Source of the DNA: Prevotella sp.
GTDB lineage: Bacteria > Bacteroidota > Bacteroidia > Bacteroidales > Bacteroidaceae
Direction of reading: 5' to 3'
Assembly (NCBI GenBank): GCA_017460515.1
Contig: JAFUAY010000033.1
Span: 35,108 to 99,107, forward strand
DNA: 64,000 bases
Position numbers and translations under genes: made by a program. A model generated the notes under the pieces. It saw only the letters and a program-made list of their open reading frames with translations. It did no database searches and was not told where the DNA came from. Positions 1 through 64,000 of this stretch are shown piece by piece (the first letter of the stretch is position 1; each line of letters opens with the position of its first letter).

Positions 1-1
1 A

Positions 2-1993
2 GCTGGCTCTTTTGCCAACTATGTAGGCTTCCACGAGCAATTGCAGAAAGACGGAAAGGTGGGCTTCAACGATGAAATGCATAATGTAGGCGAGGCTTTC
101 ATCGGACTTGAATATGGTATGACAAAGGGTATCTGGTGGGGCTTTGATAGTCGTGCGCGTGGCGAGTTTTGTGATATCAGTCGCAAGGGTTCCCGTCTGG
201 CCTATACCGAGAATCGTGGTAAATGGACGGCAGCCTGCGTCTATCGTAACGACAATACTGGTGCGGTCAAGGCATTCATGGGCTGTTCAGAGCGTCAGGC
301 CAATACGACGAGCTATCAGTTTGTGTCACTCGATGATGTGGTCTATTATGACGGCAAGGGTCCGTTGCGCGAGTTGCGCATAGAGATTCCCGGAGGTGAT
401 GCAGGTACTTATCAGACCGAGAAACATCGTAATGCAGAACGTGTGATTGACGTTACCTGGGGTGAGGATGTGGCACCTGGTATTATCAATGGTGACTATG
501 TCATCATGAACAAGTATAGCAAGCAGGTAGTGGCAGAGGTGTCAGGCGATATCCGCATGGCCCGCTATTCGCAGGATAAGAGTCAGCAATGGACCATCAA
601 GCCTGTCAGCGATAGGGTAGGCGGCGATTTCAGTTTCTATGACATCATCTCCCTGAATGACAGTAAGCGTATCAATGTGCTGAACCATTCTTTGGAGTCT
701 GGGGCTAACCTGATGCCTTATGATGCTGGTGGTGATATCAACGAACAGTGGTATCTGGAATATGCTGGCGACGGGTGCTATTTCATCCGCAACCGCGAGT
801 CGGCTCTTTACCTGTCGGCTGCTGAGCGTAGTCTGACGAAAGACAATATCAATATCTATCAGGCACGTCATCTGACGGGCTTGCAGGAGTCACGTCAACT
901 GTGGCGTATCATTCCTGTCGACGCAGAGTGTGAGACTTTCGCACCAGAGGTTCCGAAGGGACTGGTGGCAACCTCTCAGGCTGCTTCTGTCCGCCTGCAG
1001 TGGGATGCCAATACGGAAGCAGACCTTGAAGGCTACATGATTCTGCGTGCCGATGTCCAGACGGGTAAGTGGAATATGATTGCCCGCAAGGTGAAGACAG
1101 CCTATTTCATTGATAACACCTGTCTGCAGGGACATACTTATCAGTATAAGATCAAGGCTATCGACCGCAGTGACAACCAGTCGGATTGCTGTGAGGCTGT
1201 TGAGGCTGCTCCTGTGGGCAACCGTTCGCTTATAGCCCGTTGGCAACTGGAGGGTAATGCCTATGATTCTACACAGAATATGCTGGATGCAGTCGTTGGT
1301 GGTGCTGAAGGCTACTCAGAGGGACACACATCGGGTGAGAAGTCGTTCACATTGACTGGTTCCGGCAGTTATCTGCAGCTTCCTTACGAGATAGCCCACA
1401 CTGATGAACTGACAATCGCCATGTGGGTGAACTGGCAGGATTATAACACGCGTACCTGGCAGCGTATCTTTGATTTCGGCTATGATACCAATCACTATAT
1501 GTTCCTCACGCCCAATGCAGGCAGTTGTATGCGCTTTGCCATCAAGAACGGTGCTGATGAACAACAGCTGGATTGTCCGTCAAAGCTTTCAGCCTATGTA
1601 TGGAAACACGTCGCAGTGACTTTTGCCAAGAACAAAGTGGCTATCTATGTTGATGGCGCCGAGGTCGCTTCTACCGCAGGCATCACTATCAGTCCCAAGG
1701 AGTTACATCCGCTGCTGAACTACATCGGACGCAGTCAGTTCTATTCCGATCCTTATTTCAAGGGCTATGTTGATGATATCTGCATCTTCAACTATGCGCT
1801 GAATGCTGATGAGGTGATGGAACTGAAGGGCGGTACGATTCCTTCAGGCATCAGTCAGCCAGCTGTTGATTTGGACAGTGAGCCCACCGTTGTCTATGGT
1901 CTGGACGGTAAGAAGCGTACAGCCTTGCAGCAGGGGTTGAACATCGTTTCAAAGCCTGTTAGCGGCAGTGCTGTGAAGGTCATCAAGAAATAA
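2..1993 (+). CDS. C-terminal part of a secreted glycan-active multidomain protein (5' end outside window)
   Basis: The reading frame is open from the first bases, so the gene starts upstream of the window. The first ~130 residues contain a GIWWGFDSRARGEF segment that looks like the end of a (beta/alpha)8 glycoside hydrolase catalytic domain. This assignment is tentative, because the catalytic part is mostly missing. Then follow a ricin-type beta-trefoil (two QW-containing repeats, about residues 150-300), a fibronectin type III module (about 310-400) and a LamG/concanavalin-like domain (about 410-600, with AMWVNW and YVDDICIFNYAL). The last ~40 residues (VYGLDGKK ... GLNIV ... KVIKK) resemble the C-terminal sorting tail common in Prevotella secreted proteins, which suggests export through a type IX-like route. 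The substrate cannot be told. A hairpin terminator follows the stop. Confidence 0.75.
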   Translation, partial: AGSFANYVGFHEQLQKDGKVGFNDEMHNVGEAFIGLEYGMTKGIWWGFDSRARGEFCDISRKGSRLAYTENRGKWTAACVYRNDNTGAVKAFMGCSERQANTTSYQFVSLDDVVYYDGKGPLRELRIEIPGGDAGTYQTEKHRNAERVIDVTWGEDVAPGIINGDYVIMNKYSKQVVAEVSGDIRMARYSQDKSQQWTIKPVSDRVGGDFSFYDIISLNDSKRINVLNHSLESGANLMPYDAGGDINEQWYLEYAGDGCYFIRNRESALYLSAAERSLTKDNINIYQARHLTGLQESRQLWRIIPVDAECETFAPEVPKGLVATSQAASVRLQWDANTEADLEGYMILRADVQTGKWNMIARKVKTAYFIDNTCLQGHTYQYKIKAIDRSDNQSDCCEAVEAAPVGNRSLIARWQLEGNAYDSTQNMLDAVVGGAEGYSEGHTSGEKSFTLTGSGSYLQLPYEIAHTDELTIAMWVNWQDYNTRTWQRIFDFGYDTNHYMFLTPNAGSCMRFAIKNGADEQQLDCPSKLSAYVWKHVAVTFAKNKVAIYVDGAEVASTAGITISPKELHPLLNYIGRSQFYSDPYFKGYVDDICIFNYALNADEVMELKGGTIPSGISQPAVDLDSEPTVVYGLDGKKRTALQQGLNIVSKPVSGSAVKVIKK

Positions 1994-2013
1994 GCAATAA
2001 ACGAAGCAAATGA

Positions 2014-2048
2014 AAAGCGCCGGGTTGATTGATTCAACTCGGCGCTTT
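2014..2048. terminator. Bidirectional hairpin terminator between convergent genes
   Basis: A 15-bp stem (AAAGCGCCGGGTTGA paired with TCAACTCGGCGCTTT, one G-U pair) around a short TTGAT loop lies 20 bp after the stop of the upstream gene and 29 bp from the stop of the convergent ROK kinase gene. A/T runs flank both sides, so it can serve both strands. Confidence 0.8.
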
Positions 2049-2076
2049 GTTCTATTGTATGAAATTCTGTAATGAA

Positions 2077-3060
2077 TTACTGAATCTCCCAACCAACGGC
2101 ACTGGCTCCCAGCACAGCAGCTGAGGCGCCATCGAGTCCGCTAATCAGGAACTGTGCCTTACCGCGGAAGATGGGCATCACATGAGCATCGTATGCCTCA
2201 CGGATTGGCTTCATAATCAGTTCACCAGCCTTTACCATTCCTCCGAAGAATATGTATGCCTCTGGCGATGAGAATGCCGTGAAGTCAGCACAGGCCTCGC
2301 CCAGCATCTTGCCTGTAAAATCATAGATCTCCTTTGCCAGTTCGTCCCCCTTGCCTGCGGCAATCGATACGTCGAGTGAGGTGATATCCTCAGGATTCAT
2401 TTCGCGTAGCAGAGAGGGGCGGGTAGTGGTGGCGAGCAACTCACGTGCAGTACGGGCTACTCCGGTAGCGGAACAATAGGCTTCCAAACAGCCGGTACGT
2501 CCGCAACCGCAGGTGCGTCCTTCAGCACCGCGCACCATCGTGACGTGACCCAGTTCTCCGGCAAAGCCGTCGCTGCCATAGAGCAATTGCCCGTTGACCA
2601 CAATACCTGAACCTACACCTGTACCCAGTGTGATGACGATGAAGTTCTTCATGCCGCGTGCTACACCATAGACCATCTCGCCCAGTGCGGCAGCATTGGC
2701 ATCGTTGGTCATGGCTACGGGAACACCCAGACGGTCACTGAACATCTGTGCCAGCGGAACAATCGTCTTGTGAGCCCAGGGCAGGTTGGGTGCCATCTCA
2801 ATGGTTCCTTTATAGTAATTGGCATTAGGTGCGCCAATACCCATGGCTTTGATGGTCTCTATGCCTCCCACTTGTTCGATGATGGGCTGCAGTGCCTCGA
2901 TGCAAGCATCCACATATGCCTCTGCCGTTTGGAATCCACCAGTCTTGATGGCTGTTGTCGCCTTGATGTCTCCGCGTGAGTCCACAATGCCGAAGACGGA
3001 GTTCGTTCCTCCTAAATCCAAGCCAATTACGTATGGCTTTAAGGTCTGTTGTACGTTCAT
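2077..3060 (-). CDS. ROK-family sugar kinase (glucokinase-like)
   Basis: A 327-residue cytoplasmic kinase, probably phosphorylating glucose or a related hexose with ATP. The ROK signatures are visible: the phosphate-binding loop DLGGTN at residues 15-20, the catalytic Asp in TNDANAAALGE (Asp120), the second glycine-rich loop ITLGTGVGSG (143-152), and the zinc motif with His172 followed by CGCGRTGCLE (Cys184, Cys186, Cys191). Length is normal for the family. There is no N-terminal helix-turn-helix, so this is a kinase and not an NagC/XylR-type repressor. A -7 element (TATCTTTG) lies about 60 bp upstream of the start. Substrate (glucose, N-acetylmannosamine, fructose) cannot be decided from sequence; glucokinase is the best guess. 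Confidence 0.88.
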   Translation of the reverse strand: MNVQQTLKPYVIGLDLGGTNSVFGIVDSRGDIKATTAIKTGGFQTAEAYVDACIEALQPIIEQVGGIETIKAMGIGAPNANYYKGTIEMAPNLPWAHKTIVPLAQMFSDRLGVPVAMTNDANAAALGEMVYGVARGMKNFIVITLGTGVGSGIVVNGQLLYGSDGFAGELGHVTMVRGAEGRTCGCGRTGCLEAYCSATGVARTARELLATTTRPSLLREMNPEDITSLDVSIAAGKGDELAKEIYDFTGKMLGEACADFTAFSSPEAYIFFGGMVKAGELIMKPIREAYDAHVMPIFRGKAQFLISGLDGASAAVLGASAVGWEIQ

Positions 3061-3121
3061 AATGATGATATGTTTAGGTAATTATTATAATGGTGTCAAT
3101 CATTGAAGTGAAAAACTTTGG

Positions 3122-3129
3122 CAAAGATA
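3122..3129 (-). promoter_or_regulatory. -7 promoter element for the ROK kinase gene
   Basis: On the minus strand the sequence reads TATCTTTG, matching the Bacteroidetes -7 consensus TANNTTTG. No convincing TTTG -33 box sits 19-21 bp upstream. The implied leader is about 55 nt. Confidence 0.5.
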
Positions 3130-3193
3130 GTAGAAAAAAATGACAGATGGGAATTTTTTTTCGTTTTTCCTCTTTTTTTTCAGATATATTTTG

Positions 3194-3201
3194 TATCTTT
3201 G
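3194..3201 (+). promoter_or_regulatory. -7 promoter element for the cytidylate-kinase-like gene
   Basis: TATCTTTG matches TANNTTTG and stands about 74 bp before the start codon of the downstream gene. The upstream region is a T-rich run without a clear -33 box. Confidence 0.5.
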
Positions 3202-3274
3202 CCATCGAGGATGGTGATAATACGCCATCAGAGCGAAAAAGAATAGTATTAACCTTTAGACCTAATAAACGCTT

Positions 3275-3895
3275 ATGAACAAGGAGGATAGATTTGTTAT
3301 TACCATCAGCCGCCAGTTTGGAACAGGCGGTCATGAGATTGGTGCTGAGTTGGCACGCCGTCTGGGTGTAAAGTTGCTTGACAAGCAGATCCTGAACGAA
3401 GTGGCCTGCAGATACCATGTTGTAGAAGAGGCTATGGAGAAGCTGGAAGCCCGCAATCCGCTGTGGCGCGATGACTTCACAGACTTCTACCGTCAGTATA
3501 TGGCGGGAGCCGAGTACAACGGACAGGAGCAGGATATCACTTCCCATCAACTGTTTGAAGCCCAAGCTGAAGTCATCCGTAAGATTGCCAAAGAGGAGTC
3601 GTGCGTGATTGTTGGCCGTTGTGGATTCCACATCTTCCGCAATCATCCCAACTGTCTCAAGATTTTCGTCCATGCTGATGATGACTGCCGTAAGCGCCGC
3701 ATAGGACGTAAGTATGACATTCCTGAGAGTGATGCCCTTGCCATGATTGTTGACAACGACTATTCGCGTGAGCTCTACACGAAGACCTATACGGGTAGCG
3801 AATGGCAGGATGCACGTAACTACGACCTCTGCCTGAACGTAAAGAAGTTCGGTGTCAACGGTGCCGTCGATTTCATCATGCAGAGCATCATGTAA
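3275..3895 (+). CDS. Cytidylate kinase-like family protein
   Basis: A 206-residue cytoplasmic protein of the cytidylate-kinase-like family (Cytidylate_kin2). The N-terminus ITISRQFGTGGHEIGAELA holds the phosphate-binding loop, and the later CVIVGRCGFHIF and RKRRIGRKYDI segments fit the kinase fold with its arginine-rich lid. True CMP kinase (Cmk) of Bacteroidales is longer and starts differently, so this is a paralogue; its nucleotide substrate is not known. It is a single-gene unit with its own -7 element and a strong hairpin after the stop. Confidence 0.85.
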   Translation: MNKEDRFVITISRQFGTGGHEIGAELARRLGVKLLDKQILNEVACRYHVVEEAMEKLEARNPLWRDDFTDFYRQYMAGAEYNGQEQDITSHQLFEAQAEVIRKIAKEESCVIVGRCGFHIFRNHPNCLKIFVHADDDCRKRRIGRKYDIPESDALAMIVDNDYSRELYTKTYTGSEWQDARNYDLCLNVKKFGVNGAVDFIMQSIM

Positions 3896-3902
3896 TAAAA
3901 AA

Positions 3903-3940
3903 ATAGGGAGTTAAAGATCTGTCGGTCTTTGACTCCCTAT
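3903..3940 (+). terminator. Hairpin terminator after the cytidylate-kinase-like gene
   Basis: ATAGGGAGTTAAAGA pairs with TCTTTGACTCCCTAT (one G-U pair) around an 8-nt loop, directly after an A-run that follows the stop. It is followed by only a short T-containing stretch. Confidence 0.7.
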
Positions 3941-3946
3941 GTTCTT

Positions 3947-3984
3947 AAGAGAAGAGTTATTGCTCAGCAACTGGCTCTTCTCTT
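3947..3984 (-). terminator. Hairpin at the 3' end of the OB-fold gene 3989-5290
   Basis: AAGAGAAGAG and CTCTTCTCTT form a 10-bp stem with an 18-nt loop. It lies immediately downstream of the minus-strand stop at 3989. The loop is long and the U-tract weak on that strand, so efficiency is uncertain. Confidence 0.4.
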
Positions 3985-3988
3985 CTTT

Positions 3989-5290
3989 TTAGTTGGTTTT
4001 CTTGATGAATACCAGGTAGTTGTCTTTTGCAACCTCTGGGGTGACAGTATCATTCTTGACATACTTCTGCAACTTACCATAGATAATGACCTCGTCACCT
4101 TCCTGAACCTTATTGTCAACGGTAAAGTCGCCGCCTTCAAAATACTTGCCGCGGAACACGGTGAGCTCGTCGGTAGCGCCTTCATCAACGATGGTGTAGT
4201 CGATGTTCTTATACCTCGTGATGCCTTCGTCTGTGGTCTTGACAGTCTTCACCTTACCCTTGATATACCAGAATTTCTCTGTTGTGGCATTATCTGACAG
4301 TTGGCTGATAGCAGTCAGCGCTTCGGCAACACTCTTCGGAGCATCCAGTGTTCCGATGGTCTCAGGCTCTTGTGTGGGCTCAGTCGTAGGATCATTTCCT
4401 TCTTCGGGAGCAATGCCGTTGATAGAGACGATGTAGCAGCCCTGGGTGAACTCAGGCGTGTTGCCCTTAAAGTTAACGAGCTTACCGCAGATGACCACTG
4501 AGTCACCTACATGCAAGAGGTTCTCGTCAGTGACATTCTCGCCCTTGAAGCTCTTGGCGCGATAAACGGTGAGCACATCGCCGCCTTCCTTCTTGTCGGC
4601 AATCTTGAAAGTGGCATTGCCGTATGTTGTTGATACTTCAGTCAGCTCGGTAATGTAACCAGTAGCGTAAACATCAGTGGTTGTGCCCACTTCTCCTACT
4701 TCCTTACACATTGCCAGTGCAGCGGCTACGTTGTAGGGAGAAGCAAGTGTTCCGTCGCCCTTCGGTAGGATTATATCGTCCTTTGTCTGTCCATTGATGG
4801 AGTAGATTTCACTGCCTTCTACAATTTCTGCGGTTCCCTCGTAGAGACCAATTTTGCCGTAGACTACGATGGTATCGCCATAATCGATTTCCTCGTTGGA
4901 TACGAACCCTGCTCCTGCGAAGGAATATCCTTTGTAGACTTTCATCGCATTGTTGAGGGTGCTGTTGTCACCGAGGGTGTAGGTGCGCTGACCAGTTTGT
5001 GGAAAGATAGCACTTCGACCTATTACAACGCCTTTTACGTAGACAGGTCCAATCTGCTGCGAGCCTTCAAGCGTGCTACCAACCTTCAGAGCTGCAGCCA
5101 CATTGTAAGGATTTTCTACTGTACCTTCTCCGGCAGCACCTTCTTGCATGTCGACAAATTTCAGACTGTCAATGGAGTTCAGCAGATACATAGTGTGACT
5201 TCCCCCTTTTCCATAGATATGGAAAGAATACTGTGCCTGCATAGCAGTAGCCAGTAGGCAGAGAATTGAAATGAGTAAACTTTTTTTCAT
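3989..5290 (-). CDS. Secreted protein with three YhcR-type OB-fold repeats
   Basis: A 433-residue exported protein: signal peptide 1-19 (ends AMQAQ), then a short module (FHIYGKGGSHTMYLLNSIDSLKF) that resembles the start of two other secreted proteins in this window. Three OB-fold units of the YhcR-like type follow (about residues 55-165, 175-295 and 315-430). Each starts G-T-(L/V)-x-x-P-x-(N/S)-V-A-x-A-L and ends in a (Y/F)-(I/V)-(V/F)-(S/I)-I strand. The units alternate between two subtypes, one with TPEFTQGCYIVSING and one with KNIDYTIVDEGA. YhcR-like OB-folds are known from extracellular nucleases, where they are thought to bind nucleic acid; no nuclease domain is present here. It has its own promoter and is separated by a terminator from the related genes upstream. 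Function is inferred only as ligand binding at the cell surface or periplasm. Confidence 0.7.
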   Translation of the reverse strand: MKKSLLISILCLLATAMQAQYSFHIYGKGGSHTMYLLNSIDSLKFVDMQEGAAGEGTVENPYNVAAALKVGSTLEGSQQIGPVYVKGVVIGRSAIFPQTGQRTYTLGDNSTLNNAMKVYKGYSFAGAGFVSNEEIDYGDTIVVYGKIGLYEGTAEIVEGSEIYSINGQTKDDIILPKGDGTLASPYNVAAALAMCKEVGEVGTTTDVYATGYITELTEVSTTYGNATFKIADKKEGGDVLTVYRAKSFKGENVTDENLLHVGDSVVICGKLVNFKGNTPEFTQGCYIVSINGIAPEEGNDPTTEPTQEPETIGTLDAPKSVAEALTAISQLSDNATTEKFWYIKGKVKTVKTTDEGITRYKNIDYTIVDEGATDELTVFRGKYFEGGDFTVDNKVQEGDEVIIYGKLQKYVKNDTVTPEVAKDNYLVFIKKTN

Positions 5291-5327
5291 AGTTGTTTTG
5301 TTTTTTCGTTGTTATTAAAGTTGTTGG

Positions 5328-5359
5328 CAAAGTTACAATGTTTTTTCCATATTGCCAAA
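5328..5359 (-). promoter_or_regulatory. Promoter of the OB-fold gene 3989-5290
   Basis: On the minus strand TTTG, a 20-bp spacer and TAACTTTG match the Bacteroidetes vegetative promoter. The -7 box is about 38 bp upstream of the start codon. Confidence 0.75.
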
Positions 5360-5401
5360 CGATTTCCACATTATTATTAATATGTACGCGTGAAGGTAAA
5401 G

Positions 5402-5437
5402 AAAAACCGCAACATCCTGTTGGGTGTTGCGGCTTTT
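5402..5437 (-). terminator. Terminator of the receptor/OB-fold operon
   Basis: GCCGCAACA pairs with TGTTGCGGT around a ~10-nt loop, followed on the minus strand by TTTTTC. It lies 20 bp after the stop of the gene at 5458 and ends the transcription unit that starts at 11.6 kb. Confidence 0.8.
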
Positions 5438-5457
5438 CGTCAGTCTATAAGTTATGA

Positions 5458-7305
5458 TTACTCAGCGTATGTGATAACCATTTGCTTAATTCGAAGTTGA
5501 TTCTTTGAATTCGCTTCATTGTAATTAGTTATCTTAATATCAGCTGAATTCAAGCCGGAAAAAGAAACCTTCGTATCACTTTCTTTTGAAATGTTTACTT
5601 TTGTGCTACCTCCTTCTGCGAAAGCGCCGTCACTACCATTATACTTGTCTGAAGAAGAGGGATCAGTAGTGGTTATCTCTATTTTTGTTATATTCTTAGA
5701 GGCTTTAATTGTAACTGTATTATTTGCATATACTCTCACAGATGCATAATCTCCGTCATAATATGCAGGAACAGTGCTGCCGGTATTTTTATCAAAATAA
5801 ATTTTTGTGCCATCGACAAGGGTCGTGGATGTTGCATTACCTTTTGCAAATCCAAATTCTGCCGCATTAATGGTAAGGGTATTACCGCTAACGGTTCCTG
5901 TTCCTGTTACATCGGTTGTCTCATCTCCGCCTTCACCTCCTTCGTTACCGCCTTCGCCACTGGTGTCTCCATTTACTTCAGCACCTGGCTTTAACAGTAG
6001 AGGCAGTCCGTCACCGCTATCAGTAGCAGTAAATTCGTTATATTTTGCTACATACTGAATTGTCATGCCTGTTCCTGCATTCTTGATTGTAGCGGTTCCG
6101 TCACTTGTTGTTGATACAGTCCATACAAAGTTAGATTCAGGCATGGTTGCTGATACTTGGAAACTCTTATGTTGTCCATCCATATAGTAGTAACGGCCTG
6201 AAGCGTCCTGAAGGGTAAATCCACCCTCAGTTGCTGTAAAGGTGAAGAGGTTAGCCTCGTCATTATCCAGCTTGTTTTCTGTAATCTTGGCGTCTGCAAA
6301 GAGCATATAACCATAGTCTTTGTCAGATGCAACTGGCGTACCTACTTTATATGTTCCATTCTGATTGTAGATAAACAGATACTGTCCAGCCTCAAAATCT
6401 GATGGTGCCGGTGGGTTGGGGGTGTCGCCACCGCCATTGAGCACAACAACATAGCTGCCAGTAACCTCTGGGGTAGTGTTGCCATCTTTCACGTACTTCT
6501 GCAGTTTACCAAGGATGATCACCTCATCGTCTACTTTTACCTTGTTGTCAACAGTGAAGTCGGCATTGTCAAGATACTTTCCGCGGAATACTTTCAGTTC
6601 GTTGGTACCATCGTCAGTGATGATGTAGTCGATGTTCTTGTATTGGGTGATGTTAGCATCGGTAGTGATGACCTGCTTTACTTTACCTTTGATATACCAA
6701 GACTCCTCAGTGTCTTTGTTCTCCGTTTCAAGTGCGTTGATAGCAGCCAGAGCCTCAGCAACGGTCTTTGGAGCATCCTTCGTACCTACGGTTTCTGGTT
6801 CGGGTCCGGGTTCGTCGCCACCGCCCTTACCGTTGATAGAAACGATGTAGCAACCCTGAGTGAACTCAGGCGTATTGTTCTTGAAGTTCACGAGCTTACC
6901 GCAGATAACCACTGAGTCGCCTACATGCAGGAGGCTCTCGTCAGTGATGTTCTCGCCCTTGAAGCCCTTGGCGCGATAAACGGTGAGTGCATCACCACCT
7001 TCCTTCTTGTCGGCAATCTTGAAGGTGGCATTGCCGTACTGTGCTGATACTTCAGTCAGTTCGGTGATATAACCGGTGGCATACACATCCTCTGTTGTTC
7101 CAGTTTCACCCACTTCTTCACACTTGGCCAAAGCAGCGGCCACGTTGAAGGGAGAGGCGAGTGTACCTTCACCCTGGGGATCCACCTTTGTGTCGGTGCC
7201 CAGATATTTGTAGGGATTGTTGTATGGCTCTGGCACATCCTCGCAAGAGGTGAATGTGCAGGCTGCGATGGCTACGGCCATCATGCTTAAAAATAGCTTT
7301 TTCAT
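5458..7305 (-). CDS. Surface lipoprotein with two OB-fold repeats and C-terminal beta domains
   Basis: A 615-residue lipoprotein: signal peptide with lipobox Cys at about residue 21 (TFTSCEDVPE). The acidic residues after the Cys resemble a Bacteroidetes lipoprotein export signal, so surface exposure is likely. Two YhcR-type OB-folds (about residues 45-165 and 175-295) are very close to those of its neighbours. They are followed by a region with ricin/lipocalin-like strand pattern (about 300-450, GQYLFIYNQNGTYKVG ... LFTFTATEGGFTLQD) and, after a Gly/Glu-rich linker, a C-terminal beta-sandwich-like domain (about 480-615, TGTGTVSGNTLTIN). It lies 34 bp downstream of the DUF5689 gene in the same operon as the TonB-dependent receptor. 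Likely a co-receptor that presents a ligand to that receptor; the ligand is unknown. Confidence 0.65.
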   Translation of the reverse strand: MKKLFLSMMAVAIAACTFTSCEDVPEPYNNPYKYLGTDTKVDPQGEGTLASPFNVAAALAKCEEVGETGTTEDVYATGYITELTEVSAQYGNATFKIADKKEGGDALTVYRAKGFKGENITDESLLHVGDSVVICGKLVNFKNNTPEFTQGCYIVSINGKGGGDEPGPEPETVGTKDAPKTVAEALAAINALETENKDTEESWYIKGKVKQVITTDANITQYKNIDYIITDDGTNELKVFRGKYLDNADFTVDNKVKVDDEVIILGKLQKYVKDGNTTPEVTGSYVVVLNGGGDTPNPPAPSDFEAGQYLFIYNQNGTYKVGTPVASDKDYGYMLFADAKITENKLDNDEANLFTFTATEGGFTLQDASGRYYYMDGQHKSFQVSATMPESNFVWTVSTTSDGTATIKNAGTGMTIQYVAKYNEFTATDSGDGLPLLLKPGAEVNGDTSGEGGNEGGEGGDETTDVTGTGTVSGNTLTINAAEFGFAKGNATSTTLVDGTKIYFDKNTGSTVPAYYDGDYASVRVYANNTVTIKASKNITKIEITTTDPSSSDKYNGSDGAFAEGGSTKVNISKESDTKVSFSGLNSADIKITNYNEANSKNQLRIKQMVITYAE

Positions 7306-7339
7306 ATACTTTTGTTTTTATTGTTCGGTTGGATAGTAA

Positions 7340-8965
7340 CTATTCAATACTGATAAGTTTGCTGTTGGTGATTTCAGGTACAGGAGTTGCCGTACCGTCT
7401 TTCACGTATCTCTGCAGATTACCATAGACAATGACTTCCTTGTCGACGGTTACCTTGTTGTCAACGGTGAAGTCAGCTCCGTCGATATACTTGCCGCGGT
7501 ACACTTTCAGTTCGTTTTCGCCGTCATCAGTGATAATGTAGTCAATGTTCTTATATTTTGTGATATTATCGTCTGTGGTGATGACCTGCTTTACCTTACC
7601 CTTGACGAACCAAGACTCAGCAGAGTTCTCGTTGTCTTTATCGAGGGCAGCAATAGCAGCCAGTGCCTCAGCAACAGTCTTTGGAGCATCGGCAGAGCCT
7701 ACATCCTCAGTGGGAGCAGGTTCTTCACTACTTTGTCCGTTGACAGAAACGATGTAGCAGCCCTGTGTGAACTCAGGTGTTTTGCCTCCGTAGTTAATAA
7801 GTTGTCCACAAACGAGAACCTTGTCGCCCTTCTTCACGAAGTTCTTGTCGGTAATCTTTGCTTTGTCAGGACCTGCAGCGCGATATACTGTCAACTGGTT
7901 GGCGCCGTCCTTCGTATCAGAGATAACGAGAGAAATGTTGCCATAAGTAGAGTTATAATCGCCAACCTCTACAACATAGCCAGTAGCATAATACTCCTGA
8001 GCGGTTGCTGTTGTTCCAGCCTCAATACATTTTTCCAGTGCAGCAGCCACGTTGAAGGGATCTTCGAGTGTACCTGTTCCACTCGGATTGATAACTTTTG
8101 GCTCGTAGGTTGAGGCCACCACATCATCGATGCTGCGGATAATCACCTCCCACTGGTCGCGATAGCGCTTGAAGATACCCGTTACGTTCACCTTGCCCTG
8201 AGGCAGTTTCATAGCTGCGAAGTCAGCATAGCCGCTGTTGAACATCTGAACGGTGGGCTGTTCGGTGAAGTACCATGAGGTGTTGCCTCCATCGACAGCG
8301 TAGGTAGAGTTTTCATTGTAAACGATGTTGGCACGCTTAGCAAAGCTGTAGCCCTTGCTGAAGGTGACGCCCACCAGTACGCCCAGTCGTCCGGCGTCAG
8401 CATCCAGGTCGAACTTGCCCATTCCGCTTCCCAGTGAGAACGTATCGGCCTTCACTTCCAGTTTTCTGCCTGTATAGGCGAAGTGGTCTTGCCACTGGTG
8501 GCGGCTTATGTTGCCGATGCTCTGTGCACCGTCGGTATTGGTGTAGGGCACACCGATGGCGGGACATTTCTCGCTGTGACCGATATAGAGACCGTCAAGG
8601 TCTACCAGTATCTCTGTGCCAATGGGCAGAATACCGCTCATGCCGCCCTGTGCTACCTTGATGAAGATGGCATCGGTAGAGTCCTGAATGGTAATCTCAT
8701 TATAGAGGTTGCCCTGGATATCATTACCAGTGACCACACCCTTGATCTGGGTAGCCTTGTTGATCTGTGTGAAGATCTTTGCCGAGTCGGTACCAAAGTA
8801 AGCCTTGTACTTGGTCTTCAACTGCTTGATGGTGGTGAGGTTTGACTCAACGATCTTGTCATTGCCCCATGCATTGGTAGTCATCGGGTCATCCCAGTCT
8901 TTGTTCATGCAGGCGGTCATGGTGCTGCATACAAGTGCTAAAAGCAGATATTGTATTTTCTTCAT
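7340..8965 (-). CDS. DUF5689 lipoprotein with two extra OB-fold repeats
   Basis: The start was set at 8965 because AAGGAGG lies 8 nt upstream, one of the few Shine-Dalgarno sequences in the window; an alternative ATG at 8971 is too close to it. The 541-residue product has a lipoprotein signal (STMTACMNKDWDD, with acidic residues after Cys). A DUF5689-type region follows (about residues 25-290: TQIKGVVTGNDIQGNLYNEITIQD, GISRHQW-like, FKRYRDQWEVIIRSIDDV), itself an OB-fold family. Two YhcR-type OB-folds come after it (about 300-415 and 425-540). DUF5689 lipoproteins are typically encoded next to TonB-dependent receptors, as here, where the receptor gene ends 19 bp upstream. Role is inferred as the surface partner of the receptor. 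Confidence 0.75.
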   Translation of the reverse strand: MKKIQYLLLALVCSTMTACMNKDWDDPMTTNAWGNDKIVESNLTTIKQLKTKYKAYFGTDSAKIFTQINKATQIKGVVTGNDIQGNLYNEITIQDSTDAIFIKVAQGGMSGILPIGTEILVDLDGLYIGHSEKCPAIGVPYTNTDGAQSIGNISRHQWQDHFAYTGRKLEVKADTFSLGSGMGKFDLDADAGRLGVLVGVTFSKGYSFAKRANIVYNENSTYAVDGGNTSWYFTEQPTVQMFNSGYADFAAMKLPQGKVNVTGIFKRYRDQWEVIIRSIDDVVASTYEPKVINPSGTGTLEDPFNVAAALEKCIEAGTTATAQEYYATGYVVEVGDYNSTYGNISLVISDTKDGANQLTVYRAAGPDKAKITDKNFVKKGDKVLVCGQLINYGGKTPEFTQGCYIVSVNGQSSEEPAPTEDVGSADAPKTVAEALAAIAALDKDNENSAESWFVKGKVKQVITTDDNITKYKNIDYIITDDGENELKVYRGKYIDGADFTVDNKVTVDKEVIVYGNLQRYVKDGTATPVPEITNSKLISIE

Positions 8966-8984
8966 AATCATTTCCTCCTTACGT

Positions 8985-11561
8985 TTAGAACTTATATGCA
9001 ATATTCAGCATGCCGTTGATGCCGTAAGCGTAGTACTTCTTCGGGTTGCGCGAGAAGGAGTAGGCGCGGCTCTTACCGCTGCTGGTGTAGTCGCTGCGGC
9101 TCTGCTCATAGCCACCCGTCACGATGTCACGGTTGTTCAGCACGTTGGTCAGTGAGAGGTTGATGCTCATAGAGCGTCCGTGCTTCAGCCAGAGGCTCTT
9201 GCCGATAGACAGGTCGAGCATGAAGCCGCCGTGTCCTTTCTCCTGTTCCAGTGCACTTGAGAGCACATTGCCGGCATTGTCGGTAACCGTCTCGCCGGCT
9301 GCCTTACGAGCCTTGATGGTCGACTCATAGCGATAGCAGGGAGAGTAGGAGAGGTAGATGCGGTCATAGTAGTTACCATTCAGGTCGATGAACCATCCGC
9401 CCTGGTGATAGCTGAGGATGAAGCTCAGTGCGGTGAGCGGTGTACCTGCCTCACGCATGTTCTTGTTCAGCACCAGCTCAGGCTTGTGGTTGTTGGCATC
9501 GTTATAGGTACCGCTGGTAGAACTCATGTACCATACGCGGGCATTGTTGGTATTCTTTGCCTCGCTGACAGTACCGATGGCCTTGAAGTCCAGTGCACTT
9601 GACAGTTTGAATTTCAAGCCCCACTCAATGCCGTAGTACTCTTTGTTGATGCCAGTCATAGACACGTATGAGAACGAGTTGATATCGTCGAAATAGAAGT
9701 TCTGCCACTCGGTAGCGTCCTTCACCTGACTGTAGTAGCCAGAGATGTTAGCCTTCAGCCAGGATGTCTGCAGCTGATAGCCTACCTCAGCGCTCAGCAC
9801 CTTCTCGTTCTTCAGGTCTACCACGAAGTCATTGTTGATCTCAGGCGATACGAAGGCAGTAGAGGCCTGTGGAGCCTTCAGCTCATAGCCTGCACCCAGT
9901 GTAAACGCGTTGCCTGCACCCAGGTTGACGGTGATGCCAGCCTTACCGCCAGCCTCGCCGAACTTACCCTTCTTGCTCTTGCCGTAAGAGTTGTCGGTGT
10001 CCATACCGCTCTTCATCATACCTTCGCGCTGCATCTCTATGCCAGCCACGCGTCCGCTGATGAATGAGTGAATACTTCCGCGGTCATATTTGAAGGTCAG
10101 CCAGCCGGCAGCCTTGTTCACGTAGATGTTGTAGTCATAGCCGAACTTGTCGCCTTCCTTCACCACACCGTTGGGATTGTTGACGTCATACTGCACCTGT
10201 GGGTCGTTCATGGAGTACTTACCCAGTGCGTAGGTGTTGATGTTATGGAATACGGTGGCGCCCAGCAGGTCCTCCATCGTCTGGTAGTGCATGCCTTTGT
10301 TGGTAGCCAGCTGAATGCCTGCGCTCAGTGAGGCATACTGGTTCAGCTCCTTGTTCAGGCTTGATGCGAAGGCCAGGTTCAGGTTGTTGTTGTTCTTGGC
10401 CTGGATGAAGTACATAGCGTCCTGACCATTGGCTGCGGCAGCGCGGTTGGCAGCATAGAGGCGGTCGAAGTCTATCTGACGGTCTGCCTTGTAACCACCC
10501 ATGATGGTACGGGCACGTAGCCAGTCGGCCTGGCACTGCTCCGTGCGCAGGTGTCCGAGTCCTTCACGTTCCCAAACATCATAGTAGCTTGAGGGCAGGT
10601 TCTTCCAGTAGTCGGGCTGGGGATTGTCAGCGTTGTTGTAGTTCAGCTTCGTGCTCTTGTAGATAGAGTAGCGACCGGTGAGGCTGGTGGTCAACTTCGT
10701 ATTGTCGTTGATGTTCCAGTCCCAAGTGGCCAGCAGCGTGGGAGCGAAGTCGGTGACAACGCGTGAGTTGCGCTTCTTGCCGTTCTGATAGCCCCAGTAG
10801 GGGTTATAGTAGCGGTCGTTGGCCAACCAGTAGCTCTCGTCGGTGGCAGCACCCTGTCCGGCACGCTCTGTGGGGTTACCCCATGTCACGATAGAGAAGT
10901 GGTGCTTGTCGCCCAGGAACTTCTCAGCACCCAGGAAGTAGGATATTGAGTTGTAGAATGTTCCCTCCACATAAGATGTGTTCATGTTGGCCCAACGGTA
11001 GGTGAGGTTGGCTGAGAATGCCCATCCGTCCTCTCTGACGCCTGAGTTGTAGGTGTACATGCCGCGGAAGGTGTAGTTACGATTGGCACCGCTGAGGGTC
11101 AGTCGCTGTCCGGTGGCGAAGTGTGACGGACGGAAGTTGTAGTTGTTCGAACCGCCCATTGCCGACATGCCGAAGGAGTTGTTCTCAAACGGTAGCGCAT
11201 TGTCTACATCGCGGGTCTGCTGGTTCAGTCCGCCCACGAGTGAGTAGCGGAACTGTCCCGTCTCCATGTCGTTCATCTGAACACCGTTGATGTAGATGTC
11301 GTTGTACTTTTGACTAAAAGCGCGATAGCGGAAGCGTACGGGACTGAACAGATATCCTACCTGTGAGGCATAGATATTGTTGTTCGAGTTGATGATAGTC
11401 ACGTTCTGCGACATATCCTCATCTTCTCCCAGCTGAGCTTCCGTGAAGGTGAAGGCCTGCTCGTCCAAGACGCCGACCGTAGAAAGCGAGTCGCTTTCCT
11501 GAGCCATAGCCGTCATCGACAGGCATAGTGCCATCAACACGAGTTTCAGCTTTTTGTTCAT
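8985..11561 (-). CDS. TonB-dependent outer-membrane receptor
   Basis: An 858-residue outer-membrane protein: signal peptide 1-20 (SMTAMAQ), a plug-like region (about 50-160, YASQVGYLFSPVRFRYRAF ... IYINGVQMND, then GMSAMGGSNNYNFRPS), then a long 22-stranded-barrel-type region rich in aromatic alternation and ending in the canonical terminal Phe (MLNIAYKF). It lacks the carboxypeptidase-like N-terminal domain of SusC proteins, and no SusD-like gene is nearby. Instead it is first in an operon with DUF5689/OB-fold lipoproteins. Substrate is unknown; the OB-fold partners make nucleic acid or a nucleotide-containing ligand a reasonable but unproven idea. Confidence 0.85.
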   Translation of the reverse strand: MNKKLKLVLMALCLSMTAMAQESDSLSTVGVLDEQAFTFTEAQLGEDEDMSQNVTIINSNNNIYASQVGYLFSPVRFRYRAFSQKYNDIYINGVQMNDMETGQFRYSLVGGLNQQTRDVDNALPFENNSFGMSAMGGSNNYNFRPSHFATGQRLTLSGANRNYTFRGMYTYNSGVREDGWAFSANLTYRWANMNTSYVEGTFYNSISYFLGAEKFLGDKHHFSIVTWGNPTERAGQGAATDESYWLANDRYYNPYWGYQNGKKRNSRVVTDFAPTLLATWDWNINDNTKLTTSLTGRYSIYKSTKLNYNNADNPQPDYWKNLPSSYYDVWEREGLGHLRTEQCQADWLRARTIMGGYKADRQIDFDRLYAANRAAAANGQDAMYFIQAKNNNNLNLAFASSLNKELNQYASLSAGIQLATNKGMHYQTMEDLLGATVFHNINTYALGKYSMNDPQVQYDVNNPNGVVKEGDKFGYDYNIYVNKAAGWLTFKYDRGSIHSFISGRVAGIEMQREGMMKSGMDTDNSYGKSKKGKFGEAGGKAGITVNLGAGNAFTLGAGYELKAPQASTAFVSPEINNDFVVDLKNEKVLSAEVGYQLQTSWLKANISGYYSQVKDATEWQNFYFDDINSFSYVSMTGINKEYYGIEWGLKFKLSSALDFKAIGTVSEAKNTNNARVWYMSSTSGTYNDANNHKPELVLNKNMREAGTPLTALSFILSYHQGGWFIDLNGNYYDRIYLSYSPCYRYESTIKARKAAGETVTDNAGNVLSSALEQEKGHGGFMLDLSIGKSLWLKHGRSMSINLSLTNVLNNRDIVTGGYEQSRSDYTSSGKSRAYSFSRNPKKYYAYGINGMLNIAYKF

Positions 11562-11609
11562 AAATGAAATAGTTTTAAATGTTTTTATAGTTTAATGTTT
11601 TTTATGGGG

Positions 11610-11641
11610 CAAAGGTAAACAAAAATGTAATAAAATCCAAA
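11610..11641 (-). promoter_or_regulatory. Promoter of the TonB receptor/OB-fold operon
   Basis: On the minus strand TTTG, a 20-bp spacer and TACCTTTG match the Bacteroidetes consensus at both boxes. The -7 box is about 49 bp upstream of the receptor start codon. Confidence 0.75.
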
Positions 11642-11687
11642 AAATCTGCCATTTATTTTGGCGTTTTTTTGCAAATTGGCTTTTTGC

Positions 11688-11724
11688 TGCATTTTCCAGA
11701 AGTGTCAGTACTTCCGGAAATGCA
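11688..11724 (-). terminator. Hairpin overlapping the stop codon of the lipocalin-like gene
   Basis: TGCATTTCCGGAAGT pairs with its near complement across a 6-nt loop (one bulge, one mismatch) and spans the stop at 11705. There is no clear U-tract on the minus strand, so it may act as an RNA 3'-end structure and not as a classical terminator. Confidence 0.35.
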
Positions 11725-12160
11725 GTCTGTAGCTTTCGTTTGAAAGGATCATACGGCTGTCGTTCAGTGTCTCAATGAGGAACTTCACTTCCAGTTTTCC
11801 GTCTTTGCCTGTAGTTGCCGTCATACCATAATGAACCAGTGTGGCAGGGTTGCTCACAAGGCTGTCTGATATATTGCGGTTGTTCTGTACGGGGTTCGTG
11901 AGTACGAGGCTGTCGTTACGCTGTTCGAAGCGGAACAGAATGCCTGTACCGGTGTCGTCAGACTTCCTGAATTCCATCAGTCTTACTTGTACGGCACATA
12001 CTATCTTGGAGTAGCGCATGTCGCCACTGCTTCCAGTTGCCAGGGTGTCCATCTGTTGCAGTTGCCAGAATCCGTCCAGGTCACCGTTGTCCGAGGTCTC
12101 GAAGTCGCATGCTGCCAGTCCTATGCAGGCTGCGATGATGATATAGAGCAGGTGTTTCAT
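11705..12160 (-). CDS. Small lipoprotein, lipocalin-like
   Basis: A 151-residue lipoprotein with Cys at about residue 19 (GLAACDFETSDNGDLDG). The mature part starts LDGFWQLQQMDTL and continues as alternating strands (ILFRFEQRNDSLVLTN, LEVKFLIETLNDSRMILSNESYRLHFRKY), the pattern of lipocalin-like lipoproteins common in Bacteroidales. It is the last gene of the unit that begins with the PgpA-like gene at 16.2 kb, 18 bp after the Wzi-like gene. The ligand is unknown; the link to inositol lipids is by position only. Confidence 0.55.
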   Translation of the reverse strand: MKHLLYIIIAACIGLAACDFETSDNGDLDGFWQLQQMDTLATGSSGDMRYSKIVCAVQVRLMEFRKSDDTGTGILFRFEQRNDSLVLTNPVQNNRNISDSLVSNPATLVHYGMTATTGKDGKLEVKFLIETLNDSRMILSNESYRLHFRKY

Positions 12161-12178
12161 GTCTGTGTGGTCTTAGTG

Positions 12179-13738
12179 TTAGAATTGCTTGATGTCAAAA
12201 CGTCGGCTGACGGTTAGCTGTACGCCGGTATTGTTGCCCAACAGTCCGCCGTGATCAAGTCCGAAGGCGGCTTTCACGCCCCATCCTGCCAACTTGTGTG
12301 TAAGGGCGAAGCGGTATTCGGCTTCAGCCAGCAGACTCATGTTCCGTTCCGGGTCAGGCAGTGGCATCGTGTAGGTACCCCATCCTCGTTGCCAGGTAGC
12401 CAACAGGCGGTAGTGCAGGTTGTCTATAGGATCGCCGCTCAGTCCAATGTGCCAAGCCCAGAAGCGGTTGTTCTCCACGCGGATGAGGTGGTCGTCGTTA
12501 TAGAGCGGCGAACGGTAGAGCGGGTTGCCCATCACCTGTCCCCAGTGTTGCCAGCCAGTCTGCATGTAGTTATTGTAGTAGTCGTCCAAGCCAGCTATAT
12601 GGTCTGATACATGACGGGTGCGGTCGTGATAGATAGGACCGCTCTGGTATTTCGTGTAGAGGTATTCCACCACGATATCGTTCACCCATCGCTGTCCTTT
12701 CAGTTTCAGTTCGGCTCCCAGCATGATGTCCTTCAGGTCATACACCAGCCATCGGCTCTCCTTCCACTCGTTATACTCCTCGCCCTGTCCGTAGCCGTCG
12801 TAGTCGAGGAAGAACATCTGTGAGTGGTCCTCAAAGAAGTGGTCGGCATAGAGCCCCAGGTACCATTTGTCGTAGTCCATGTTCACCCGGATCAGGTAGC
12901 TGCCCAAGTGGTTGCCCGAAGCGTTGTCGTAGACGCCTTCGCCTTTCTCTCCGTCACCGCCAGGCACCAGCGCGCTGATCATGCCCTTGATGCCGTCCTT
13001 GTTCTTGATGCTGACGTATTCAACCGTACCGGGCACAGTAGGATAGGGGTTGAACGTATAGGTAGTGCCGCCATACTGACACGCCATCTCCAGTCCCAGT
13101 TCCACGCTGACGGGCTTCCCCTTCTTTCCGATGCGCAGGTAGCCAGCCTTGGTGTGTATCTTTGCGTGTTCCGTTCGCTTGTCATCCTCGGTGAGGAACT
13201 CCTTCTGCCAGTTGTCGTCGGTCATCATCCCGTAGCTGATATGGCCCTTCAGTGCCAGCCATCCGCGGGTGTAGGGCACGGTCCAGTAGTCAGGCAGCGC
13301 CAGTCTTACGCCTGGTACGGGTCTCGCATTGACGCCCAGAGTCTGTGCACCGCTGCTCAGTTCCTGGTTCTTCAGTTCCGCTCGCTGTTCCTTGGCGCCA
13401 ATGGTGAGCAGTCCTTTCAGCCAGCGCACGTCAGCGTATGCCTGATGCACCACCGCCTTACTCGTGAATCCCGTAGCTACGGCTATGTCGGCTCCGTAGC
13501 CGATAGCCCATCTGCGGGCCGAGTCGCACTCTATAGAGTGGAACAGTCCTGCCCGCAGGTAGCCGTTGTTCGTCTTCACCGAACTCAGTCCGTACTTGTT
13601 TGCGTTCAGCCAGAGCGGGTTATGATCGCCAGAGCCGACGGTGGCCTGTGCCTCTGTGCGCACTTCCGTCTGTGCCATCGTGCAGGTGGCGCCTGCGCAG
13701 AGCAGTATTCCGCAGAGTATTGTCTTTTGTATGTTCAT
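12179..13738 (-). CDS. Wzi-family capsule assembly outer-membrane protein
   Basis: The start was set at 13738 (MNIQKTILCGILLCAG), which gives a clean signal peptide ending TMAQ; the longer open frame upstream is a shadow of the PAP2 gene. The 519-residue product matches the Bacteroidetes Caps_assemb_Wzi family: GSGDHNPLWLNANKYGLSS near the N-terminus, repeated WLALKGHISYGMM-type strands, and a C-terminal beta strand (GVQLTVSRRFDIKQF) typical of an outer-membrane barrel. Wzi of Escherichia coli is a lectin-like outer-membrane protein that anchors capsule. Here the gene sits in the inositol-lipid locus, 14 bp after the PAP2 gene, and not with the polysaccharide genes at 23-41 kb. Confidence 0.8.
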   Translation of the reverse strand: MNIQKTILCGILLCAGATCTMAQTEVRTEAQATVGSGDHNPLWLNANKYGLSSVKTNNGYLRAGLFHSIECDSARRWAIGYGADIAVATGFTSKAVVHQAYADVRWLKGLLTIGAKEQRAELKNQELSSGAQTLGVNARPVPGVRLALPDYWTVPYTRGWLALKGHISYGMMTDDNWQKEFLTEDDKRTEHAKIHTKAGYLRIGKKGKPVSVELGLEMACQYGGTTYTFNPYPTVPGTVEYVSIKNKDGIKGMISALVPGGDGEKGEGVYDNASGNHLGSYLIRVNMDYDKWYLGLYADHFFEDHSQMFFLDYDGYGQGEEYNEWKESRWLVYDLKDIMLGAELKLKGQRWVNDIVVEYLYTKYQSGPIYHDRTRHVSDHIAGLDDYYNNYMQTGWQHWGQVMGNPLYRSPLYNDDHLIRVENNRFWAWHIGLSGDPIDNLHYRLLATWQRGWGTYTMPLPDPERNMSLLAEAEYRFALTHKLAGWGVKAAFGLDHGGLLGNNTGVQLTVSRRFDIKQF

Positions 13739-13752
13739 ATCCTCAATCGTGA

Positions 13753-14667
13753 TTAAGATACATATTCCGTATAGTTGTCCATCCATCTTCTTGCAGGACG
13801 CCAGCGCATCAGCACCTGTTCGAAGAGTGCCACACCCACCAGCGCGGTCGCGATGCCTGCCAGTACATCTATGATATAGTGATGACAGGAGTAGACCGCC
13901 GTCCACCAGATGCCTGCGGTGATGATGCAGCAGACGGTGATGAGCCATTTCTTCTGTCGGCTGATGACGGCATAGAGCGTGGCAACCGTCATATAGGCAG
14001 CATGCAGAGAGGGTAGGGCGGCATAGATATTCGAGTTGTTCACGTAGATAGTGCTGAACACCGGAATGCCTATCAGTTCGTCGAAGCGCGCCAGTCCTGC
14101 CACGTTGCCCACCATCGAGTAGTCGGGCTCGAAGCCGTAGTATAGTGCGTACCAGGGCGGAGCCGTTGGATGCAGGTAGTAGCCAGCGAAGCCAATCAGG
14201 TTGACAAACAGGAAAGCCCACGTGAAGCGGAGAGCATAGCCGCGCTCGCCCTTGAAGAACAGCCAGATTGCCAGTGCGATAGGTCCGGGCACCCAACAGA
14301 GGTAGAACAGTCCTGCCAGCAAGTCAGCCACCGTCGAATGGTGCAGGTTGAAATATTCGCAGGGAATCATCACCGTTCCGTCGACAGTGATACCGAAGAG
14401 TGCTTTCTCCGTCTCGTAGATACCCTCTATGTCGATTGCGTTCACCATATAGTTCGGGTACAGGCGCATCCAGTCGTAGCTCATCTCGAAGAAGGCGAAC
14501 GGCAGCAGCGTCATCACCAGCTTGCGCGTCATTGTGTGGCCGAAGAACAGCAGGTTGAACAGCACCACCATGATGATATGCCCTGTGATAAGTCCTACCA
14601 CAAGCCATTGGAACAGCAGAAACGCTATCGATCCAGTCAGTACAATGACAACTTCTTTCTTCATCAA
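13753..14667 (-). CDS. PAP2 / Aur1-type inositolphosphotransferase-like membrane protein
   Basis: A 304-residue protein with about six membrane segments. The PAP2_3 (Aur1/Ipt1-like) catalytic motifs are visible: AALPSLHAAY (about residues 215-224, His as catalytic acid/base) and YSCHHYIIDVLAGI (about 260-273, the nucleophile-type His and its Asp). A TAPPWY segment lies in an earlier loop. In eukaryotes Aur1 moves phosphoinositol from phosphatidylinositol to ceramide; in Bacteroides an Aur1-like gene belongs to the inositol-lipid locus. With the CDP-alcohol phosphotransferase, PgpA-like and inositol-phosphate synthase neighbours, transfer of phosphoinositol to a dihydroceramide is the most likely role. 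A simple lipid phosphatase is the alternative. Confidence 0.78.
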   Translation of the reverse strand: MMKKEVVIVLTGSIAFLLFQWLVVGLITGHIIMVVLFNLLFFGHTMTRKLVMTLLPFAFFEMSYDWMRLYPNYMVNAIDIEGIYETEKALFGITVDGTVMIPCEYFNLHHSTVADLLAGLFYLCWVPGPIALAIWLFFKGERGYALRFTWAFLFVNLIGFAGYYLHPTAPPWYALYYGFEPDYSMVGNVAGLARFDELIGIPVFSTIYVNNSNIYAALPSLHAAYMTVATLYAVISRQKKWLITVCCIITAGIWWTAVYSCHHYIIDVLAGIATALVGVALFEQVLMRWRPARRWMDNYTEYVS

Positions 14668-14688
14668 CTCTACACTCTCAACTCTACA

Positions 14689-15339
14689 CTAAAGACGATA
14701 GTCTTTCATCTTCCTATAGCAGTGCCCAATCCTCCAGAAGGCGGTGATGTTAGCCAGTACCGCTATCAGCATCATGCCGCCCGCCAGCCACCACAGGTTC
14801 TCCGTACATCCGGCAATGATAGCAGCTAAGGCAGTAACCACCACCCGTTCAGGGCGCTGCATCAGTCCCACCTTGCATTCCGTGTTCAGTCCTTCAGCAC
14901 GCGCTCTCACGTAGCTCACCATCACCGAACCCACCATTGCCGCAAACGTGATCACGCCCGTCCAGAACCAGTCGGCCTTGATAAACAGCATGCAGATGCC
15001 GAACAGCGTCACCAGTTCACTGTAGCGGTCGAGCGTAGAGTCCCAGAGCGCACCGAACTTCGATGACTGTCCGCCCAGTCGTGCCAGTCGGCCGTCCATC
15101 ATGTCGAAGAGTCCTGCTGCCAGGATGATAGCACCTCCCCAAGCCGTCAGCACGTACGGGTCGCGCTCACCGCTGTCCATGCATTGTGCTGCATCCAGGA
15201 AGAACCACATGGCCACCAGGTTGCCTGCGAATCCCACTGCCGTAACAATGTTCGGTGTGATACCCATCTTCAGCATCATCCTGATCAGCGGGTCAATCAC
15301 ATGGTAAATCAGTTTCTGTAATATATCTCTGTAATTCAT
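14689..15339 (-). CDS. CDP-alcohol phosphatidyltransferase, probable phosphatidylinositol-phosphate synthase
   Basis: A 216-residue membrane protein with the complete CDP-alcohol phosphotransferase signature D-x2-DG-x2-AR-x8-G-x3-D-x3-D (starts DMMDGRLAR, ends GALWDSTLD, about residues 79-104) between transmembrane helices. The enzyme swaps CMP of CDP-diacylglycerol for an alcohol. Because inositol-1-phosphate synthase is divergently encoded 1.3 kb away and a PgpA-like phosphatase is in the same unit, inositol-1-phosphate is the likely acceptor, giving phosphatidylinositol phosphate. It lies 21 bp upstream of the PAP2 gene. Phosphatidylglycerophosphate synthase is the alternative, less likely in this setting. 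Confidence 0.8.
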   Translation of the reverse strand: MNYRDILQKLIYHVIDPLIRMMLKMGITPNIVTAVGFAGNLVAMWFFLDAAQCMDSGERDPYVLTAWGGAIILAAGLFDMMDGRLARLGGQSSKFGALWDSTLDRYSELVTLFGICMLFIKADWFWTGVITFAAMVGSVMVSYVRARAEGLNTECKVGLMQRPERVVVTALAAIIAGCTENLWWLAGGMMLIAVLANITAFWRIGHCYRKMKDYRL

Positions 15340-15381
15340 TTTCAGTCCTCCATGCTAATCATATCTATCATTTCTCATCTC

Positions 15382-15771
15382 TCATTTATACACAAACCTT
15401 CGTTGCATCGTATAGTTCCATCCCACCGCCACGATGACCGCCACCAGTGCCTTTCCCAGGATGAAGTGCTGCCCCGACAGTTCGGTAGCCGCATAGGTGC
15501 CCAGCGTGTTCAGTGCGATGCTTACGCCCCATACCAGCAGGTATCTCAGGGCTATGCTCCTCTTCGTCCCGTGCGCGTCAAACACCCATCGGTAGTTGAT
15601 GCAGCAGTTCAGCACCCCTCCTGCGACAGAGCCTGCCAGCGAGGCCCACACATACCACAGTCCGCATCCCTCTGCCAGCAGCACCGTCACCAGGAAGTCG
15701 GTCATCGTTGCCACCTGTGCCGACAGCTCTGCCTTGCAGAATGTCCAGAGCTCGTGTCCTACCTTCCCCAT
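15382..15771 (-). CDS. GtrA-like small membrane protein
   Basis: A 129-residue protein starting at MGKVGHELWTFCKAELSAQ (15771); the longer frame upstream is a shadow of the PgpA-like gene, whose end it overlaps by 13 nt. Four hydrophobic segments and the GtrA pattern (LNCCINYRWVF at about residues 55-65, GKALVAVIVAVGWNYTMQRRFVY at the C-terminus) are clear. GtrA proteins are proposed to flip or help transfer polyprenyl-linked sugars. In this locus it may move an inositol-lipid intermediate; that is inference from position. Confidence 0.78.
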   Translation of the reverse strand: MGKVGHELWTFCKAELSAQVATMTDFLVTVLLAEGCGLWYVWASLAGSVAGGVLNCCINYRWVFDAHGTKRSIALRYLLVWGVSIALNTLGTYAATELSGQHFILGKALVAVIVAVGWNYTMQRRFVYK

Positions 15772-16229
15772 ATTATTATAATAAGGTGTAGCATGATAGC
15801 AGCATAGACACCAGCCAGCAGATCGTCGGCCATCACCCAGAACGCCCCTTTCCTGCGGTCGAGGGCGCGGATGCCCAGCGGTTTCACGATGTCGAACAGC
15901 CGGAAGAGCAGCAGTGCCGCCAGTGCCTCCTGCCAGCCGGTAGCTATCAGCAGCGGTATCCATACCCCCACCATCTCGTCTACCACCACTCTTTTAGGGT
16001 CATCGCCCCAGTAAGGCTGTAGCCGTGCTGTGGCCCATGTGCCCACGATGGTGAACGCCCCTATCAGCAGCAGTGTTGCGACGGTCAGCAGGGTAGGGGT
16101 GAGCCAGCTCCATAGTCCCAGCCATACGGCTGTTGCCAGTACTGCTCCTGCCGTACCTGGTCCCCAAGGCCAGAATCCCGTTCCGAATCCCGTCCCTATC
16201 ACTACCGCTATCGTTGATGGTCTGCTCAT
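15759..16229 (-). CDS. PgpA-family phosphatase, probable phosphatidylinositol-phosphate phosphatase
   Basis: A 156-residue membrane protein of the PgpA family: GFGTGFWPWGPGTAGA near the N-terminus, DPKRVVVDEMVGVW in the middle (acidic metal ligands), and a C-terminal LFRLFDIVKPLGIRALD followed by DDLLAGVYAA. PgpA removes phosphate from phosphatidylglycerophosphate. Next to the phosphatidyltransferase and inositol-phosphate synthase, the likely substrate is phosphatidylinositol phosphate, with phosphatidylglycerophosphate as alternative. First gene of the unit running to 11.7 kb. Its -7 element lies only 7 bp before the ATG, so the message is probably leaderless. Confidence 0.8.
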   Translation of the reverse strand: MSRPSTIAVVIGTGFGTGFWPWGPGTAGAVLATAVWLGLWSWLTPTLLTVATLLLIGAFTIVGTWATARLQPYWGDDPKRVVVDEMVGVWIPLLIATGWQEALAALLLFRLFDIVKPLGIRALDRRKGAFWVMADDLLAGVYAAIMLHLIIIIWGR

Positions 16230-16236
16230 TCAGTTG

Positions 16237-16244
16237 CAAAAGTA
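16237..16244 (-). promoter_or_regulatory. -7 element for the inositol-lipid operon, very close to the ATG
   Basis: On the minus strand TACTTTTG (TANNTTTG) is followed by only 7 bases before the start codon at 16229. With transcription starting about 7 bp after this box, the mRNA would begin at or next to the ATG. A TTTG lies upstream but with a 12-bp spacer, which is too short. Confidence 0.5.
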
Positions 16245-16294
16245 GTCATTTTTCTTCAAACTATGCTCATTGATTACAGAAAAATATATCGGTG

Positions 16295-16393
16295 TATTCG
16301 TAAACGCCATGTTTAGCTCCCCTAAACACCATGTTTAGCTCCCCTAAACTATATGATTACGAGTTGTAAACATGATGGTTATGGGGCGTAGTC
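16295..16393. repeat. 11-bp-phased degenerate repeat array (9 units)
   Basis: Between the divergent PgpA-like and inositol-phosphate synthase genes the sequence parses into 11-bp units: TATTCGTAAAC, GCCATGTTTAG, CTCCCCTAAAC, ACCATGTTTAG, CTCCCCTAAAC, TATATGATTAC, GAGTTGTAAAC, ATGATGGTTAT and so on. A 20-bp block (CATGTTTAGCTCCCCTAAAC) is exactly repeated at 16308 and 16330. CTAAAC...GTTTAG pairs make small palindromes. Same period as arrays near 26.9, 41.5, 47.4 and 53.3 kb. Confidence 0.75.
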
Positions 16394-16459
16394 AATAGAG
16401 TTTTTTAAAAAGAAACAGAAAAGCAATCCAACAAACGTATCATCTGTCGGGCAGCCCCC

Positions 16460-16535
16460 TCTGAACCCTCCATCCCCCTTCATATTTCCGTCCCCCTATA
16501 AGGGGGACTCCAATATGAGGGGTGAGGGTTCCAGA
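16460..16535. repeat. GC-rich long imperfect palindrome (REP/MITE-like)
   Basis: The arms TCTGAACCCTC...CCCCCTTCATATTTCC and the complement of AATATGAGGGGTGAGGGTTCCAGA face each other around a perfect inner palindrome GTCCCCCTATAAGGGGGAC (16490-16508). In RNA this would fold into one ~75-nt hairpin. No open frame of note is inside. It resembles repetitive extragenic palindromes; copy number elsewhere is unknown. Confidence 0.55.
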
Positions 16536-16609
16536 CCCCCAAGAATAGTGAGTCAGCCATGAAAAATGCTTGCGAAACGGGAGGTAAGGTATAAAAAAGA
16601 ATAAAATCT

Positions 16610-16640
16610 TTTGTGGTGAGCCAAATTTGCAGTACCTTTG
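16610..16640 (+). promoter_or_regulatory. Promoter of the inositol-phosphate synthase gene
   Basis: TTTG, a 19-bp spacer and TACCTTTG match the Bacteroidetes promoter at both boxes; the -7 box ends 23 bp before the ATG at 16664. Confidence 0.8.
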
Positions 16641-16663
16641 CGCTGTTTTTAAAAACTATTGAA

Positions 16664-17998
16664 ATGAAAAATACGAATGTTGTCCCAGCAGCAGGAAAAC
16701 TGGGTATCATGATAGTAGGCAACGGTGCAGTGGCCACCACCTTTATGACGGGTGTGCTGATGGCTCGCAAGGGACTGGCAAAGCCCGTGGGTTCAATGAC
16801 GCAGTATGACAAGATCCGCGTGGGTCGCGGTGAGGAGAAGCAGTATCTGAAGTATGCTGACATTGTGCCCATCGCCAACCTCAACGATATAGTGTTCGGT
16901 ACGTGGGATGTGTATCCGCAGAATGCTTACCAGGCAGCGATGTATGCCGAGGTGCTGAAGCCACAGGATATTGAGCCGGTGCGCGATGAGCTGGAGAAGA
17001 TTGTGCCCATGAAGGCCGCCTTCGACAAGGACTACGCCAAGCGACTGGATGGCTCTAATATAAAAGTCGCCTCCAACCCCTCTGAGGGAAAGGATATTCC
17101 TACCCGTTGGGAGATGATGGAGATGCTGCGTGAGGATATCCGACGCTTCAAGCAGGCGAACGGCTGTGAGCGCATCGTGGTGCTCTGGGCTGCCTCTACC
17201 GAGATCTACGTGCCCGTGGACGAGCAGGTGCACTACCGACTGGCTGACCTGGAGGCTGCGATGAAGGCCGATGACCGTGAGCATGTGGCTCCGTCGATGT
17301 GTTATGCCTATGCAGCCCTGAAGGAGGGTGCTCCCTTCGTGATGGGTGCTCCCAATACGACGGTGGATATCCCCGCAATGTGGGAACTGGCTGAGCAGAC
17401 GAAGATGCCCATTGCCGGCAAGGACTTCAAGACGGGACAGACGCTGGTGAAGAGTGGCTTTGCACCCATCATCGGAACCCGCTGTCTGGGTCTTGAGGGA
17501 TGGTTCTCGACCAATATACTGGGCAACCGCGACGGACTGGTGCTCGACGAGCCGCAGAACTTCCGCACGAAGGAGGTGTCGAAGCTGTCGACGCTGGAGA
17601 CCATCCTGAAGGCCGACGAGCAGCCCGACCTCTATACCGACTATTATCATAAGGTGCGCATCAACTATTATCCGCCACGCAATGATAACAAGGAGTCGTG
17701 GGACAATATCGACATCTACGGCTGGATGGGCTATCCCATGCAGATCAAGATCAACTTCCTCTGTCGTGACTCTATCCTGGCTGCTCCCGTCTGTCTGGAC
17801 CTCTGTCTGCTGATAGACCTGGCTGCACGCGCAGGCCGATACGGTACGCAGCGCTTCCTCTCGTTCTTCCTGAAGTCGCCCATGCACGACTATACCCAGG
17901 GCGAGGAAGCCGTCAACCACCTGTATCGCCAGCACACCATGCTGAAGAACGCCATCCGCGAGATGGGTGGCTATGAGGCTGACGAAGAGATAGACTAA
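16664..17998 (+). CDS. ino1: Myo-inositol-1-phosphate synthase
   Basis: The 444-residue product starts at MKNTNVVPAAGKLGIMIVG (16664), which fits the promoter just upstream. The NAD-binding GxGxxxT-type loop is VGNGAVATTFMTG (about residues 18-30). The conserved block NYYPPRNDNKESWDNIDI and the following MQIKINFLCRDSILAAP (about 325-365) are hallmarks of inositol-1-phosphate synthases, which convert glucose 6-phosphate to 1L-myo-inositol 1-phosphate with bound NAD. It is divergent from the PgpA/GtrA/phosphatidyltransferase/Aur1-like unit, and the set corresponds to the inositol-lipid locus known from Bacteroides. The DUF5686 gene follows 49 bp downstream. Confidence 0.92.
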   Translation: MKNTNVVPAAGKLGIMIVGNGAVATTFMTGVLMARKGLAKPVGSMTQYDKIRVGRGEEKQYLKYADIVPIANLNDIVFGTWDVYPQNAYQAAMYAEVLKPQDIEPVRDELEKIVPMKAAFDKDYAKRLDGSNIKVASNPSEGKDIPTRWEMMEMLREDIRRFKQANGCERIVVLWAASTEIYVPVDEQVHYRLADLEAAMKADDREHVAPSMCYAYAALKEGAPFVMGAPNTTVDIPAMWELAEQTKMPIAGKDFKTGQTLVKSGFAPIIGTRCLGLEGWFSTNILGNRDGLVLDEPQNFRTKEVSKLSTLETILKADEQPDLYTDYYHKVRINYYPPRNDNKESWDNIDIYGWMGYPMQIKINFLCRDSILAAPVCLDLCLLIDLAARAGRYGTQRFLSFFLKSPMHDYTQGEEAVNHLYRQHTMLKNAIREMGGYEADEEID

Positions 17999-18047
17999 AC
18001 AACGGCCGACGAAACAGCAGGCAAGACTTTTCAAGAAGCGAACCCCA

Positions 18048-20648
18048 TTGAGACGATTCACAGTATTCTTTTTAAGCCTTCTCCTGACGACGGCAACGGC
18101 ACTGGCACAGATAAGTGGTGTGGTACTGGATGCCGACGACGGGGAGCCCGTTCCCTATGCCAGCGTGGTGTATAAGGGTAACGACGTGGGCACGAAATGT
18201 GATGCTGAGGGGCGGTTCACCATCGGCCGGCATAACGGCTGGCGACTGACCGTCAGTACGGTGGGCTACCGCTCGCAGGTGATCAATGTCGGTCCGGCAA
18301 CGCCCGCCTCGATCACCATCCGACTGAAGGCCGAACAACAGGCGCTGCAGGAGGTGACGGTGAAGAGCAAGCGCAAGACCCGCTACAGCCGGAAGAACAA
18401 CCCTGCCGTAGAGTTGATGCGCAAGGTGATAGCCGCCAAGAAGCGCAACGACCTGAAAAAGAACGACTTCTACCAGTACACCAACTACCAGAAGATAGGA
18501 CTCGGACTCAACGACATCAATCCGCAGATGCTCGACAAGGGTATCTTCAAGAAATATCCCTGGCTGGTGAGTCAGGTGGAGGTGAGCCAGTATAACGACA
18601 AGCTGGTGCTGCCACTGACGGTCGACGAGACGGTGACGCGACAGATGTACCGTAAGGAGCCGCAGAAAGAGCGCTCCATCATCATGGGACAGAAGTCGTC
18701 GGGCGTCAACGACCTGTTTCAGACGGGCGACATACTGACCACCGTGATGCGCGACGTCTTTGCCGACGTGAACCTCTACGATGACTATATCCTCCTGTTC
18801 CGCCATAAGTTCAGCAGTCCGATAGGCCGCGATGCCATCCTGTTCTACCGCTACTATATCACCGACACCGTCTACGTGGGACAGGACCGCTGCATACACC
18901 TGGACTTCACGCCCAACAACCCGCAGGACTTCGGCTTCCGCGGACAGCTCTATGTGTTGGCCGACAGCAGTTATCAGGTGAAACGCTGTGAGCTGTCGCT
19001 GCCGCAGTCGAACGCCGTGAACTGGGTGGAGGGCTTCCAGTGCATGCAGGAGTTCACCCGTCAGGCCGACGGACAGTGGCTCCTCACCATCGATGACATG
19101 ATTGTGGAGCTGATGGCCACCGACTTCCTGGCACGCGCCATCATCACCCGTACCACCCGTATGAGCGACTTCGACTTCTCGCCCATACCCAACAGTAAGA
19201 TGCGAGGCGGCACACAGGAGGTGGAGGCCAACTCGTACAGGCGCAGCGATGAGTTCTGGGAACAGCACCGACAGGTGGAGTTCACCAAGAGCGAGCGCAA
19301 CATGGGCACCTTCCTCGACCATATCGAGCAGTTGGGCGGATTCAAATACGTCATCTTCGTGCTGAAGGCGGCCTTTGAGAACTATCTGGAGACCGGTTCG
19401 AGAGAGCATCCCAGCAAGTTTGACTACGGTCCCGTGAACACCACCATCTCGCAGAACTTCTACGACGGCTGGCGACTGCGCGTAGGCGGACAGACCACTG
19501 CCAACCTGAATCCCCACTGGTTCCTGAAGGGCTATTACGCACGCGGCATGAAGTCGAAGGAAGACTACTACCGTGCTGAGCTCACTTACTCGCTCGACCG
19601 CTGCAACTACCTGCCGCAGGAGTTCCCCATACGTCGCATCAGCTTCGCTTCACAGCGCGATGTGGCACTGCCCAGTGACAAGTTTATCGTGACCGACAAG
19701 GACAACGTGTTCTCATCGTTCAAGGTGCATGAGTTGGACAAGATGTTCCTGTATAACAGTCAGGCACTCAACTTCGACTATGAGACCCGTCAGCACGTGC
19801 GCTTCTCAGTGGGCCTGAAGACGGAGCACATCACGCCCATCGGCAACATAGCCTTCGAGCCGCTCTCAACGAAAGTCTCTCAACCTTCAACCCTCAACGC
19901 TCAACCCTCAACTGAAGTCTCTCAACCCTCAACTCTCAACGCTATTAGATACACCGAGTCAACCTTCGGCATCCGCATAGCCCCCAAGGAAAAATTCTTC
20001 AACACCAAGCAGCGCCGCCGCACGCTGAACAAGGATGCCTGGTATCTGAGCCTGCAGCACACACTGGGCCTGAACAACGTGCTGGGCGGAGAGTACAGCT
20101 ATAACTTCAGTGAGATGGAGTTCTACAAGCGAACGTGGCTGCCCATGAGCTGGGGCACGATGGATGTGACGCTGAAGGGTGGGGTACAGTGGAACCAGGT
20201 GCCTTATCCGCTGCTGATCATGCCACAGGCCAACCTCTCCTATATCGTGGACTACAACGCTTATTACATGATCAATAACATGGAGTTCCTCAACGACCGC
20301 TATGCTTCGCTGATGCTGAAGTGGGAACCGGGCGGAAAGATCCTGAACCGCATACCGCTGTTCAAGAAGCTGAAGTGGAGAGAGATAGGCGAGTTCAAGG
20401 TGCTCTGGGCCGGTCTTTCCCACAAGAACAACCCATACATGGCGGAGAATGCGGGCAGCAGCATCCTCATGCAGTTCCCGGAAGGCTGCTATATCATGGA
20501 CGGCAAACGGCCGTATATGGAGTATGCGGTGGGAGTGGGCAATATCCTGAACTTCCTTCAGATAGAGTATGTGCGCCGACTGAACTATCTGGATCTGCCT
20601 ACGGCGCAGAAACATGGCATACGCTTCGTGCTGCGTCCCGCCTTCTAA
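18048..20648 (+). CDS. DUF5686 and carboxypeptidase-regulatory-like outer-membrane protein
   Basis: 866 residues, probably starting from TTG at 18048 (MRRFTVFFLSLLLTTATALAQ, a good signal peptide; no better ATG is in frame). Residues 21-105 form a CarboxypepD-like beta domain (ISGVVLDADDGEPVPYASVVYKG), followed by the large DUF5686 region with many barrel-like amphipathic strands, ending in a terminal Phe (FVLRPAF). Such proteins are common in Bacteroidetes outer membranes; their function is unknown. Around residues 606-631 there is an insertion made of repeated TCAACCCTCAAC-type DNA (see the repeat entry) that gives a Ser/Pro/Thr-rich loop. It may be cotranscribed with the inositol-phosphate synthase gene. 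Confidence 0.8.
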   Translation: MRRFTVFFLSLLLTTATALAQISGVVLDADDGEPVPYASVVYKGNDVGTKCDAEGRFTIGRHNGWRLTVSTVGYRSQVINVGPATPASITIRLKAEQQALQEVTVKSKRKTRYSRKNNPAVELMRKVIAAKKRNDLKKNDFYQYTNYQKIGLGLNDINPQMLDKGIFKKYPWLVSQVEVSQYNDKLVLPLTVDETVTRQMYRKEPQKERSIIMGQKSSGVNDLFQTGDILTTVMRDVFADVNLYDDYILLFRHKFSSPIGRDAILFYRYYITDTVYVGQDRCIHLDFTPNNPQDFGFRGQLYVLADSSYQVKRCELSLPQSNAVNWVEGFQCMQEFTRQADGQWLLTIDDMIVELMATDFLARAIITRTTRMSDFDFSPIPNSKMRGGTQEVEANSYRRSDEFWEQHRQVEFTKSERNMGTFLDHIEQLGGFKYVIFVLKAAFENYLETGSREHPSKFDYGPVNTTISQNFYDGWRLRVGGQTTANLNPHWFLKGYYARGMKSKEDYYRAELTYSLDRCNYLPQEFPIRRISFASQRDVALPSDKFIVTDKDNVFSSFKVHELDKMFLYNSQALNFDYETRQHVRFSVGLKTEHITPIGNIAFEPLSTKVSQPSTLNAQPSTEVSQPSTLNAIRYTESTFGIRIAPKEKFFNTKQRRRTLNKDAWYLSLQHTLGLNNVLGGEYSYNFSEMEFYKRTWLPMSWGTMDVTLKGGVQWNQVPYPLLIMPQANLSYIVDYNAYYMINNMEFLNDRYASLMLKWEPGGKILNRIPLFKKLKWREIGEFKVLWAGLSHKNNPYMAENAGSSILMQFPEGCYIMDGKRPYMEYAVGVGNILNFLQIEYVRRLNYLDLPTAQKHGIRFVLRPAF
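19864..19941 (+). repeat. In-frame CTCAACCCTCAAC-type repeat inside the DUF5686 gene
   Basis: About 78 bp made of two copies of a block GAAGTCTCTCAACC(C/T)TCAA plus TCAACCCTCAAC variants. The length is a multiple of three and the frame stays open, adding about 26 residues (VSQPSTLNA appears twice). Similar CTCAACTCTACACT repeats stand in the spacer at 14668-14690. Flanking coding sequence does not share this composition. Confidence 0.7.
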
Positions 20649-20660
20649 GAAAAAAAAGAA

Positions 20661-20690
20661 AACCGAGAATGTCTCACGACAGTCTCGGTT
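20661..20690 (+). terminator. Terminator after the DUF5686 gene
   Basis: AACCGAGA pairs with TCTCGGTT around a 14-nt loop, 12 bp after the stop and preceded by an A-run; followed by ACATTTTCT. Confidence 0.65.
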
Positions 20691-20803
20691 ACATTTTCTA
20701 ACTAACTTATTATCAACTATTCATTACTCATTTCTTCCTTTTGTTGGCTGCAAAGTTAGTGACTTCCTGCTTTTTTTCAAAGCAAGAAGTGAAAAATAAT
20801 AAC

Positions 20804-20842
20804 GTAAACGTTTGCGTGATTCGGAAGTTTTATGTACTTTTG
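20804..20842 (+). promoter_or_regulatory. Promoter with overlapping LacI-type operator
   Basis: TTTG (20811-20814), a 20-bp spacer and TACTTTTG (20835-20842) form a consensus promoter 27 bp before the lacI-family start. The near-palindrome GTAAACGTTTGC (20804-20815, centred on AAACGTTT) is the usual shape of a LacI/GalR-family operator and covers the -33 box, so the regulator probably represses its own gene. Confidence 0.7.
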
Positions 20843-20868
20843 CAATCGATTGAAAACAACTATTCTTT

Positions 20869-21903
20869 ATGGCTACACATCGTGTATCGTTGAAAGACCT
20901 GGCTAAGCAACTGGGCGTGAGCATTGCCACCGTGAGTCGTGCACTTCACGGTAGTCCGGAGATTGGAAAAGAGATGCAGGCCAAGGTGAAAAGCCTGGCC
21001 AAGGAGCTGAACTACCGACCGAATCCGTTTGCACAGGGATTGCGCAGTGAGGCTCCGCGAATGATTGGCGTGGTGGTCCCTAACCTGGTGACCCACTACT
21101 ATGCTGCCGTGCTGGATGGCATCGAGACGGAGGCCCATGAACACGGCTATAGCGTCATCAGTGCCAATAGTCATGAGCGACAGAGCGACGAGACGTTGGC
21201 GATTGATAATTTCAATACGCTGCATGTGGAGGGCATCATTGCCTGTCTGGCTCAGGAAACGACTGATTACAGCCATTACGAAGAGATCTCGCGTATGGGT
21301 ATTCCCCTGGTGTTCTTTGGGCGTACCTGTCTCAGCAAGCAGTTCTCGTGTGTGACCGCCAATGGCGATGTGGCTGCTCAGGAGGCTACGCAGCACCTGA
21401 TTGATACGGGCTCGCGACGAATAGCCTTCATCGGCGGACCCAATCATCTGGATATGGTGCAGCGCAGAAAACATGGTTATCTGGAAGCTTTGCGCGAGAA
21501 CCGGCTGCCGATTATCCGCGAACTGGTGGCATGCGACCGTATTGACTATGAGGTGGCCCTTCAGTCGGCTCTCAGACTGCTGTCGATGCCCGAACCGCCC
21601 GATGCTATCCTTGCCTTCAATGATATCATCACCTTTGCCGCCTTCACTGCCATCAAGCAGAAAGGACTGCGTATACCGGAGGATGTGGCGCTGATAGGAT
21701 TCACTGACGACGTGCACGCCAAGTATGTCACACCGCGACTGTCAGCCATCGAGGACCAGTCGGAACTGATGGGGCGTACGGCTTGTCAGCTGTTGCTCCG
21801 CCATATCAACGGTGATACAAAGGTGTATCGCGAAATCGTACCCCAGAAGGTAGTCATTCGCGAAACATCTGCTAAGAAATTGTCTGAAGGAAATAACGGC
21901 TAA
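20869..21903 (+). CDS. LacI/GalR-family transcriptional regulator
   Basis: 344 residues. The N-terminal helix-turn-helix (VSLKDLAKQLGVSIATVSRALHGSPEIG, residues 6-33) and hinge (NYRPNPFAQGLR) are followed by a periplasmic-binding-like effector domain (MIGVVVPNLVTHYYAAVLDGIE from about 65; FNDIITFAAFTAIKQKGLRIPEDVALIGFTDD at about 250-285). Such proteins sense a sugar or nucleoside and control uptake or catabolic genes. No sugar-use gene is adjacent, so its targets are probably elsewhere, apart from likely autoregulation by the operator at its promoter. Its stop codon overlaps the stop of the convergent gene by 4 bp. Confidence 0.88.
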   Translation: MATHRVSLKDLAKQLGVSIATVSRALHGSPEIGKEMQAKVKSLAKELNYRPNPFAQGLRSEAPRMIGVVVPNLVTHYYAAVLDGIETEAHEHGYSVISANSHERQSDETLAIDNFNTLHVEGIIACLAQETTDYSHYEEISRMGIPLVFFGRTCLSKQFSCVTANGDVAAQEATQHLIDTGSRRIAFIGGPNHLDMVQRRKHGYLEALRENRLPIIRELVACDRIDYEVALQSALRLLSMPEPPDAILAFNDIITFAAFTAIKQKGLRIPEDVALIGFTDDVHAKYVTPRLSAIEDQSELMGRTACQLLLRHINGDTKVYREIVPQKVVIRETSAKKLSEGNNG

Positions 21904-22841
21904 CGGCGACGGTTGCTGTTCATTTCACGTACCCTGCTATTTGCTTGGTTCATCCGGTTACCAATGTCCTGACGGGCGGAACTGCTGATGCTGCTGTTGC
22001 GTGCCGATGCATTTCCGACGCTGCTGCTGCGGGTCGGCATGTTGCTGATGCTGCTCTGTCGGCTGGGTGCTGAGTAAGTGCTGTTTGGACGAGAGCCGTT
22101 CTGACGAACAGTGGTCTGCCTGCTGCCCATCGATTGGATATCGTGCTGTCGGGATGAACCGCTGGCTGTTCCTGATGTTCGAGGATAGCCGGTAGTGATG
22201 CCTCCGCGGTTGCGGTCGTTGCCGCCGCTGCCACCAGCATTGTTGTAAGTGCGATTGCGGTTGTTACCAGTCACGTGAGTAGAACTGTAGGTATTGCGGT
22301 TCGAACCGTTATAGTCACCACGTGCCCAACGGTCGCGCATGCCGTGATGGTCGCGTCGGTCGGCTACTGCATGATAGGCGTGATGATGATGCTCGTAGTA
22401 GCTGTGGCCGCCATTATGATGCCAGCTGTGGCCTCCGCGATAGGTGGCATAGAAATGCGGGCGTCCGAAATAGAAGTAGGTGCGATGCGGATAGCGGGCA
22501 TAGACGGAGAAGTGCCAGTAGCCAGCCTCCCAAACGAGGGGACGGTAGAAATAATGGGCGGCGATGAATGCATCCCACTGCCAAGGGTAGAGGATGAAGC
22601 GAAGATCCGTATTGCGATGTTCCCATGAAAGGCTGAACACATCATGACGACTCGTGACGCTCATCAGGTAGTCGAGGTTGATCTCGTAGGCTGCCTCATA
22701 CTGTGCATCGTTCAGATTCAGCTCGTAGGCCATCTTGTCGGTCAGGAACAATGCTTCGTTGCGAGCCTGTTCGTAACTCATGGCGTTAGCCTGCATAGTC
22801 ATGCTGATTGCGGCTATGAGGGTGTATAGAAACTTTTTCAT
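21900..22841 (-). CDS. Secreted His-rich, low-complexity protein of unknown function
   Basis: A 313-residue exported protein with signal peptide 1-20 (MTMQANA). Residues about 22-125 are well composed: helical MSYEQARNEALFLTDKMAYELNLNDAQYEA, then aromatic-rich strands with WQWDAFIAAHYFYRP and YARYPHRTYFYFGRPHF. A His-rich stretch follows (about 130-165, including YEHHHHAYH), which could bind metal. The last ~140 residues are low-complexity Asn/Arg/Ser/Gly sequence with several repeated SSS/RNS/RQS units. I do not recognise the family. The plus-strand lacI-family gene ends inside its stop codon, so neither has its own terminator. Confidence 0.55.
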   Translation of the reverse strand: MKKFLYTLIAAISMTMQANAMSYEQARNEALFLTDKMAYELNLNDAQYEAAYEINLDYLMSVTSRHDVFSLSWEHRNTDLRFILYPWQWDAFIAAHYFYRPLVWEAGYWHFSVYARYPHRTYFYFGRPHFYATYRGGHSWHHNGGHSYYEHHHHAYHAVADRRDHHGMRDRWARGDYNGSNRNTYSSTHVTGNNRNRTYNNAGGSGGNDRNRGGITTGYPRTSGTASGSSRQHDIQSMGSRQTTVRQNGSRPNSTYSAPSRQSSISNMPTRSSSVGNASARNSSISSSARQDIGNRMNQANSRVREMNSNRRR

Positions 22842-22891
22842 AATGGTATACTATTTTTGTTCAACATTCAGTGATTATCTCTCTGTGTTGG

Positions 22892-22899
22892 CAAAAGTA
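22892..22899 (-). promoter_or_regulatory. -7 element for the His-rich protein gene
   Basis: Minus strand TACTTTTG (TANNTTTG), about 50 bp upstream of the start codon at 22841. No clear -33 box; the region just upstream holds the terminator of the next gene. Confidence 0.45.
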
Positions 22900-22921
22900 G
22901 TATAAAAAGGGGGAATAGAAA

Positions 22922-22957
22922 AGGGATTTTCCCTAAACGATGTGAGGAAAATCCCTA
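22922..22957 (-). terminator. Terminator at the end of the polysaccharide locus
   Basis: AGGGATTTTCC pairs with GGGAAAATCCCT around a 12-nt loop; on the minus strand it is followed by TTTTC. It lies about 45 bp after the stop of the gene at 23004. Confidence 0.75.
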
Positions 22958-23003
22958 TATTAAGCAATAAGCTATTGCGTTATGATATCAGAGAGTGAAA
23001 AAG

Positions 23004-24929
23004 CTACCCCCCCCCATTATCTTTATCCAATTTACTGTAAATGGAGTTGTTGCTCTTGTATTCGGGGACAATGGCTTTCATCACGCTGACGGTCTGCATG
23101 TTGTCGTAGAGAGTGGCTACTTCGGCCAGCTTGTCAATGGCTTTGCATACTTCCTCATAGTCGTATTCACGAACGGCAGCGATGCGGATCTTCTCGTGGA
23201 ACGAGGGCTTCGTCGACTCCTTCTCGTTCAGTACTTCCTCATAGAGCTTCTCGCCCGGACGCAGACCCGTGTACTCAATCTTGATGTCTTTCATGCCACT
23301 GAGCATAATCATGCGCTTAGCCAGGTCGGCAATCTTAACCGGCTCACCCATATCGAAGACGAAAATCTCACCGCCGTTGCCCTTCGTGCCTGCCTCAAGC
23401 ACCAGCTTACAGGCTTCAGGAATCAGCATGAAGTAGCGTATAATCTCAGGATCGGTAACAGTGATGGGACCGCCATTCTTGATTTGTTCCTTGAAGAGTG
23501 GAATGACAGAGCCGTTGGAACCCAGTACGTTGCCGAAACGTGTCGTAACAAACTGGCAGTGGTTGTCTTTCGTTTCAGGACTGTTGGCCAGATGCTTGTT
23601 GAGCGACTGTACGTAAATCTCACAGATACGCTTTGAACATCCCATGACATTGGTGGGGTTCACGGCCTTGTCAGTAGACACCATCACGAACTTCTTCGCA
23701 CCATATTTGACTGCCAGGTCGGCAATGACCTTAGTGCCTAAGATGTTGTTGGTGACGCTCTCTGAAGGGTTGTCCTCCATCATGGGCACGTGCTTGTAGG
23801 CTGCTGCGTGGAAGATATACTGTGGACGATACTTCTTGAAGAGGTATTCCATGTGCTCCTTTTCACAGATGCTGCATACAATGATCTCAGCCTTGATGTC
23901 GGGCCATTGCTTCTGCATCATCAGACGGATGTCGTGCTGGGGCGTCTCAGCCTGGTCGACGAGAACCAGCTCGGCAGGCTTATAGGAAGCAATCTGGCGA
24001 ACCATCTCACTGCCGATACTGCCTGCAGAGCCTGTTACCATGATGCAGTTACCCGTAAGCTGCTTGGCTACTGACTCCATGTCAACTTGTATCTCATCGC
24101 GTGGCAGGAGGTCTTCAATACTGATCTCCTTCACCTGAGGACGGCCGAAGTCTTTCTCCCATTCCTGCTCCTCCTGCGTAATGAAAATCTTGATACCGGC
24201 ATCAATCAGGGCGTTCTGGAACTCCTTGTTGGCACGGAAAGCTTTCAGGCGGTAGGGGGAAACAATGACGGCCTCGATATGGAGAGATTGCATGATGGGC
24301 ACAATCTCATCGTTCAGCTGATAGACTTTCTCGCCCATCAGGATATAGTCGCGATGGTCGCGGATATCGGTGATGAAGCCCTTCAGCTTGAAGCGTGTGG
24401 GCTTCTCGTTACGGATATGCTTGGCAATACCGATACCGCCGTTCTGAATACCATAGATAAACGTGCGCTTGGCGTGGGTGTTGGCGTAGGAGGCCTCGTA
24501 GACAGTCTTTACAAGCATGCGGATAGCCCACATCAGGGTGGTTGCCATCACTGAGGCAACGATGATCTCACGACCGCGCAGGTGGTTGAACGGTTCAACG
24601 CCTGCAAAGACATAATGCAAGATGTAGGCCGATACCGTACCGAACAGCATGGCGTAGGCCACACGCTGCAAGTCGACGAACGACGAGTAGCGGAAAATGC
24701 CGGAATAGGTTCGGAGCATGCGGAAGCCTGCCACATAGAAGATGATGTATATCAGGGCATTCAGCGTGATAGACTGGAAGTCCTCTACAAGTTCTAAGCC
24801 TGAGCGGAACTGGATATAGGTAAAGAGGTAGGAGAAGTACGTGATGGCTACATCCAAAGCTAAGATGCACCAATAGGGTAGCGCCTTCTTCGTAAAATAC
24901 CAATTTGCGATTCTATTAGTAACCCCCAT
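23004..24929 (-). CDS. Membrane-bound nucleotide-sugar dehydratase/epimerase (PglF/CapD/WbpM-like)
   Basis: 641 residues. The first ~150 hold four or five transmembrane helices (ALDVAITYFSYLFTYIQF, ALIYIIFYVAGF), followed by a CoA-binding-like Rossmann segment (TFIYGIQNGGIGIAKHI) and then the catalytic short-chain dehydrogenase domain with VTGSAGSIGSEM (about residues 297-308), YIFHAAAYKHVPMMED and the FVMVSTDKAVNPTNVMGCSKR region. The family makes UDP-4-keto-6-deoxy sugars for surface glycans. The C-terminal codons lie in a run of nine G residues that ends at the stop codon. It is the last polysaccharide gene on this strand and has its own -7 element. Confidence 0.88.
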   Translation of the reverse strand: MGVTNRIANWYFTKKALPYWCILALDVAITYFSYLFTYIQFRSGLELVEDFQSITLNALIYIIFYVAGFRMLRTYSGIFRYSSFVDLQRVAYAMLFGTVSAYILHYVFAGVEPFNHLRGREIIVASVMATTLMWAIRMLVKTVYEASYANTHAKRTFIYGIQNGGIGIAKHIRNEKPTRFKLKGFITDIRDHRDYILMGEKVYQLNDEIVPIMQSLHIEAVIVSPYRLKAFRANKEFQNALIDAGIKIFITQEEQEWEKDFGRPQVKEISIEDLLPRDEIQVDMESVAKQLTGNCIMVTGSAGSIGSEMVRQIASYKPAELVLVDQAETPQHDIRLMMQKQWPDIKAEIIVCSICEKEHMEYLFKKYRPQYIFHAAAYKHVPMMEDNPSESVTNNILGTKVIADLAVKYGAKKFVMVSTDKAVNPTNVMGCSKRICEIYVQSLNKHLANSPETKDNHCQFVTTRFGNVLGSNGSVIPLFKEQIKNGGPITVTDPEIIRYFMLIPEACKLVLEAGTKGNGGEIFVFDMGEPVKIADLAKRMIMLSGMKDIKIEYTGLRPGEKLYEEVLNEKESTKPSFHEKIRIAAVREYDYEEVCKAIDKLAEVATLYDNMQTVSVMKAIVPEYKSNNSIYSKLDKDNGGG

Positions 24930-24993
24930 TATTTCTATACTTATATTTCTAACTTAACCAACAAAGGATTTGTTTTCTCTATAAATTCGGCTG

Positions 24994-25001
24994 CAAAGGT
25001 A
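24994..25001 (-). promoter_or_regulatory. -7 element for the nucleotide-sugar dehydratase gene
   Basis: Minus strand TACCTTTG (TANNTTTG), 64 bp upstream of the start at 24929; no clear -33 box. Confidence 0.5.
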
Positions 25002-25085
25002 AACAAAACTTTTCGATAGAAACTATTTTTTCCCCTCTTTTTGCAAAAAAGCTGAAATAAATTTACGGTTTTTAAAAATAAATGG

Positions 25086-25670
25086 TTAAATCTTCTTGCC
25101 AAAAGCTATGCTCAGAAATGTTTTGCTGATGATTTTCATGTCAAAACTCCACGACCAGTTCTCCATATAGTAGAGATCGAGTTCCAGACGACGAAGCATC
25201 TTCTCCATAGTGTCGGTATAGCCGTTGTAGAGGGTGGCATACGAGGTCACGCCGGGGCGGATGGCATAGAGACGTTCGTAGCGTGGGTCTTTCTCCATAA
25301 TCTGATCAATGAAGTACTTGCGCTCAGGTCTCGGACCCACGAAGGCCATATCGCCTTTCAGTACATTGAACAGCTGGGGCAGTTCGTCGAGATGGTGGGA
25401 GCGCAGGAACTTTCCGAACTTTGTCAGGCGTTCATCATCGACCTCGGCCAAAACGGGAACACCATCGTTCTCGTTGTTGACCACCATAGTGCGGAACTTG
25501 TAGATGTTAAAGGGCCGTCCGCCTTTGCCGATACGCTCCTGTACGAAAATGGCAGGACCCTTGTAACTCAGTTTTTGTCCTATATATATAATAAGGTATA
25601 GGGGAGAGAGCAACAGCAATCCCACCAAGGCACCTGTGAAATCAAATATGCGTTTTAGAAAACTATTCAT
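25086..25670 (-). CDS. Initiating sugar-phosphate transferase (PglC/WcaJ-type, short form)
   Basis: The start is set at 25670 (MNSFLKRIFDFTGALVGLLLLSPLYLIIYIG), 8 nt inside the end of the preceding gene; this gives 194 residues. One N-terminal membrane segment, then the bacterial sugar-transferase core: GPAIFVQERIGKGGRPFNIYKFRTM, LRSHHLDELPQLFNVLKGDMAFVGPRPE, YAIRPGVTS. These monotopic enzymes move a sugar phosphate from a UDP-sugar to undecaprenyl phosphate and start repeat-unit assembly. The upstream gene encodes a second, unrelated initiating enzyme of the WecA type. Confidence 0.9.
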   Translation of the reverse strand: MNSFLKRIFDFTGALVGLLLLSPLYLIIYIGQKLSYKGPAIFVQERIGKGGRPFNIYKFRTMVVNNENDGVPVLAEVDDERLTKFGKFLRSHHLDELPQLFNVLKGDMAFVGPRPERKYFIDQIMEKDPRYERLYAIRPGVTSYATLYNGYTDTMEKMLRRLELDLYYMENWSWSFDMKIISKTFLSIAFGKKI

Positions 25671-26784
25671 CTGACTCTTTGATAAGGAATACGGGCAATC
25701 CTTTTTTACGGATGGCAATATTTACAATCTGATGGAAGATGATCCACACCGTGATGTCGATAACAACAATGTAGGTCGATTCGATATTTCCGCTGAGCAA
25801 GAGGTTCACTCCGATGAGCGTCAGTGCAAGCAGCAGAATGCAGCCCAGTGTCTGATGTTGGGTTAGTCCAGCACGTATTAGCTTATGGTGGATATGGTTC
25901 TTGTCAGCCTTGAATACGGGAGTGTGGTGGAAAAAGCGGGCTGCTGACACACGTACAACATCGAACGTGGGTACGATGAGAAACGTATAGGACAGCAGCA
26001 GACAGTCAGGACGCCAGAACATGACATTGGGATTGTCCATAGAATATTTCACGGCGAGAAAGCCAAGGATGAATCCCAGGGTAAGACTGCCTGAGTCACC
26101 CATAAATAGTTTTCGATTCTTTGCTGGGTCGCCAAAGAGATTGAAATAGAGAAATGGAACTAGCACTCCCATCAGTCCTGCAATCAAGATGCCGTAGAGT
26201 TCCAACCCCTCATTGACGAGACATATCAGGAACCCCGTCAGCGCAATAAACGATATGCCGGCAGCCAAGCCGTCGATACCATCAATCAGGTTGATGGAAT
26301 TAGTGATAAAGACTATCAGGAAGATGGTTAGGGGCGCACCAATATAATAAGGAATCTCCTGGATGCCCAGGAATCCATAGAAGTCGTTGAAATAGAGTCC
26401 AGCCAAAGGCATCAGGAAAGCCGCCATGATTTGAGCTGAGAACTTCGTCTTCGCGCCAAGACCAATCAGATCGTCAATCAATCCTACGCCATAGACTAAC
26501 GCCAAACTGATAAAGAAATAAAGGGACCATAAACTGAATGTCACCTGATCGTAGCCCGTAAAGCTATTAAAGAGGAACATCGTGCCAATAAAGGCAAGAA
26601 ACATGCTTGGCAAGAAGCTGATGCCACCCAGTCGCGGAGTTGCATTCAGATGCATCTTCCGCGAGTTCGGAATGTCGTATAGATTCTTCTCCTTGCAGAA
26701 GTTCAGAATCATTGGAATAAAAATGAATCCGCACAGCGCACTGAGAACGAAAGCAGCAGAGACCAGTAGTAGAGTTCCTGTCAT
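25663..26784 (-). CDS. WecA/MraY-type undecaprenyl-phosphate sugar-1-phosphate transferase
   Basis: 373 residues with about eleven membrane segments. Family motifs include FCKEKNLYDIPNSRKMHLNATPRLGG (about residues 28-53), YGVGLIDDLIGLGAKTKF, NSINLIDGIDGLAAG (about 160-175) and GDSGSLTLGFILG, plus HIHHKLI in a late loop. The family transfers N-acetylglucosamine-1-phosphate or a similar group to undecaprenyl phosphate. It overlaps the start of the PglC-like gene by 8 nt, so the two are translated together. The spacer upstream carries an 11-bp-phased repeat array and separates it from the divergent DUF4838 gene. Confidence 0.9.
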   Translation of the reverse strand: MTGTLLLVSAAFVLSALCGFIFIPMILNFCKEKNLYDIPNSRKMHLNATPRLGGISFLPSMFLAFIGTMFLFNSFTGYDQVTFSLWSLYFFISLALVYGVGLIDDLIGLGAKTKFSAQIMAAFLMPLAGLYFNDFYGFLGIQEIPYYIGAPLTIFLIVFITNSINLIDGIDGLAAGISFIALTGFLICLVNEGLELYGILIAGLMGVLVPFLYFNLFGDPAKNRKLFMGDSGSLTLGFILGFLAVKYSMDNPNVMFWRPDCLLLSYTFLIVPTFDVVRVSAARFFHHTPVFKADKNHIHHKLIRAGLTQHQTLGCILLLALTLIGVNLLLSGNIESTYIVVIDITVWIIFHQIVNIAIRKKGLPVFLIKESDE

Positions 26785-26858
26785 ATAGTGTTGTTTTTAA
26801 ATATATAACAGAAAAATTCATACTTTATTGCATGTCTCCTTAATTTTCCTCAATGCTT

Positions 26859-26957
26859 CAGTTTTTTTCATTGAGAGTTTGCATCAAACTTACTGAGAGT
26901 TTGCGTCATTCTCCAAGAGTGTTTCAGTCATTCTCTGTTTTAATGCGCCTGACTGCA
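26859..26957. repeat. 11-bp-phased degenerate repeat array (9 units)
   Basis: In the divergent spacer the sequence parses as CAGTTTTTTTC, ATTGAGAGTTT, GCATCAAACTT, ACTGAGAGTTT, GCGTCATTCTC, CAAGAGTGTTT, CAGTCATTCTC, TGTTTTAATGC, GCCTGACTGCA. Units two steps apart (22 bp) are most alike, and AGTTTG/CAAACT pairs form palindromes. Nothing coding is seen. Confidence 0.65.
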
Positions 26958-27033
26958 CAACTTTTAATTAGTAAAAAAACTTATATATAATAATTGATAC
27001 GCAAATCCGTTATATCATTATACAATACACAAT

Positions 27034-28770
27034 ATGAAAACAATAGTTCTTCTGCTCTCAGCAATGTTCTTACCCCAGTTCTTGCATGCAACGAACTGGT
27101 TGTTCAAAGACGGACATTCCGACTATACGATTGTCTTATCGAAAGATGCCTCTGCCACGGAACAGCATGCCGCGCAGGAACTGAGTGCATACATTCAACA
27201 GATAGGAGGAGTAAAGATTCCTGTTACGACATCTCTTCAGGTCTCAGATAAACACATTCATGTAGGTTTCAGTACGCGAGTAGCATCACTTACCGGCGAC
27301 ACCTGTCCTGCCGACTCAGCCGAGTCGTTCACCTACATGACTATTGGGAACGACCTAATTATATATGGTGGCCGAAAGATGGGTACAGCTTATGGTGTAT
27401 ATAATTTTTTAGAACAAGAGTTGGGCATCCGTTGGTACAGTACCGATATCACCAAGGTGCCTCGCCTGACACAATACAAGCTTCCCAAGTTGAACCGCTA
27501 TGAGAGCCCGTTCTTTCGCCACAGACACGTCATGTACTACCAGATGCACCACAACATGCAATTGAACGTTCATAACAGGTTGAACATGCGTTTTGGTGAA
27601 TGGATAGACAAAGCCGGCTATGGAAAGATAGAGGCCTTCTGGGGTGGGCATACCTTTGAAGTGCTGATTCCACCAGGCAAGTATTTTGCAAAGCATCCTG
27701 AATACTTCAGCCTGCGCGATGGCAAGCGAATCAGTGACGGGCAGCTCTGTCTTTCAAATTCAGAAGTCATTCAAGTGCTCAAAGAACGCATGTATCAGAT
27801 TATCAAGGAGAATCCGGGCTTCGCTGCCTATGGCTTGTCACAAAACGACAACCAGAAGTTCTGTGAATGCCGAAATTGCCAGACACTTGTTCAAAAATAC
27901 GAGTCACAGTCAGGTCTGCTGATATGGGCGGTCAATCAGGTGGCTGAAGCAGTTGAAGCTAAGTTCCCGGATACCAATATCTTTACTTTTGCCTATCAAT
28001 ACACCCGAAAAGCTCCACGCGGCATACGTCCCCGAAATAACGTCATTGTCAGACTATGCAGTATAGAATGCTGTTTCTTGCATCCCATAGAAGGAACGGA
28101 AGAGAACATACCTTTCATGACGGACTTAAAGTCATGGGCAACGCTCACCCAAAACCTCTACATATTCGATTATGTAACGGGCTTTGCACAATTTACAGCC
28201 CCTTTTCCCAATTTTCACGTCATGGCAAAGAACCTGCAGACCTTCAGGCAACATCATGTCATCGGAGTCTTGGAGTTAGGCCAGTATCAGTCGAATGGCG
28301 GTGAGTTTGCAGAGATGAAACAATGGATGCTGTCAAAACTTCTCTGGAATCCTTATCAAGACGTTGACAAACTTGCAAATCAGTTTATTGGCGACTACTA
28401 CGGTCCAGCAGCACCTCATGTGCTGAAATATTACAAACTGTGTTGCAACCTTGTAAAAAGCAATACGCACATGAAATTCGATACCGACTGTTTCAACCCT
28501 ATCTATACTGAATCTTTCTTGAAAGAAGGGCGTAAGCTGCTCGACAATGCACTGAAGATGTGCAGAGACGACTCAGCCATCACCCGACGGGTAGAGCAAG
28601 TAAGAGCCCAGGTTCTCTATCTGCAAATGAAGCACAGCCCCTTTATATCAACATTCGACGGCACAGCCAAGTCGTTCTACCAATTAGTAAAACGCGACAA
28701 GATCTATGTGCATGAAAACCTGCCGCCAGAAGAGTTCTTTGCAAAATCGAAACGCGGCTTCCTGTACTGA
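27034..28770 (+). CDS. DUF4838 secreted protein with glycosidase-like N-terminal domain
   Basis: 578 residues with signal peptide 1-19 (FLPQFLHAT). The N-terminal ~110 residues (DYTIVLSKDASATEQHAAQELSAYIQQIGG ... YGVYNFLEQELGIRWYS) resemble the domain that precedes the catalytic barrel in GH20, GH67 and GH84 enzymes. The rest matches DUF4838 (FWGGHTFEVLIPP, PEYFSLRDGKR, QLCLSNSEV, YGLSQNDNQKFCECRNCQ, a CxxC-type pair, then GVLELGQYQSNGGEFAEMKQW). DUF4838 proteins are predicted carbohydrate-active but no activity is assigned here. It is the only plus-strand gene inside the polysaccharide locus and may trim or modify the exported glycan; this is inference. Confidence 0.82.
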   Translation: MKTIVLLLSAMFLPQFLHATNWLFKDGHSDYTIVLSKDASATEQHAAQELSAYIQQIGGVKIPVTTSLQVSDKHIHVGFSTRVASLTGDTCPADSAESFTYMTIGNDLIIYGGRKMGTAYGVYNFLEQELGIRWYSTDITKVPRLTQYKLPKLNRYESPFFRHRHVMYYQMHHNMQLNVHNRLNMRFGEWIDKAGYGKIEAFWGGHTFEVLIPPGKYFAKHPEYFSLRDGKRISDGQLCLSNSEVIQVLKERMYQIIKENPGFAAYGLSQNDNQKFCECRNCQTLVQKYESQSGLLIWAVNQVAEAVEAKFPDTNIFTFAYQYTRKAPRGIRPRNNVIVRLCSIECCFLHPIEGTEENIPFMTDLKSWATLTQNLYIFDYVTGFAQFTAPFPNFHVMAKNLQTFRQHHVIGVLELGQYQSNGGEFAEMKQWMLSKLLWNPYQDVDKLANQFIGDYYGPAAPHVLKYYKLCCNLVKSNTHMKFDTDCFNPIYTESFLKEGRKLLDNALKMCRDDSAITRRVEQVRAQVLYLQMKHSPFISTFDGTAKSFYQLVKRDKIYVHENLPPEEFFAKSKRGFLY

Positions 28771-28789
28771 GGCTTCATACTAAATGAGC

Positions 28790-29857
28790 TCAGACCTTCT
28801 TATCAGAAAGGGTCTTGCAAATGCCTGCAATCACATTCGCCGTAAGTTCCCAACTGAAGCGTTTCACATTTTCGAACCCTTTGGCTTGCATTACTGTTCT
28901 ACATTCAGTATGTTTCTCAAAGAACTGATTGATGGCACTGCGAATGCTCTCAATGTCATAGGGATTGAAATAAACTGCCGCATCACCACACACTTCCCTC
29001 AACACAGGTATGTTGGAAGCCAGAACAGGACAGCCACAGTGCATAGCCTCAATGGGCGGCAGTCCAAACCCCTCATAGACAGAAGGGAAGATAAAACAAC
29101 AGGCTTGGTTGTAGAGTCTGATCAGTTCGCTGTCTGTCACCCTGCCCAAGAACTTCACTGAGGCCAATTGTTGGGAACAGACATTACCTGCTGTAAACAC
29201 TCGATTATATGATCCTACGATGTACAGCCTACAACCACTGAGACCCTGAAAAGCACTGATGAGGGAAGAAAAGTTCTTCCTTGGATCAAGCGAAGAGACA
29301 GCCAGCACGAAGGGGTCGGCAGATGGCTGTATAGATGAGTCTGGCTGAAAGGCTTCGTCTGCCGCACCATAGGCTACGGTGACATCATCCGACTTTACGA
29401 AAGGATAGAAACGAAGAATTTCGCTCTTGGAAAAGCTGCTTACAGTCAGCACATGCCTGGAAGTTCTGACGGCTAAAGGTGTCATCAGCTTATACCACCA
29501 ATAATAGGCCTTGGAGAACCAGCGTGGATTCTCTAAAAATGAGAGGTCGTGAATGGTCATCACTTTGCTGCTTACTGCCACAGGTCCTAAGCCCGTAAAA
29601 TTCAGTAGCAGAAAATCTTTCTTATTGAAAAAAAAGAATGGCAATACCAACTGTTCCCAAAGATGGGAACTACCATATCCATAATAAACAATATTGAAAT
29701 CTCTCACGTCATAACTTGAATGAATCTGAGTCTTAGGACACACAAGTGTGATTTCTTGTCCAAGTGACGACATCGCTTTGCACACCCTGTAGGCGTAGCG
29801 CTCCACGCCAGACATCGGGCGGATCAGGAAACGACCATTGACATAAATAGTACCCAT
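28790..29857 (-). CDS. Glycosyltransferase, GT4 family
   Basis: About 355 residues starting at [26 protein letters not shown]; an alternative ATG at 29872 would overlap the preceding gene by 11 nt. The GT-B fold is supported by the early GVERYA loop, a hinge ([20 protein letters not shown], about 185-205) and the sugar-nucleotide site [25 protein letters not shown] with its E-x7-E (about 260-285). It probably adds one sugar of the repeat unit. Last of the polysaccharide run before the DUF4838 gene, whose convergent stop is 19 bp away. Confidence 0.85.
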
Positions 29858-29861
29858 GTCT

Positions 29862-30980
29862 TTATAGTTCATTATAGATGTTTTCCATCAGTTCAACAGC
29901 TTTCGACTCGGTAAAAAGACTGGATGCACGCTGACGGGCAGCAGTGGCTAACCTCGTACGCAACTCACTATCGGAAAGCAGACGGTCGATGGCATCGGCA
30001 TATGCCTGCAGATTGCCTAAGGGAACCTCCAGTCCTGTTTCGTCCTTGATACTGACCCAGTTGACACCTGAGCCTTCCAAATGGAACACCACGGGAACAC
30101 AGCCACAGTACATCGCCTCTGCCAAAGCAATACCGAAAGCCTCTGCCTTGGTATTGGAGGTAAAAGCAAAGATGTCAGCCGCATGGGCATAGCAGCGCAG
30201 TTCGTCAGCAGGAAGCTTTCCTGTAAACTCCACCTTTGGCGAGGTATTCTTGCCTTTAAGTTTCTCGGTCAGCGGTCCCTGCCCCGCAATGATGAACTTA
30301 CAGTCGCTTCTCACCATCTGTGCAATATCTAAGAGCCAGTCAATACCTTTATAATGAATATGGCGTCCAATAAACAGCACAAGTGGTTTGTTGTCATATT
30401 TTGCCTTAATGTTTGCTATCCTTTGTTCGTCGTTTTCCTTCATGTCGAAGTCGGAAGGTACCATGCCATTTTGCACCACAGAGATTTTTTTCCTGTACGC
30501 ATAGATTGGACTCGACGGATGGATATAGTTTGGACTCGTAGCAATGATTCTTGATGCCTTTCTTAAAACATAACTTTCAAAAGGTTTAACGAACTGATAG
30601 AAAATGCCCTTTGAAAGGATGTCAGAATGCCAATGTAATACGAGTTTTGTCTCTGGCCTGATGATTCTTGCCACTAATGGATAAACGAAAGGATTAGGGC
30701 AATGCACATGGACATATTCCGGCTTGTATTCTGACATCAGATACTTTAGTTTCCCATAATATCCAAAGGCAATATCCTGACTCATCAAGGAGAAATGCAC
30801 CTTGACACGATAGACGATGACACCATTGACTTCATCCACATGGTCCTCCCCGTCGGTAGCAAAACACACGACGACATTATTGTAGTTGGTCATGCCCTCA
30901 GCTAACGACCTAGCCAATGTTTCTATACCGCCTAAATACGGATAATAATATTTTGAAACGTGCAGAATGGTTTTCTTCAT
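29862..30980 (-). CDS. Glycosyltransferase, GT4 family
   Basis: 372 residues, GT-B fold. The N-terminus (ILHVSKYYYPYLGGIETLARSLAEGM) is typical of GT4 retaining transferases; further motifs are VLFIGRHIHYKGIDWLLDIAQ (about residues 190-210) and FTSNTKAEAFGIALAEAMYCGCVPV with E-x7-E (about 275-300). The gene begins 2 bp after the GT2 stop and overlaps or nearly touches the next GT4 gene, so the glycosyltransferase genes form one tightly packed unit. Confidence 0.87.
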   Translation of the reverse strand: MKKTILHVSKYYYPYLGGIETLARSLAEGMTNYNNVVVCFATDGEDHVDEVNGVIVYRVKVHFSLMSQDIAFGYYGKLKYLMSEYKPEYVHVHCPNPFVYPLVARIIRPETKLVLHWHSDILSKGIFYQFVKPFESYVLRKASRIIATSPNYIHPSSPIYAYRKKISVVQNGMVPSDFDMKENDEQRIANIKAKYDNKPLVLFIGRHIHYKGIDWLLDIAQMVRSDCKFIIAGQGPLTEKLKGKNTSPKVEFTGKLPADELRCYAHAADIFAFTSNTKAEAFGIALAEAMYCGCVPVVFHLEGSGVNWVSIKDETGLEVPLGNLQAYADAIDRLLSDSELRTRLATAARQRASSLFTESKAVELMENIYNEL

Positions 30981-30982
30981 AA

Positions 30983-31825
30983 TCAGTGTATGTGTAGACG
31001 AAATTTGTTAAGGTAGTAAGTAAACAATGAACCATAGCCAGCACTGCGTAGCATACGGTATTGCTTCATGTTAAGCTGTATCATCTCTTTAAAGTGTCTT
31101 AGTCGATAAAAAAAGGTGAAACGTGTACCATCAATGGCACCAATAGTATTATTGTCATGGTTCCGATAATCCATGAGTGAATCATTGATGGCATAAACGA
31201 TACCATTTTCGGCATAAGTACGAGTCGTTACCCACCCGTCGTGCATAAGGGCATGTTTCCATGACCGACTAATAGACACCTCTCTTGATTTCCTATTGAA
31301 TAACATGGCGCATCCCAATGTGACGTTGATAACGCACTCCTTGAAACAAGTGACCTTTTCGGGATAGATATGGCCGTATTCTCTGTATGACGGGTGGAGC
31401 AAACGCAGATTACCATCGACAACTCTGACATCGGTATGAACGATAATTGGCTTTTCAGGGTGCTTGGCTTCTTGCTCTTTCATTGCCTGATACGATTTCT
31501 CTATCTTGGTGGGATGCCAAACGTCGTCCTGATCAGAAAACATGTAGTAGTCAGCCTCAACTTTTTCCAAAAGACTCATAAAATTCTGTAATGCACCACC
31601 TTGTATCGGGTAGTCCAACAGCTTGATTTTTGATGGATAGCGAGATTCATACTCTTTAATGATTGTTTTTGTTGCATCTTTAGATCCATCATCGTGTATG
31701 TAAAGACACCATTGTTGGTAAGTCTGGTTTAGGATTGAGTCTATCTGTTCTCCGAGATAGCGTTCACCGTTATAGGTTGCCATGAGGATGGCAATAGTTT
31801 TTTCCGTTTTCTTTTGTGGTTCCAT
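30983..31825 (-). CDS. Glycosyltransferase, GT2 family
   Basis: 280 residues from the ATG at 31825 (MEPQKKTEKTIAILMATYNGERYL). GT-A motifs: ILMATYNGERYLGEQIDSILNQT, IHDDGSKD (about residues 42-49), FSDQDDVWHP for the DxD-type metal site (about 88-97). It resembles transferases that add rhamnose or a similar sugar. It lies between another GT2 gene and the two GT4 genes. Confidence 0.87.
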   Translation of the reverse strand: MEPQKKTEKTIAILMATYNGERYLGEQIDSILNQTYQQWCLYIHDDGSKDATKTIIKEYESRYPSKIKLLDYPIQGGALQNFMSLLEKVEADYYMFSDQDDVWHPTKIEKSYQAMKEQEAKHPEKPIIVHTDVRVVDGNLRLLHPSYREYGHIYPEKVTCFKECVINVTLGCAMLFNRKSREVSISRSWKHALMHDGWVTTRTYAENGIVYAINDSLMDYRNHDNNTIGAIDGTRFTFFYRLRHFKEMIQLNMKQYRMLRSAGYGSLFTYYLNKFRLHIH

Positions 31826-31932
31826 TGTATATAAATAAAATATATTTTCTGACAATTAAGTTGCGCAGGCAAATAGTTGCTCCCTGAAGACCATTTTTTC
31901 ATTGTTTTCAAATGGTAAAAATGCGTAATTCG

Positions 31933-32796
31933 CTATTTTTTTTCACATATACCATCTTTTATACCTTTGGCAAACATACGTAATTTATCACGTTTATTGG
32001 TCTCAAGCAAAATGATGCGGATAAACCGTAAAATAAGGTTTTCTTTAATGATTTTGATTTTCTCATTCCGGTTGAGCCAGCCTTTATGTCGTCGATAGAG
32101 GCGAAGGTGTCCTCGTGTAATGGAATACGTGCGCTGAATGTTATAATTGTTGGTCATCAGGTGTAGCTTTTCAGATTTAGAGGGAGATCCTAATGTATGA
32201 AAAAGTTTGCATGTAGTAAGGCATGCAATCTTGCCCCCCGCTTTCTGTATGCGTATAGACAAGTCACAGTCTAACGCATCAAGAGGAAAAGTCTCGTCTG
32301 CACCGCCGACGGCTGTTAACACATCCGTAGGAATGACAGTCCCTGAGTTGATAAACATTCGTCGGAAGTGTATAGGAGTTTCTATCGCCCATTCGTCGTT
32401 ACCTAATACGTATGGAGTGAAAACCCAATGACAACCTTGCTCCCATTTTTTTTCAATTTGCCGACGGTAAGCCGCAAAATCTTCCCACTGGCTGTCTTGA
32501 TCCATAAGAAGCAGGAAGTCCAAGCCATGTTCTTTGGCATAGTGCCAAGCAAAGTTGATTGCCTGTGCAATACATCGGTTCTCGCCGTCACCTTTCCAAA
32601 TGATTTTTTCTTTAGCATCAACCAAGTCATGAAGTATTGATGTCTTAAGATCCTTCTCCAATGATGAGTTGTCCCAAATGATGAGAAAATCCAAATCATG
32701 CACATACCGCTTGATGTTGGCAGAAGCCTCTTCAGGAATGGGATTGTAGAGCGTAACTAATCCCAGCATTTGGGTTGTATAACTATATTGACACAT
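31933..32796 (-). CDS. Glycosyltransferase, GT2 family (rhamnosyltransferase-like)
   Basis: 287 residues, with LGLVTLYNPIPEE at the N-terminus, LIIWDNSSLEKD, LDFLLLMDQDSQW (DQDS metal site, about residues 90-102) and GGADETFPLDALDCDLSIRIQKAGGK. The pattern matches RfbN-like rhamnosyltransferases. The first 14 nt overlap the end of the AAA-ATPase gene. Acceptor and donor are inferred only. Confidence 0.82.
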   Translation of the reverse strand: MCQYSYTTQMLGLVTLYNPIPEEASANIKRYVHDLDFLIIWDNSSLEKDLKTSILHDLVDAKEKIIWKGDGENRCIAQAINFAWHYAKEHGLDFLLLMDQDSQWEDFAAYRRQIEKKWEQGCHWVFTPYVLGNDEWAIETPIHFRRMFINSGTVIPTDVLTAVGGADETFPLDALDCDLSIRIQKAGGKIACLTTCKLFHTLGSPSKSEKLHLMTNNYNIQRTYSITRGHLRLYRRHKGWLNRNEKIKIIKENLILRFIRIILLETNKRDKLRMFAKGIKDGICEKK

Positions 32797-34357
32797 GTTC
32801 TATCCTACAAGTATGTTTCTTTGAAGCTTTGTCATAATTAATGCCGACGAGTAGAACGTTGCTGGTCAGCTGACTTACCTTGCCTGCATATTCCTTTCGT
32901 TTAATCTGGCAGATTGCAGTGTCTGCCGCTTTGTCATATTTCAGTTCAAGGACAATGGCAGGCTTGTTCACTCCCTTACGAGGAATGAGGACCAAATCTG
33001 CAAATCCCTTACCTGTAGGCAACTCTCTGACAATAGCATAATCGTTGCGAGCATAATAATATGCAATGCTTAGTACACAAGCCAGTGAATTCTCGTTATT
33101 ATAGGAGAGAATACTTGTATTTTCATCATGAGCAGCATCTATCCCCTGAGCCACTGCCTGTTCGTCGCCATCAAGAGTGGATTGCAACAACTTTCTCGAC
33201 TGTTCAATAGAAGTAATCAATTGTCGCCAATTCGTACTGTTCACAGCATTTATTAACTCGCCTTCCACCTCACGATTGGGTGTATAGCATTCGCTCGTTT
33301 CCCACTCATAAGCCAGATAGCCCAAATGGATAAGCACTGTCAGTGCATCGTTTCTGCTTTTGATAACCGACATATCATTTTGGAAACCAGAGGGATCGAC
33401 AACACAACGCCCTCCTGCCAGCATCTTGATGACGTTGTCCTTTAATTCATCGAAATTCATCTGTATATAGGCCGCCACAGCATCGTAAGAACCTGTGGAA
33501 GCCCAGAAGCTGCGGCAACGTCCTTCCCATAAGGCCATCATGACAGAATTTGGATTGAACATGGACAGCTCGCTACCAAGCTTGTAGCCGTCATACCATT
33601 TGGACATCTCGTCATAATCCATATTGTGTTTTTGGCAAAGAAGCCTCACTTCTGTGGCGGTAAATCCAAAATAACGGTCAAGCTTTCCTGGATTCACCAT
33701 GGAATATTCGGTAAAATTGTTTAATGCCGATTCTGTCTTGTATTTCTTTATAGGCAGAATACCTGTCATGTAAACACAGGCAAAGACGGTAGTAGCATTC
33801 ACTTCTTTGAACATACGTCGAAGCCAGTTCACATAATTATCCATTACGTCAGTTCTTGCTGCATACTCACGGCAAATGGCATCCCACTCGTCAATAATCA
33901 AGACAAACTGCTGTTTCTTCTGAACTGCAATCCTTGTAAGCACAGCCATAAAATCGTCATTCGCTGCCACATCGACATCAGGATAAGCCGTGAGGACATC
34001 TTTAGTCAATTCCTCTTGTATGCACGAAACAAGTTCATTCTCCTTGAAACGGGTAATAAAGGCTGACACGTCAAGGTAGATAACTGGGTACTTGTTCAGA
34101 TACTTTTCAAAACTTGGGTGCCGAGCTATTTCCAGGTCCTTAAAAAGATGGCGGGAATCGCATGAATTATCATAATAGGCGCTGAGCATCTTTGCTGCCA
34201 TAGATTTACCGAAACGGCGACATCGCGTCACACAACTGAAGCGATGTTCGGTGTGAAATGTGCTATTAATAACAGCTATCAATCCAGACTTGTCAACATA
34301 CTCGCCGTTACGAGCGGATACAAAGCCTTCATTACCTATATTGAGATACAAAGACAT
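32783..34357 (-). CDS. AAA-ATPase_like / DUF1703 (PD-(D/E)xK) protein
   Basis: 524 residues. The N-terminal half is an AAA-ATPase_like domain with the atypical P-loop RRFGKSMAAKML (about residues 46-57) and Walker B FVLIIDEWDAI (about 152-162). The C-terminal part is the PD-(D/E)xK nuclease-like domain: ELPTGKGFADLVLIPRKG and IVLELKYDKA, with the catalytic-type Asp and E-x-K. Such proteins are abundant, often in many copies, in Bacteroidales; their role (defence, regulation or selfish) is not settled. It sits inside the polysaccharide operon, overlapping the downstream GT2 gene by 14 nt and 86 bp from the flippase gene. Confidence 0.85.
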   Translation of the reverse strand: MSLYLNIGNEGFVSARNGEYVDKSGLIAVINSTFHTEHRFSCVTRCRRFGKSMAAKMLSAYYDNSCDSRHLFKDLEIARHPSFEKYLNKYPVIYLDVSAFITRFKENELVSCIQEELTKDVLTAYPDVDVAANDDFMAVLTRIAVQKKQQFVLIIDEWDAICREYAARTDVMDNYVNWLRRMFKEVNATTVFACVYMTGILPIKKYKTESALNNFTEYSMVNPGKLDRYFGFTATEVRLLCQKHNMDYDEMSKWYDGYKLGSELSMFNPNSVMMALWEGRCRSFWASTGSYDAVAAYIQMNFDELKDNVIKMLAGGRCVVDPSGFQNDMSVIKSRNDALTVLIHLGYLAYEWETSECYTPNREVEGELINAVNSTNWRQLITSIEQSRKLLQSTLDGDEQAVAQGIDAAHDENTSILSYNNENSLACVLSIAYYYARNDYAIVRELPTGKGFADLVLIPRKGVNKPAIVLELKYDKAADTAICQIKRKEYAGKVSQLTSNVLLVGINYDKASKKHTCRIEHVSI

Positions 34358-34443
34358 AGCATTTTGTTTTTATAACTTTTGCAAAGTTAATGCAAATCAA
34401 TGAATTATGCAAATTATTGGTGTCTTTTCTTTTCCGTTGAGCC

Positions 34444-35784
34444 TCAAATGCGCCAGAAACCTTTGGCTTTCCCTGAGAGGATCTTGTTAAACTGAATGGC
34501 ATTGATCAAGATGCCAGGCACATTGCAGAAACACATGACTGCCATGAACCACACGATGTCGTGAGTATAGCTGCTCACCGCCCATGCCAAGGGAATGAAC
34601 ACAACAGCCATGACCGTCATGTTAAGCTGCATGCGCAAGGCCCCAATACCATTAAGGAAATAGGAATAGCGAAGACTTACCACTAACAGAAAAACATAAA
34701 CTGCCATCATAGTTGTCATGGACAACGGAACCTCACAGGAATCACCTATCCACACATCATAGACCCACGGGGAGACCAGTGTCATTAGCAGAAGACCTAC
34801 AGCAACAATCATCGTAAAGACACTCATACGGTGATTGGCCATGCGAATCCAGTCAATATCGCTTCGTTCATAGGCATCGGTCGTGGCGTTCCAGAAAGGC
34901 ATGCACACTACAGAGAATGCCACAAACACAAGGCTTATGTAGCGATAGGCTATCTGATAAGGAGTAACCATCTCTGGCGAAAAGAAATTTGATATGAGAA
35001 GATTAGCCGTCATGAACTGTATAACACCGGCAATCTGGAGCCAAAAGAATTTCACGCCCAGACTTCCCGTCTCCAACACAGAAGAGAGATCAACACATCT
35101 TAAAGCCGGGCGCAGCATTGGGAAACGGAAGTAGAAAGTGTAGGGATAGGCAAGCATATACACCAAAAGAGGAGCCATTGTGTTGGCAACAACGACATAA
35201 AGGAAGGATGCTTTGCCTGAAACATAAAGCAGCCATGTGGCAATCAAAGCGACGGTCTGCCCCAGAGCCATCAACAGGTTGCTGACTGCGGGCATCTGCA
35301 CACCCATATAGACATTGCCTATGAATTTCAAGACAAAAGTCATGCAAACAAGTGTCACGGCACTCATCAAAGCAAGGCGAAGTTCGGGAACCTGCGTGGC
35401 TGAAACATTCAGCAAGGCATAGATATCAGTCTTCCAAACCAAAAGTAAAAGAACAAATAAGACAGGAAGAACAATACACAAAAGCATGGCAACAGTGGAA
35501 CTGACAACCTTTTGTGCATCGCTCGTTTCGCCACGAGCCAAATGAACGGCCAACCGATTACGAAGGCCGTTGCCCAGACCAATGTCCATCTGGTCAATCC
35601 ACATCAACAAACTGCTTACTAACAGCCAGACACCATTTTGGTAGACACCGAGACAATTCAATGTAAGGGGTACCAAGAGCAATGCCACCACCGCAGCCCA
35701 CCCCTTAACGAAGAATGAAGCCACGACATTCTTCAAGAGAAGACTGGAACGTAGATTACCTTTTCTTTCTTCTATTTTATACAT
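34444..35784 (-). CDS. wzx: Wzx-like polysaccharide flippase
   Basis: 446 residues with about twelve transmembrane segments and few charged loops: VAALLLVPLTLNCLGVYQNGVWLLVSSLLMWIDQMDIGLGNGLRNRLA is the typical N-terminal block of polysaccharide-biosynthesis/MATE-like exporters. Expected role: flipping undecaprenyl-linked repeat units to the periplasm. It starts 11 bp after the polymerase gene. Confidence 0.85.
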   Translation of the reverse strand: MYKIEERKGNLRSSLLLKNVVASFFVKGWAAVVALLLVPLTLNCLGVYQNGVWLLVSSLLMWIDQMDIGLGNGLRNRLAVHLARGETSDAQKVVSSTVAMLLCIVLPVLFVLLLLVWKTDIYALLNVSATQVPELRLALMSAVTLVCMTFVLKFIGNVYMGVQMPAVSNLLMALGQTVALIATWLLYVSGKASFLYVVVANTMAPLLVYMLAYPYTFYFRFPMLRPALRCVDLSSVLETGSLGVKFFWLQIAGVIQFMTANLLISNFFSPEMVTPYQIAYRYISLVFVAFSVVCMPFWNATTDAYERSDIDWIRMANHRMSVFTMIVAVGLLLMTLVSPWVYDVWIGDSCEVPLSMTTMMAVYVFLLVVSLRYSYFLNGIGALRMQLNMTVMAVVFIPLAWAVSSYTHDIVWFMAVMCFCNVPGILINAIQFNKILSGKAKGFWRI

Positions 35785-35795
35785 TTTAGCTATAG

Positions 35796-37010
35796 TTATT
35801 CAATCTCACGCACATTATCATCCTTTACATCCAACTCCAGAGCCTCTTGGTGGGCTGTTTCTCTGAAATATACAGAATCGTCCTCGTCGAGAATACAAGT
35901 GTAGGGATAGAAGAAATTATAGAAATAGGTATCCGTTGTGTTATAGTGACCAAAGTAGAGCACAAAGAGAATAAGCAGTGTCCAAGCCGTCGTTCCTAAT
36001 CTGATGAGGAAGTGTTCCTTTATGCGGAACAAGGTATATACAAAATCGGCTAATGCTATAAGATAGAAAATCTGTACATAGTTATAGAAACGAATGAATC
36101 CGACCATAGAGCTGGCAATAATACCAAGAAGTACCATGAATGCCATAATCCGCTCCTTTTTCATTCTCAGTTCTTCAGATGGTTCCATCAGAAGTACCGT
36201 GTACATGATGATAAAGGGAAAGACTAGATAGGTCAAGGCAAAGCGGAAAAAGCCGAAAAGGTTGGTTGCCTGAAAAGAGTATAGCATCACCTTCATGACA
36301 AATGCCCCCATTCCTCCAAGAGCGACTGCAACAACTTTCTGCAGCAAGATATCGCCGAAAAACCACAGCGAGAAAGCCAAGATAAAGGCATAAGCCAACG
36401 TCTTCCATGAAATAGAAAACCGGGAAAAAAGAATCAACAAGGAGATAGCTGCAGAGACATGGAACATCAGGGCTATGGGAAGCATTACAAAATACAGCCA
36501 TTTCTTCCCACTCAGATAGCCGTCGATACCATAGAGAATAAACGAAAGAGCAAAGCCTTCGCGCATGACTTCGGTATTAAACACAAAGTATTGTAGCGTA
36601 AAGAAATAGATGAGCAGAAAGAGAAAACACCTATGCGTATAGCGGCTCACCATGTAACAGACAGCAATGTTGATTGCCGCACTTTCTAACAGCTGTACCG
36701 CATAAAACGAATTGAAGACGACTTTACAGACAGCATTAACAACTGTCCAAAGTGGCATCTCACCCTTAAACATGATGTTGAATTGGATGTAGTCTCCCAG
36801 TTCAGACAGACTGTCCGGATAATATTCAAATTCCTCCATGTAGGTGAACTTGTCGGCGCCCAATCCGTAACTGAATCCAGCCAGACATATCAGATAAAAA
36901 CACATCAACCACAACCTGTGCTGCTTATGTGCATCATACTCCTCAATATAATCATATTGAAAAGAGAAGTAAGCCGTTAGTGCAATGAATATAAGATAGA
37001 ATATGCTCAC
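35796..37010 (-). CDS. wzy: EpsG/Wzy-like polysaccharide polymerase
   Basis: 404 residues with about ten transmembrane helices and a large periplasmic loop. The N-terminal RLWLMCFYLICLAGFSYGLGADKFTYMEEFEYYPDSL matches the EpsG family signature (GxDxxxY-type). FNTEVMREGFALSFILYGI is the second conserved block. Expected role: joining repeat units on the periplasmic side. Confidence 0.83.
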   Translation of the reverse strand: MSIFYLIFIALTAYFSFQYDYIEEYDAHKQHRLWLMCFYLICLAGFSYGLGADKFTYMEEFEYYPDSLSELGDYIQFNIMFKGEMPLWTVVNAVCKVVFNSFYAVQLLESAAINIAVCYMVSRYTHRCFLFLLIYFFTLQYFVFNTEVMREGFALSFILYGIDGYLSGKKWLYFVMLPIALMFHVSAAISLLILFSRFSISWKTLAYAFILAFSLWFFGDILLQKVVAVALGGMGAFVMKVMLYSFQATNLFGFFRFALTYLVFPFIIMYTVLLMEPSEELRMKKERIMAFMVLLGIIASSMVGFIRFYNYVQIFYLIALADFVYTLFRIKEHFLIRLGTTAWTLLILFVLYFGHYNTTDTYFYNFFYPYTCILDEDDSVYFRETAHQEALELDVKDDNVREIE

Positions 37011-37053
37011 AGGCTATTTGTCTGACTTATGAGAACTCGTTACACCCAGAAAT

Positions 37054-38121
37054 TCAAAACCAATCAATAAGCTCTTTATGAAACGCGTAAACGATAGTAC
37101 CCATCGTTGCCAAGAACAACATTATAGCCACAAATATCATGCGCTTGGGGCCGTCGGGCTTCACCGGTACGGTGGAATTCAACAATGTGGTAAAGGCCGG
37201 TATCCGTTCCTGAAGTTTGGCTCTTGCACTTTCAAGGTGAGTGTTCATGCCCGTATAAACACTATATTTAAGTTGCATCTCGTTTTCCAAATCCGTGATC
37301 TTCATCTTCACGCTCTCCAACACCGCGTCACTATTGGCATCGCAATATGAGGTATATTCGTTACGAGCCTTTTCATAGTCCTCCCATGCTTCTTTCTTCA
37401 ATTTCTCATAATGTCTACAATCTGAACGCGCCTTCTTGGTTCTGTAGTCTGTGATAAAGAGCTGCAGATGCTGTTTCACACTGTCGGCCATCAACGCACA
37501 GACCAATGGGTCCTGATCCGTCACAGTGATGGTCACCACTTCATTTGTCCTGCTGTATGTACACTTTAGCTTTCCACTAACATTCATCAGGATTTCATGG
37601 GTCTTTTTCGACAGTTGGAAAGGATCAAAACGTTTTCCAGCCTTGCAGGTGTCAGAAGTATCCTCCACCGTGAAAAGCGAGTGAAACCAGTTCTTCAATT
37701 TCAGCAGCGGCAAAAGCAGCCAGTTTTGCTTCTGGTGATCCTTCATGTAGGTATAATAGTCAGTAGTTAGCTCACCATCTTTTGTGGTTACCGTAACATC
37801 CAGCAGCCCAACAAGAAACTCCGTCGATTTGAACAGGTCTGGATAGAGTTGTGGATATATAGCATCGCCTGTGGAACTGCTGTTTCCCAAATTCATTCCA
37901 AAGTTAGAGGCCAATGAAGCGAGGCTTCCGCCTACTTTCATCTCACCTGTTTCTGGTGCTATCGACACCGTTGTCGTGTAATAGCGCGGTTGTGGAAGAA
38001 TCCACAAGCAGGCCAAAACAAATGTTATTATCCAGACCTTGAGAAACAGCTTCTTATTGCTCCGGATTGTAGCCCACATCTTCTTAAGGTCAATCTTAGT
38101 ATTGGTGTTTTTGTCAGCCAT
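37054..38121 (-). CDS. wzz: Wzz-like chain-length determinant
   Basis: About 355 residues from MADKNTNTKIDLKKMWATI (38121). Topology is typical: a transmembrane helix near residue 30-50 (FLKVWIITFVLACLWI), a periplasmic domain with SLASLASNFGMNLG and YPDLFKSTEFLVGLL, a coiled-coil segment with MKITDLENEMQLKYSVYTGM, and a C-terminal helix (MIFVAIMLFLATMGTIVYAF) after the Pro-rich KPDGPKR. There is no cytoplasmic tyrosine-kinase domain. Confidence 0.88.
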   Translation of the reverse strand: MADKNTNTKIDLKKMWATIRSNKKLFLKVWIITFVLACLWILPQPRYYTTTVSIAPETGEMKVGGSLASLASNFGMNLGNSSSTGDAIYPQLYPDLFKSTEFLVGLLDVTVTTKDGELTTDYYTYMKDHQKQNWLLLPLLKLKNWFHSLFTVEDTSDTCKAGKRFDPFQLSKKTHEILMNVSGKLKCTYSRTNEVVTITVTDQDPLVCALMADSVKQHLQLFITDYRTKKARSDCRHYEKLKKEAWEDYEKARNEYTSYCDANSDAVLESVKMKITDLENEMQLKYSVYTGMNTHLESARAKLQERIPAFTTLLNSTVPVKPDGPKRMIFVAIMLFLATMGTIVYAFHKELIDWF

Positions 38122-38174
38122 AGTCTTTTTTACTTTATTTAAGTTTCGCAAGTTAGGAACTTGCGAAACTTGAA

Positions 38175-40781
38175 TTACTTTAATATATTTGCCAGGGTTG
38201 CAATCATTGTGGCGATAGAGGCGATACCTGTACCAACGGTGATAGTCTCGGCGGTGGTCATACGACTGATGGCTTTCTGGGGCACTACAATCTCACTACC
38301 GGGAAGGACCTTTGTACCGCGCTTCACCTTCGCAACGTCACCGTTCATATATATGATATAGGTTTTGCTCTTCTTGGCTTTAGAACTGTAGCCACCAGCC
38401 ATGTTGATATAGTACTTGGCTTTCTTTCCAGGATGATAGCCTACGGTATTGGGGTACATCACTTCACCGTTGATCTTGACGGTACTGGTCATTGGGGGGA
38501 CTATCAGACGGTCGCCTTCGCGTAATACCAGGTCGTATTCGCTTCCTGGCTTGGCCAATGCCTTATCTAACTCGATACCTACGGGATAGGTCTCAGGAAT
38601 CTGCAGCTTTTCCTGAGCAGCCGCATTGGCTGCCTGCATCTCGCTGATAGAACGGCTACTCTTCAGAGCCTGTTCCATGAGGGCTGCTTCGTTCTGCTGG
38701 CGCTGCATCTTGACAGATTCCTCATAACGAAGACGCTCTGCCTCGTTTAGTTTGCGCTCCAGACGGGCACCAGCTACGTAGGCAATGTTGGTAAATCCAC
38801 CTGCTTTCTTTATCAGGTCGCTCAGACGTTCATTCTGCTTGGTAAGCGTATAGTCACCTGCAAAGAGCACCTCGCCTGAAATGGTTACGTTCTGTTGCTC
38901 CTGATAACCAGGACTGCGGCGCACAAAGACTTCATCGAAAGGTTCAAGCGTGAAGCCTGGTTCACCATCGATGACAAAGCCGTCCTTCAGTGCGAAGGTG
39001 AACGACTGACCGATGATAGAGTCGGAAGTGGTGGCCTTGGGATTCACGATACGGCGTGAGACGAATACGTTCACCAAGGCTGCTGTCTCTTTCAGACCAC
39101 CAGCCTGAAGCACGAAGTCCTCCAGTGTCTCATTGGCTGCATACTTATAGACACCAGGGTATTGAACCTCACCGTGAATGGTGATGGTCTGCTCTTCCTG
39201 TACTTCCTGCTTGGTGGGGATGAACAGTACGTCTTCGTTTTGCAAGACAATATCGGCTACCTCACCGCTGAGGATTCCGTCAACATCGACAGCGATCACT
39301 TCAAGGGTGCGGTCGGGACGCATGCGATGCATCACGGCGTGGGTGACAAAAGCATCCTCAGTGACGCCATCAGCATTCTCTAAAAGTGTCTTTACACTGT
39401 TGACGCTTTCGCCCAACTGATACATGCCTGGACGGAAGACGGCTCCCTTCACTTCAACCATATTGGAATAGCGGGGTAGGATAGAGTCTACCAGAATAGA
39501 GTCGGCATCAGCCATACGGAAAGAGGATACGTCGAACTCGCCAACATTGAATACGGAATAGCGGCTGCCTTCCTTACGGATGACGCGTACAGACTTCCTG
39601 TAAGCATCGCCAGCAAAACCACCTGCATAGTCGATGAGTGACTTCAGGCTCTCACTGCGCTTCATCTCATAGTACATAGGGCGTTTCACCCTACCACTGA
39701 CGTTTACCATGCAGTCGTAGGCGCCTACGGTGACCACATCATTGTCGGCCAGGCGGATATTGCCGCTCTGCTTTCCGTTGAAGATATAGTCATAGACGTC
39801 GACGGTAGTTATCAAACGGTTGTTGCGATATACCTTGATGTTACGCAGTGTTCCCAGTTCGTTGGGACCGCCTGCCATATACAGTGCGTGGAATACGGAG
39901 GCGAAGGCTGAAAGCGTATAAGAGCCTGGTGTCTTGACTTCGCCCATCACGTTGACGGTAATAGTGTGGGTCTGACCAATTGTCAGTTGTATCGTTGAAT
40001 TGGCATAACGTACACCTAATACCGAACGAACACGTTTATTGGCTTGCTCGGTTGTAAGACCTGCCACGCGTATAGGTCCAAAATCTTCCACAACAGCGTA
40101 GCCGTCGGGAGTAACGGTGCACTTGACGTTCTTTTGTGAAGCTCCGTAGATATCGATATACACTTCGTCGCCAGGGCCCAGTACGTAATCGCTGGGGGTT
40201 GCCATATTGACTGCAGGCTCGAAGGTCAGTTCCTCGTTCTGGAACAAATCGTGGCCGAAAATCTTTTTCTTTGATTTCTTCTCATACTCATCTTTCGCTT
40301 TCAGGTAGTCCTTAATCACTTTCCGGTCATAGATATCGAAAGAATCGGGCATGAACTCATCCAAGGTGGTCTTAATATTCAGTTGCTCCTCATCCTGCTC
40401 TTCCTTAAGTTGCCGGCTACGCTCATTCTTGTTCTTCATCACCTTGCTCTGCTTTTCGTCCTTCAACTTTTCGGTAGAGCGTAACTTTCCATTGTTCTTA
40501 CGCAGACGTGAGTTGGCATCGTCTGAATCCAAGCTGCGATCATCGGTAGTGCCAAGTCCTTGCTCTTTCTTCAGTCGCAAGGCCTTCTTCTGAACTCGTT
40601 TTATTTGCTCAGCAGTTACACCTCGCTGTACCAACTTCATCGCAATCTCCTGTTGCGTTGAACCAGCCTTTTGTTCTTTGATAACGAATTTGATTACCTG
40701 ATCGTCAGTCATAGACGACTGAGCTATCACGGATGTCATGCCGCAGAAGAGCATGACCAATGAGAGAATGTATTTTTTCAT
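38175..40781 (-). CDS. Wza-like polysaccharide export protein with multiple SLBB domains
   Basis: 868 residues from MKKYILSLVMLFCGMTSVIAQ (40781); the longer open frame upstream includes the promoter. After the signal peptide comes a helical, highly charged region (about residues 30-160, ALRLKKEQ ... RSRQLKEEQDEEQ). Then the Poly_export domain (PSDYVLGPGDEVYIDIYGASQ, about 190-270) and about six SLBB repeats (VNVMGEVKTPGSYTL, VNVSGRVKRPMYYEM, VEVKGAVFRPGMYQL, ITIHGEVQYPGVYKY, VTISGEVLFAGDYTL, VKINGEVMYPNTVGY). It forms the outer-membrane exit for surface polysaccharide. First gene of the locus, with a -7 element 66 bp upstream. Confidence 0.9.
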   Translation of the reverse strand: MKKYILSLVMLFCGMTSVIAQSSMTDDQVIKFVIKEQKAGSTQQEIAMKLVQRGVTAEQIKRVQKKALRLKKEQGLGTTDDRSLDSDDANSRLRKNNGKLRSTEKLKDEKQSKVMKNKNERSRQLKEEQDEEQLNIKTTLDEFMPDSFDIYDRKVIKDYLKAKDEYEKKSKKKIFGHDLFQNEELTFEPAVNMATPSDYVLGPGDEVYIDIYGASQKNVKCTVTPDGYAVVEDFGPIRVAGLTTEQANKRVRSVLGVRYANSTIQLTIGQTHTITVNVMGEVKTPGSYTLSAFASVFHALYMAGGPNELGTLRNIKVYRNNRLITTVDVYDYIFNGKQSGNIRLADNDVVTVGAYDCMVNVSGRVKRPMYYEMKRSESLKSLIDYAGGFAGDAYRKSVRVIRKEGSRYSVFNVGEFDVSSFRMADADSILVDSILPRYSNMVEVKGAVFRPGMYQLGESVNSVKTLLENADGVTEDAFVTHAVMHRMRPDRTLEVIAVDVDGILSGEVADIVLQNEDVLFIPTKQEVQEEQTITIHGEVQYPGVYKYAANETLEDFVLQAGGLKETAALVNVFVSRRIVNPKATTSDSIIGQSFTFALKDGFVIDGEPGFTLEPFDEVFVRRSPGYQEQQNVTISGEVLFAGDYTLTKQNERLSDLIKKAGGFTNIAYVAGARLERKLNEAERLRYEESVKMQRQQNEAALMEQALKSSRSISEMQAANAAAQEKLQIPETYPVGIELDKALAKPGSEYDLVLREGDRLIVPPMTSTVKINGEVMYPNTVGYHPGKKAKYYINMAGGYSSKAKKSKTYIIYMNGDVAKVKRGTKVLPGSEIVVPQKAISRMTTAETITVGTGIASIATMIATLANILK

Positions 40782-40846
40782 TAACAATATTGTTTTCTTA
40801 ATAGTAAAAGCGCTACAATTATAACTCTTTTTTGGCAAAATTATTG

Positions 40847-40854
40847 CAAAGGTA
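40847..40854 (-). promoter_or_regulatory. -7 element of the polysaccharide operon
   Basis: Minus strand TACCTTTG (TANNTTTG), 66 bp upstream of the export-protein start. The TTTG candidate upstream has a 12-bp spacer, so the -33 box is not convincing. Confidence 0.55.
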
Positions 40855-40897
40855 CACATTTTATTCCAAAAAAAGGTGATTATTCGAGAAAAGTTTA

Positions 40898-40905
40898 TAA
40901 CTTTG
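40898..40905 (+). promoter_or_regulatory. -7 element of the tmRNA gene
   Basis: TAACTTTG (TANNTTTG) 49 bp upstream of the mature tmRNA 5' end, so a primary transcript with a ~40-nt leader is expected. It is back to back with the polysaccharide promoter. Confidence 0.6.
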
Positions 40906-40953
40906 CAGTCCAAACGCATCATCTGCTTGCGAAGATGTCGGTAATTTCTTCAT

Positions 40954-41352
40954 GGGGTTGACTGGATTTGACGGCGAGATGAGATGGTACGTAAGCACGC
41001 GGAGCTGGGCTATGGGAGGCTCCTAAATCTCTTCTGTAGGAAAATTAATTGGCAACAATGAGTATGCTCTCGCTGCTTAATCGAAGCACAGTAGATTATG
41101 AGCTTAATTCCTTTACAAGGTAGAGGAACGAGACGTCGCTCCAAGGATCTGGTTCCGAATCTGAAGATCAAGCGGCGCAGATGAAATCGGAAATAGTTGT
41201 GGCAGGCCCTGATGTCATGATGAAACTTTAGGGGATAAGGTCGTGATTGGTGGCTTGGGTCTTGTCACGACTCGAAAATGAAGGCCAAGATAAGCGTGTA
41301 GAAAGCGTATGGTTTCCTTGTGCGGACGAGGGTTCGACTCCCTCCAGCTCCA
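40954..41352 (+). ncRNA. ssrA: tmRNA (SsrA)
   Basis: The acceptor stem pairs GGGGTTG (40954) with CAGCTCC (41345-41351), and the T-arm reads GGTTCGACTCCC, both tRNA-Ala-like. The resume codon region contains GGC AAC AAT GAG TAT GCT CTC GCT GCT TAA (41051-41080), giving the tag GNNEYALAA and a stop, a typical Bacteroidetes tag. The CCA end is not encoded. tmRNA with SmpB rescues stalled ribosomes and tags the incomplete protein for degradation. A terminator-like hairpin follows at 41371. The 3' end is duplicated about 107 bp downstream. Confidence 0.95.
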
Positions 41353-41353
41353 C
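41335..41353. repeat. 19-bp direct repeat at tmRNA 3' end, copy 1
   Basis: CGACTCCCTCCAGCTCCAC is the T-arm and acceptor end of the tmRNA. An identical copy stands at 41442-41460. tmRNA 3' ends are common attachment sites of integrative elements, so the pair can be read as an attachment-site duplication. Confidence 0.7.
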
Positions 41354-41370
41354 AATGTTACGCAGAGGGG

Positions 41371-41392
41371 CCTCACCCTCGTGAGGGTTCTT
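41371..41392 (+). terminator. Terminator of the tmRNA gene
   Basis: CCTCAC, a 4-nt loop and GTGAGG, followed by GTTCTTTTAG. A second version of the same hairpin with TTTTT (41487-41505) follows the duplicated tmRNA end. Confidence 0.65.
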
Positions 41393-41441
41393 TTAGTCGC
41401 TACGCTTTGTAAAAGCGTCACCCCTTCAGGGATGCCGAGCG

Positions 41442-41460
41442 CGACTCCCTCCAGCTCCAC
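41442..41460. repeat. 19-bp direct repeat of tmRNA 3' end, copy 2
   Basis: Exact second copy of the tmRNA end, 107 bp after the first. The sequence before it (GCCGAGCG) does not continue the tmRNA structure, so this is only a tail fragment. It is again followed by an ACCCTCGTGAGGG hairpin and a T-run. Confidence 0.7.
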
Positions 41461-41521
41461 TACAGTTTATTCCCTCGCGAGGTCTTACCCTCGTGAGGGA
41501 TTTTTGAGATATCTTCTGGCT

Positions 41522-41587
41522 ATCGTAGCAAGGTCGTTCCGCCGTCGTTCGTAGGTCGTAGCAAGGTCGTTCGTAGGTCGTTGCAAG
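41522..41587. repeat. 11-bp-phased repeat array (6 units)
   Basis: The units read ATCGTAGCAAG, GTCGTTCCGCC, GTCGTTCGTAG, GTCGTAGCAAG, GTCGTTCGTAG, GTCGTTGCAAG. This is the cleanest of the five 11-bp arrays in the window. It lies between the tmRNA tail duplication and the antitoxin stop. Confidence 0.85.
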
Positions 41588-41606
41588 ACTTCTCCTTTGG
41601 TGTTCT

Positions 41607-41948
41607 TTAGAATACAGTTGCAATCTTACGGATTTTCTCCAAACGCTTCATGAAGGAGCGGTCCTGCTTCATTTTCTGCATATTGTAATCAGCCTGCAGG
41701 CCTATCCAAATGTTTGCATCTGTGCCGAGCGCAGCCTCCAACAACAACGCGTATTCTGTTGTTACAGGACGCTTACCGTTCAGAATCTCATTAAACACAG
41801 TATAGGACACACCCATCTGTTGGGCCAAGTCTTTTTGAGTAAGACCACGTGCCACAATCTCATCTTTTATCATCTCGCCCGGATGAATTAACATAGACGA
41901 CATCATGTTGTTTGCCGTTCTCTCTTTCACATAATCAATCTTAGCCAT
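41607..41948 (-). CDS. higA: HigA-type antitoxin
   Basis: 113 residues with a Cro/C1-type helix-turn-helix: MLIHPGEMIKDEIVARGLTQKDLAQQMGVSYTVFNEILNGKRPVT (about residues 19-64), the standard HigA/VapI signature, then ALGTDANIWIGLQADYNM. It lies 6 bp after the toxin gene, in the toxin-first order of higBA systems. HigA neutralises HigB and represses the operon. A shorter start at MLIHPGEM is possible. Confidence 0.85.
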   Translation of the reverse strand: MAKIDYVKERTANNMMSSMLIHPGEMIKDEIVARGLTQKDLAQQMGVSYTVFNEILNGKRPVTTEYALLLEAALGTDANIWIGLQADYNMQKMKQDRSFMKRLEKIRKIATVF

Positions 41949-41954
41949 ACCTTA

Positions 41955-42272
41955 TTATTTATAGTGATTTGACAATTCCATAATATTACATATCGTGACT
42001 ACAGGTTCTTCTTCCGACTCATCCAATGTGAACTCAATTCTATACTGATCGTTTGCCTTGATGGAATATCTGCCTTCTTTGTCGCCATGTAGTGCTTCAA
42101 AATGAAGAGACTTAAAAGGATACAAATCTTCTTTCCGCTTTGCCTGAATCAGATATTTAATTCTCTTTTGATACCCTCTGACTATTTGCGGCTGAAACCA
42201 AATCTTTTTTGATCCGGTCTCTCCTTTAGAATAGAGCTTCTCCAGGTAGTCTTCATTAAACGTTACAACCAT
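41955..42272 (-). CDS. higB: HigB/RelE-type toxin (type II)
   Basis: 105 residues from the ATG at 42272, 20 bp after a consensus promoter. The RelE-like fold is suggested by QIVRGYQKRIKYLIQAKRKEDLYPFKSLHFEALHGDKEGRYSIKANDQYRIEFTLDE, with basic residues and the YSIKANDQYRI strand as in HigB mRNA interferases that cut message on the ribosome. Paired with the HigA-type gene directly downstream. Confidence 0.82.
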   Translation of the reverse strand: MVVTFNEDYLEKLYSKGETGSKKIWFQPQIVRGYQKRIKYLIQAKRKEDLYPFKSLHFEALHGDKEGRYSIKANDQYRIEFTLDESEEEPVVTICNIMELSNHYK

Positions 42273-42292
42273 TATAGTTAATATTTTGGGTG

Positions 42293-42324
42293 CAAAGATA
42301 ATAAACAATCTACAAATTCGCAAA
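42293..42324 (-). promoter_or_regulatory. Promoter of the higBA pair
   Basis: Minus strand TTTG, a 20-bp spacer and TATCTTTG; both boxes match the Bacteroidetes consensus. The -7 box ends 20 bp before the toxin ATG. Confidence 0.8.
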
Positions 42325-42381
42325 AAATCGAATTTCTTTTTCGTCATTTGATTTATTTTTTATCCAAAATGCACAAAAAAA

Positions 42382-42410
42382 GAATCGCTACCAGCAGATG
42401 ATAGCGACTC
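42382..42410 (-). terminator. Terminator after the two-gene secreted-protein unit
   Basis: GAGTCGCTA pairs with TAGCGATTC (one G-U) around an 11-nt loop and is followed on the minus strand by TTTTTTT. It lies about 50 bp after the stop at 42461. Confidence 0.85.
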
Positions 42411-42460
42411 TTGAGTTTGGGTGTCGAGGTCTTCACCTTTTGCGAGAGCCTCGGACAGGG

Positions 42461-45400
42461 CTAATAACCAAAGTATTTCATTTCTTCGCCCTCGTCGAAG
42501 ACAATCTTGGCATAGACATCTTTGTTGTCATCGCGGATGATGTAGAAAATGACGACGTATTTGTCTTTCTCCTTGAACTCGCAAATCTTGCCATTGATGG
42601 GACGATTGTTGTAATTGTCGACAGCGCCCCACGAAAGGGCATAAGTAGACTGCTTGCTAGAGTAAGTTGTCCATGTATCATACTCGCCAGTAAATGAGTG
42701 ATAGATGTGATAATATGTTTTAACTTTATAATCATAATCCTTATACTCATATTCATACCTCATACTATCGGTCATAGCACAGAATCCGAAATCACGTTCT
42801 TCGGGGATGCTCTGGATGTTCTCAGTCTTGAAACCTGCATTGTCAACCTGGAACACACGGTCTGTCCAATACCAATTCTTGTTTATACATGCATCATCGT
42901 CTTCAGTAAAGTGTTTGACAGGCCGATTAGCTCCGCTCATGTTGTTTTCTCCGAAATTCTTCTCAGCCGTGAATCGGAACGATCCGTAGGTGGGATACTG
43001 GAGGTTAAGGCCGAGAGCCTTGCTGGTCACGTTGAGCGTCACTCCGTCAGCGAGCACAGTGTTATCCTTGAGGTTATAAGCCTTGGCGAGTTTCGGGTCG
43101 TCGAAGGAGAACTTGTTGATGGTGAGTTTGTCGACGTAGATGGTGTCAAACTCCTCGATGATGGCCTTGACAGCAACGCTGCCGCCACCGAAGCCCTCGC
43201 CACCGTCGAACTTGCCGATAGCAATACCGTTGTAGTTAGTCTTGACGGTGTCTGCCTCCATTGTGCCATTGGTAGGCTCAAAGACAACGGCTACGCCTTC
43301 CTTGGTGCGCCACTGGCCTTCGTCATCGGCATTGTACTTCACGAACTCTTCCACCTGATACTTCACATCTGCCTTGCCAGCACGGGTGGCCTGCACGCTG
43401 TGTTCAGGCTCGTCGGCATCGGGGGCGGTGAAGCGGTAGTCGTAGTAAACGGTGTGCCACTCCTTGGTCTCCTTGTCGCGGTCTTCATCGCCAGTGATAA
43501 GCGTAGCCTTGAGCGTAGCAGGGTTCTCGTCGGTCTGGGTATAGACAACGTCGACTTCGCCGTCCATGTTGGTATAGAAATAGTCGGCACCCTTCCACTG
43601 CTCGCTGTCTATCTCGCCGCCGCCGTTCTTCTCAATCTTGACGCAAGCCAGCGGGATGCTGTACTCGGAGCCTGTGATGGCGTTGTAGCCCTTCACGCGG
43701 TACTTCACATGACAGGTGTCGCCCTTCATCACGTTGCGGCTCAGTCGCTCGTCGGCTATCTCAATCCTTGATGGAATGGCAACGAGGTCGCGGTCCACGA
43801 GATTGATGGGGTCAATCTCGGCAATCTCCTTCTTCCACTTCCAGAGTTGGAGACTCAGACCCAGCGTGAGGTCGATGCCGGCACTGATGCCTGCATTCCA
43901 TCCGAAGAAAGGCTTGTTGGCTTCTGCCGAGCGGGCATCAGCATAGGCACGGACATAAGGCTTCGGATTGATGGTCGGAGCCAGGACGTCGTAGATGCCG
44001 ATATTGATCTGTGGCCACACGTAAGCCTTGGCTTCTGCATGGGCTTCAGCCTCCACTTCCGGCTTCACGATTTCGTACTGGTAGTCGAAACTGCTGATAG
44101 GATGGGTGCCACGATCGGCATCCCATTCAACACCACCCTTGAACTGAGCCTGTGCGCGTACGCCACCGCTGACTGAGACTTGCGCCTCTGCCTTCGCCTC
44201 GACGCTGGCCATGAGGTCGCTCGACAGGTTAATCCATACAGGTACGGGACCTACCATGAACTTGACGCGATAGGAGAAGATGTCCTTCACGAGCGTCTTC
44301 TCAACGCTGGCCTCCACGCCCTTGGTGAGCGTGTACTTCAGGATGAGGTCGGTGTTGAAGTCGCCGTCGAGGTATGCCTTGAAGTTCTTCAGGTCGCCAA
44401 AGCGGACGTTCTCCCACTCCACATCGCCGAAGTCGAACGCGAAGATACCCTTCAAGCCCACGTCGAACTTACATTCCTGCCAAGAGACGTTGTGAGCGCC
44501 CTTCTCCCAGATGACGGCACCTGAGTTGTCGTATTTGTATTCGAAGATGTTGAATTCCTTTTCGAGCTTCGAGTCGCGACGCATGGCTCGGTTGTAGACT
44601 TCAGCCACAGGCTTGCCGTTCTGCAAGAGTTCGATGGACTCTGGGTAATAAATAGGGCCGCTGATAGCAGGCGCATAGCTGGACTTAGGCGTTGGCCCAC
44701 TCTCGCTTGGGTCGTAGTTGGGGTCGGAGCACAGCGTGAACTGCTGGTCCTTGAACAGGTTACCCATCTTTCCCTCACGAGTATCAAGCTGCACCTTCGT
44801 GTCAGAGAGCTGCTGCACGTCATCGATGATGCGTATCTCGTAGGTCTCGTTGCCAGGCAGGAGGGTTACGTCGTGGTCGCCCATCACGGGAATGGGGGCT
44901 TGGAACACGAGCACGGCACGTCCCGTCTCGCGGTTGTAGCTCTCCACACTGGTGCGCTCCCAGTTGATGTCGATATAGCGGCTGTCGCGCTTGCCGTACT
45001 GTACCACATAGATGGTGTCTCGCATCGTGGCGTCGTTCTTGTTGACAAAGGCGATATAGCCCAAGCGCTGACGGGTGTTGGGGTTCATGGCCGCAGCGAA
45101 GTAGAGCGAGTCGGTATCGTCGCTGGTATGACCGAAGGTAAGCCAGCGGTCACTGGGCGTATAGTCGTATGTGACATTGCTGCGCAGCTGGAAAGCGAAC
45201 GTCTGCCCGTCGGCACCTACGAATACGGTGTCGGGATGAGCAAAGAGGAACTTCGGGTCGCCAGCAATGCTCTGCACCTCGTCGAAGGTGAAGGTTGTCG
45301 TCTCCTGTTTAGGATCAGCAGGTGTCTCGCCACCCTGTGAGGGTTCCGGGTCTGCCTCCTTATAGACGGTGAAGGACGGCGGGTTCTGCTGGAAAGTCAC

Positions 45401-45523
45401 GCTGTCGAGCTTCGAGACGTCGTAGGTTGTCTTGTTTCCGTTCTTATCCACAATGACGAACGACTGGGCTGTAGCCACCATGCTGAGCATGAGCAGCCAC
45501 GCGGAGAATAATAGCTTCTTCAT
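42461..45523 (-). CDS. Large secreted protein with BACON-like domain, function unknown
   Basis: 1020 residues. Signal peptide 1-19 (SMVATAQ), then a short module (SFVIVDKNGNKTTYDVSKLDSVTF) shared in pattern with its upstream neighbour. A BACON-like domain lies at about 80-175 (FVGADGQTFAFQLRSNVTYDYTPSDRWLTF ... YIAFVNKNDATMRDTIYVVQ). The middle (about 350-560) is beta-rich with an unusual Ala/Glu-rich stretch (VEAKAEAQVSVSGG, EVEAEAHAEAKAYVWPQINIG). It is followed by Ig-like or Big-type segments (KYRVKGYNAITGSEYSIPLACVKIEKNGGGEIDSEQWKG). The C-terminal ~150 residues are rich in Tyr and Trp. No catalytic motif was recognised. Its start overlaps the stop of the upstream gene (ATGA), so the two are coupled. 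Confidence 0.6.
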   Translation of the reverse strand: MKKLLFSAWLLMLSMVATAQSFVIVDKNGNKTTYDVSKLDSVTFQQNPPSFTVYKEADPEPSQGGETPADPKQETTTFTFDEVQSIAGDPKFLFAHPDTVFVGADGQTFAFQLRSNVTYDYTPSDRWLTFGHTSDDTDSLYFAAAMNPNTRQRLGYIAFVNKNDATMRDTIYVVQYGKRDSRYIDINWERTSVESYNRETGRAVLVFQAPIPVMGDHDVTLLPGNETYEIRIIDDVQQLSDTKVQLDTREGKMGNLFKDQQFTLCSDPNYDPSESGPTPKSSYAPAISGPIYYPESIELLQNGKPVAEVYNRAMRRDSKLEKEFNIFEYKYDNSGAVIWEKGAHNVSWQECKFDVGLKGIFAFDFGDVEWENVRFGDLKNFKAYLDGDFNTDLILKYTLTKGVEASVEKTLVKDIFSYRVKFMVGPVPVWINLSSDLMASVEAKAEAQVSVSGGVRAQAQFKGGVEWDADRGTHPISSFDYQYEIVKPEVEAEAHAEAKAYVWPQINIGIYDVLAPTINPKPYVRAYADARSAEANKPFFGWNAGISAGIDLTLGLSLQLWKWKKEIAEIDPINLVDRDLVAIPSRIEIADERLSRNVMKGDTCHVKYRVKGYNAITGSEYSIPLACVKIEKNGGGEIDSEQWKGADYFYTNMDGEVDVVYTQTDENPATLKATLITGDEDRDKETKEWHTVYYDYRFTAPDADEPEHSVQATRAGKADVKYQVEEFVKYNADDEGQWRTKEGVAVVFEPTNGTMEADTVKTNYNGIAIGKFDGGEGFGGGSVAVKAIIEEFDTIYVDKLTINKFSFDDPKLAKAYNLKDNTVLADGVTLNVTSKALGLNLQYPTYGSFRFTAEKNFGENNMSGANRPVKHFTEDDDACINKNWYWTDRVFQVDNAGFKTENIQSIPEERDFGFCAMTDSMRYEYEYKDYDYKVKTYYHIYHSFTGEYDTWTTYSSKQSTYALSWGAVDNYNNRPINGKICEFKEKDKYVVIFYIIRDDNKDVYAKIVFDEGEEMKYFGY

Positions 45524-45939
45524 CTGCGTACTACTTTAGTGGTTACACTTCCATCCTTAATGATATACGTTCCTTTGGGGAGTTCAGAGAGCGAGCGGAT
45601 CTGCTTCTTCACCAGCTTTCCGCTGAGGTCATAGACAGCACAGTCCCTCGTAATGTCGAGCTTAGCGGTAGTCTTGACGTCCTTGATGTCAGTAGGTGGT
45701 GCTGCAACAGCCTCGAAGGTGAACTTCTGTAGGTTGGCGAGAGACCACGACATCGTGGTTCCGCCGTTCTGCAACGACACGTTCCCGTCAGCATACTGGA
45801 ACTCTGGCATCTGGTTGAACAGAATCTCCGTCTTGTTGCCGTCCTTCTGCCAAACGATGATCTTCGCATCCTTGGTTTCTTGTGCCCACATCGCTGTCGC
45901 GAAAAAGGCAAGAAACATTGTTAGCAGCGTTGTTTTCAT
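45520..45939 (-). CDS. Small secreted protein with C-terminal sorting-like tail
   Basis: 139 residues: signal peptide 1-19 (ATAMWAQ), a short module (KIIVWQKDGNKTEILFNQMPEFQYADGNVSLQNGG) and a C-terminal tail (CAVYDLSGKLVKK ... LPKGTYIIKDGSVTTKVVRR) of the Prevotella type IX-like sorting form. The middle is only a linker. Its last base pairs overlap the start of the 1020-residue protein gene. It may be a small partner or a scaffold for surface delivery; no function is known. Confidence 0.6.
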   Translation of the reverse strand: MKTTLLTMFLAFFATAMWAQETKDAKIIVWQKDGNKTEILFNQMPEFQYADGNVSLQNGGTTMSWSLANLQKFTFEAVAAPPTDIKDVKTTAKLDITRDCAVYDLSGKLVKKQIRSLSELPKGTYIIKDGSVTTKVVRR

Positions 45940-46021
45940 AAGCGTAATAATATTTATTGGTTGGTTTAAAAAATAGACAATATAAGGTATAACAATTACA
46001 TAGAAACGAAATGGTTGGAGT

Positions 46022-46363
46022 TTAAGAAGCTACCCCTCTCGATTTCTTCTCTTCTTGTGCAGGAACGCCTTCAGCGAACAATTTCTGTAAGCCTTGTTCG
46101 TAGGCTTTCAGGGCTTCGCGACCCAAGCGGGTGATGTGGCAGACACTACGGGCGGTAGGGCCGGAACCACTCTTGCTAACCTCTAAGTAGCCTGCATCCT
46201 TGAGGGTGGTAATCTGGACGCTGAGGTTACCGCGTGTACTACCGGTAATCTCACAAAGATACATGAAGTTGGCACTCTCCAGACTGGCTAGCGCCACCAT
46301 GATTTTCAGTCGCAACTCATTATGGAGCAGCGGGTTAATGACTTGAAACTTAAAGGGACTCAT
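46022..46363 (-). CDS. Winged-helix transcriptional regulator
   Basis: 113 residues of the HTH_34/MarR-like winged-helix type: INPLLHNELRLKIMVALASLESANFMYLCEITGSTRGNLSVQITTLKDAGYLEVSKSG (residues 9-66), with RSVCHITRLGREALKAYEQ as the wing and dimer helix. This family usually controls a small neighbouring membrane-protein operon in Bacteroidetes. Its start overlaps the end of the membrane-protein gene by 14 nt. Confidence 0.8.
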   Translation of the reverse strand: MSPFKFQVINPLLHNELRLKIMVALASLESANFMYLCEITGSTRGNLSVQITTLKDAGYLEVSKSGSGPTARSVCHITRLGREALKAYEQGLQKLFAEGVPAQEEKKSRGVAS

Positions 46364-46973
46364 AGTTTTTTACATAGTTGTGAAACAGATGACCAGGAAT
46401 AATCAGGGCGATGACGGAAATGAGGGAGGCTACGAGGAGCTGCCACGGCCATAGATCGCCTTGCAAGAAGAGGGGCGTGACGGAGAGAAACGAGGCAATG
46501 ATGCCACAGATGGTTTTCGGACGGAAATGCAGGATGATGCCCGTCATAAAGCAACCAAAGCCAACAAGCAGTCCCTGATAGGCGCAATAGCACAACGGGA
46601 AGATGCCGACAAAGCCCATAGCAACACCACCTACACAACTGGCAAAGCCAACGAAAATCCACATCATCAGAATAATGTTCTGTTCGAGTGTGCGACAACC
46701 CGTACGTTCGTAGTCCTCATTCAGGAAATAGACCATCAGTGGCGTGCCAATGAGCGGAATACCCACCCACAGCCACATACACCAGTCTTCATTCCATATC
46801 TGAAGCGCCAAAAACTCCAGGAAGAGCACAATAGCTGTAGGATATCACCAAGCCAGAAAAAGATTCTCGCCTGTTAGCTCACGATGACTCATCACCTGAG
46901 CACGGGTGCTACGGATGATGTCCAGTTCCTGACGGGTAGTGCTTGTTATGGTTTCCTCATTGTTCATGGGCAT
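46350..46973 (-). pseudogene. Membrane protein gene interrupted by an in-frame TGA
   Basis: From the ATG at 46973 the frame reads MPMNNEETITSTTRQELD ... GENLFLAW, then TGA at 46845-46847, then continues in the same frame as YPTAIVLFLEFLALQIW into about 155 more residues with five or six hydrophobic segments. The codon before YPT looks like a former Gly (one base change from GGA). No frameshift is present. The distal part could only be made by reinitiation (GTG at 46829) or readthrough. Other genes in the window use TGA as stop (for example at 28770), so recoding is unlikely. It lies just upstream of, and overlaps, the winged-helix regulator gene. Confidence 0.75.
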
Positions 46974-47005
46974 TATTTGGTTGGTAGTTGTATCATAGTT
47001 TACCG

Positions 47006-47013
47006 CAAAGATA
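47006..47013 (-). promoter_or_regulatory. -7 element for the interrupted membrane-protein/regulator unit
   Basis: Minus strand TATCTTTG (TANNTTTG), 32 bp before the ATG at 46973. The candidate -33 CAA has a 16-bp spacer, shorter than usual. Confidence 0.5.
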
Positions 47014-47186
47014 ATGTTTATTTCTTAAACAATCCCTAAAATAGTACATATTTAACAATAATTTAACAAAGACGAGGACAACAGGTCAGCGTCTCGCTGT
47101 TGATGAGGAAGATAATCTCGTATTTGTAGTATCAGGGACCTGATAGATAACACAAACAACTATTCCAACGATCTCTTGCTTAGAAG

Positions 47187-47560
47187 CTGCCAAGAGAATT
47201 GCCAAGGAGCACAAAAGGAACACTAAAGGAGGACTAAAGGAACCCTCTTCTTACTCTCTTCTTGGAGTCTTCTTGCCATACCGAAACTCTACCGAAGGTA
47301 TCTCGAACCTCTCGGCTCGCTCTATCCTCGACCTATGATACGCTTACCGAACTCATATCGGGCACTAATTGATCTCAGTCTGCAAGGGTAGGATATAGAG
47401 AGAGAAGAATTGGCGATGCCATACTTCAGGCTGCTTCTAGGCTGCTTCTAAACAGCTTCTAGCCATACTCCAGCCATACTCACGAGTATGCTTAGAGTAT
47501 GGCTAGAGTATGGCTAGAGTAAGCTTAGAGTATGCTTAGAGTATGGCTAGCGTATACAAA
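47187..47560. repeat. Long 11-bp-phased degenerate array (34 units) with internal inversion
   Basis: In this gene-free spacer (46974-47562) the sequence keeps an 11-bp phase for 374 bp. Early units: ATTGCCAAGGA, GCACAAAAGGA, ACACTAAAGGA, GGACTAAAGGA, ACCCTCTTCTT, ACTCTCTTCTT, GGAGTCTTCTT, GCCATACCGAA, ACTCTACCGAA. Late units: GGCTGCTTCTA twice, GCCATACTCCA, then GAGTATGCTTA, GAGTATGGCTA twice. The change of orientation near 47482 makes GCCATACTC and GAGTATGGC face each other. It ends 2 bp before the stop of the LruC gene. Confidence 0.8.
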
Positions 47561-47562
47561 AA

Positions 47563-49719
47563 TTACTTTCCGAAAGGATGCAGATACCAGTCGGCATGGG
47601 CAGCGCCGTTGGATGTGGCCCAAGGCAGGAAGTCTGGATAGAGCTCACTGATCTTGCGCTTCTCGTTGGCACGCTCCAGTAGGGTCTCCTTGAAACTGCT
47701 GATGCTGACGCCTTCAAGATAGAAAGCGAAGGGATAGTCACCGCTACGAACGAAATACTTGCCCTCAGCAGGTACCGACATGTCGTCTTCAGTGCCAAAG
47801 AAACTGGTAATCATTCTGTTCGTAGGAGCTTCGTAGGGGAGATGTACTTCCCAGCGACCTTCTGACATCGTGCGGAAGATGAAGGGCTTCACAACAGCTA
47901 CGTTATTAAGCTTGGTGAATCCGTTCCTATAGTTGATCTCAATAATATAGGTGGTACCGATCTCTGCCTTTACATCGTTAGTGAGCAAGTAGGTCTTGCC
48001 ATCAACCTCAAAATTGACTTCAGTCGTGTCTTTGGTAGCGGGATTGACCTTTTTCATGACGATGCTGGAAACAGGCTCTTTGGTCTCGATGGTAGCAGCG
48101 AGGCCAGTCTTCAGGTTGACGATGTTCTGATAGGTGGTCAGAGAGTAGATTTCCTGACGAATCTTATAGTCCTGCTTGCCCACGGTGACAGAATAGGTCT
48201 TCTCGCGAGTAACCTCGGCCATCACGTCATTCATGTCGTAGTCGCCCTTTGAAGGCCATAGGTCTTCGAAAGCATAGACACCTGTTGACGAGGTCTTCTT
48301 GTCTTCAACAAGAGGAAGTTTTGAGAAAGCATTGGCAGGCTTCAGCGCCAGTACGATATCGTCGTAGTCAAGGTCGTTGCAGGCGTCCTCAAAGCCTACG
48401 ATAGCATATTCAATACCATCTTCGTTCTTATAGGCGAACTTTGCTGTACGGCTCGAACCATCGGGATTCTGAATCTTGCAGTCATCCTTTTTGAGGCCGT
48501 TAGTGTTGCAGTAAGACAAGCCATCGGTAGAGGCGGCCCATACGTTATACTGTCTGGACAGTGTAGCTTCATGGTAGCGGTCTAAGCCGTTATAGCTGTT
48601 GAAGAACTTCTTTCCGTCACGAGTAGCCTGCATACCCCATCCGTTAGACTTCATGATAAAGCCGATTTTTGTACCCTTGGGGAACTTGGAAGTAGCTCCG
48701 CTCAAATCACCATTGGCGATATTGGGATAGTACATCAGCTTGACAACATCACCACGCTCCAATGCAATGTTTCCATAGAAATTGGGATTCTTACACCAGT
48801 CACGGCGCCATTTGCCGTCCTGGGTGTTGGGGAACAGCATGATAATGTTGAGGTCCTTCAGGCTGGTAGGCTTGTTGGCATCATTATAATAGAAATAACC
48901 CAGCGTGTTGTTCCAGCAGGTCATGCTACCCAGGAACGTAGCAGAAATCTCAGACTCACGCTCTACGGTAAGGTCGGCCTGGATGCGATACTCTTCGCGA
49001 CAGGTCTGATTGGCTACCAAAGCGTTTGCAACTGTTTCATAGAGACCTTCCATCTCTTCGTCAGAGAAAATCAGACGGTCATCAGCAGTAGCCTTGTCAA
49101 GCAGGTAGTTGGGACGACCACTTTCCATATCCCAGGAACCGAGGGGAGTGAACCAGTCTTTGTACACCTGATTTCCGGTATTGGCACCAGTGGTGACGTC
49201 AACCTCGTATGAGAGCTGATAGAGATAGTCCAACTGATCGGTCTGGGCTGCTCTGTTCAGACGGGCAGCACGTCTTGACTCACTGCCTTCATAGTTTGTA
49301 GCAACTATTTTAGCCTCGCCATAGCTGACCTTGGCATTGATCAGATTGTCAGTAATCATGAAGTTGCCCGTAACAACATATAAGTCCTGAGCATAAGAGG
49401 GCAGACAGATTTTCTCGCTGAACTTACCCTTGGTATCTGTGTATGCCTCGAAAATAGGGGTGATGCCCTCCTTGAGAGAAATAGATTCATCAGTTCCTTC
49501 GTAAGGATTCTCGCTGTACACACTGAAGAAAACAGGACCGTAGCTCTTGAATGCTGAATAGTCAACACTCAGGTTTACGCTCTGAATAGTTGCAAAATCA
49601 AATGAGTTGGCTGTCACCTGGGGCTTGGCAGCTTCGGCTGCATCAGCATCAAAAACTTCTTTGTCTTTACAAGAAGAAACAAGTGAAGCGATAGCTAGAA
49701 AAAGAACAATTCTTTTCAT
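47563..49719 (-). CDS. LruC-domain surface lipoprotein
   Basis: 718 residues with lipobox Cys at about residue 17 (SLVSSCKDKEVFDAD; acidic residues after Cys suggest surface export). The DUF4114-like segment YAIVGFEDACNDLDYDDIVLAL (about 435-457) and the LruC hallmark VYAFEDLWPSKGDYDMNDVMAEV (about 478-500) are clear, followed by a DUF4842-type beta region to the C-terminus. LruC is a Leptospira outer-membrane lipoprotein; the Bacteroidales relatives have no known role. It ends next to the 11-bp array. A -7-like TATTTTTG lies about 40 bp upstream without a good -33 box. Confidence 0.82.
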   Translation of the reverse strand: MKRIVLFLAIASLVSSCKDKEVFDADAAEAAKPQVTANSFDFATIQSVNLSVDYSAFKSYGPVFFSVYSENPYEGTDESISLKEGITPIFEAYTDTKGKFSEKICLPSYAQDLYVVTGNFMITDNLINAKVSYGEAKIVATNYEGSESRRAARLNRAAQTDQLDYLYQLSYEVDVTTGANTGNQVYKDWFTPLGSWDMESGRPNYLLDKATADDRLIFSDEEMEGLYETVANALVANQTCREEYRIQADLTVERESEISATFLGSMTCWNNTLGYFYYNDANKPTSLKDLNIIMLFPNTQDGKWRRDWCKNPNFYGNIALERGDVVKLMYYPNIANGDLSGATSKFPKGTKIGFIMKSNGWGMQATRDGKKFFNSYNGLDRYHEATLSRQYNVWAASTDGLSYCNTNGLKKDDCKIQNPDGSSRTAKFAYKNEDGIEYAIVGFEDACNDLDYDDIVLALKPANAFSKLPLVEDKKTSSTGVYAFEDLWPSKGDYDMNDVMAEVTREKTYSVTVGKQDYKIRQEIYSLTTYQNIVNLKTGLAATIETKEPVSSIVMKKVNPATKDTTEVNFEVDGKTYLLTNDVKAEIGTTYIIEINYRNGFTKLNNVAVVKPFIFRTMSEGRWEVHLPYEAPTNRMITSFFGTEDDMSVPAEGKYFVRSGDYPFAFYLEGVSISSFKETLLERANEKRKISELYPDFLPWATSNGAAHADWYLHPFGK

Positions 49720-49899
49720 AATTTTTGTGTTATATAACCTGAAATTCTAAATTTTTGTGCAAAAATACAATATTTTATTCAAAATAGAAGCGTTTTATGG
49801 GAATATTTTGTAAAAAAAGATTAAATACTGAAGAAGTTTCCGTATTTATTACTAAATTCGCAGCACCAAATGAACAATAACTTACAATACCATAAAAAA

Positions 49900-50865
49900 A
49901 TGAAACGATTATTTGCAATGTGTTTTGCGGCTTGTGTTACTCTGGGAGTAACCGCGCAGCCAGCAGGAGGATTTGGCGGTTTTCAGAAGCCGGTAACAAA
50001 ACTGGAAACAAGTCAGCAGTGGAAGGATGTGAACTATGCTGGTGATGACAAGGCATACCACACCTGTGATATCTATCTGCCTAAGATGCAGAAGGATAGT
50101 TATCCTGTGGTGATTCATATTTATGGTAGTGCATGGTTTAATAATAATGGTAAAGGAGCGGCTGATTTGGGCACGATAGTGAGAGCTTTGCTGGATGCGG
50201 GCTATGCGGTGGTTTGTCCGAATCATCGTTCGAGTATGGATGCGAAGTGGCCGGCCCAGATACACGATATTCGTGCTGTCATCCGTTTTGTTCGCGGTGA
50301 GGCAAAGAAATACCATTTTGACCCATCGTTCGTGGCCACCAGCGGCTTCTCGTCAGGAGGCCATCTGGCGTCGACAGCAGCAACGACGAGTGGTACACGA
50401 GAGGCAAAAGTGGGCAATGTGGAAATTGACTTGGAAGGTTCGCTGGGTTGCTATTTGAACGAGAGTAGCAGCGTGAATGCGGCCTGTGACTGGTCGGGCC
50501 CCATTGACTTGACAGCTATGGATTGCGGCGACCATATGACCATGGGCGAGAATAGTCCGGAGGATGTGTTGCTGAACTCTAAGTTGACGAAGGAACCAGA
50601 TAAATATCTCAGTCTCAGTGCAACCAGCTATGTGGATAAGAACGATCCACCAGTGATTATCTTCCATGGTGAGAAGGATAATGTAGTGCCGTGTTGTCAG
50701 GGAAAGAAATTCCTGGAGGTGCTACAGGCTGCTGGCGTCCCAACTGAAGCAACCTTCGTGCCGGAAGGAGGGCATGGAATGGGCATGTACGGCGATGAGA
50801 ATCTATCTAAGATGGTAAGCTTCCTGGATTCCGTACGCGAGCAATCAGCCAAGGCAGGAAAATAG
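49900..50865 (+). CDS. Secreted alpha/beta-hydrolase (carboxylesterase)
   Basis: 321 residues from the ATG at 49900 (MKRLFAMCFAACVTLGVTAQ, signal peptide). Esterase/lipase fold of the BD-FAE/HSL type: HIYGSAWFNNNGKGA (oxyanion-side HGGxW variant), the nucleophile elbow ATSGFSSGGHLAS (about residues 145-157), GEKDNVVP with the catalytic-type Asp (about 259-266) and GGHGMGMY with the His (about 289-296). Likely removes acyl or acetyl groups from plant polysaccharides. It is followed after 7 bp by a second esterase gene. Confidence 0.85.
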   Translation: MKRLFAMCFAACVTLGVTAQPAGGFGGFQKPVTKLETSQQWKDVNYAGDDKAYHTCDIYLPKMQKDSYPVVIHIYGSAWFNNNGKGAADLGTIVRALLDAGYAVVCPNHRSSMDAKWPAQIHDIRAVIRFVRGEAKKYHFDPSFVATSGFSSGGHLASTAATTSGTREAKVGNVEIDLEGSLGCYLNESSSVNAACDWSGPIDLTAMDCGDHMTMGENSPEDVLLNSKLTKEPDKYLSLSATSYVDKNDPPVIIFHGEKDNVVPCCQGKKFLEVLQAAGVPTEATFVPEGGHGMGMYGDENLSKMVSFLDSVREQSAKAGK

Positions 50866-50872
50866 AGAACCG

Positions 50873-52141
50873 ATGGGTAAGAAGAGACTTTTCTGGTCAT
50901 TGCTGCTCTTGACGGCTTTCCTTCAGCTCCTTACCGGGTGCAGAAAGGCCAATGATACTCACAAGGTAGTGGTCTGTGTTCCCGTATATGGACAGAGCCT
51001 TGCTTTGGGCGAAGAGGCCTCTTTGCTAACAAATTTCGACTCTCTGGTCAGTCAGAGCGATGGAAGGATCGTTACGCAGCGACTTGATCAGCAATTCGGC
51101 TATTTCGATAACTCTCCCCTGAAGGAATGGGTGAAGAGGATGGTGCGGTACGACAAGCGTACCTTCGAACTGTCTGTCTATAGTATGGCTGCCGTATTGA
51201 CTCAGCGACTGGGATCAGACACGCTGATTTGTATCTTTCCAGGTGGTCGGGGAGCAACTGCATACCAAGGTATCTGCAAAGGAACTACACCTTATCAGCA
51301 GTTGATTGACGATATAAAGGAGGCTTATGAGAGTGCTCAAAGAAAAGGGTGGGAGTTTATCGTGCCTGCTGTTTGCTGGATGCATGGTGAGAGCGATATG
51401 GTCGATCATACGGGCATTGACTATAAGGCAGCCCTGCGGCAGTTTGCTGAAAACATCAACGAAGATGTGCGCAAAATGACAAAACAGTCGCAGCCGATAC
51501 GTATTGTCTGCTATCAGACCAATCAGTTGACGTTCGTAAAGAATATTGACTTAAACGCTTTTGATTGCCCTGAAATACGCATTCCGGAAGCTCAGAGGGA
51601 ACTGGTTCGTGATGATACGCTCTTTTGGGCCAGTACACCTGTCTATCCTTTCTTTTTCGCTCATGAGGGTATTCATCTGAATGCAGTAGGACAGCAACAG
51701 GTGGGCTGTAGGGCAGCGTTGTCAGTAGTTGATATTCTGCATGGAAACAAACGTCGTCAAGGACTGATGCCTTGTTCCTTTGAGGTGGAGGATCAGGATG
51801 TCGTGGTGCGTTTCAGTCAAACGCAAGGAGCGTTGCTGTGGGATACTGTAAGCGTTTCAGTGGTTCACTGTTATGGATTCAGTGTAATATCACCTGAAGG
51901 AACTGATATTGCTGATAGTGCTGTGATTGAGGACAATGCTGTTCGTATTGTTTGTCGGCAGTCGCCCGTGGGGTGTAGAGTGCGCTATGCAGTCAATGGC
52001 GAACCTCTGAAGACGGGACCGAAAGTAGGACCACGCGGTAATCTGCGTGACTCACAGGGAGATATGGAAAAGGTAACCATTGCATCAAATGTATATCGAT
52101 TGGATAATTGGTGTTACCAGTTCGATGTGCCGTTGGAGTAG
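50873..52141 (+). CDS. SGNH-type carbohydrate esterase lipoprotein (sialate O-acetylesterase-like)
   Basis: 422 residues with a lipoprotein signal (LLTAFLQLLTGCRKAND). SGNH motifs: VCVPVYGQSLALG (nucleophile Ser in GQS, about residues 34-46), PGGRGATAY, VCWMHGESDM (about 167-176) and AHEGIHLNAVGQQQVG (catalytic His, about 264-280). Probable deacetylation of sugars, with substrate unknown; the C-terminal ~130 residues form a beta domain. It lies between the alpha/beta-hydrolase and Mfa2-like genes in one plus-strand unit. Confidence 0.8.
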   Translation: MGKKRLFWSLLLLTAFLQLLTGCRKANDTHKVVVCVPVYGQSLALGEEASLLTNFDSLVSQSDGRIVTQRLDQQFGYFDNSPLKEWVKRMVRYDKRTFELSVYSMAAVLTQRLGSDTLICIFPGGRGATAYQGICKGTTPYQQLIDDIKEAYESAQRKGWEFIVPAVCWMHGESDMVDHTGIDYKAALRQFAENINEDVRKMTKQSQPIRIVCYQTNQLTFVKNIDLNAFDCPEIRIPEAQRELVRDDTLFWASTPVYPFFFAHEGIHLNAVGQQQVGCRAALSVVDILHGNKRRQGLMPCSFEVEDQDVVVRFSQTQGALLWDTVSVSVVHCYGFSVISPEGTDIADSAVIEDNAVRIVCRQSPVGCRVRYAVNGEPLKTGPKVGPRGNLRDSQGDMEKVTIASNVYRLDNWCYQFDVPLE

Positions 52142-52204
52142 TGTCTCCGATCATATTAACAAACATCTTTATTATGAAATATTTTTTACCAATACAGAAG
52201 AACA

Positions 52205-53122
52205 ATGAATAACAAACATGCTATTTTGACAGGACTCTTCCTGTCATTTGTAATGGGACTTGGTCTCACTTCGTGTGAAAAGGCCGTTTTTGACGAAGAG
52301 GAAGAACAAGAACAGAGTGGGCTGGGAACGACCGCCAAAAACGAAAAAGGAAATGTTACCATTAGCGTCTCGTCTTTCAGACAGGTCCCTTTCGATGGAC
52401 CTGGGGATACAAGGGCTGCTACCGATGTGACGTCTTATTTCAAGCGTCTGAACTTTGTGATTTATAAAGATGGAGAGAAAAAGAAGGCCCTTAATCAGAT
52501 GAGCGACAATCAAAACTTTGGAACAGTTACACTCTCACTTGCAGAGGGAACTTATAAGTTGCTTGTAGTGGCGAGTAGTGGTCTTGATAATCCTACTTTA
52601 TCAAATCCAGAAAAGATACAATTCACAAATAAAATAGGTTATACTGATACCTTCTCTTATTATGGTGATTTAGAAGTTACAAGTGAGGCTGCATCTCATG
52701 AAATTACGTTAACGAGGAATGTTTCGTGCTTGAAGTTTATTATCAATGATGAATTTCCCGAGAATGTGAAGTACATGAAGTTCTATTATACCGGTGGTAG
52801 TGGCGTATTGAATGCTGTAACAGGTTATGGAGGATTGGTAAATTCACAACAGGCGAAGAAAGTTGATGTAACAGGAAGAACCACTCCTTTGACTTTTAAT
52901 CTATATACTTTTCTACAGTCAGATGAAGCTCTGCTGCAAGTGAGAGTGACTGCTTTGGAATCAGATGAGAAGACGATAGTTGCAGAACGTGAGTTTGAAG
53001 ATGTTCCTATGAAGTACCAAATGATTACTGAATATGCCGGTTCTTTCTTCAATCATGACCACAGCATCAGTTTCAAGGCTGAGACAGATTGGGGCGAACC
53101 TTATCATCATTACGACTATTAA
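52205..53122 (+). CDS. FimB/Mfa2-family fimbrial anchor-like lipoprotein
   Basis: 305 residues with Cys at about residue 24 (GLGLTSCEKAVFDEEEEQEQ; strongly acidic after the Cys). The mature part matches Mfa2-like proteins: GNVTISVSSFRQVPF, YFKRLNFVIYKDGEKKK, LSLAEGTYKLLVVASSG, SHEITLTRNVSCLKFIIND. In Porphyromonas, Mfa2 anchors the minor fimbria and stops its growth. No fimbrillin gene is next to it here, so a solitary or divergent use is possible. It ends the esterase unit, followed by a strong terminator. Confidence 0.8.
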   Translation: MNNKHAILTGLFLSFVMGLGLTSCEKAVFDEEEEQEQSGLGTTAKNEKGNVTISVSSFRQVPFDGPGDTRAATDVTSYFKRLNFVIYKDGEKKKALNQMSDNQNFGTVTLSLAEGTYKLLVVASSGLDNPTLSNPEKIQFTNKIGYTDTFSYYGDLEVTSEAASHEITLTRNVSCLKFIINDEFPENVKYMKFYYTGGSGVLNAVTGYGGLVNSQQAKKVDVTGRTTPLTFNLYTFLQSDEALLQVRVTALESDEKTIVAEREFEDVPMKYQMITEYAGSFFNHDHSISFKAETDWGEPYHHYDY

Positions 53123-53161
53123 TCAATATCACAAATAAAAAACAATTTTTTTGATGCGAAA

Positions 53162-53223
53162 AAAATGCTCCACACTTTACTGAAAAAGCCGATAGACAAA
53201 GGATTTCAGTGTGGAGCATTTTT
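53162..53223 (+). terminator. Terminator of the esterase/Mfa2 unit
   Basis: AAATGCTCCACACT pairs with AGTGTGGAGCATTT, with a ~31-nt loop, followed by a T-run. The stem is perfect over 14 bp. Confidence 0.8.
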
Positions 53224-53234
53224 GGGGATTGCTA

Positions 53235-53466
53235 TGAGCAAAGCCTAAGTTTGCCCAGGGCAAAACCAGGCTTTGCCCTAAGTGATTTTAGGCTTTGCCC
53301 TGAGTGATCTTAGGCTTTACTCTAAGCGATCCTAGGTTTCTCGTTGACTGATCTTAGGCTTTGCTAACTACCATGTTTGCAATGTCCAATCATCATGTTT
53401 GCAATGACTAAACACCATAGTAAGGCATCGTAAACATGGTGTTTAGACCTCATAAGTCTATGAGTT
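53235..53466. repeat. 11/22-bp-phased degenerate array (21 units)
   Basis: The gene-free spacer between convergent genes parses in 11-bp steps. The core has four 22-bp units (53268-53355) of the form AGGCTTTGCCCTAAGTGATTTT, followed by a fifth partial one. The array begins with inverted units (TGAGCAAAGCC, TTTGCCC...GGGCAAA) and ends with CATGTTTGCAATG-type units and TAAACATGGTGTTTAG, which is the complement of a 16-mer in the array at 16.3 kb. Confidence 0.8.
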
Positions 53467-53513
53467 TTTTGTAGTTAAGCGAAGGACTAAATCACAGATT
53501 CTACTTTCATAAA

Positions 53514-54575
53514 TCAGTAGGATAGTGTCATAAATACCGGATAGTGGTCGGAATAGCTGATATCAAGCTTGTAATATCCCTTACCACTGAGGGCTTCATC
53601 GTGTAAGATATAGTCGATACGTACCAATTTGGAACCACGGAATGTTTTCATGAAACCACTTCCGCACTCTTTGAAACCGTCAACCAAATCTCCTTTCATG
53701 ACATTGTAGGTATAAGAGTAGGGCACATCATTGAAATCACCACATACCACAGCAGGGTGGGCGCTTTCACGAATATGGCGAGCTACTAAATCAGCTTGCA
53801 TAGAGCGCACCACCATTCCACGTGTGTAGTCACCGTAGACGGCTTTGATAATAGCGTTGTCCTCTATTTGTGCGCCCTTCATTTGTAGTTTGGCTACCTT
53901 ACGCATCGTACGATTGAATCCGGTAGTCTCTAAATGCACGTTGAATACGCGAACCAATTTTCCGCCCACATCGATATCTGCCCACATGGCACTGTTGTTG
54001 GTAGGACCGCCAAAGTCGATATCACCAGAATTCTTGATGGGGAAACGACTGAAAATGACCATGTCATCATGTCCTTTTGCCATACCGTAGGTAAAGTAGG
54101 CTTTGTATTTCTCGCTGTTAATCCTGTCGCCGCTATGCTCCATATACTCCTGAAGACAGAGGATATCAACGTTCTGGCGCTTCATTTCAGAAAGGATGTC
54201 TTCTGCCTTGAAGCCTGTAATCTCACGTCCGAACATGGCTACGTTATAGCTGGCCACCTTAAAGCCGGACTTATTGTCTGGTTCTGACTGAAACAGTCCC
54301 AGCTGGAATATGGTGCCGATATATGGGATACAGGAGATGAGAACAACGGCAGGGATGGCTGCCCAGTGCCAGCGTCGACGAATAAGCCAAAAAGTCAGAA
54401 CGATCAAGTCACCTATAATAAATATAGGTAATGCATAGACAATCATGGCGATAGCCGTTTCATGCGTGGGATTCGCATTTCCACCAAAAAGACCTGCAAT
54501 CGTGAATAATGCCATCAGCAGGGTGATGACAAGTATCATGAATGAAAAATACTTGTAGACAGCTAACTTGCCCAT
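53514..54575 (-). CDS. Membrane-anchored endonuclease/exonuclease/phosphatase-family protein
   Basis: 353 residues: three N-terminal transmembrane helices (about residues 10-95), then an exposed EEP domain from about 105: KVASYNVAMFG (Asn), ILCLQEYMEH (metal-binding Glu), FNVHLETTG, AVVCGDFNDVPYS (catalytic Asp-Asn) and DISYSDHYPVFMTL (Asp-His). All active-site residues appear intact. Substrates in the superfamily range from DNA to phospholipids and phosphoinositides, and cannot be chosen here. It lies 9 bp after the hybrid histidine kinase gene. Confidence 0.87.
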   Translation of the reverse strand: MGKLAVYKYFSFMILVITLLMALFTIAGLFGGNANPTHETAIAMIVYALPIFIIGDLIVLTFWLIRRRWHWAAIPAVVLISCIPYIGTIFQLGLFQSEPDNKSGFKVASYNVAMFGREITGFKAEDILSEMKRQNVDILCLQEYMEHSGDRINSEKYKAYFTYGMAKGHDDMVIFSRFPIKNSGDIDFGGPTNNSAMWADIDVGGKLVRVFNVHLETTGFNRTMRKVAKLQMKGAQIEDNAIIKAVYGDYTRGMVVRSMQADLVARHIRESAHPAVVCGDFNDVPYSYTYNVMKGDLVDGFKECGSGFMKTFRGSKLVRIDYILHDEALSGKGYYKLDISYSDHYPVFMTLSY

Positions 54576-54584
54576 TGTTTATCT

Positions 54585-55841
54585 TTATTCTCCAATGTAT
54601 TTTTTGACAATCTCAATAAGGTCCTCAACGCGGAATGGCTTTGCAAGGAATGCATCGCAACCTGCTGACTTCGCTTCACGGATGTTTTCTTCAAAGGCAT
54701 AGGCGCTGAGTGCAATAATGGGTGTGTCTGGGTCTACCTCTTTAATAATACGTGTGGCATCGAGACCGCCCATTTCGGGCATCCTGATATCCATGAGAAT
54801 CAGGTTGGGCTTGTCATCTTCGTTCATCGTGACGGCTTCAATACCGTTGTGAGCGCGCAAAAGACGATAGCGCTTCTGAAGTACGATGCGAACGAGCTCA
54901 TAGTTGCTTTCCTCATCTTCTGCTACGAGAATGGTCTTCATGTTCGCCTCGTCGACATCTTCGCCACTACGCAACGTACGCATATTGGCAACGGTACGAT
55001 TACTGGTGGTCAGGCCGCCGAACGTTCCGTGGAATGGCATCTCAAAGGTAAAGGTGGAACCCTTGCCCTCCTGAGACTCAACCTTGATATTTCCTTCCAT
55101 CTTTTCCACGATAATCTTACATAAGGCAAGTCCCAAGCCATAGCCTTTCTGCTGTTCAGCATCTTTGGAGGCGTAGGCATCAAAAATGTGGTCTATAAAA
55201 TCTGGAGAGATACCTGAACCTGTGTCTTTGACGAAGAACTGGATAGTGTGCCCCTCGTTAGTCATTCGATAACCAAAGTTGATCATACCCTTTGAGGTGT
55301 GTTTCAACGCGTTTGAGATCAAGTTTGAGAATACTTGAGTCAGTCGGTTCTCATCAGTTGTCATCGTGGCTGGCTGATCTGGCTTCTCGCAATTGAGTGA
55401 TACAGTTTCCGGGCAACGGAACTTGAATAGCTGCTTGATGCTGACCATCAACTGGTCCAGGTTGGTGGGGGCTTTCTTGATGACTATTTCGCCTGTTTCA
55501 ACACGGCTGAGATCCAAAATCTCGTTGACAAGACTGAGTAGACGGGAGTTGTTGCTCTCAATGATTTCCATGAAGTTCATTCTTTCTTCAGGTGAATCAG
55601 TCTCGGCCATGATACGAGAGAACCCTTCGATAGCATTCAGAGGGGTGCGGATTTCATGCGACATGTTAGCGAGGAAAAGCGACTTCATGCGGCTCTCGTT
55701 CATAGCCTTAGCTGCCTTCTCCTCGTATTCCTTTAATTTCTTATTTGCTTGCTCCAATTGCTCAGAGGCGATGGCCAGTTTTCGGTTCGCCTCGGCATAT
55801 TTCTGGAGCAAAATGTCTTTTTCGTCTTGATTCATCATCAA
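54585..55841 (-). CDS. Soluble hybrid histidine kinase/response regulator
   Basis: 418 residues without membrane segments. A coiled coil (residues 12-50, AEANRKLAIASEQLEQANKKLKEYEE) leads into the HisKA domain with SHEIRTPLNAI (His62), the ATPase domain (N box NRLTQVFSNLISNALKH, G boxes DTGSGIS and GYGLGLAL) and a C-terminal receiver domain with LILMDIRMPEMGG (Asp351). There is no DNA-binding output, so the phosphoryl group must go elsewhere or act by protein contact. No sensor domain is visible apart from the coiled coil. Probably cotranscribed with the EEP gene downstream. A -7-like TACATTTG is 23 bp before the start. Confidence 0.9.
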   Translation of the reverse strand: MMMNQDEKDILLQKYAEANRKLAIASEQLEQANKKLKEYEEKAAKAMNESRMKSLFLANMSHEIRTPLNAIEGFSRIMAETDSPEERMNFMEIIESNNSRLLSLVNEILDLSRVETGEIVIKKAPTNLDQLMVSIKQLFKFRCPETVSLNCEKPDQPATMTTDENRLTQVFSNLISNALKHTSKGMINFGYRMTNEGHTIQFFVKDTGSGISPDFIDHIFDAYASKDAEQQKGYGLGLALCKIIVEKMEGNIKVESQEGKGSTFTFEMPFHGTFGGLTTSNRTVANMRTLRSGEDVDEANMKTILVAEDEESNYELVRIVLQKRYRLLRAHNGIEAVTMNEDDKPNLILMDIRMPEMGGLDATRIIKEVDPDTPIIALSAYAFEENIREAKSAGCDAFLAKPFRVEDLIEIVKKYIGE

Positions 55842-55963
55842 TCTTTTTTTACTTTTTCGAATGCAAATGTATTGAATTCGTTCTGAACACAGGTTGAATT
55901 TGCGTGAAAAATGGTTTAAAAAGCGTCACTTATTGATTTATATCCCCTATTTTTAATGGATTT

Positions 55964-57196
55964 TCAACCTCGTTTGGCTTTCTCCCAGGTGCCGCTCTTG
56001 TTGTGTGAGCTTAAATATTTTATACCTCTGAAAACATTCAAATTCATGAAAAGGAAATAATATGGCACATAGAGGAGCTTGTTTTTCCGCCCCTTGATGC
56101 TGAGCCAATAGCCTAAGAAAGCACCTAAGTAGAACAATATCTGTAATACCCAAATGATGTTGTAAACGACACCGGCTTTCATGAAGACGAGTGCTACGTT
56201 GATCGGAATAAGTGCAAGCAGTGCGAATGGGGTAATGCTCCATCGAAGTACGCGGTGGGAAATGAACAGGAAGCTCACTGTTGGGTACTTGAATGGATTC
56301 ATCAGCGAACGTAGCCACCAAATGCTTTGAAGACCACCTGCTGCAATACGACGCTTACGTTTCGATTCTTCTTCCAAATTAGCAGATCCGTACTCTGAAG
56401 CGTAGGCTTCACGGGTGTATGCAATCTTATGGCCCTCTTTTAGGATAAGCATTGATATCATAAAATCATCAAGTAGGGCATTGCTGGGAGCTGGACGATA
56501 GTCGCGCATCCTAACGGCAAATAGCTCACCGGCTGCTCCCATAGCAGAGTAGAACTCGCTATCCCATCGCTTCAATGTACTCTCATATTTCCAGTAGATG
56601 CCTTCTCCTTCTGATGCTATTTGACTGTCAGTATTCCGATTTTCTGCAGGCGTTTCTGCCTGAGACGTGGTAAGCGGACGTGAACATACGCGTTTTTCTC
56701 CACTCACACAGCCAACATCGTCTTTCATGAATTGTCTTACAATCTCCTTGATGCTTCCAGCATTGAGCATTGTATTCGCATCTGTGAAGATCACGTATTC
56801 AGCCTTGTTCACTTGAAGTCCATGCTGCATGGCAGCTGCTTTTCCGCGTCTTTCTGGCGAGAAGACCAAAGTCACATTGTCATATTCTGAGAGTAATTCG
56901 TTGGAATGGTCATTACTTCCATCAGTAACCCACATAACACAAAGCTTGTCCTTGGGGTAGTCTAAAGCATTGATGTTCTCCATCTTCTCACGAATGACGT
57001 CTTCCTCGTTATACGCACAAATCATTAGCGTAACATCTGGGAGTAGGCTCTCTTCCAAAGGAAGAACAGGCTCAAGGACTTTGGATCCAAAGATCCGTTT
57101 TGCCTTTAATAGAAGCCAGAGTAATATGCCATAGCCCAGGTAGGTATAGAATACCAGTAGCAGGCATATCCAAAAGACAATAATCAGCGTGAGCAT
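55964..57196 (-). CDS. Membrane glycosyltransferase, GT2 family
   Basis: 410 residues. An N-terminal helix (ILVFWICLLLVFYTYLGYGILLWLLL-type), then the GT-A domain: VTLMICAYNEEDVIREKMENI, VTDGSNDHS (about residues 92-100), VIFTDANTML for the DxD-type site, DDFMISMLILKEGHKIAYT, and RKRRIAAGGLQSIW, followed by three C-terminal helices. The layout matches processive or lipid-linked surface-glycan transferases. It is not next to the polysaccharide locus; a -7-like element (TATTTTTG) stands about 36 bp upstream. Confidence 0.85.
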   Translation of the reverse strand: MLTLIIVFWICLLLVFYTYLGYGILLWLLLKAKRIFGSKVLEPVLPLEESLLPDVTLMICAYNEEDVIREKMENINALDYPKDKLCVMWVTDGSNDHSNELLSEYDNVTLVFSPERRGKAAAMQHGLQVNKAEYVIFTDANTMLNAGSIKEIVRQFMKDDVGCVSGEKRVCSRPLTTSQAETPAENRNTDSQIASEGEGIYWKYESTLKRWDSEFYSAMGAAGELFAVRMRDYRPAPSNALLDDFMISMLILKEGHKIAYTREAYASEYGSANLEEESKRKRRIAAGGLQSIWWLRSLMNPFKYPTVSFLFISHRVLRWSITPFALLALIPINVALVFMKAGVVYNIIWVLQILFYLGAFLGYWLSIKGRKNKLLYVPYYFLFMNLNVFRGIKYLSSHNKSGTWEKAKRG

Positions 57197-57332
57197 AGTT
57201 TAATGATGGTTCTTGATTGAATTTACGCGTGCAAAAATATAAAAAATATATGAAAGAATGAAGAAATATCTGTTATTTTTGTTCCAACTATGACTTTTTC
57301 TTGATTTTTAATAATAATTATGATTGAAAAAA

Positions 57333-57365
57333 AAGAGATGTGCCTGCCGGTGAGACACATCTCTT
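57333..57365 (-). terminator. Terminator of the Rnf operon
   Basis: AAGAGATGTG pairs with CACATCTCTT around a 13-nt loop and is followed on the minus strand by TTTTTTTTC. It lies 43 bp after the rnfA stop. Confidence 0.85.
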
Positions 57366-57407
57366 GAATGTTAGTTCCTGTGATTGGAAAGGATAATTCT
57401 CGCTGAA

Positions 57408-58010
57408 TCAATCTAATCCGAACAGTACTTTCAATCCTCCATCTACTCCACTGAATCCCATAAAGGCCAAACTCAGTAGACCAGCTGTTACCAATACGAT
57501 AGCCATGCCTTGCATACCTTTGGGAATGCGGGTGAGTTCCAACTGCTCGCGGATACCTGCAAAGACTGTCAGTGCCAAACCGAAACCGATGGCAGTCGAG
57601 AAAGCGTAGACAACAGATTGCAGTAAATTGAAATCTTTCTGAATGACAAGAATGGCAACGCCCAATACTGCGCAGTTGGTTGTGATAAGTGGGAGGAAGA
57701 TACCCAACGCCTGATAGAGGGCTGGAGATACTTTCTTCAGCACAATCTCAACCATCTGAACCAATGAGGCAATTACCAGGATGAACACAATGGTCTGAAG
57801 ATAGCCGAGGTCAAAAGCATCAAGCACGTATTTCTGGACTATATAAGTTACAATAGTTGCCAATGTCATGACGAAAGCTACTGCAGCCGACATACCTAAA
57901 GATGTGTCAATCTTCTTTGATACACCAAGAAAAGGACATATTCCGAGGAACTGTGCCAGCACGATATTGTTGACGAAGATGGCACTAATAAATATTAATA
58001 GGTACTCCAT
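57408..58010 (-). CDS. rnfA: Rnf complex subunit RnfA
   Basis: 200 residues with six transmembrane helices. MEYLLIFISAIFVNNIVLAQFLGICPFLGVSKK is the standard RnfA/NqrE start, and FLPLITTNCAVLGVAI the second conserved block with the Cys that helps hold the membrane [2Fe-2S] cluster. Together with RnfE it forms the ion-conducting core. Last gene of the operon, 3 bp after rnfE. Confidence 0.95.
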   Translation of the reverse strand: MEYLLIFISAIFVNNIVLAQFLGICPFLGVSKKIDTSLGMSAAVAFVMTLATIVTYIVQKYVLDAFDLGYLQTIVFILVIASLVQMVEIVLKKVSPALYQALGIFLPLITTNCAVLGVAILVIQKDFNLLQSVVYAFSTAIGFGLALTVFAGIREQLELTRIPKGMQGMAIVLVTAGLLSLAFMGFSGVDGGLKVLFGLD

Positions 58011-58013
58011 AAT

Positions 58014-58598
58014 TTAAGCCTTGTTGAATTTGTTAACGATAGCAATAAGGAAGCCTAAAGTGATAAAGGCACCTGGAGGTAATACGAAAAGAAGAATGTT
58101 GTAAGTCTCTGGCAGAAGTGTTATACCAAATAAAGAGCCTGAGCCAAGGACCTCGCGGAAAATACCGAGAAGCGTGAGACCGATGGTGAATCCCAGACCG
58201 ATACCTATACCATCGAAAAGTGATGCTATCGGATTTTGTTTGGCAGCAAAAGCTTCTGCACGTCCCAGAATGATACAGTTGACGACAATCAGCGGGATGA
58301 ACAGTCCTAAAGCAGCATCGATATCTGGCAGATAGGCTTTGATAACCATTTGCAGGATAGTAACGAAAGCTGCAATGACAACAATAAATACAGGGATACG
58401 CACTTTGTCGGGAGTGACGTTCTTCAATAATGAGATAACAACGTTGGTACAGATAAGAACTGCCATGGTGGCCAATCCCATTGCCAAGCCGTTATTCGCG
58501 CTTGTCGTTGTCGCAAGGGTGGGACACATACCGAGCATCAGGACAAACGTCGGGTTCTCCTTGACGATGCCGTTTTTGATAATGCTTATATAATTCAT
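58014..58598 (-). CDS. rnfE: Rnf complex subunit RnfE
   Basis: 194 residues, six transmembrane helices; NPTFVLMLGMCPTLATTTSANNGLAMG near the N-terminus (Cys in GMCP) and FIPLIVVNCIILGRAEAFA in the middle pair with the matching segments of RnfA. Membrane subunit of the ferredoxin:NAD oxidoreductase. Confidence 0.95.
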   Translation of the reverse strand: MNYISIIKNGIVKENPTFVLMLGMCPTLATTTSANNGLAMGLATMAVLICTNVVISLLKNVTPDKVRIPVFIVVIAAFVTILQMVIKAYLPDIDAALGLFIPLIVVNCIILGRAEAFAAKQNPIASLFDGIGIGLGFTIGLTLLGIFREVLGSGSLFGITLLPETYNILLFVLPPGAFITLGFLIAIVNKFNKA

Positions 58599-58616
58599 AA
58601 TCTACAGTTTCAATAA

Positions 58617-59240
58617 TCAGTTTTTGTTTTGCTTGGTTGCGCCTGTCTGAGCATCAATGGGCGTGGCTTTGTATGCACTATACGCATTGTTGATTGCCAG
58701 AAGGAAAGCACGACTCGTAATTGTTGAAGCGGTAATGGCGTCAACCTGACCACCGTCCTTACTCACTGTCAGAGGCTCCTGAGGATCTTTTCCGATAATA
58801 TCTCCCTTCTCACCTTTTTGGAACCATTTGTCAGCCTTCGCTCCAAGTCCGGGAGTTTCAGTGTGTTCCAACAGTGTGTATCCAAGAATAATGCCTGTCT
58901 TGTCGAAGCCGACGAGCACTTTCAGGTCACCGCCAAAACCGCCGGTGGTTGATTCTACGGCAGCTCCGAGGTCTTCGCCCTGAGTATTCTCTGTCTGGTA
59001 AATGATATAGCTGAGCTCCTTGCCTTTGGCATCATTCTGTTTTACTGTATCAATACGGGCAACAACAATGTCGTCACTACCCATGACACTCTTGATACCA
59101 TCGGCCAAGGCCTTCTCTTTCTGTTCGCTGATAGGGCCGCTGGTCAACCCGTTTATATATGAGAGGATCGCTCCCATGATAACTGTTACGCTTGTAAGCA
59201 CCAGCGTCATGTTCAGTAAAGATGATTCAAGCTTCTTCAT
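58617..59240 (-). CDS. rnfG: Rnf complex subunit RnfG
   Basis: 207 residues: one N-terminal membrane helix, then a periplasmic FMN-binding domain. VDAITASTITSRAF (about residues 166-179) contains the threonine that carries FMN in a phosphoester bond (S/T-x-x-T type). LLEHTETPGLGAK is another family motif. It passes electrons between the FMN sites of RnfD and RnfG. Confidence 0.93.
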   Translation of the reverse strand: MKKLESSLLNMTLVLTSVTVIMGAILSYINGLTSGPISEQKEKALADGIKSVMGSDDIVVARIDTVKQNDAKGKELSYIIYQTENTQGEDLGAAVESTTGGFGGDLKVLVGFDKTGIILGYTLLEHTETPGLGAKADKWFQKGEKGDIIGKDPQEPLTVSKDGGQVDAITASTITSRAFLLAINNAYSAYKATPIDAQTGATKQNKN

Positions 59241-59272
59241 AATCTTTAATTCTTTTAGGATTAATTGACCTG

Positions 59273-60268
59273 TTATTTCGAAGCCGGCACTTCACCGAAG
59301 CGCGTAGGTTTCACATAATTATTAATAAGAGGTGTAAATGCGTTCATAATCAGAATTGCGAACGACATGCCTTCGGGATAGGCTCCCCAGTTACGAATAA
59401 TAACGGTAAGAACACCAATGGCAATACCATATATAAGCTGGCCTTTGCCAGTCATGGGCGACGTAACATAATCGGTAGCCATAAATATAGCACCCAGCAT
59501 CAGACCTCCACTTAACAGAACGCTAAAAGGATCAGCATAGATGGGATTGCTGACGTGAAGGAGTCCGCTAAGAACGAACACAGTACCAAGTATGCTGACG
59601 GGGATGTGCCAAGTAATAATCTTTCTCCATAGCATGAAAGCCAGACCAATGAGAAGGGCCAGTGCACAAATCTCTCCTAATGCACCTGCACCGTCGGGAT
59701 GATTACCAATCAAAAGGGCAAATGAATCAGGTAACTGGTTGAGAACGCTGGCGTCTCCGCTTTTGATAGCTCCCTTCATAATAGAAAGAGGTGTGGCACC
59801 AGTGGCTGCGTCAAGATATCCTAACTCGCCGACCTTTGGCCATGTGGTCATCTGCGCGGGGAAAGCTACCAATAGTGCAGCGCGTCCAACGAGGGCTGGA
59901 TTGAAGATATTCTGTCCTAAGCCTCCAAAGCTCATTTTTGCAACACCAATGGCAAATAGAGCTCCGATAATGATAATCCAAATGGGAAGATTGGATGGAA
60001 GATTCATGCCAAGCAAAATGCCTGTGAGGGCTGCTGAACCGTCAAGAACGGTATTACGTTCGTTTTTCAACATGTATTTGTTGATTGCCCACTCAAAGAA
60101 TACGCAGGCTGCCACACTTGTCGCACAGACAATGACCGAACCTAAGCCAAAATAGTAGAAAGATACCAGAAGCGCAGGCAACAGGGCAATCATTACCCCG
60201 TACATATTACGCTCCACAGAATCTGTACCATGTGCATGTGGCGAAAGGGAAACAATGAGTTTACTCAT
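59273..60268 (-). CDS. rnfD: Rnf complex subunit RnfD
   Basis: 331 residues, about nine membrane helices. RNTVLDGSAALTGILLGMNLPSNLP and FGGLGQNIFNPALVGRAALLVAFP are standard for RnfD/NqrB. The covalent FMN site is ATGATPLS (about residues 158-165). Ion-pumping membrane subunit. Confidence 0.95.
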   Translation of the reverse strand: MSKLIVSLSPHAHGTDSVERNMYGVMIALLPALLVSFYYFGLGSVIVCATSVAACVFFEWAINKYMLKNERNTVLDGSAALTGILLGMNLPSNLPIWIIIIGALFAIGVAKMSFGGLGQNIFNPALVGRAALLVAFPAQMTTWPKVGELGYLDAATGATPLSIMKGAIKSGDASVLNQLPDSFALLIGNHPDGAGALGEICALALLIGLAFMLWRKIITWHIPVSILGTVFVLSGLLHVSNPIYADPFSVLLSGGLMLGAIFMATDYVTSPMTGKGQLIYGIAIGVLTVIIRNWGAYPEGMSFAILIMNAFTPLINNYVKPTRFGEVPASK

Positions 60269-60301
60269 ATATCATTAATGTCTTTTTTCTTGTGAATACT
60301 G

Positions 60302-61669
60302 TTATTTCTTAGTAGCACGAGCGCGTATAATTCCCATAACCGTGCTCTTTCCCTGACGAATGTTGTCAAGTAGTGGACGATGGGCAGGACATGTAAATTG
60401 ACATGAGCCACACTCAATACAACTTACTATATCTTCCTGCTCGGCACGCTCCCAGTTCTTGACCTCACTGATCTTCGCCAGCAAATAGGGCTCCAGTCCC
60501 ATCGGACAAGCACTTACGCACTTTGCACAGCGGATACATGGCTGTGGCTCTTTTCTGCGAGCATCATCACCACTGAGGATGGTAACAGAGTTTGTTCCCT
60601 TACAGATGGGAACTTCTACGCTGGTAAGGGCTTTACCCATCATAGGACCGCCAGCCAGCAACTTATTGTCGCCCTCAGGCATACCGCCGCACGCATCTAT
60701 AAGGTCTTTCATCGGTGTGCCCATACGTACTAAGAAGTTGCCAGGGTTCTGGAGTTTCTTGCCAGTAACGGTAGTATAACGCTCAAAGAGCGGCTTCTTC
60801 TTCATGACTGCTTCATAGACCGCAAATGCAGTACCTACATTTTGGACAATTGCACCCACGTTGACAGGAATTGCGGGAGGAGCAGGTACTTGACGACGTA
60901 TGACAGCATCGACCAATTGTTTCTCACCACCTTGCGGATAGCGTTGTGCAAGGGGAACTACTTCAACTTGATAGGATGATCCATTGAACTTTTCTGCGCA
61001 CTTCTTCGTAAGAAGTTCAATGGCGGCAGGCTTGTTCGTCTCAATGCCAATATAGCCTGTGCTGACTTTAGCGCCTTTCATCAGTAACTCAAGACCAATC
61101 AGAATCTCGTCTGCATGTTCCATCATGAGGCGATAGTCTGCTGTGATGTATGGCTCACATTCAACAGCATTGATTATCACACACTCCGCTTTAGCCGTTG
61201 GGGGAGGGGTGAGCTTGATGAAAGTAGGGAAGCATGCACCACCCATACCTACAACACCAGCGTTCTTGATGCGGTTAACAATCTCTTCTGGTGTCAGTTC
61301 GGGATGTTTCTCAACCAGTTCAATCTTGTCAGAACGGTCTATACTCTCTTCCCAGTCATCACCTTCTACATTAATAATAATAACAGGCTTACGATAGCCG
61401 GTGGCATCAATCGCAGTGTCAATCTTAAATACAGTTCCGCTGACAGATGAGAAGATGGGGGCGGATACGAATCCACCTGCTTCGGCAATCATAGTACCTA
61501 CTTTTACCTTGTCGCCTTTCTGTACTACGGGCTTCGCTGGAGCACCGATATGTTGGCTTAAAGGAAATATGGCCTGTTTAGGTAAATCGGCAACTTTTGT
61601 GGCAACCTCATGGGTCAATTTGTTCTCTTCGGGGTGAATGCCACCTATACGAAATGTTCTTATATTCAT
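60302..61669 (-). CDS. rnfC: Rnf complex subunit RnfC
   Basis: 455 residues from MNIRTFRIGGIHPEENKLTHE (61669), whose ATG overlaps the rnfB stop (ATGA). The NADH/FMN-binding region shows GVVGMGGACFPTFIKL and a Glu/Tyr-rich ECEPYITADYRLM, and the C-terminal part has two [4Fe-4S] motifs: CIRCAKCVSACP (about residues 371-382) and CIECGSCQFTCP (about 410-421). Electron entry or exit subunit for NADH. The open frame extends upstream, but only from this ATG does the product match the family. Confidence 0.95.
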   Translation of the reverse strand: MNIRTFRIGGIHPEENKLTHEVATKVADLPKQAIFPLSQHIGAPAKPVVQKGDKVKVGTMIAEAGGFVSAPIFSSVSGTVFKIDTAIDATGYRKPVIIINVEGDDWEESIDRSDKIELVEKHPELTPEEIVNRIKNAGVVGMGGACFPTFIKLTPPPTAKAECVIINAVECEPYITADYRLMMEHADEILIGLELLMKGAKVSTGYIGIETNKPAAIELLTKKCAEKFNGSSYQVEVVPLAQRYPQGGEKQLVDAVIRRQVPAPPAIPVNVGAIVQNVGTAFAVYEAVMKKKPLFERYTTVTGKKLQNPGNFLVRMGTPMKDLIDACGGMPEGDNKLLAGGPMMGKALTSVEVPICKGTNSVTILSGDDARRKEPQPCIRCAKCVSACPMGLEPYLLAKISEVKNWERAEQEDIVSCIECGSCQFTCPAHRPLLDNIRQGKSTVMGIIRARATKK

Positions 61670-62592
61670 GCTTTTTCCTCCTTTCCTTCTGACTCTTTTA
61701 CTACAGGTGAAGCGTTGACTTCCTTTTGGGGAGCGGCTGCCTCCTTTGGTTTGGGAGCAGGGGCTGGGGTGGGGAAGTTCACGTCGCGAATGGCCTTTGT
61801 GGGACATACGGTGACGCACTTCCTGCACAGACGACACTTCTCAAAATCAATGTATGAACAGTTGTTCTCAACGGTAATGGCACCAAACGGACATTCCTTT
61901 TCGCATTTTCCGCAGCCTATGCAACTTACTTTACATGCTTTCATGGAAACAGCTCCTTTGTCCTTATTGACACAACTGACAAAGACGCGACGACCTTTCG
62001 GGCCTTTCTTGCGCAACTCTATAATATTTCTCGGACAAGCCTTTACACAAGCTCCACAAGCAGTACATTTACTCTCATCAACTTCCGCAAGTCCTGTAAT
62101 GGTATTGATGTGAATGGCATCAAACTGACATGCGGTAACACAGTCACCACAGCCTAAGCAGCCAAAACCGCAGGCTGTTTCACCAGCACCACAAGCATGC
62201 ATAGCAGCACAAGTGCGTAAACCTGCGTATTCGGCAATTTTTGGTCTGAACTCACAAGTACCATTACATCTCACCACTGCCACTTTCGGTTCACCATTAG
62301 CAATGGCCATTCCCAAAAGATCGGCAACCTTGTTCATGGTGTCGGTACCGCCCACTGGACATAATAGTCCTTCTAAGCTACCACTGTCGGCTCCCTTGAC
62401 CAGAGCGTCGGCCATGCCTCCGCATCCAGGAAATCCGCAACCTCCACAGTTGGCACCAGGAAGTAATTCGTTGACCTGTCCGATGCGAGGGTCTTCATAA
62501 ACAGCAAATTTCTTGGAGCATACGTACAGCACGATGGCTGCAATCAGTCCGATGGCTCCAAGTACAATCACTGCACTCAAGATAAAATCCAT
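61666..62592 (-). CDS. rnfB: Rnf complex subunit RnfB
   Basis: 308 residues: one N-terminal helix, then the cluster-binding LLPGANCGGCGFPGCGG (about residues 44-60), followed by several ferredoxin-type CxxCxxCxxxCP motifs (CLGCGDCVTACQ, CTACGACVKACP, CIGCGKCEKECP, CRLCRKCVTVCP). The tail is Pro/Lys/Glu-rich. This subunit takes electrons from ferredoxin. The family length varies by the number of ferredoxin domains; this one is in the long group. Confidence 0.95.
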   Translation of the reverse strand: MDFILSAVIVLGAIGLIAAIVLYVCSKKFAVYEDPRIGQVNELLPGANCGGCGFPGCGGMADALVKGADSGSLEGLLCPVGGTDTMNKVADLLGMAIANGEPKVAVVRCNGTCEFRPKIAEYAGLRTCAAMHACGAGETACGFGCLGCGDCVTACQFDAIHINTITGLAEVDESKCTACGACVKACPRNIIELRKKGPKGRRVFVSCVNKDKGAVSMKACKVSCIGCGKCEKECPFGAITVENNCSYIDFEKCRLCRKCVTVCPTKAIRDVNFPTPAPAPKPKEAAAPQKEVNASPVVKESEGKEEKA

Positions 62593-62664
62593 AAATGTTA
62601 TTGTTTAATTTGTTCGTTATATTTATAAATTATGTCATAAAGACTTGTCGGTTTCACGCTGGGA

Positions 62665-63081
62665 CTATTCCGGCTCTATTCGGAAAGAGATGCTTTTCGA
62701 GATGTTTCCCTTCAAGGCCCATAAGACAAGGTAGTAAAACACTAATAAACCAATGGCTATGAGTGCTGCACTCTCATCGGAAAGACGACTCCCCTTGGCC
62801 AGCATCAGGGATCCAATCAAAAGGAACAAGGGCATGATAAAACTCAAAAGGACGGCTTGTTTAACCACCGTACCTGAAGTGCTTACCGTCACTTCTTGAC
62901 CAATGTTGAAATGGGCGGTAGCACTTGCATAGACATCAATGATCTTTGTCTTTGCTCCTGACGCGTTGCAGTGCTTGGCCGCAATACAACTTCCGCATGC
63001 TTCCATTTGAAAAATGCGTACACGGACATGGTTCCCTTCGATTTGTTCTATAACACCTTCGTGCTTGATGATATGATTCAT
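62665..63081 (-). CDS. rseC: RseC/MucC-like redox-associated membrane protein
   Basis: 138 residues from MNHIIKHEGVIEQIEGNHVRV (63081); an upstream ATG at 63108 would lie ahead of the predicted transcription start, so it was not used. The Cys-rich motif ACGSCIAAKHCNA (about residues 30-42) is conserved in RseC/SoxR-reducing proteins, followed by two transmembrane helices. RseC-like genes commonly stand next to rnf genes in Bacteroidetes, and their product may help mature or regulate the complex. First gene of the operon. Confidence 0.88.
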   Translation of the reverse strand: MNHIIKHEGVIEQIEGNHVRVRIFQMEACGSCIAAKHCNASGAKTKIIDVYASATAHFNIGQEVTVSTSGTVVKQAVLLSFIMPLFLLIGSLMLAKGSRLSDESAALIAIGLLVFYYLVLWALKGNISKSISFRIEPE

Positions 63082-63109
63082 GATTTGTTTAGTGACCTTA
63101 GCTTGCATG

Positions 63110-63117
63110 CAAAGGTA
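63110..63117 (-). promoter_or_regulatory. -7 element of the rseC-rnf operon
   Basis: Minus strand TACCTTTG (TANNTTTG), 29 bp before the chosen rseC start at 63081. This position decides between the two possible starts. Confidence 0.6.
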
Positions 63118-63179
63118 ATACTTTTTATTTATATTTAAAGAATGTAGTGGGATATTTTTCAAAAAAATATTCGTAATCG

Positions 63180-63210
63180 TTTGCAGATATGAAAGTTTTT
63201 CGTACTTTTG
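63180..63210 (+). promoter_or_regulatory. Promoter of the small acidic protein gene
   Basis: TTTG, a 19-bp spacer and TACTTTTG match the Bacteroidetes consensus; 19 bp before the ATG at 63230. It is divergent from the Rnf promoter. Confidence 0.78.
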
Positions 63211-63229
63211 CAACGTTAATGATTTTTTT

Positions 63230-63670
63230 ATGATGACAACAGAACAGACATTCCAACAGACAGAAAGGGCAATCAGGAAAATAATCGAGAAATTTCCTGC
63301 TAACCAAGAAGCTTCCCAGTTGACTGATATTCACATGAGTGCAAATCAGGACACTGGCGAATTGTTGGCTTTCGATGATGACGACAAAGAGCTTAATCGC
63401 TGTGTGGTTGAACAATGGATTGAGTACAAGGAAGACGATTTCTATGACCAAGTAGCCGCTGTTCTCCGAAAAGTTTTGCAAGCCAATTCGCAGCTTGTTG
63501 AGTCTATGTCGATATTAAAGCCTTATGCCTTTGTGTTGGAAGACGATGAACGTGAGACCATCAGTGAGCTGTATGTCGTTGATGATGACACAATCATTAT
63601 TGATCCCATCCTTATGAAAGATTTGGATGAAGATTTGGATTCTTTCTTTAAAAAATTGATGAAAGAATAG
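63230..63670 (+). CDS. Small acidic cytoplasmic protein, unknown function
   Basis: 146 residues, rich in Asp and Glu (DDDDKE; DEDLDSFFKKLMKE at the C-terminus), no signal peptide or membrane segment. The N-terminal 35 residues are helical (TEQTFQQTERAIRKIIEKFPANQEAS). A middle strand pattern (GELLAFDDDDKELNRCVVEQWIEY) and a late segment SELYVVDDDTIIIDPILMKDLDEDLD follow. I do not recognise the family. It has a clear promoter and lies just upstream of the predicted rRNA leader, divergent from the Rnf operon. Confidence 0.7.
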   Translation: MMTTEQTFQQTERAIRKIIEKFPANQEASQLTDIHMSANQDTGELLAFDDDDKELNRCVVEQWIEYKEDDFYDQVAAVLRKVLQANSQLVESMSILKPYAFVLEDDERETISELYVVDDDTIIIDPILMKDLDEDLDSFFKKLMKE

Positions 63671-63795
63671 CATCTTTGAAATAGTAATTATAACAAAATA
63701 TATTACTCTATATAATATATAATAAGGTGTAAATCTTAAAAACCTCTTTTCTTTCACTTTTTTCGATTATTTTTTGAAGAAAAGTGTCGGAATAT

Positions 63796-63826
63796 TTTGA
63801 AGGTTCAGAAAATCGTCATACCTTTG
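63796..63826 (+). promoter_or_regulatory. Strong promoter of a predicted rRNA operon
   Basis: TTTG, a 19-bp spacer and TACCTTTG match both promoter boxes. It is followed by a leader without coding potential up to the window end. Confidence 0.75.
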
Positions 63827-64000
63827 CATCCGCTTTCGCTCAAAAACATGGCTCGAAAGGGTCACGGAGCGAGACGCTAAAGAAAGAGTTCTTTGAAAGA
63901 TTTACATAGACTGAAGTAGTACAAGAAGCGAGAGCAATTTTGCTCTTGGGTAATTTGAACAAACCGTTTGATTTCTTGAATTTGGATAGTCGTTCTGAGA
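63827..64000 (+). other. Probable rRNA operon leader (16S gene just beyond the window)
   Basis: The 174 bases after the promoter hold no open frame. They contain GTTCTTTGA (63888-63896), close to the boxA antitermination element, and AGAGCA...TGCTCT (63931-63946), a boxB-like hairpin. The phrase GAAGTAGTACAAGAAGCGAGAGCAA resembles the leader of 16S genes in Prevotella. The 16S gene itself is not in the window; this is inference from the leader. Confidence 0.65.

Follow-up and report, generated by a model that had tools for sequence, protein, structure and literature searches.

Tandem arrays of 22-bp dyadic units in Prevotella intergenic spacers, and an 11-bp array beside an LruC-domain gene

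The window analysed here, a stretch of 64,000 nucleotides from a Prevotella genome (contig JAFUAY010000033.1, assembly GCA_017460515.1), contains a gene for an LruC-domain protein (47563–49719, minus strand; TIGR04456, E 7.5e-32), the 3′ end of which adjoins a 374-bp tandem array at 47187–47560; the array is flanked on its other side by an ORF without a family match. Lag-11 identity over the array is 0.551 (z 12.7); identity is likewise raised at lags 22, 33 and 44, and each of the four values is reached by 0 of 1000 dinucleotide shuffles. None of the remaining lags from 3 to 45 exceeds z 1.72. The 11-bp periodicity reported here in a preliminary description is thus real. That description also held that a single 11-bp phase is kept through 34 units, which was not borne out. 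In the left block (47187–47362), lag-11 identity in 66-bp windows weakens rightward from 0.61 to 0.47, and TRF reports period 11 at 47204–47243. The period is undetectable in the inter-block stretch (47363–47417): the 66-bp windows 47341–47406 and 47363–47428 show lag-11 identities of 0.36 and 0.29, with other lags equally good there. To the right of this stretch lag-11 identity recovers to 0.50–0.73; in the right block (47418–47560) it is 0.59–0.73 in windows from 47407, and TRF reports periods of 11, 22 and 33 at 47484–47555. Because identity is lost over 47341–47428, the phase cannot be traced across the gap by similarity; the array is thus made of two blocks, with no support for a continuous phase.

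The right block also contains the orientation flip that had been placed near 47482, in the form of an inverted repeat at 47418–47547 with two arms (47418–47481 and 47484–47547) of 64 nt each, 70% complementary and 2 nt apart. The large cruciform proposed for the array is possible in the right block, but nowhere else in it. As RNA, 47187–47560 folds with z −3.35 on the minus strand and −4.64 on the plus strand, and 0 of 100 shuffles folded as low on either strand. Adjacent 11-mers are more alike than distant ones, as the preliminary description had it, with identities of 0.55 at one unit, 0.38 at three and 0.26–0.36 at seven or more units; this decay with distance fits local copying as the mode of growth of this array. 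An in-phase dyad was not found in it (p 0.36–0.80), and a search of its own genome (about 65% complete) for a second copy of the 374 bp returned only the array itself and its own inverted part. We treat the array as a putative member of the family described below, with head-to-tail units and no dyads; since an in-phase dyad is absent, what places it there is only its pitch, its location and a similar two-block layout. The safest statement is that it is a two-block 11-bp tandem array, grown via local duplication, in the same genomic context as the other arrays.

Four more spacers of the window were said to have an 11-bp period. All four hold arrays, but at the detection threshold used period 11 recurs only at 41493–41587, together with period 22 (dyad not significant, p 0.12–0.13), in a spacer bordered by the tmRNA gene on one side and a higA-like gene on the other. 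The spacers at 16271–16411, 26835–26939 and 53208–53459 show period 22 only. The first belongs to a 22-bp dyad array (16258–16408) that adjoins pgpA and holds a core recurrent in its own genome (lag-22 score 46/66; dyad p 0.03), the second to a 22-bp array between divergent genes (26837–26959; score 40/66; dyad not significant, p 0.105), and the third to a 22-bp array between convergent genes (53211–53462; score 50/66; dyad not significant, p 0.07), the spacer of which matches another array spacer of its own genome (L036) over 159 bp at 76.7%. The proposed window-wide, helically phased family is therefore real, but 11 bp is its minority period and its general form is a 22-bp dyad unit. At Rfam gathering scores the window matches the tmRNA and nothing else, so that the arrays match no described RNA family, and no plasmid match was found. 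Three other features of the window are recorded here: a pair of HigA-like antitoxin and HigB-like toxin genes (41607–42347, minus strand) adjoins the tmRNA-side array; a 7/14-bp tandem array (19847–19960) lies within an ORF (18048–20648, plus strand) whose N-terminal part matches SusC/RagA; and an ORF at 16793–18061 (minus strand), which has in-frame stops in many relatives, is probably antisense to the gene at 16613–17998.

The pitch of 22 bp dominates in the window's own genome (G000) and in two other species of the same genus (G016 and G026). Among 202 spacers of G000, which make up 43,246 bp out of 696,858 sampled bases, arrays number 25 at lag 22, 19 at lag 44, 11 at lag 66 and 4 at lag 11, and lag 22 gives 25 arrays in 202 spacers of G016 and 10 in 52 spacers of G026. 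These lag-22 arrays occupy 23/202, 24/202 and 10/52 spacers of G000, G016 and G026, respectively. Over 20 shuffles of the sampled spacers, the mean number of lag-22 arrays is 0, 0.1 and 0 in the same order, and lags from 15 to 66 that are not multiples of 11 yield on average 0.11, 0.53 and 0.36 arrays (maximum 1, 4 and 6). Lag 23 is outside the eight highest lags in G000 and G016 spacers (one lag-23 array in G000 vs. 25 at lag 22), and its z in G026 is 5.2 vs. 16.4 for lag 22. The unit sequences of G016 and G026 differ from those of G000, while the 22-bp clock is the same. Genes, which the preliminary description expected to lack the period, score low at lag 22 and high at lag 21, the pattern expected for coding sequence. 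Neither of the two outcomes named there as contrary to the claim was found, since shuffles produce almost no arrays and other spacers are periodic. The original observation is thus partly confirmed: it is largely real and its scale goes beyond that claimed, but the unit was wrongly given as 11 bp. The suggestion of a binding array for a partition protein is unlikely, as arrays occur in about one spacer in nine (23/202 in G000, 24/202 in G016). A parC-like plasmid partition site was rejected for the focal array on the same ground and because its flanks are not a partition operon.

The distribution of this clock among relatives is uneven. Eight further genomes of the same genus, sampled at 20 to 80 kb each, divide into four with one or more lag-22 arrays and four with none. 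Pooled spacers from 20 other genera of the family (one genome each, 34.8 kb) contain five lag-22 arrays, with three at each of the next lags, and a lag-22 z of just 2.1; 30 tmRNA loci of the family contain six arrays in five loci, one of which (L161) belongs to the window's genus. In 20 genomes from other families of the order (27.7 kb), one array was found at lag 22 and four at lag 23. The 22-bp clock is clear in three species and patchy within the genus, and the data for its occurrence beyond the genus are suggestive. Two local cases with other pitches were also observed. In G053, a genome from another family of the order, locus L085 has two 23-bp arrays of one unit family within 20 kb (8201–8330 and 9604–9790), which is the BrickBuilt pitch (see below) in another family, and at locus L071 of G009 the spacers are strongly periodic at 7 bp rather than 22.

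The 22-bp units are dyad-symmetric. When the dyad centre was picked in one half of an array and tested in the other, G000 gave an in-phase match of 0.370 vs. 0.265 and G016 one of 0.393 vs. 0.251; the match was raised in 42/50 and 43/50 array halves, respectively. Taken singly, only 12/25 arrays in each of these genomes pass p 0.05 against column permutations. In both species the dyad axes recur every 11 bp. The geometry is non-uniform, the axis being centred on a base in 21/25 arrays of G000, 25/25 of G016 and 3/11 of G026. G016 clearly shows a contact pattern in which two bases are fixed and one is free; G000 does not, so that no generality is claimed for it. The arrays of G026 have near-identical middle units and decayed edges.

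The units of G016 are described by one palindromic motif, which has 78 exact matches in that genome vs. 0 for the reversed control; seven other genomes have 0 to 2 matches, as do their reversed controls. Among 398 genomes of the genus, at least one match occurs in 195 and at least seven copies in 10, the highest counts being 78 (G016), 30, 21, 18, 14, 11, 9, 7, 7 and 7. Sites found with a G016 weight matrix are spaced by 22 bp (90 pairs), 44 bp (64), 66 bp (34) and 88 bp (11), with 4 pairs at the next spacing, and 156 of the 244 sites lie in spacers, the other 88 being in ORFs from a crude caller that also accepts false ORFs. A weight matrix for the window's own genome was dropped, as it drifted into coding sequence. 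The G016 units contain conserved and free positions, and neighbouring units agree at the free positions at 0.386 vs. 0.366 predicted from the columns. Unit differences within an element may be ancestral, and the free-position result alone is therefore no proof of selection. In the G016 dyad, positions two and beyond show no covariation (z −2.1 to +1.0), and next to the axis complementarity is avoided (0.113 vs. 0.323 and 0.144 vs. 0.471; z −5.6 and −6.6). This combination favours a protein that reads duplex DNA and disfavours paired RNA. The bases flanking each G016 axis are thus non-complementary by preference, making each axis asymmetric.

Array spacers share sequence with other spacers more often than spacers overall: 20/24 vs. 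53/202 in G016, 18/23 vs. 31/202 in G000, and 5/10 vs. 7/52 in G026. After masking of each array together with the adjoining 22 bp to left and right, and with length-matched spacers as the comparison, the counts become 12 vs. 6 of 24 in G016, 6 vs. 4 of 23 in G000 and 0 vs. 0 of 10 in G026, in a test that has little power at 65–70% identity in short pieces. As masking lowers these counts, arrays that match other arrays account for much of the sharing, and elements find no support in G026. This control cut back an earlier version of the argument, in which nearly all arrays lay inside dispersed elements.

Some arrays do lie in dispersed copies. Two copies in G016 match without gaps over 379 bp at 86%, and a 381-bp element used as query finds at least 40 places in G016 (40 of 145 candidates were scored), several of them end to end. 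The same query gives three weak matches in G442 and none in seven other genomes searched, including the relative G024. The window's own genome holds a pair with the layout array, core, array that shows 92.6% identity over 391 bp, and a 481-bp query there has 37 matches, of which seven beyond the close pair fall in the non-array core. No clear terminal inverted repeats or target duplications were seen in the one element pair inspected by eye. An initial reading of G016, in which unrelated arrays had converged on a single site, gave way once some of its arrays turned out to lie in dispersed copies. Dispersal thus has support in two species (G000 and G016), where it concerns some of the arrays, with an element of about 380 bp.

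One array-bearing stretch is absent from the orthologous site in a relative. The presumed murD-ftsW spacer, its genes named by inference from sequence, is 855 bp long with a 22-bp array in G016 and 41 bp long in G024, with flanks that are 71–72% alike. In 11 other species, a long open frame at this place comes within 23–89 bases of the end of a stretch of about 1 kb that extends into the beginning of ftsW, and in one species (L249) this end is weakly periodic at lag 22. The best DNA match of one G016 spacer region in the 398 genomes is 70% alike and falls in the gene part. In the presumed murD-ftsW spacer of G016, a 66-bp tandem repeat of about five copies (L191, 12452–12821) was observed next to the 22-bp array, 66 being 3 × 22.

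Substitutions were compared between copies of the G016 element, using the seven pairs above an alignment score cut among the 105 possible pairs of 15 copies. The array has 88/573 substitutions vs. 383/1695 in the element flank, and within the array fixed positions have 40/324 and free positions 48/249. The array diverges more slowly than the flank in six of the seven pairs, in one of them barely, and one pair shows no array advantage; having copies in common, the pairs lack independence, and the slower divergence could also be a product of gene conversion. Among spacers of classifiable orientation (187/202 in G000, 188/202 in G016), no preference for convergent, divergent or tandem spacers is consistent between genomes, with arrays in 6/31 and 4/41 convergent spacers, respectively, and no gene family is common to the flanks, the largest cluster comprising 4 of 113 flanking proteins.

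The preliminary description knew of no named family of this kind, which misses BrickBuilt of Porphyromonas gingivalis, the closest described element. BrickBuilt comprises 19 intergenic copies of an imperfect 23-nt tandem array between a non-repeated leader and tail, with small terminal inverted repeats, and 22-nt repeats are mentioned as reported in P. gingivalis strain W83 (PMC4596501). Like the present arrays in part, BrickBuilt is dispersed, intergenic and species-restricted, with a unit made of conserved and non-conserved positions (PMC4596501). Restriction to one or a few species also holds for the present arrays, as seen from the motif counts and from the absence of the G016 element from G024. 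There are also differences: the unit is 22 or 11 bp here and not 23 nt, unlike unit families share one pitch, units are dyadic with axes every 11 bp in two species, no terminal inverted repeats were seen in the pair inspected, and dispersal is shown only for some arrays, with embedding observed in a G016 family and a G000 pair. Pitch, dyads, the many unit families per pitch and the absence of visible terminal repeats make the present arrays a variant of this kind and not BrickBuilt itself; the 22-bp class is distinct from it in pitch. In the open-access literature, no description of 11- or 22-bp arrays in Prevotella or Bacteroidetes was found, and BrickBuilt was the only relevant entry.

Other known systems resemble the arrays in single respects. 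The ParR/parC iterons, omega heptads, and BldC and MetJ arrays consist of short tandem sites of about one helical turn, direct or inverted, that are bound by a cooperative dimer. These are single loci or defined operators, whereas the arrays described here are dispersed over the genome, have species-specific sequence and would be bound by a protein that is itself a prediction. REP and BIME sequences are dispersed intergenic palindromes of alternating orientation without a fixed 22-bp pitch; in contrast, the present arrays are fixed at 22 bp, and the covariation expected for hairpins was not seen in G016.

With moderate confidence, we favour the explanation that the arrays are part of non-autonomous intergenic repeats that resemble BrickBuilt, with a pitch that a candidate dimeric DNA-binding protein would set; the masked, length-matched control lowered this confidence from somewhat better than even to about even. 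Such repeats would originate and spread independently in each species, each with its tandem units in a single block or in two, at a fixed pitch of 22 bp (two helical turns) or, in a few cases, 11 bp (one turn). The arrays may extend through local tandem duplication, and their pitch could be kept by a dimeric protein that occupies adjacent units along the same helical face; this protein would be either chromosomal or a trans-acting transposase or recombinase. Some of the findings would also be expected of in-place minisatellites that arise by replication slippage, without function or mobility and with an incidental pitch: identity decays with distance in the focal array (0.55 to about 0.30), G026 arrays have near-identical middles and decayed edges, and masked sharing is 0/10 in G026 and barely above length-matched spacers in G000. 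Slippage does not readily account for unlike units that keep exactly 22 bp in several species with other lags near zero, for the dyad symmetry of the units, for adjacent G016 units that scarcely exceed the column prediction at free positions, or for arrays that diverge more slowly than their flanks in most copy pairs, and we consider it a doubtful though live alternative. Composition or chance is refuted by both shuffle tests, on the focal array and on all sampled spacers, and its probability is negligible.

Two further alternatives retain a function without mobility. The palindromic G016 motif in its 22-bp register, with its 78 matches, empty reversed control and conserved and free positions that do not covary across the dyad, would also fit a chromosomal regulator or a nucleoid protein whose operator arrays are kept in place. 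The motif, however, is species-patchy (at least seven copies in only 10/398 genomes), the G016 arrays accompany a larger dispersed sequence, and spacer orientation has no consistent promoter bias, all of which makes this origin distinctly improbable. RNA hairpins in strings, serving to terminate or to stabilise transcripts, would explain the dyad units and the folding of the focal region beyond its shuffles, but G016 sites lack covariation and avoid complementarity next to the axis, convergent spacers are not consistently preferred, and the tmRNA is the sole Rfam match in the window. The hairpin model is rejected for G016 on the lack of covariation, and overall we give it very little credence. 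A broader version of the protein reading is also conceivable, although we regard it as unlikely: a cooperative dimeric protein would coat intergenic DNA throughout the family, with one protomer per 11 bp and a two-fold axis per helical turn, its sequence specificity changing from species to species at a constant pitch, and mobile elements would spread the landing arrays.

If such a coating protein exists, it would represent a fast-evolving pairing of DNA and protein, comparable to the co-evolution of eukaryotic satellites and their binding proteins. A single pitch over unlike sequences points to a protein geometry that searches could target, with the species-specific motifs as ready baits. The 22-bp class is a broader case alongside BrickBuilt, and its arrays shape a sizeable share of the non-coding DNA in a major genus of the gut and rumen.
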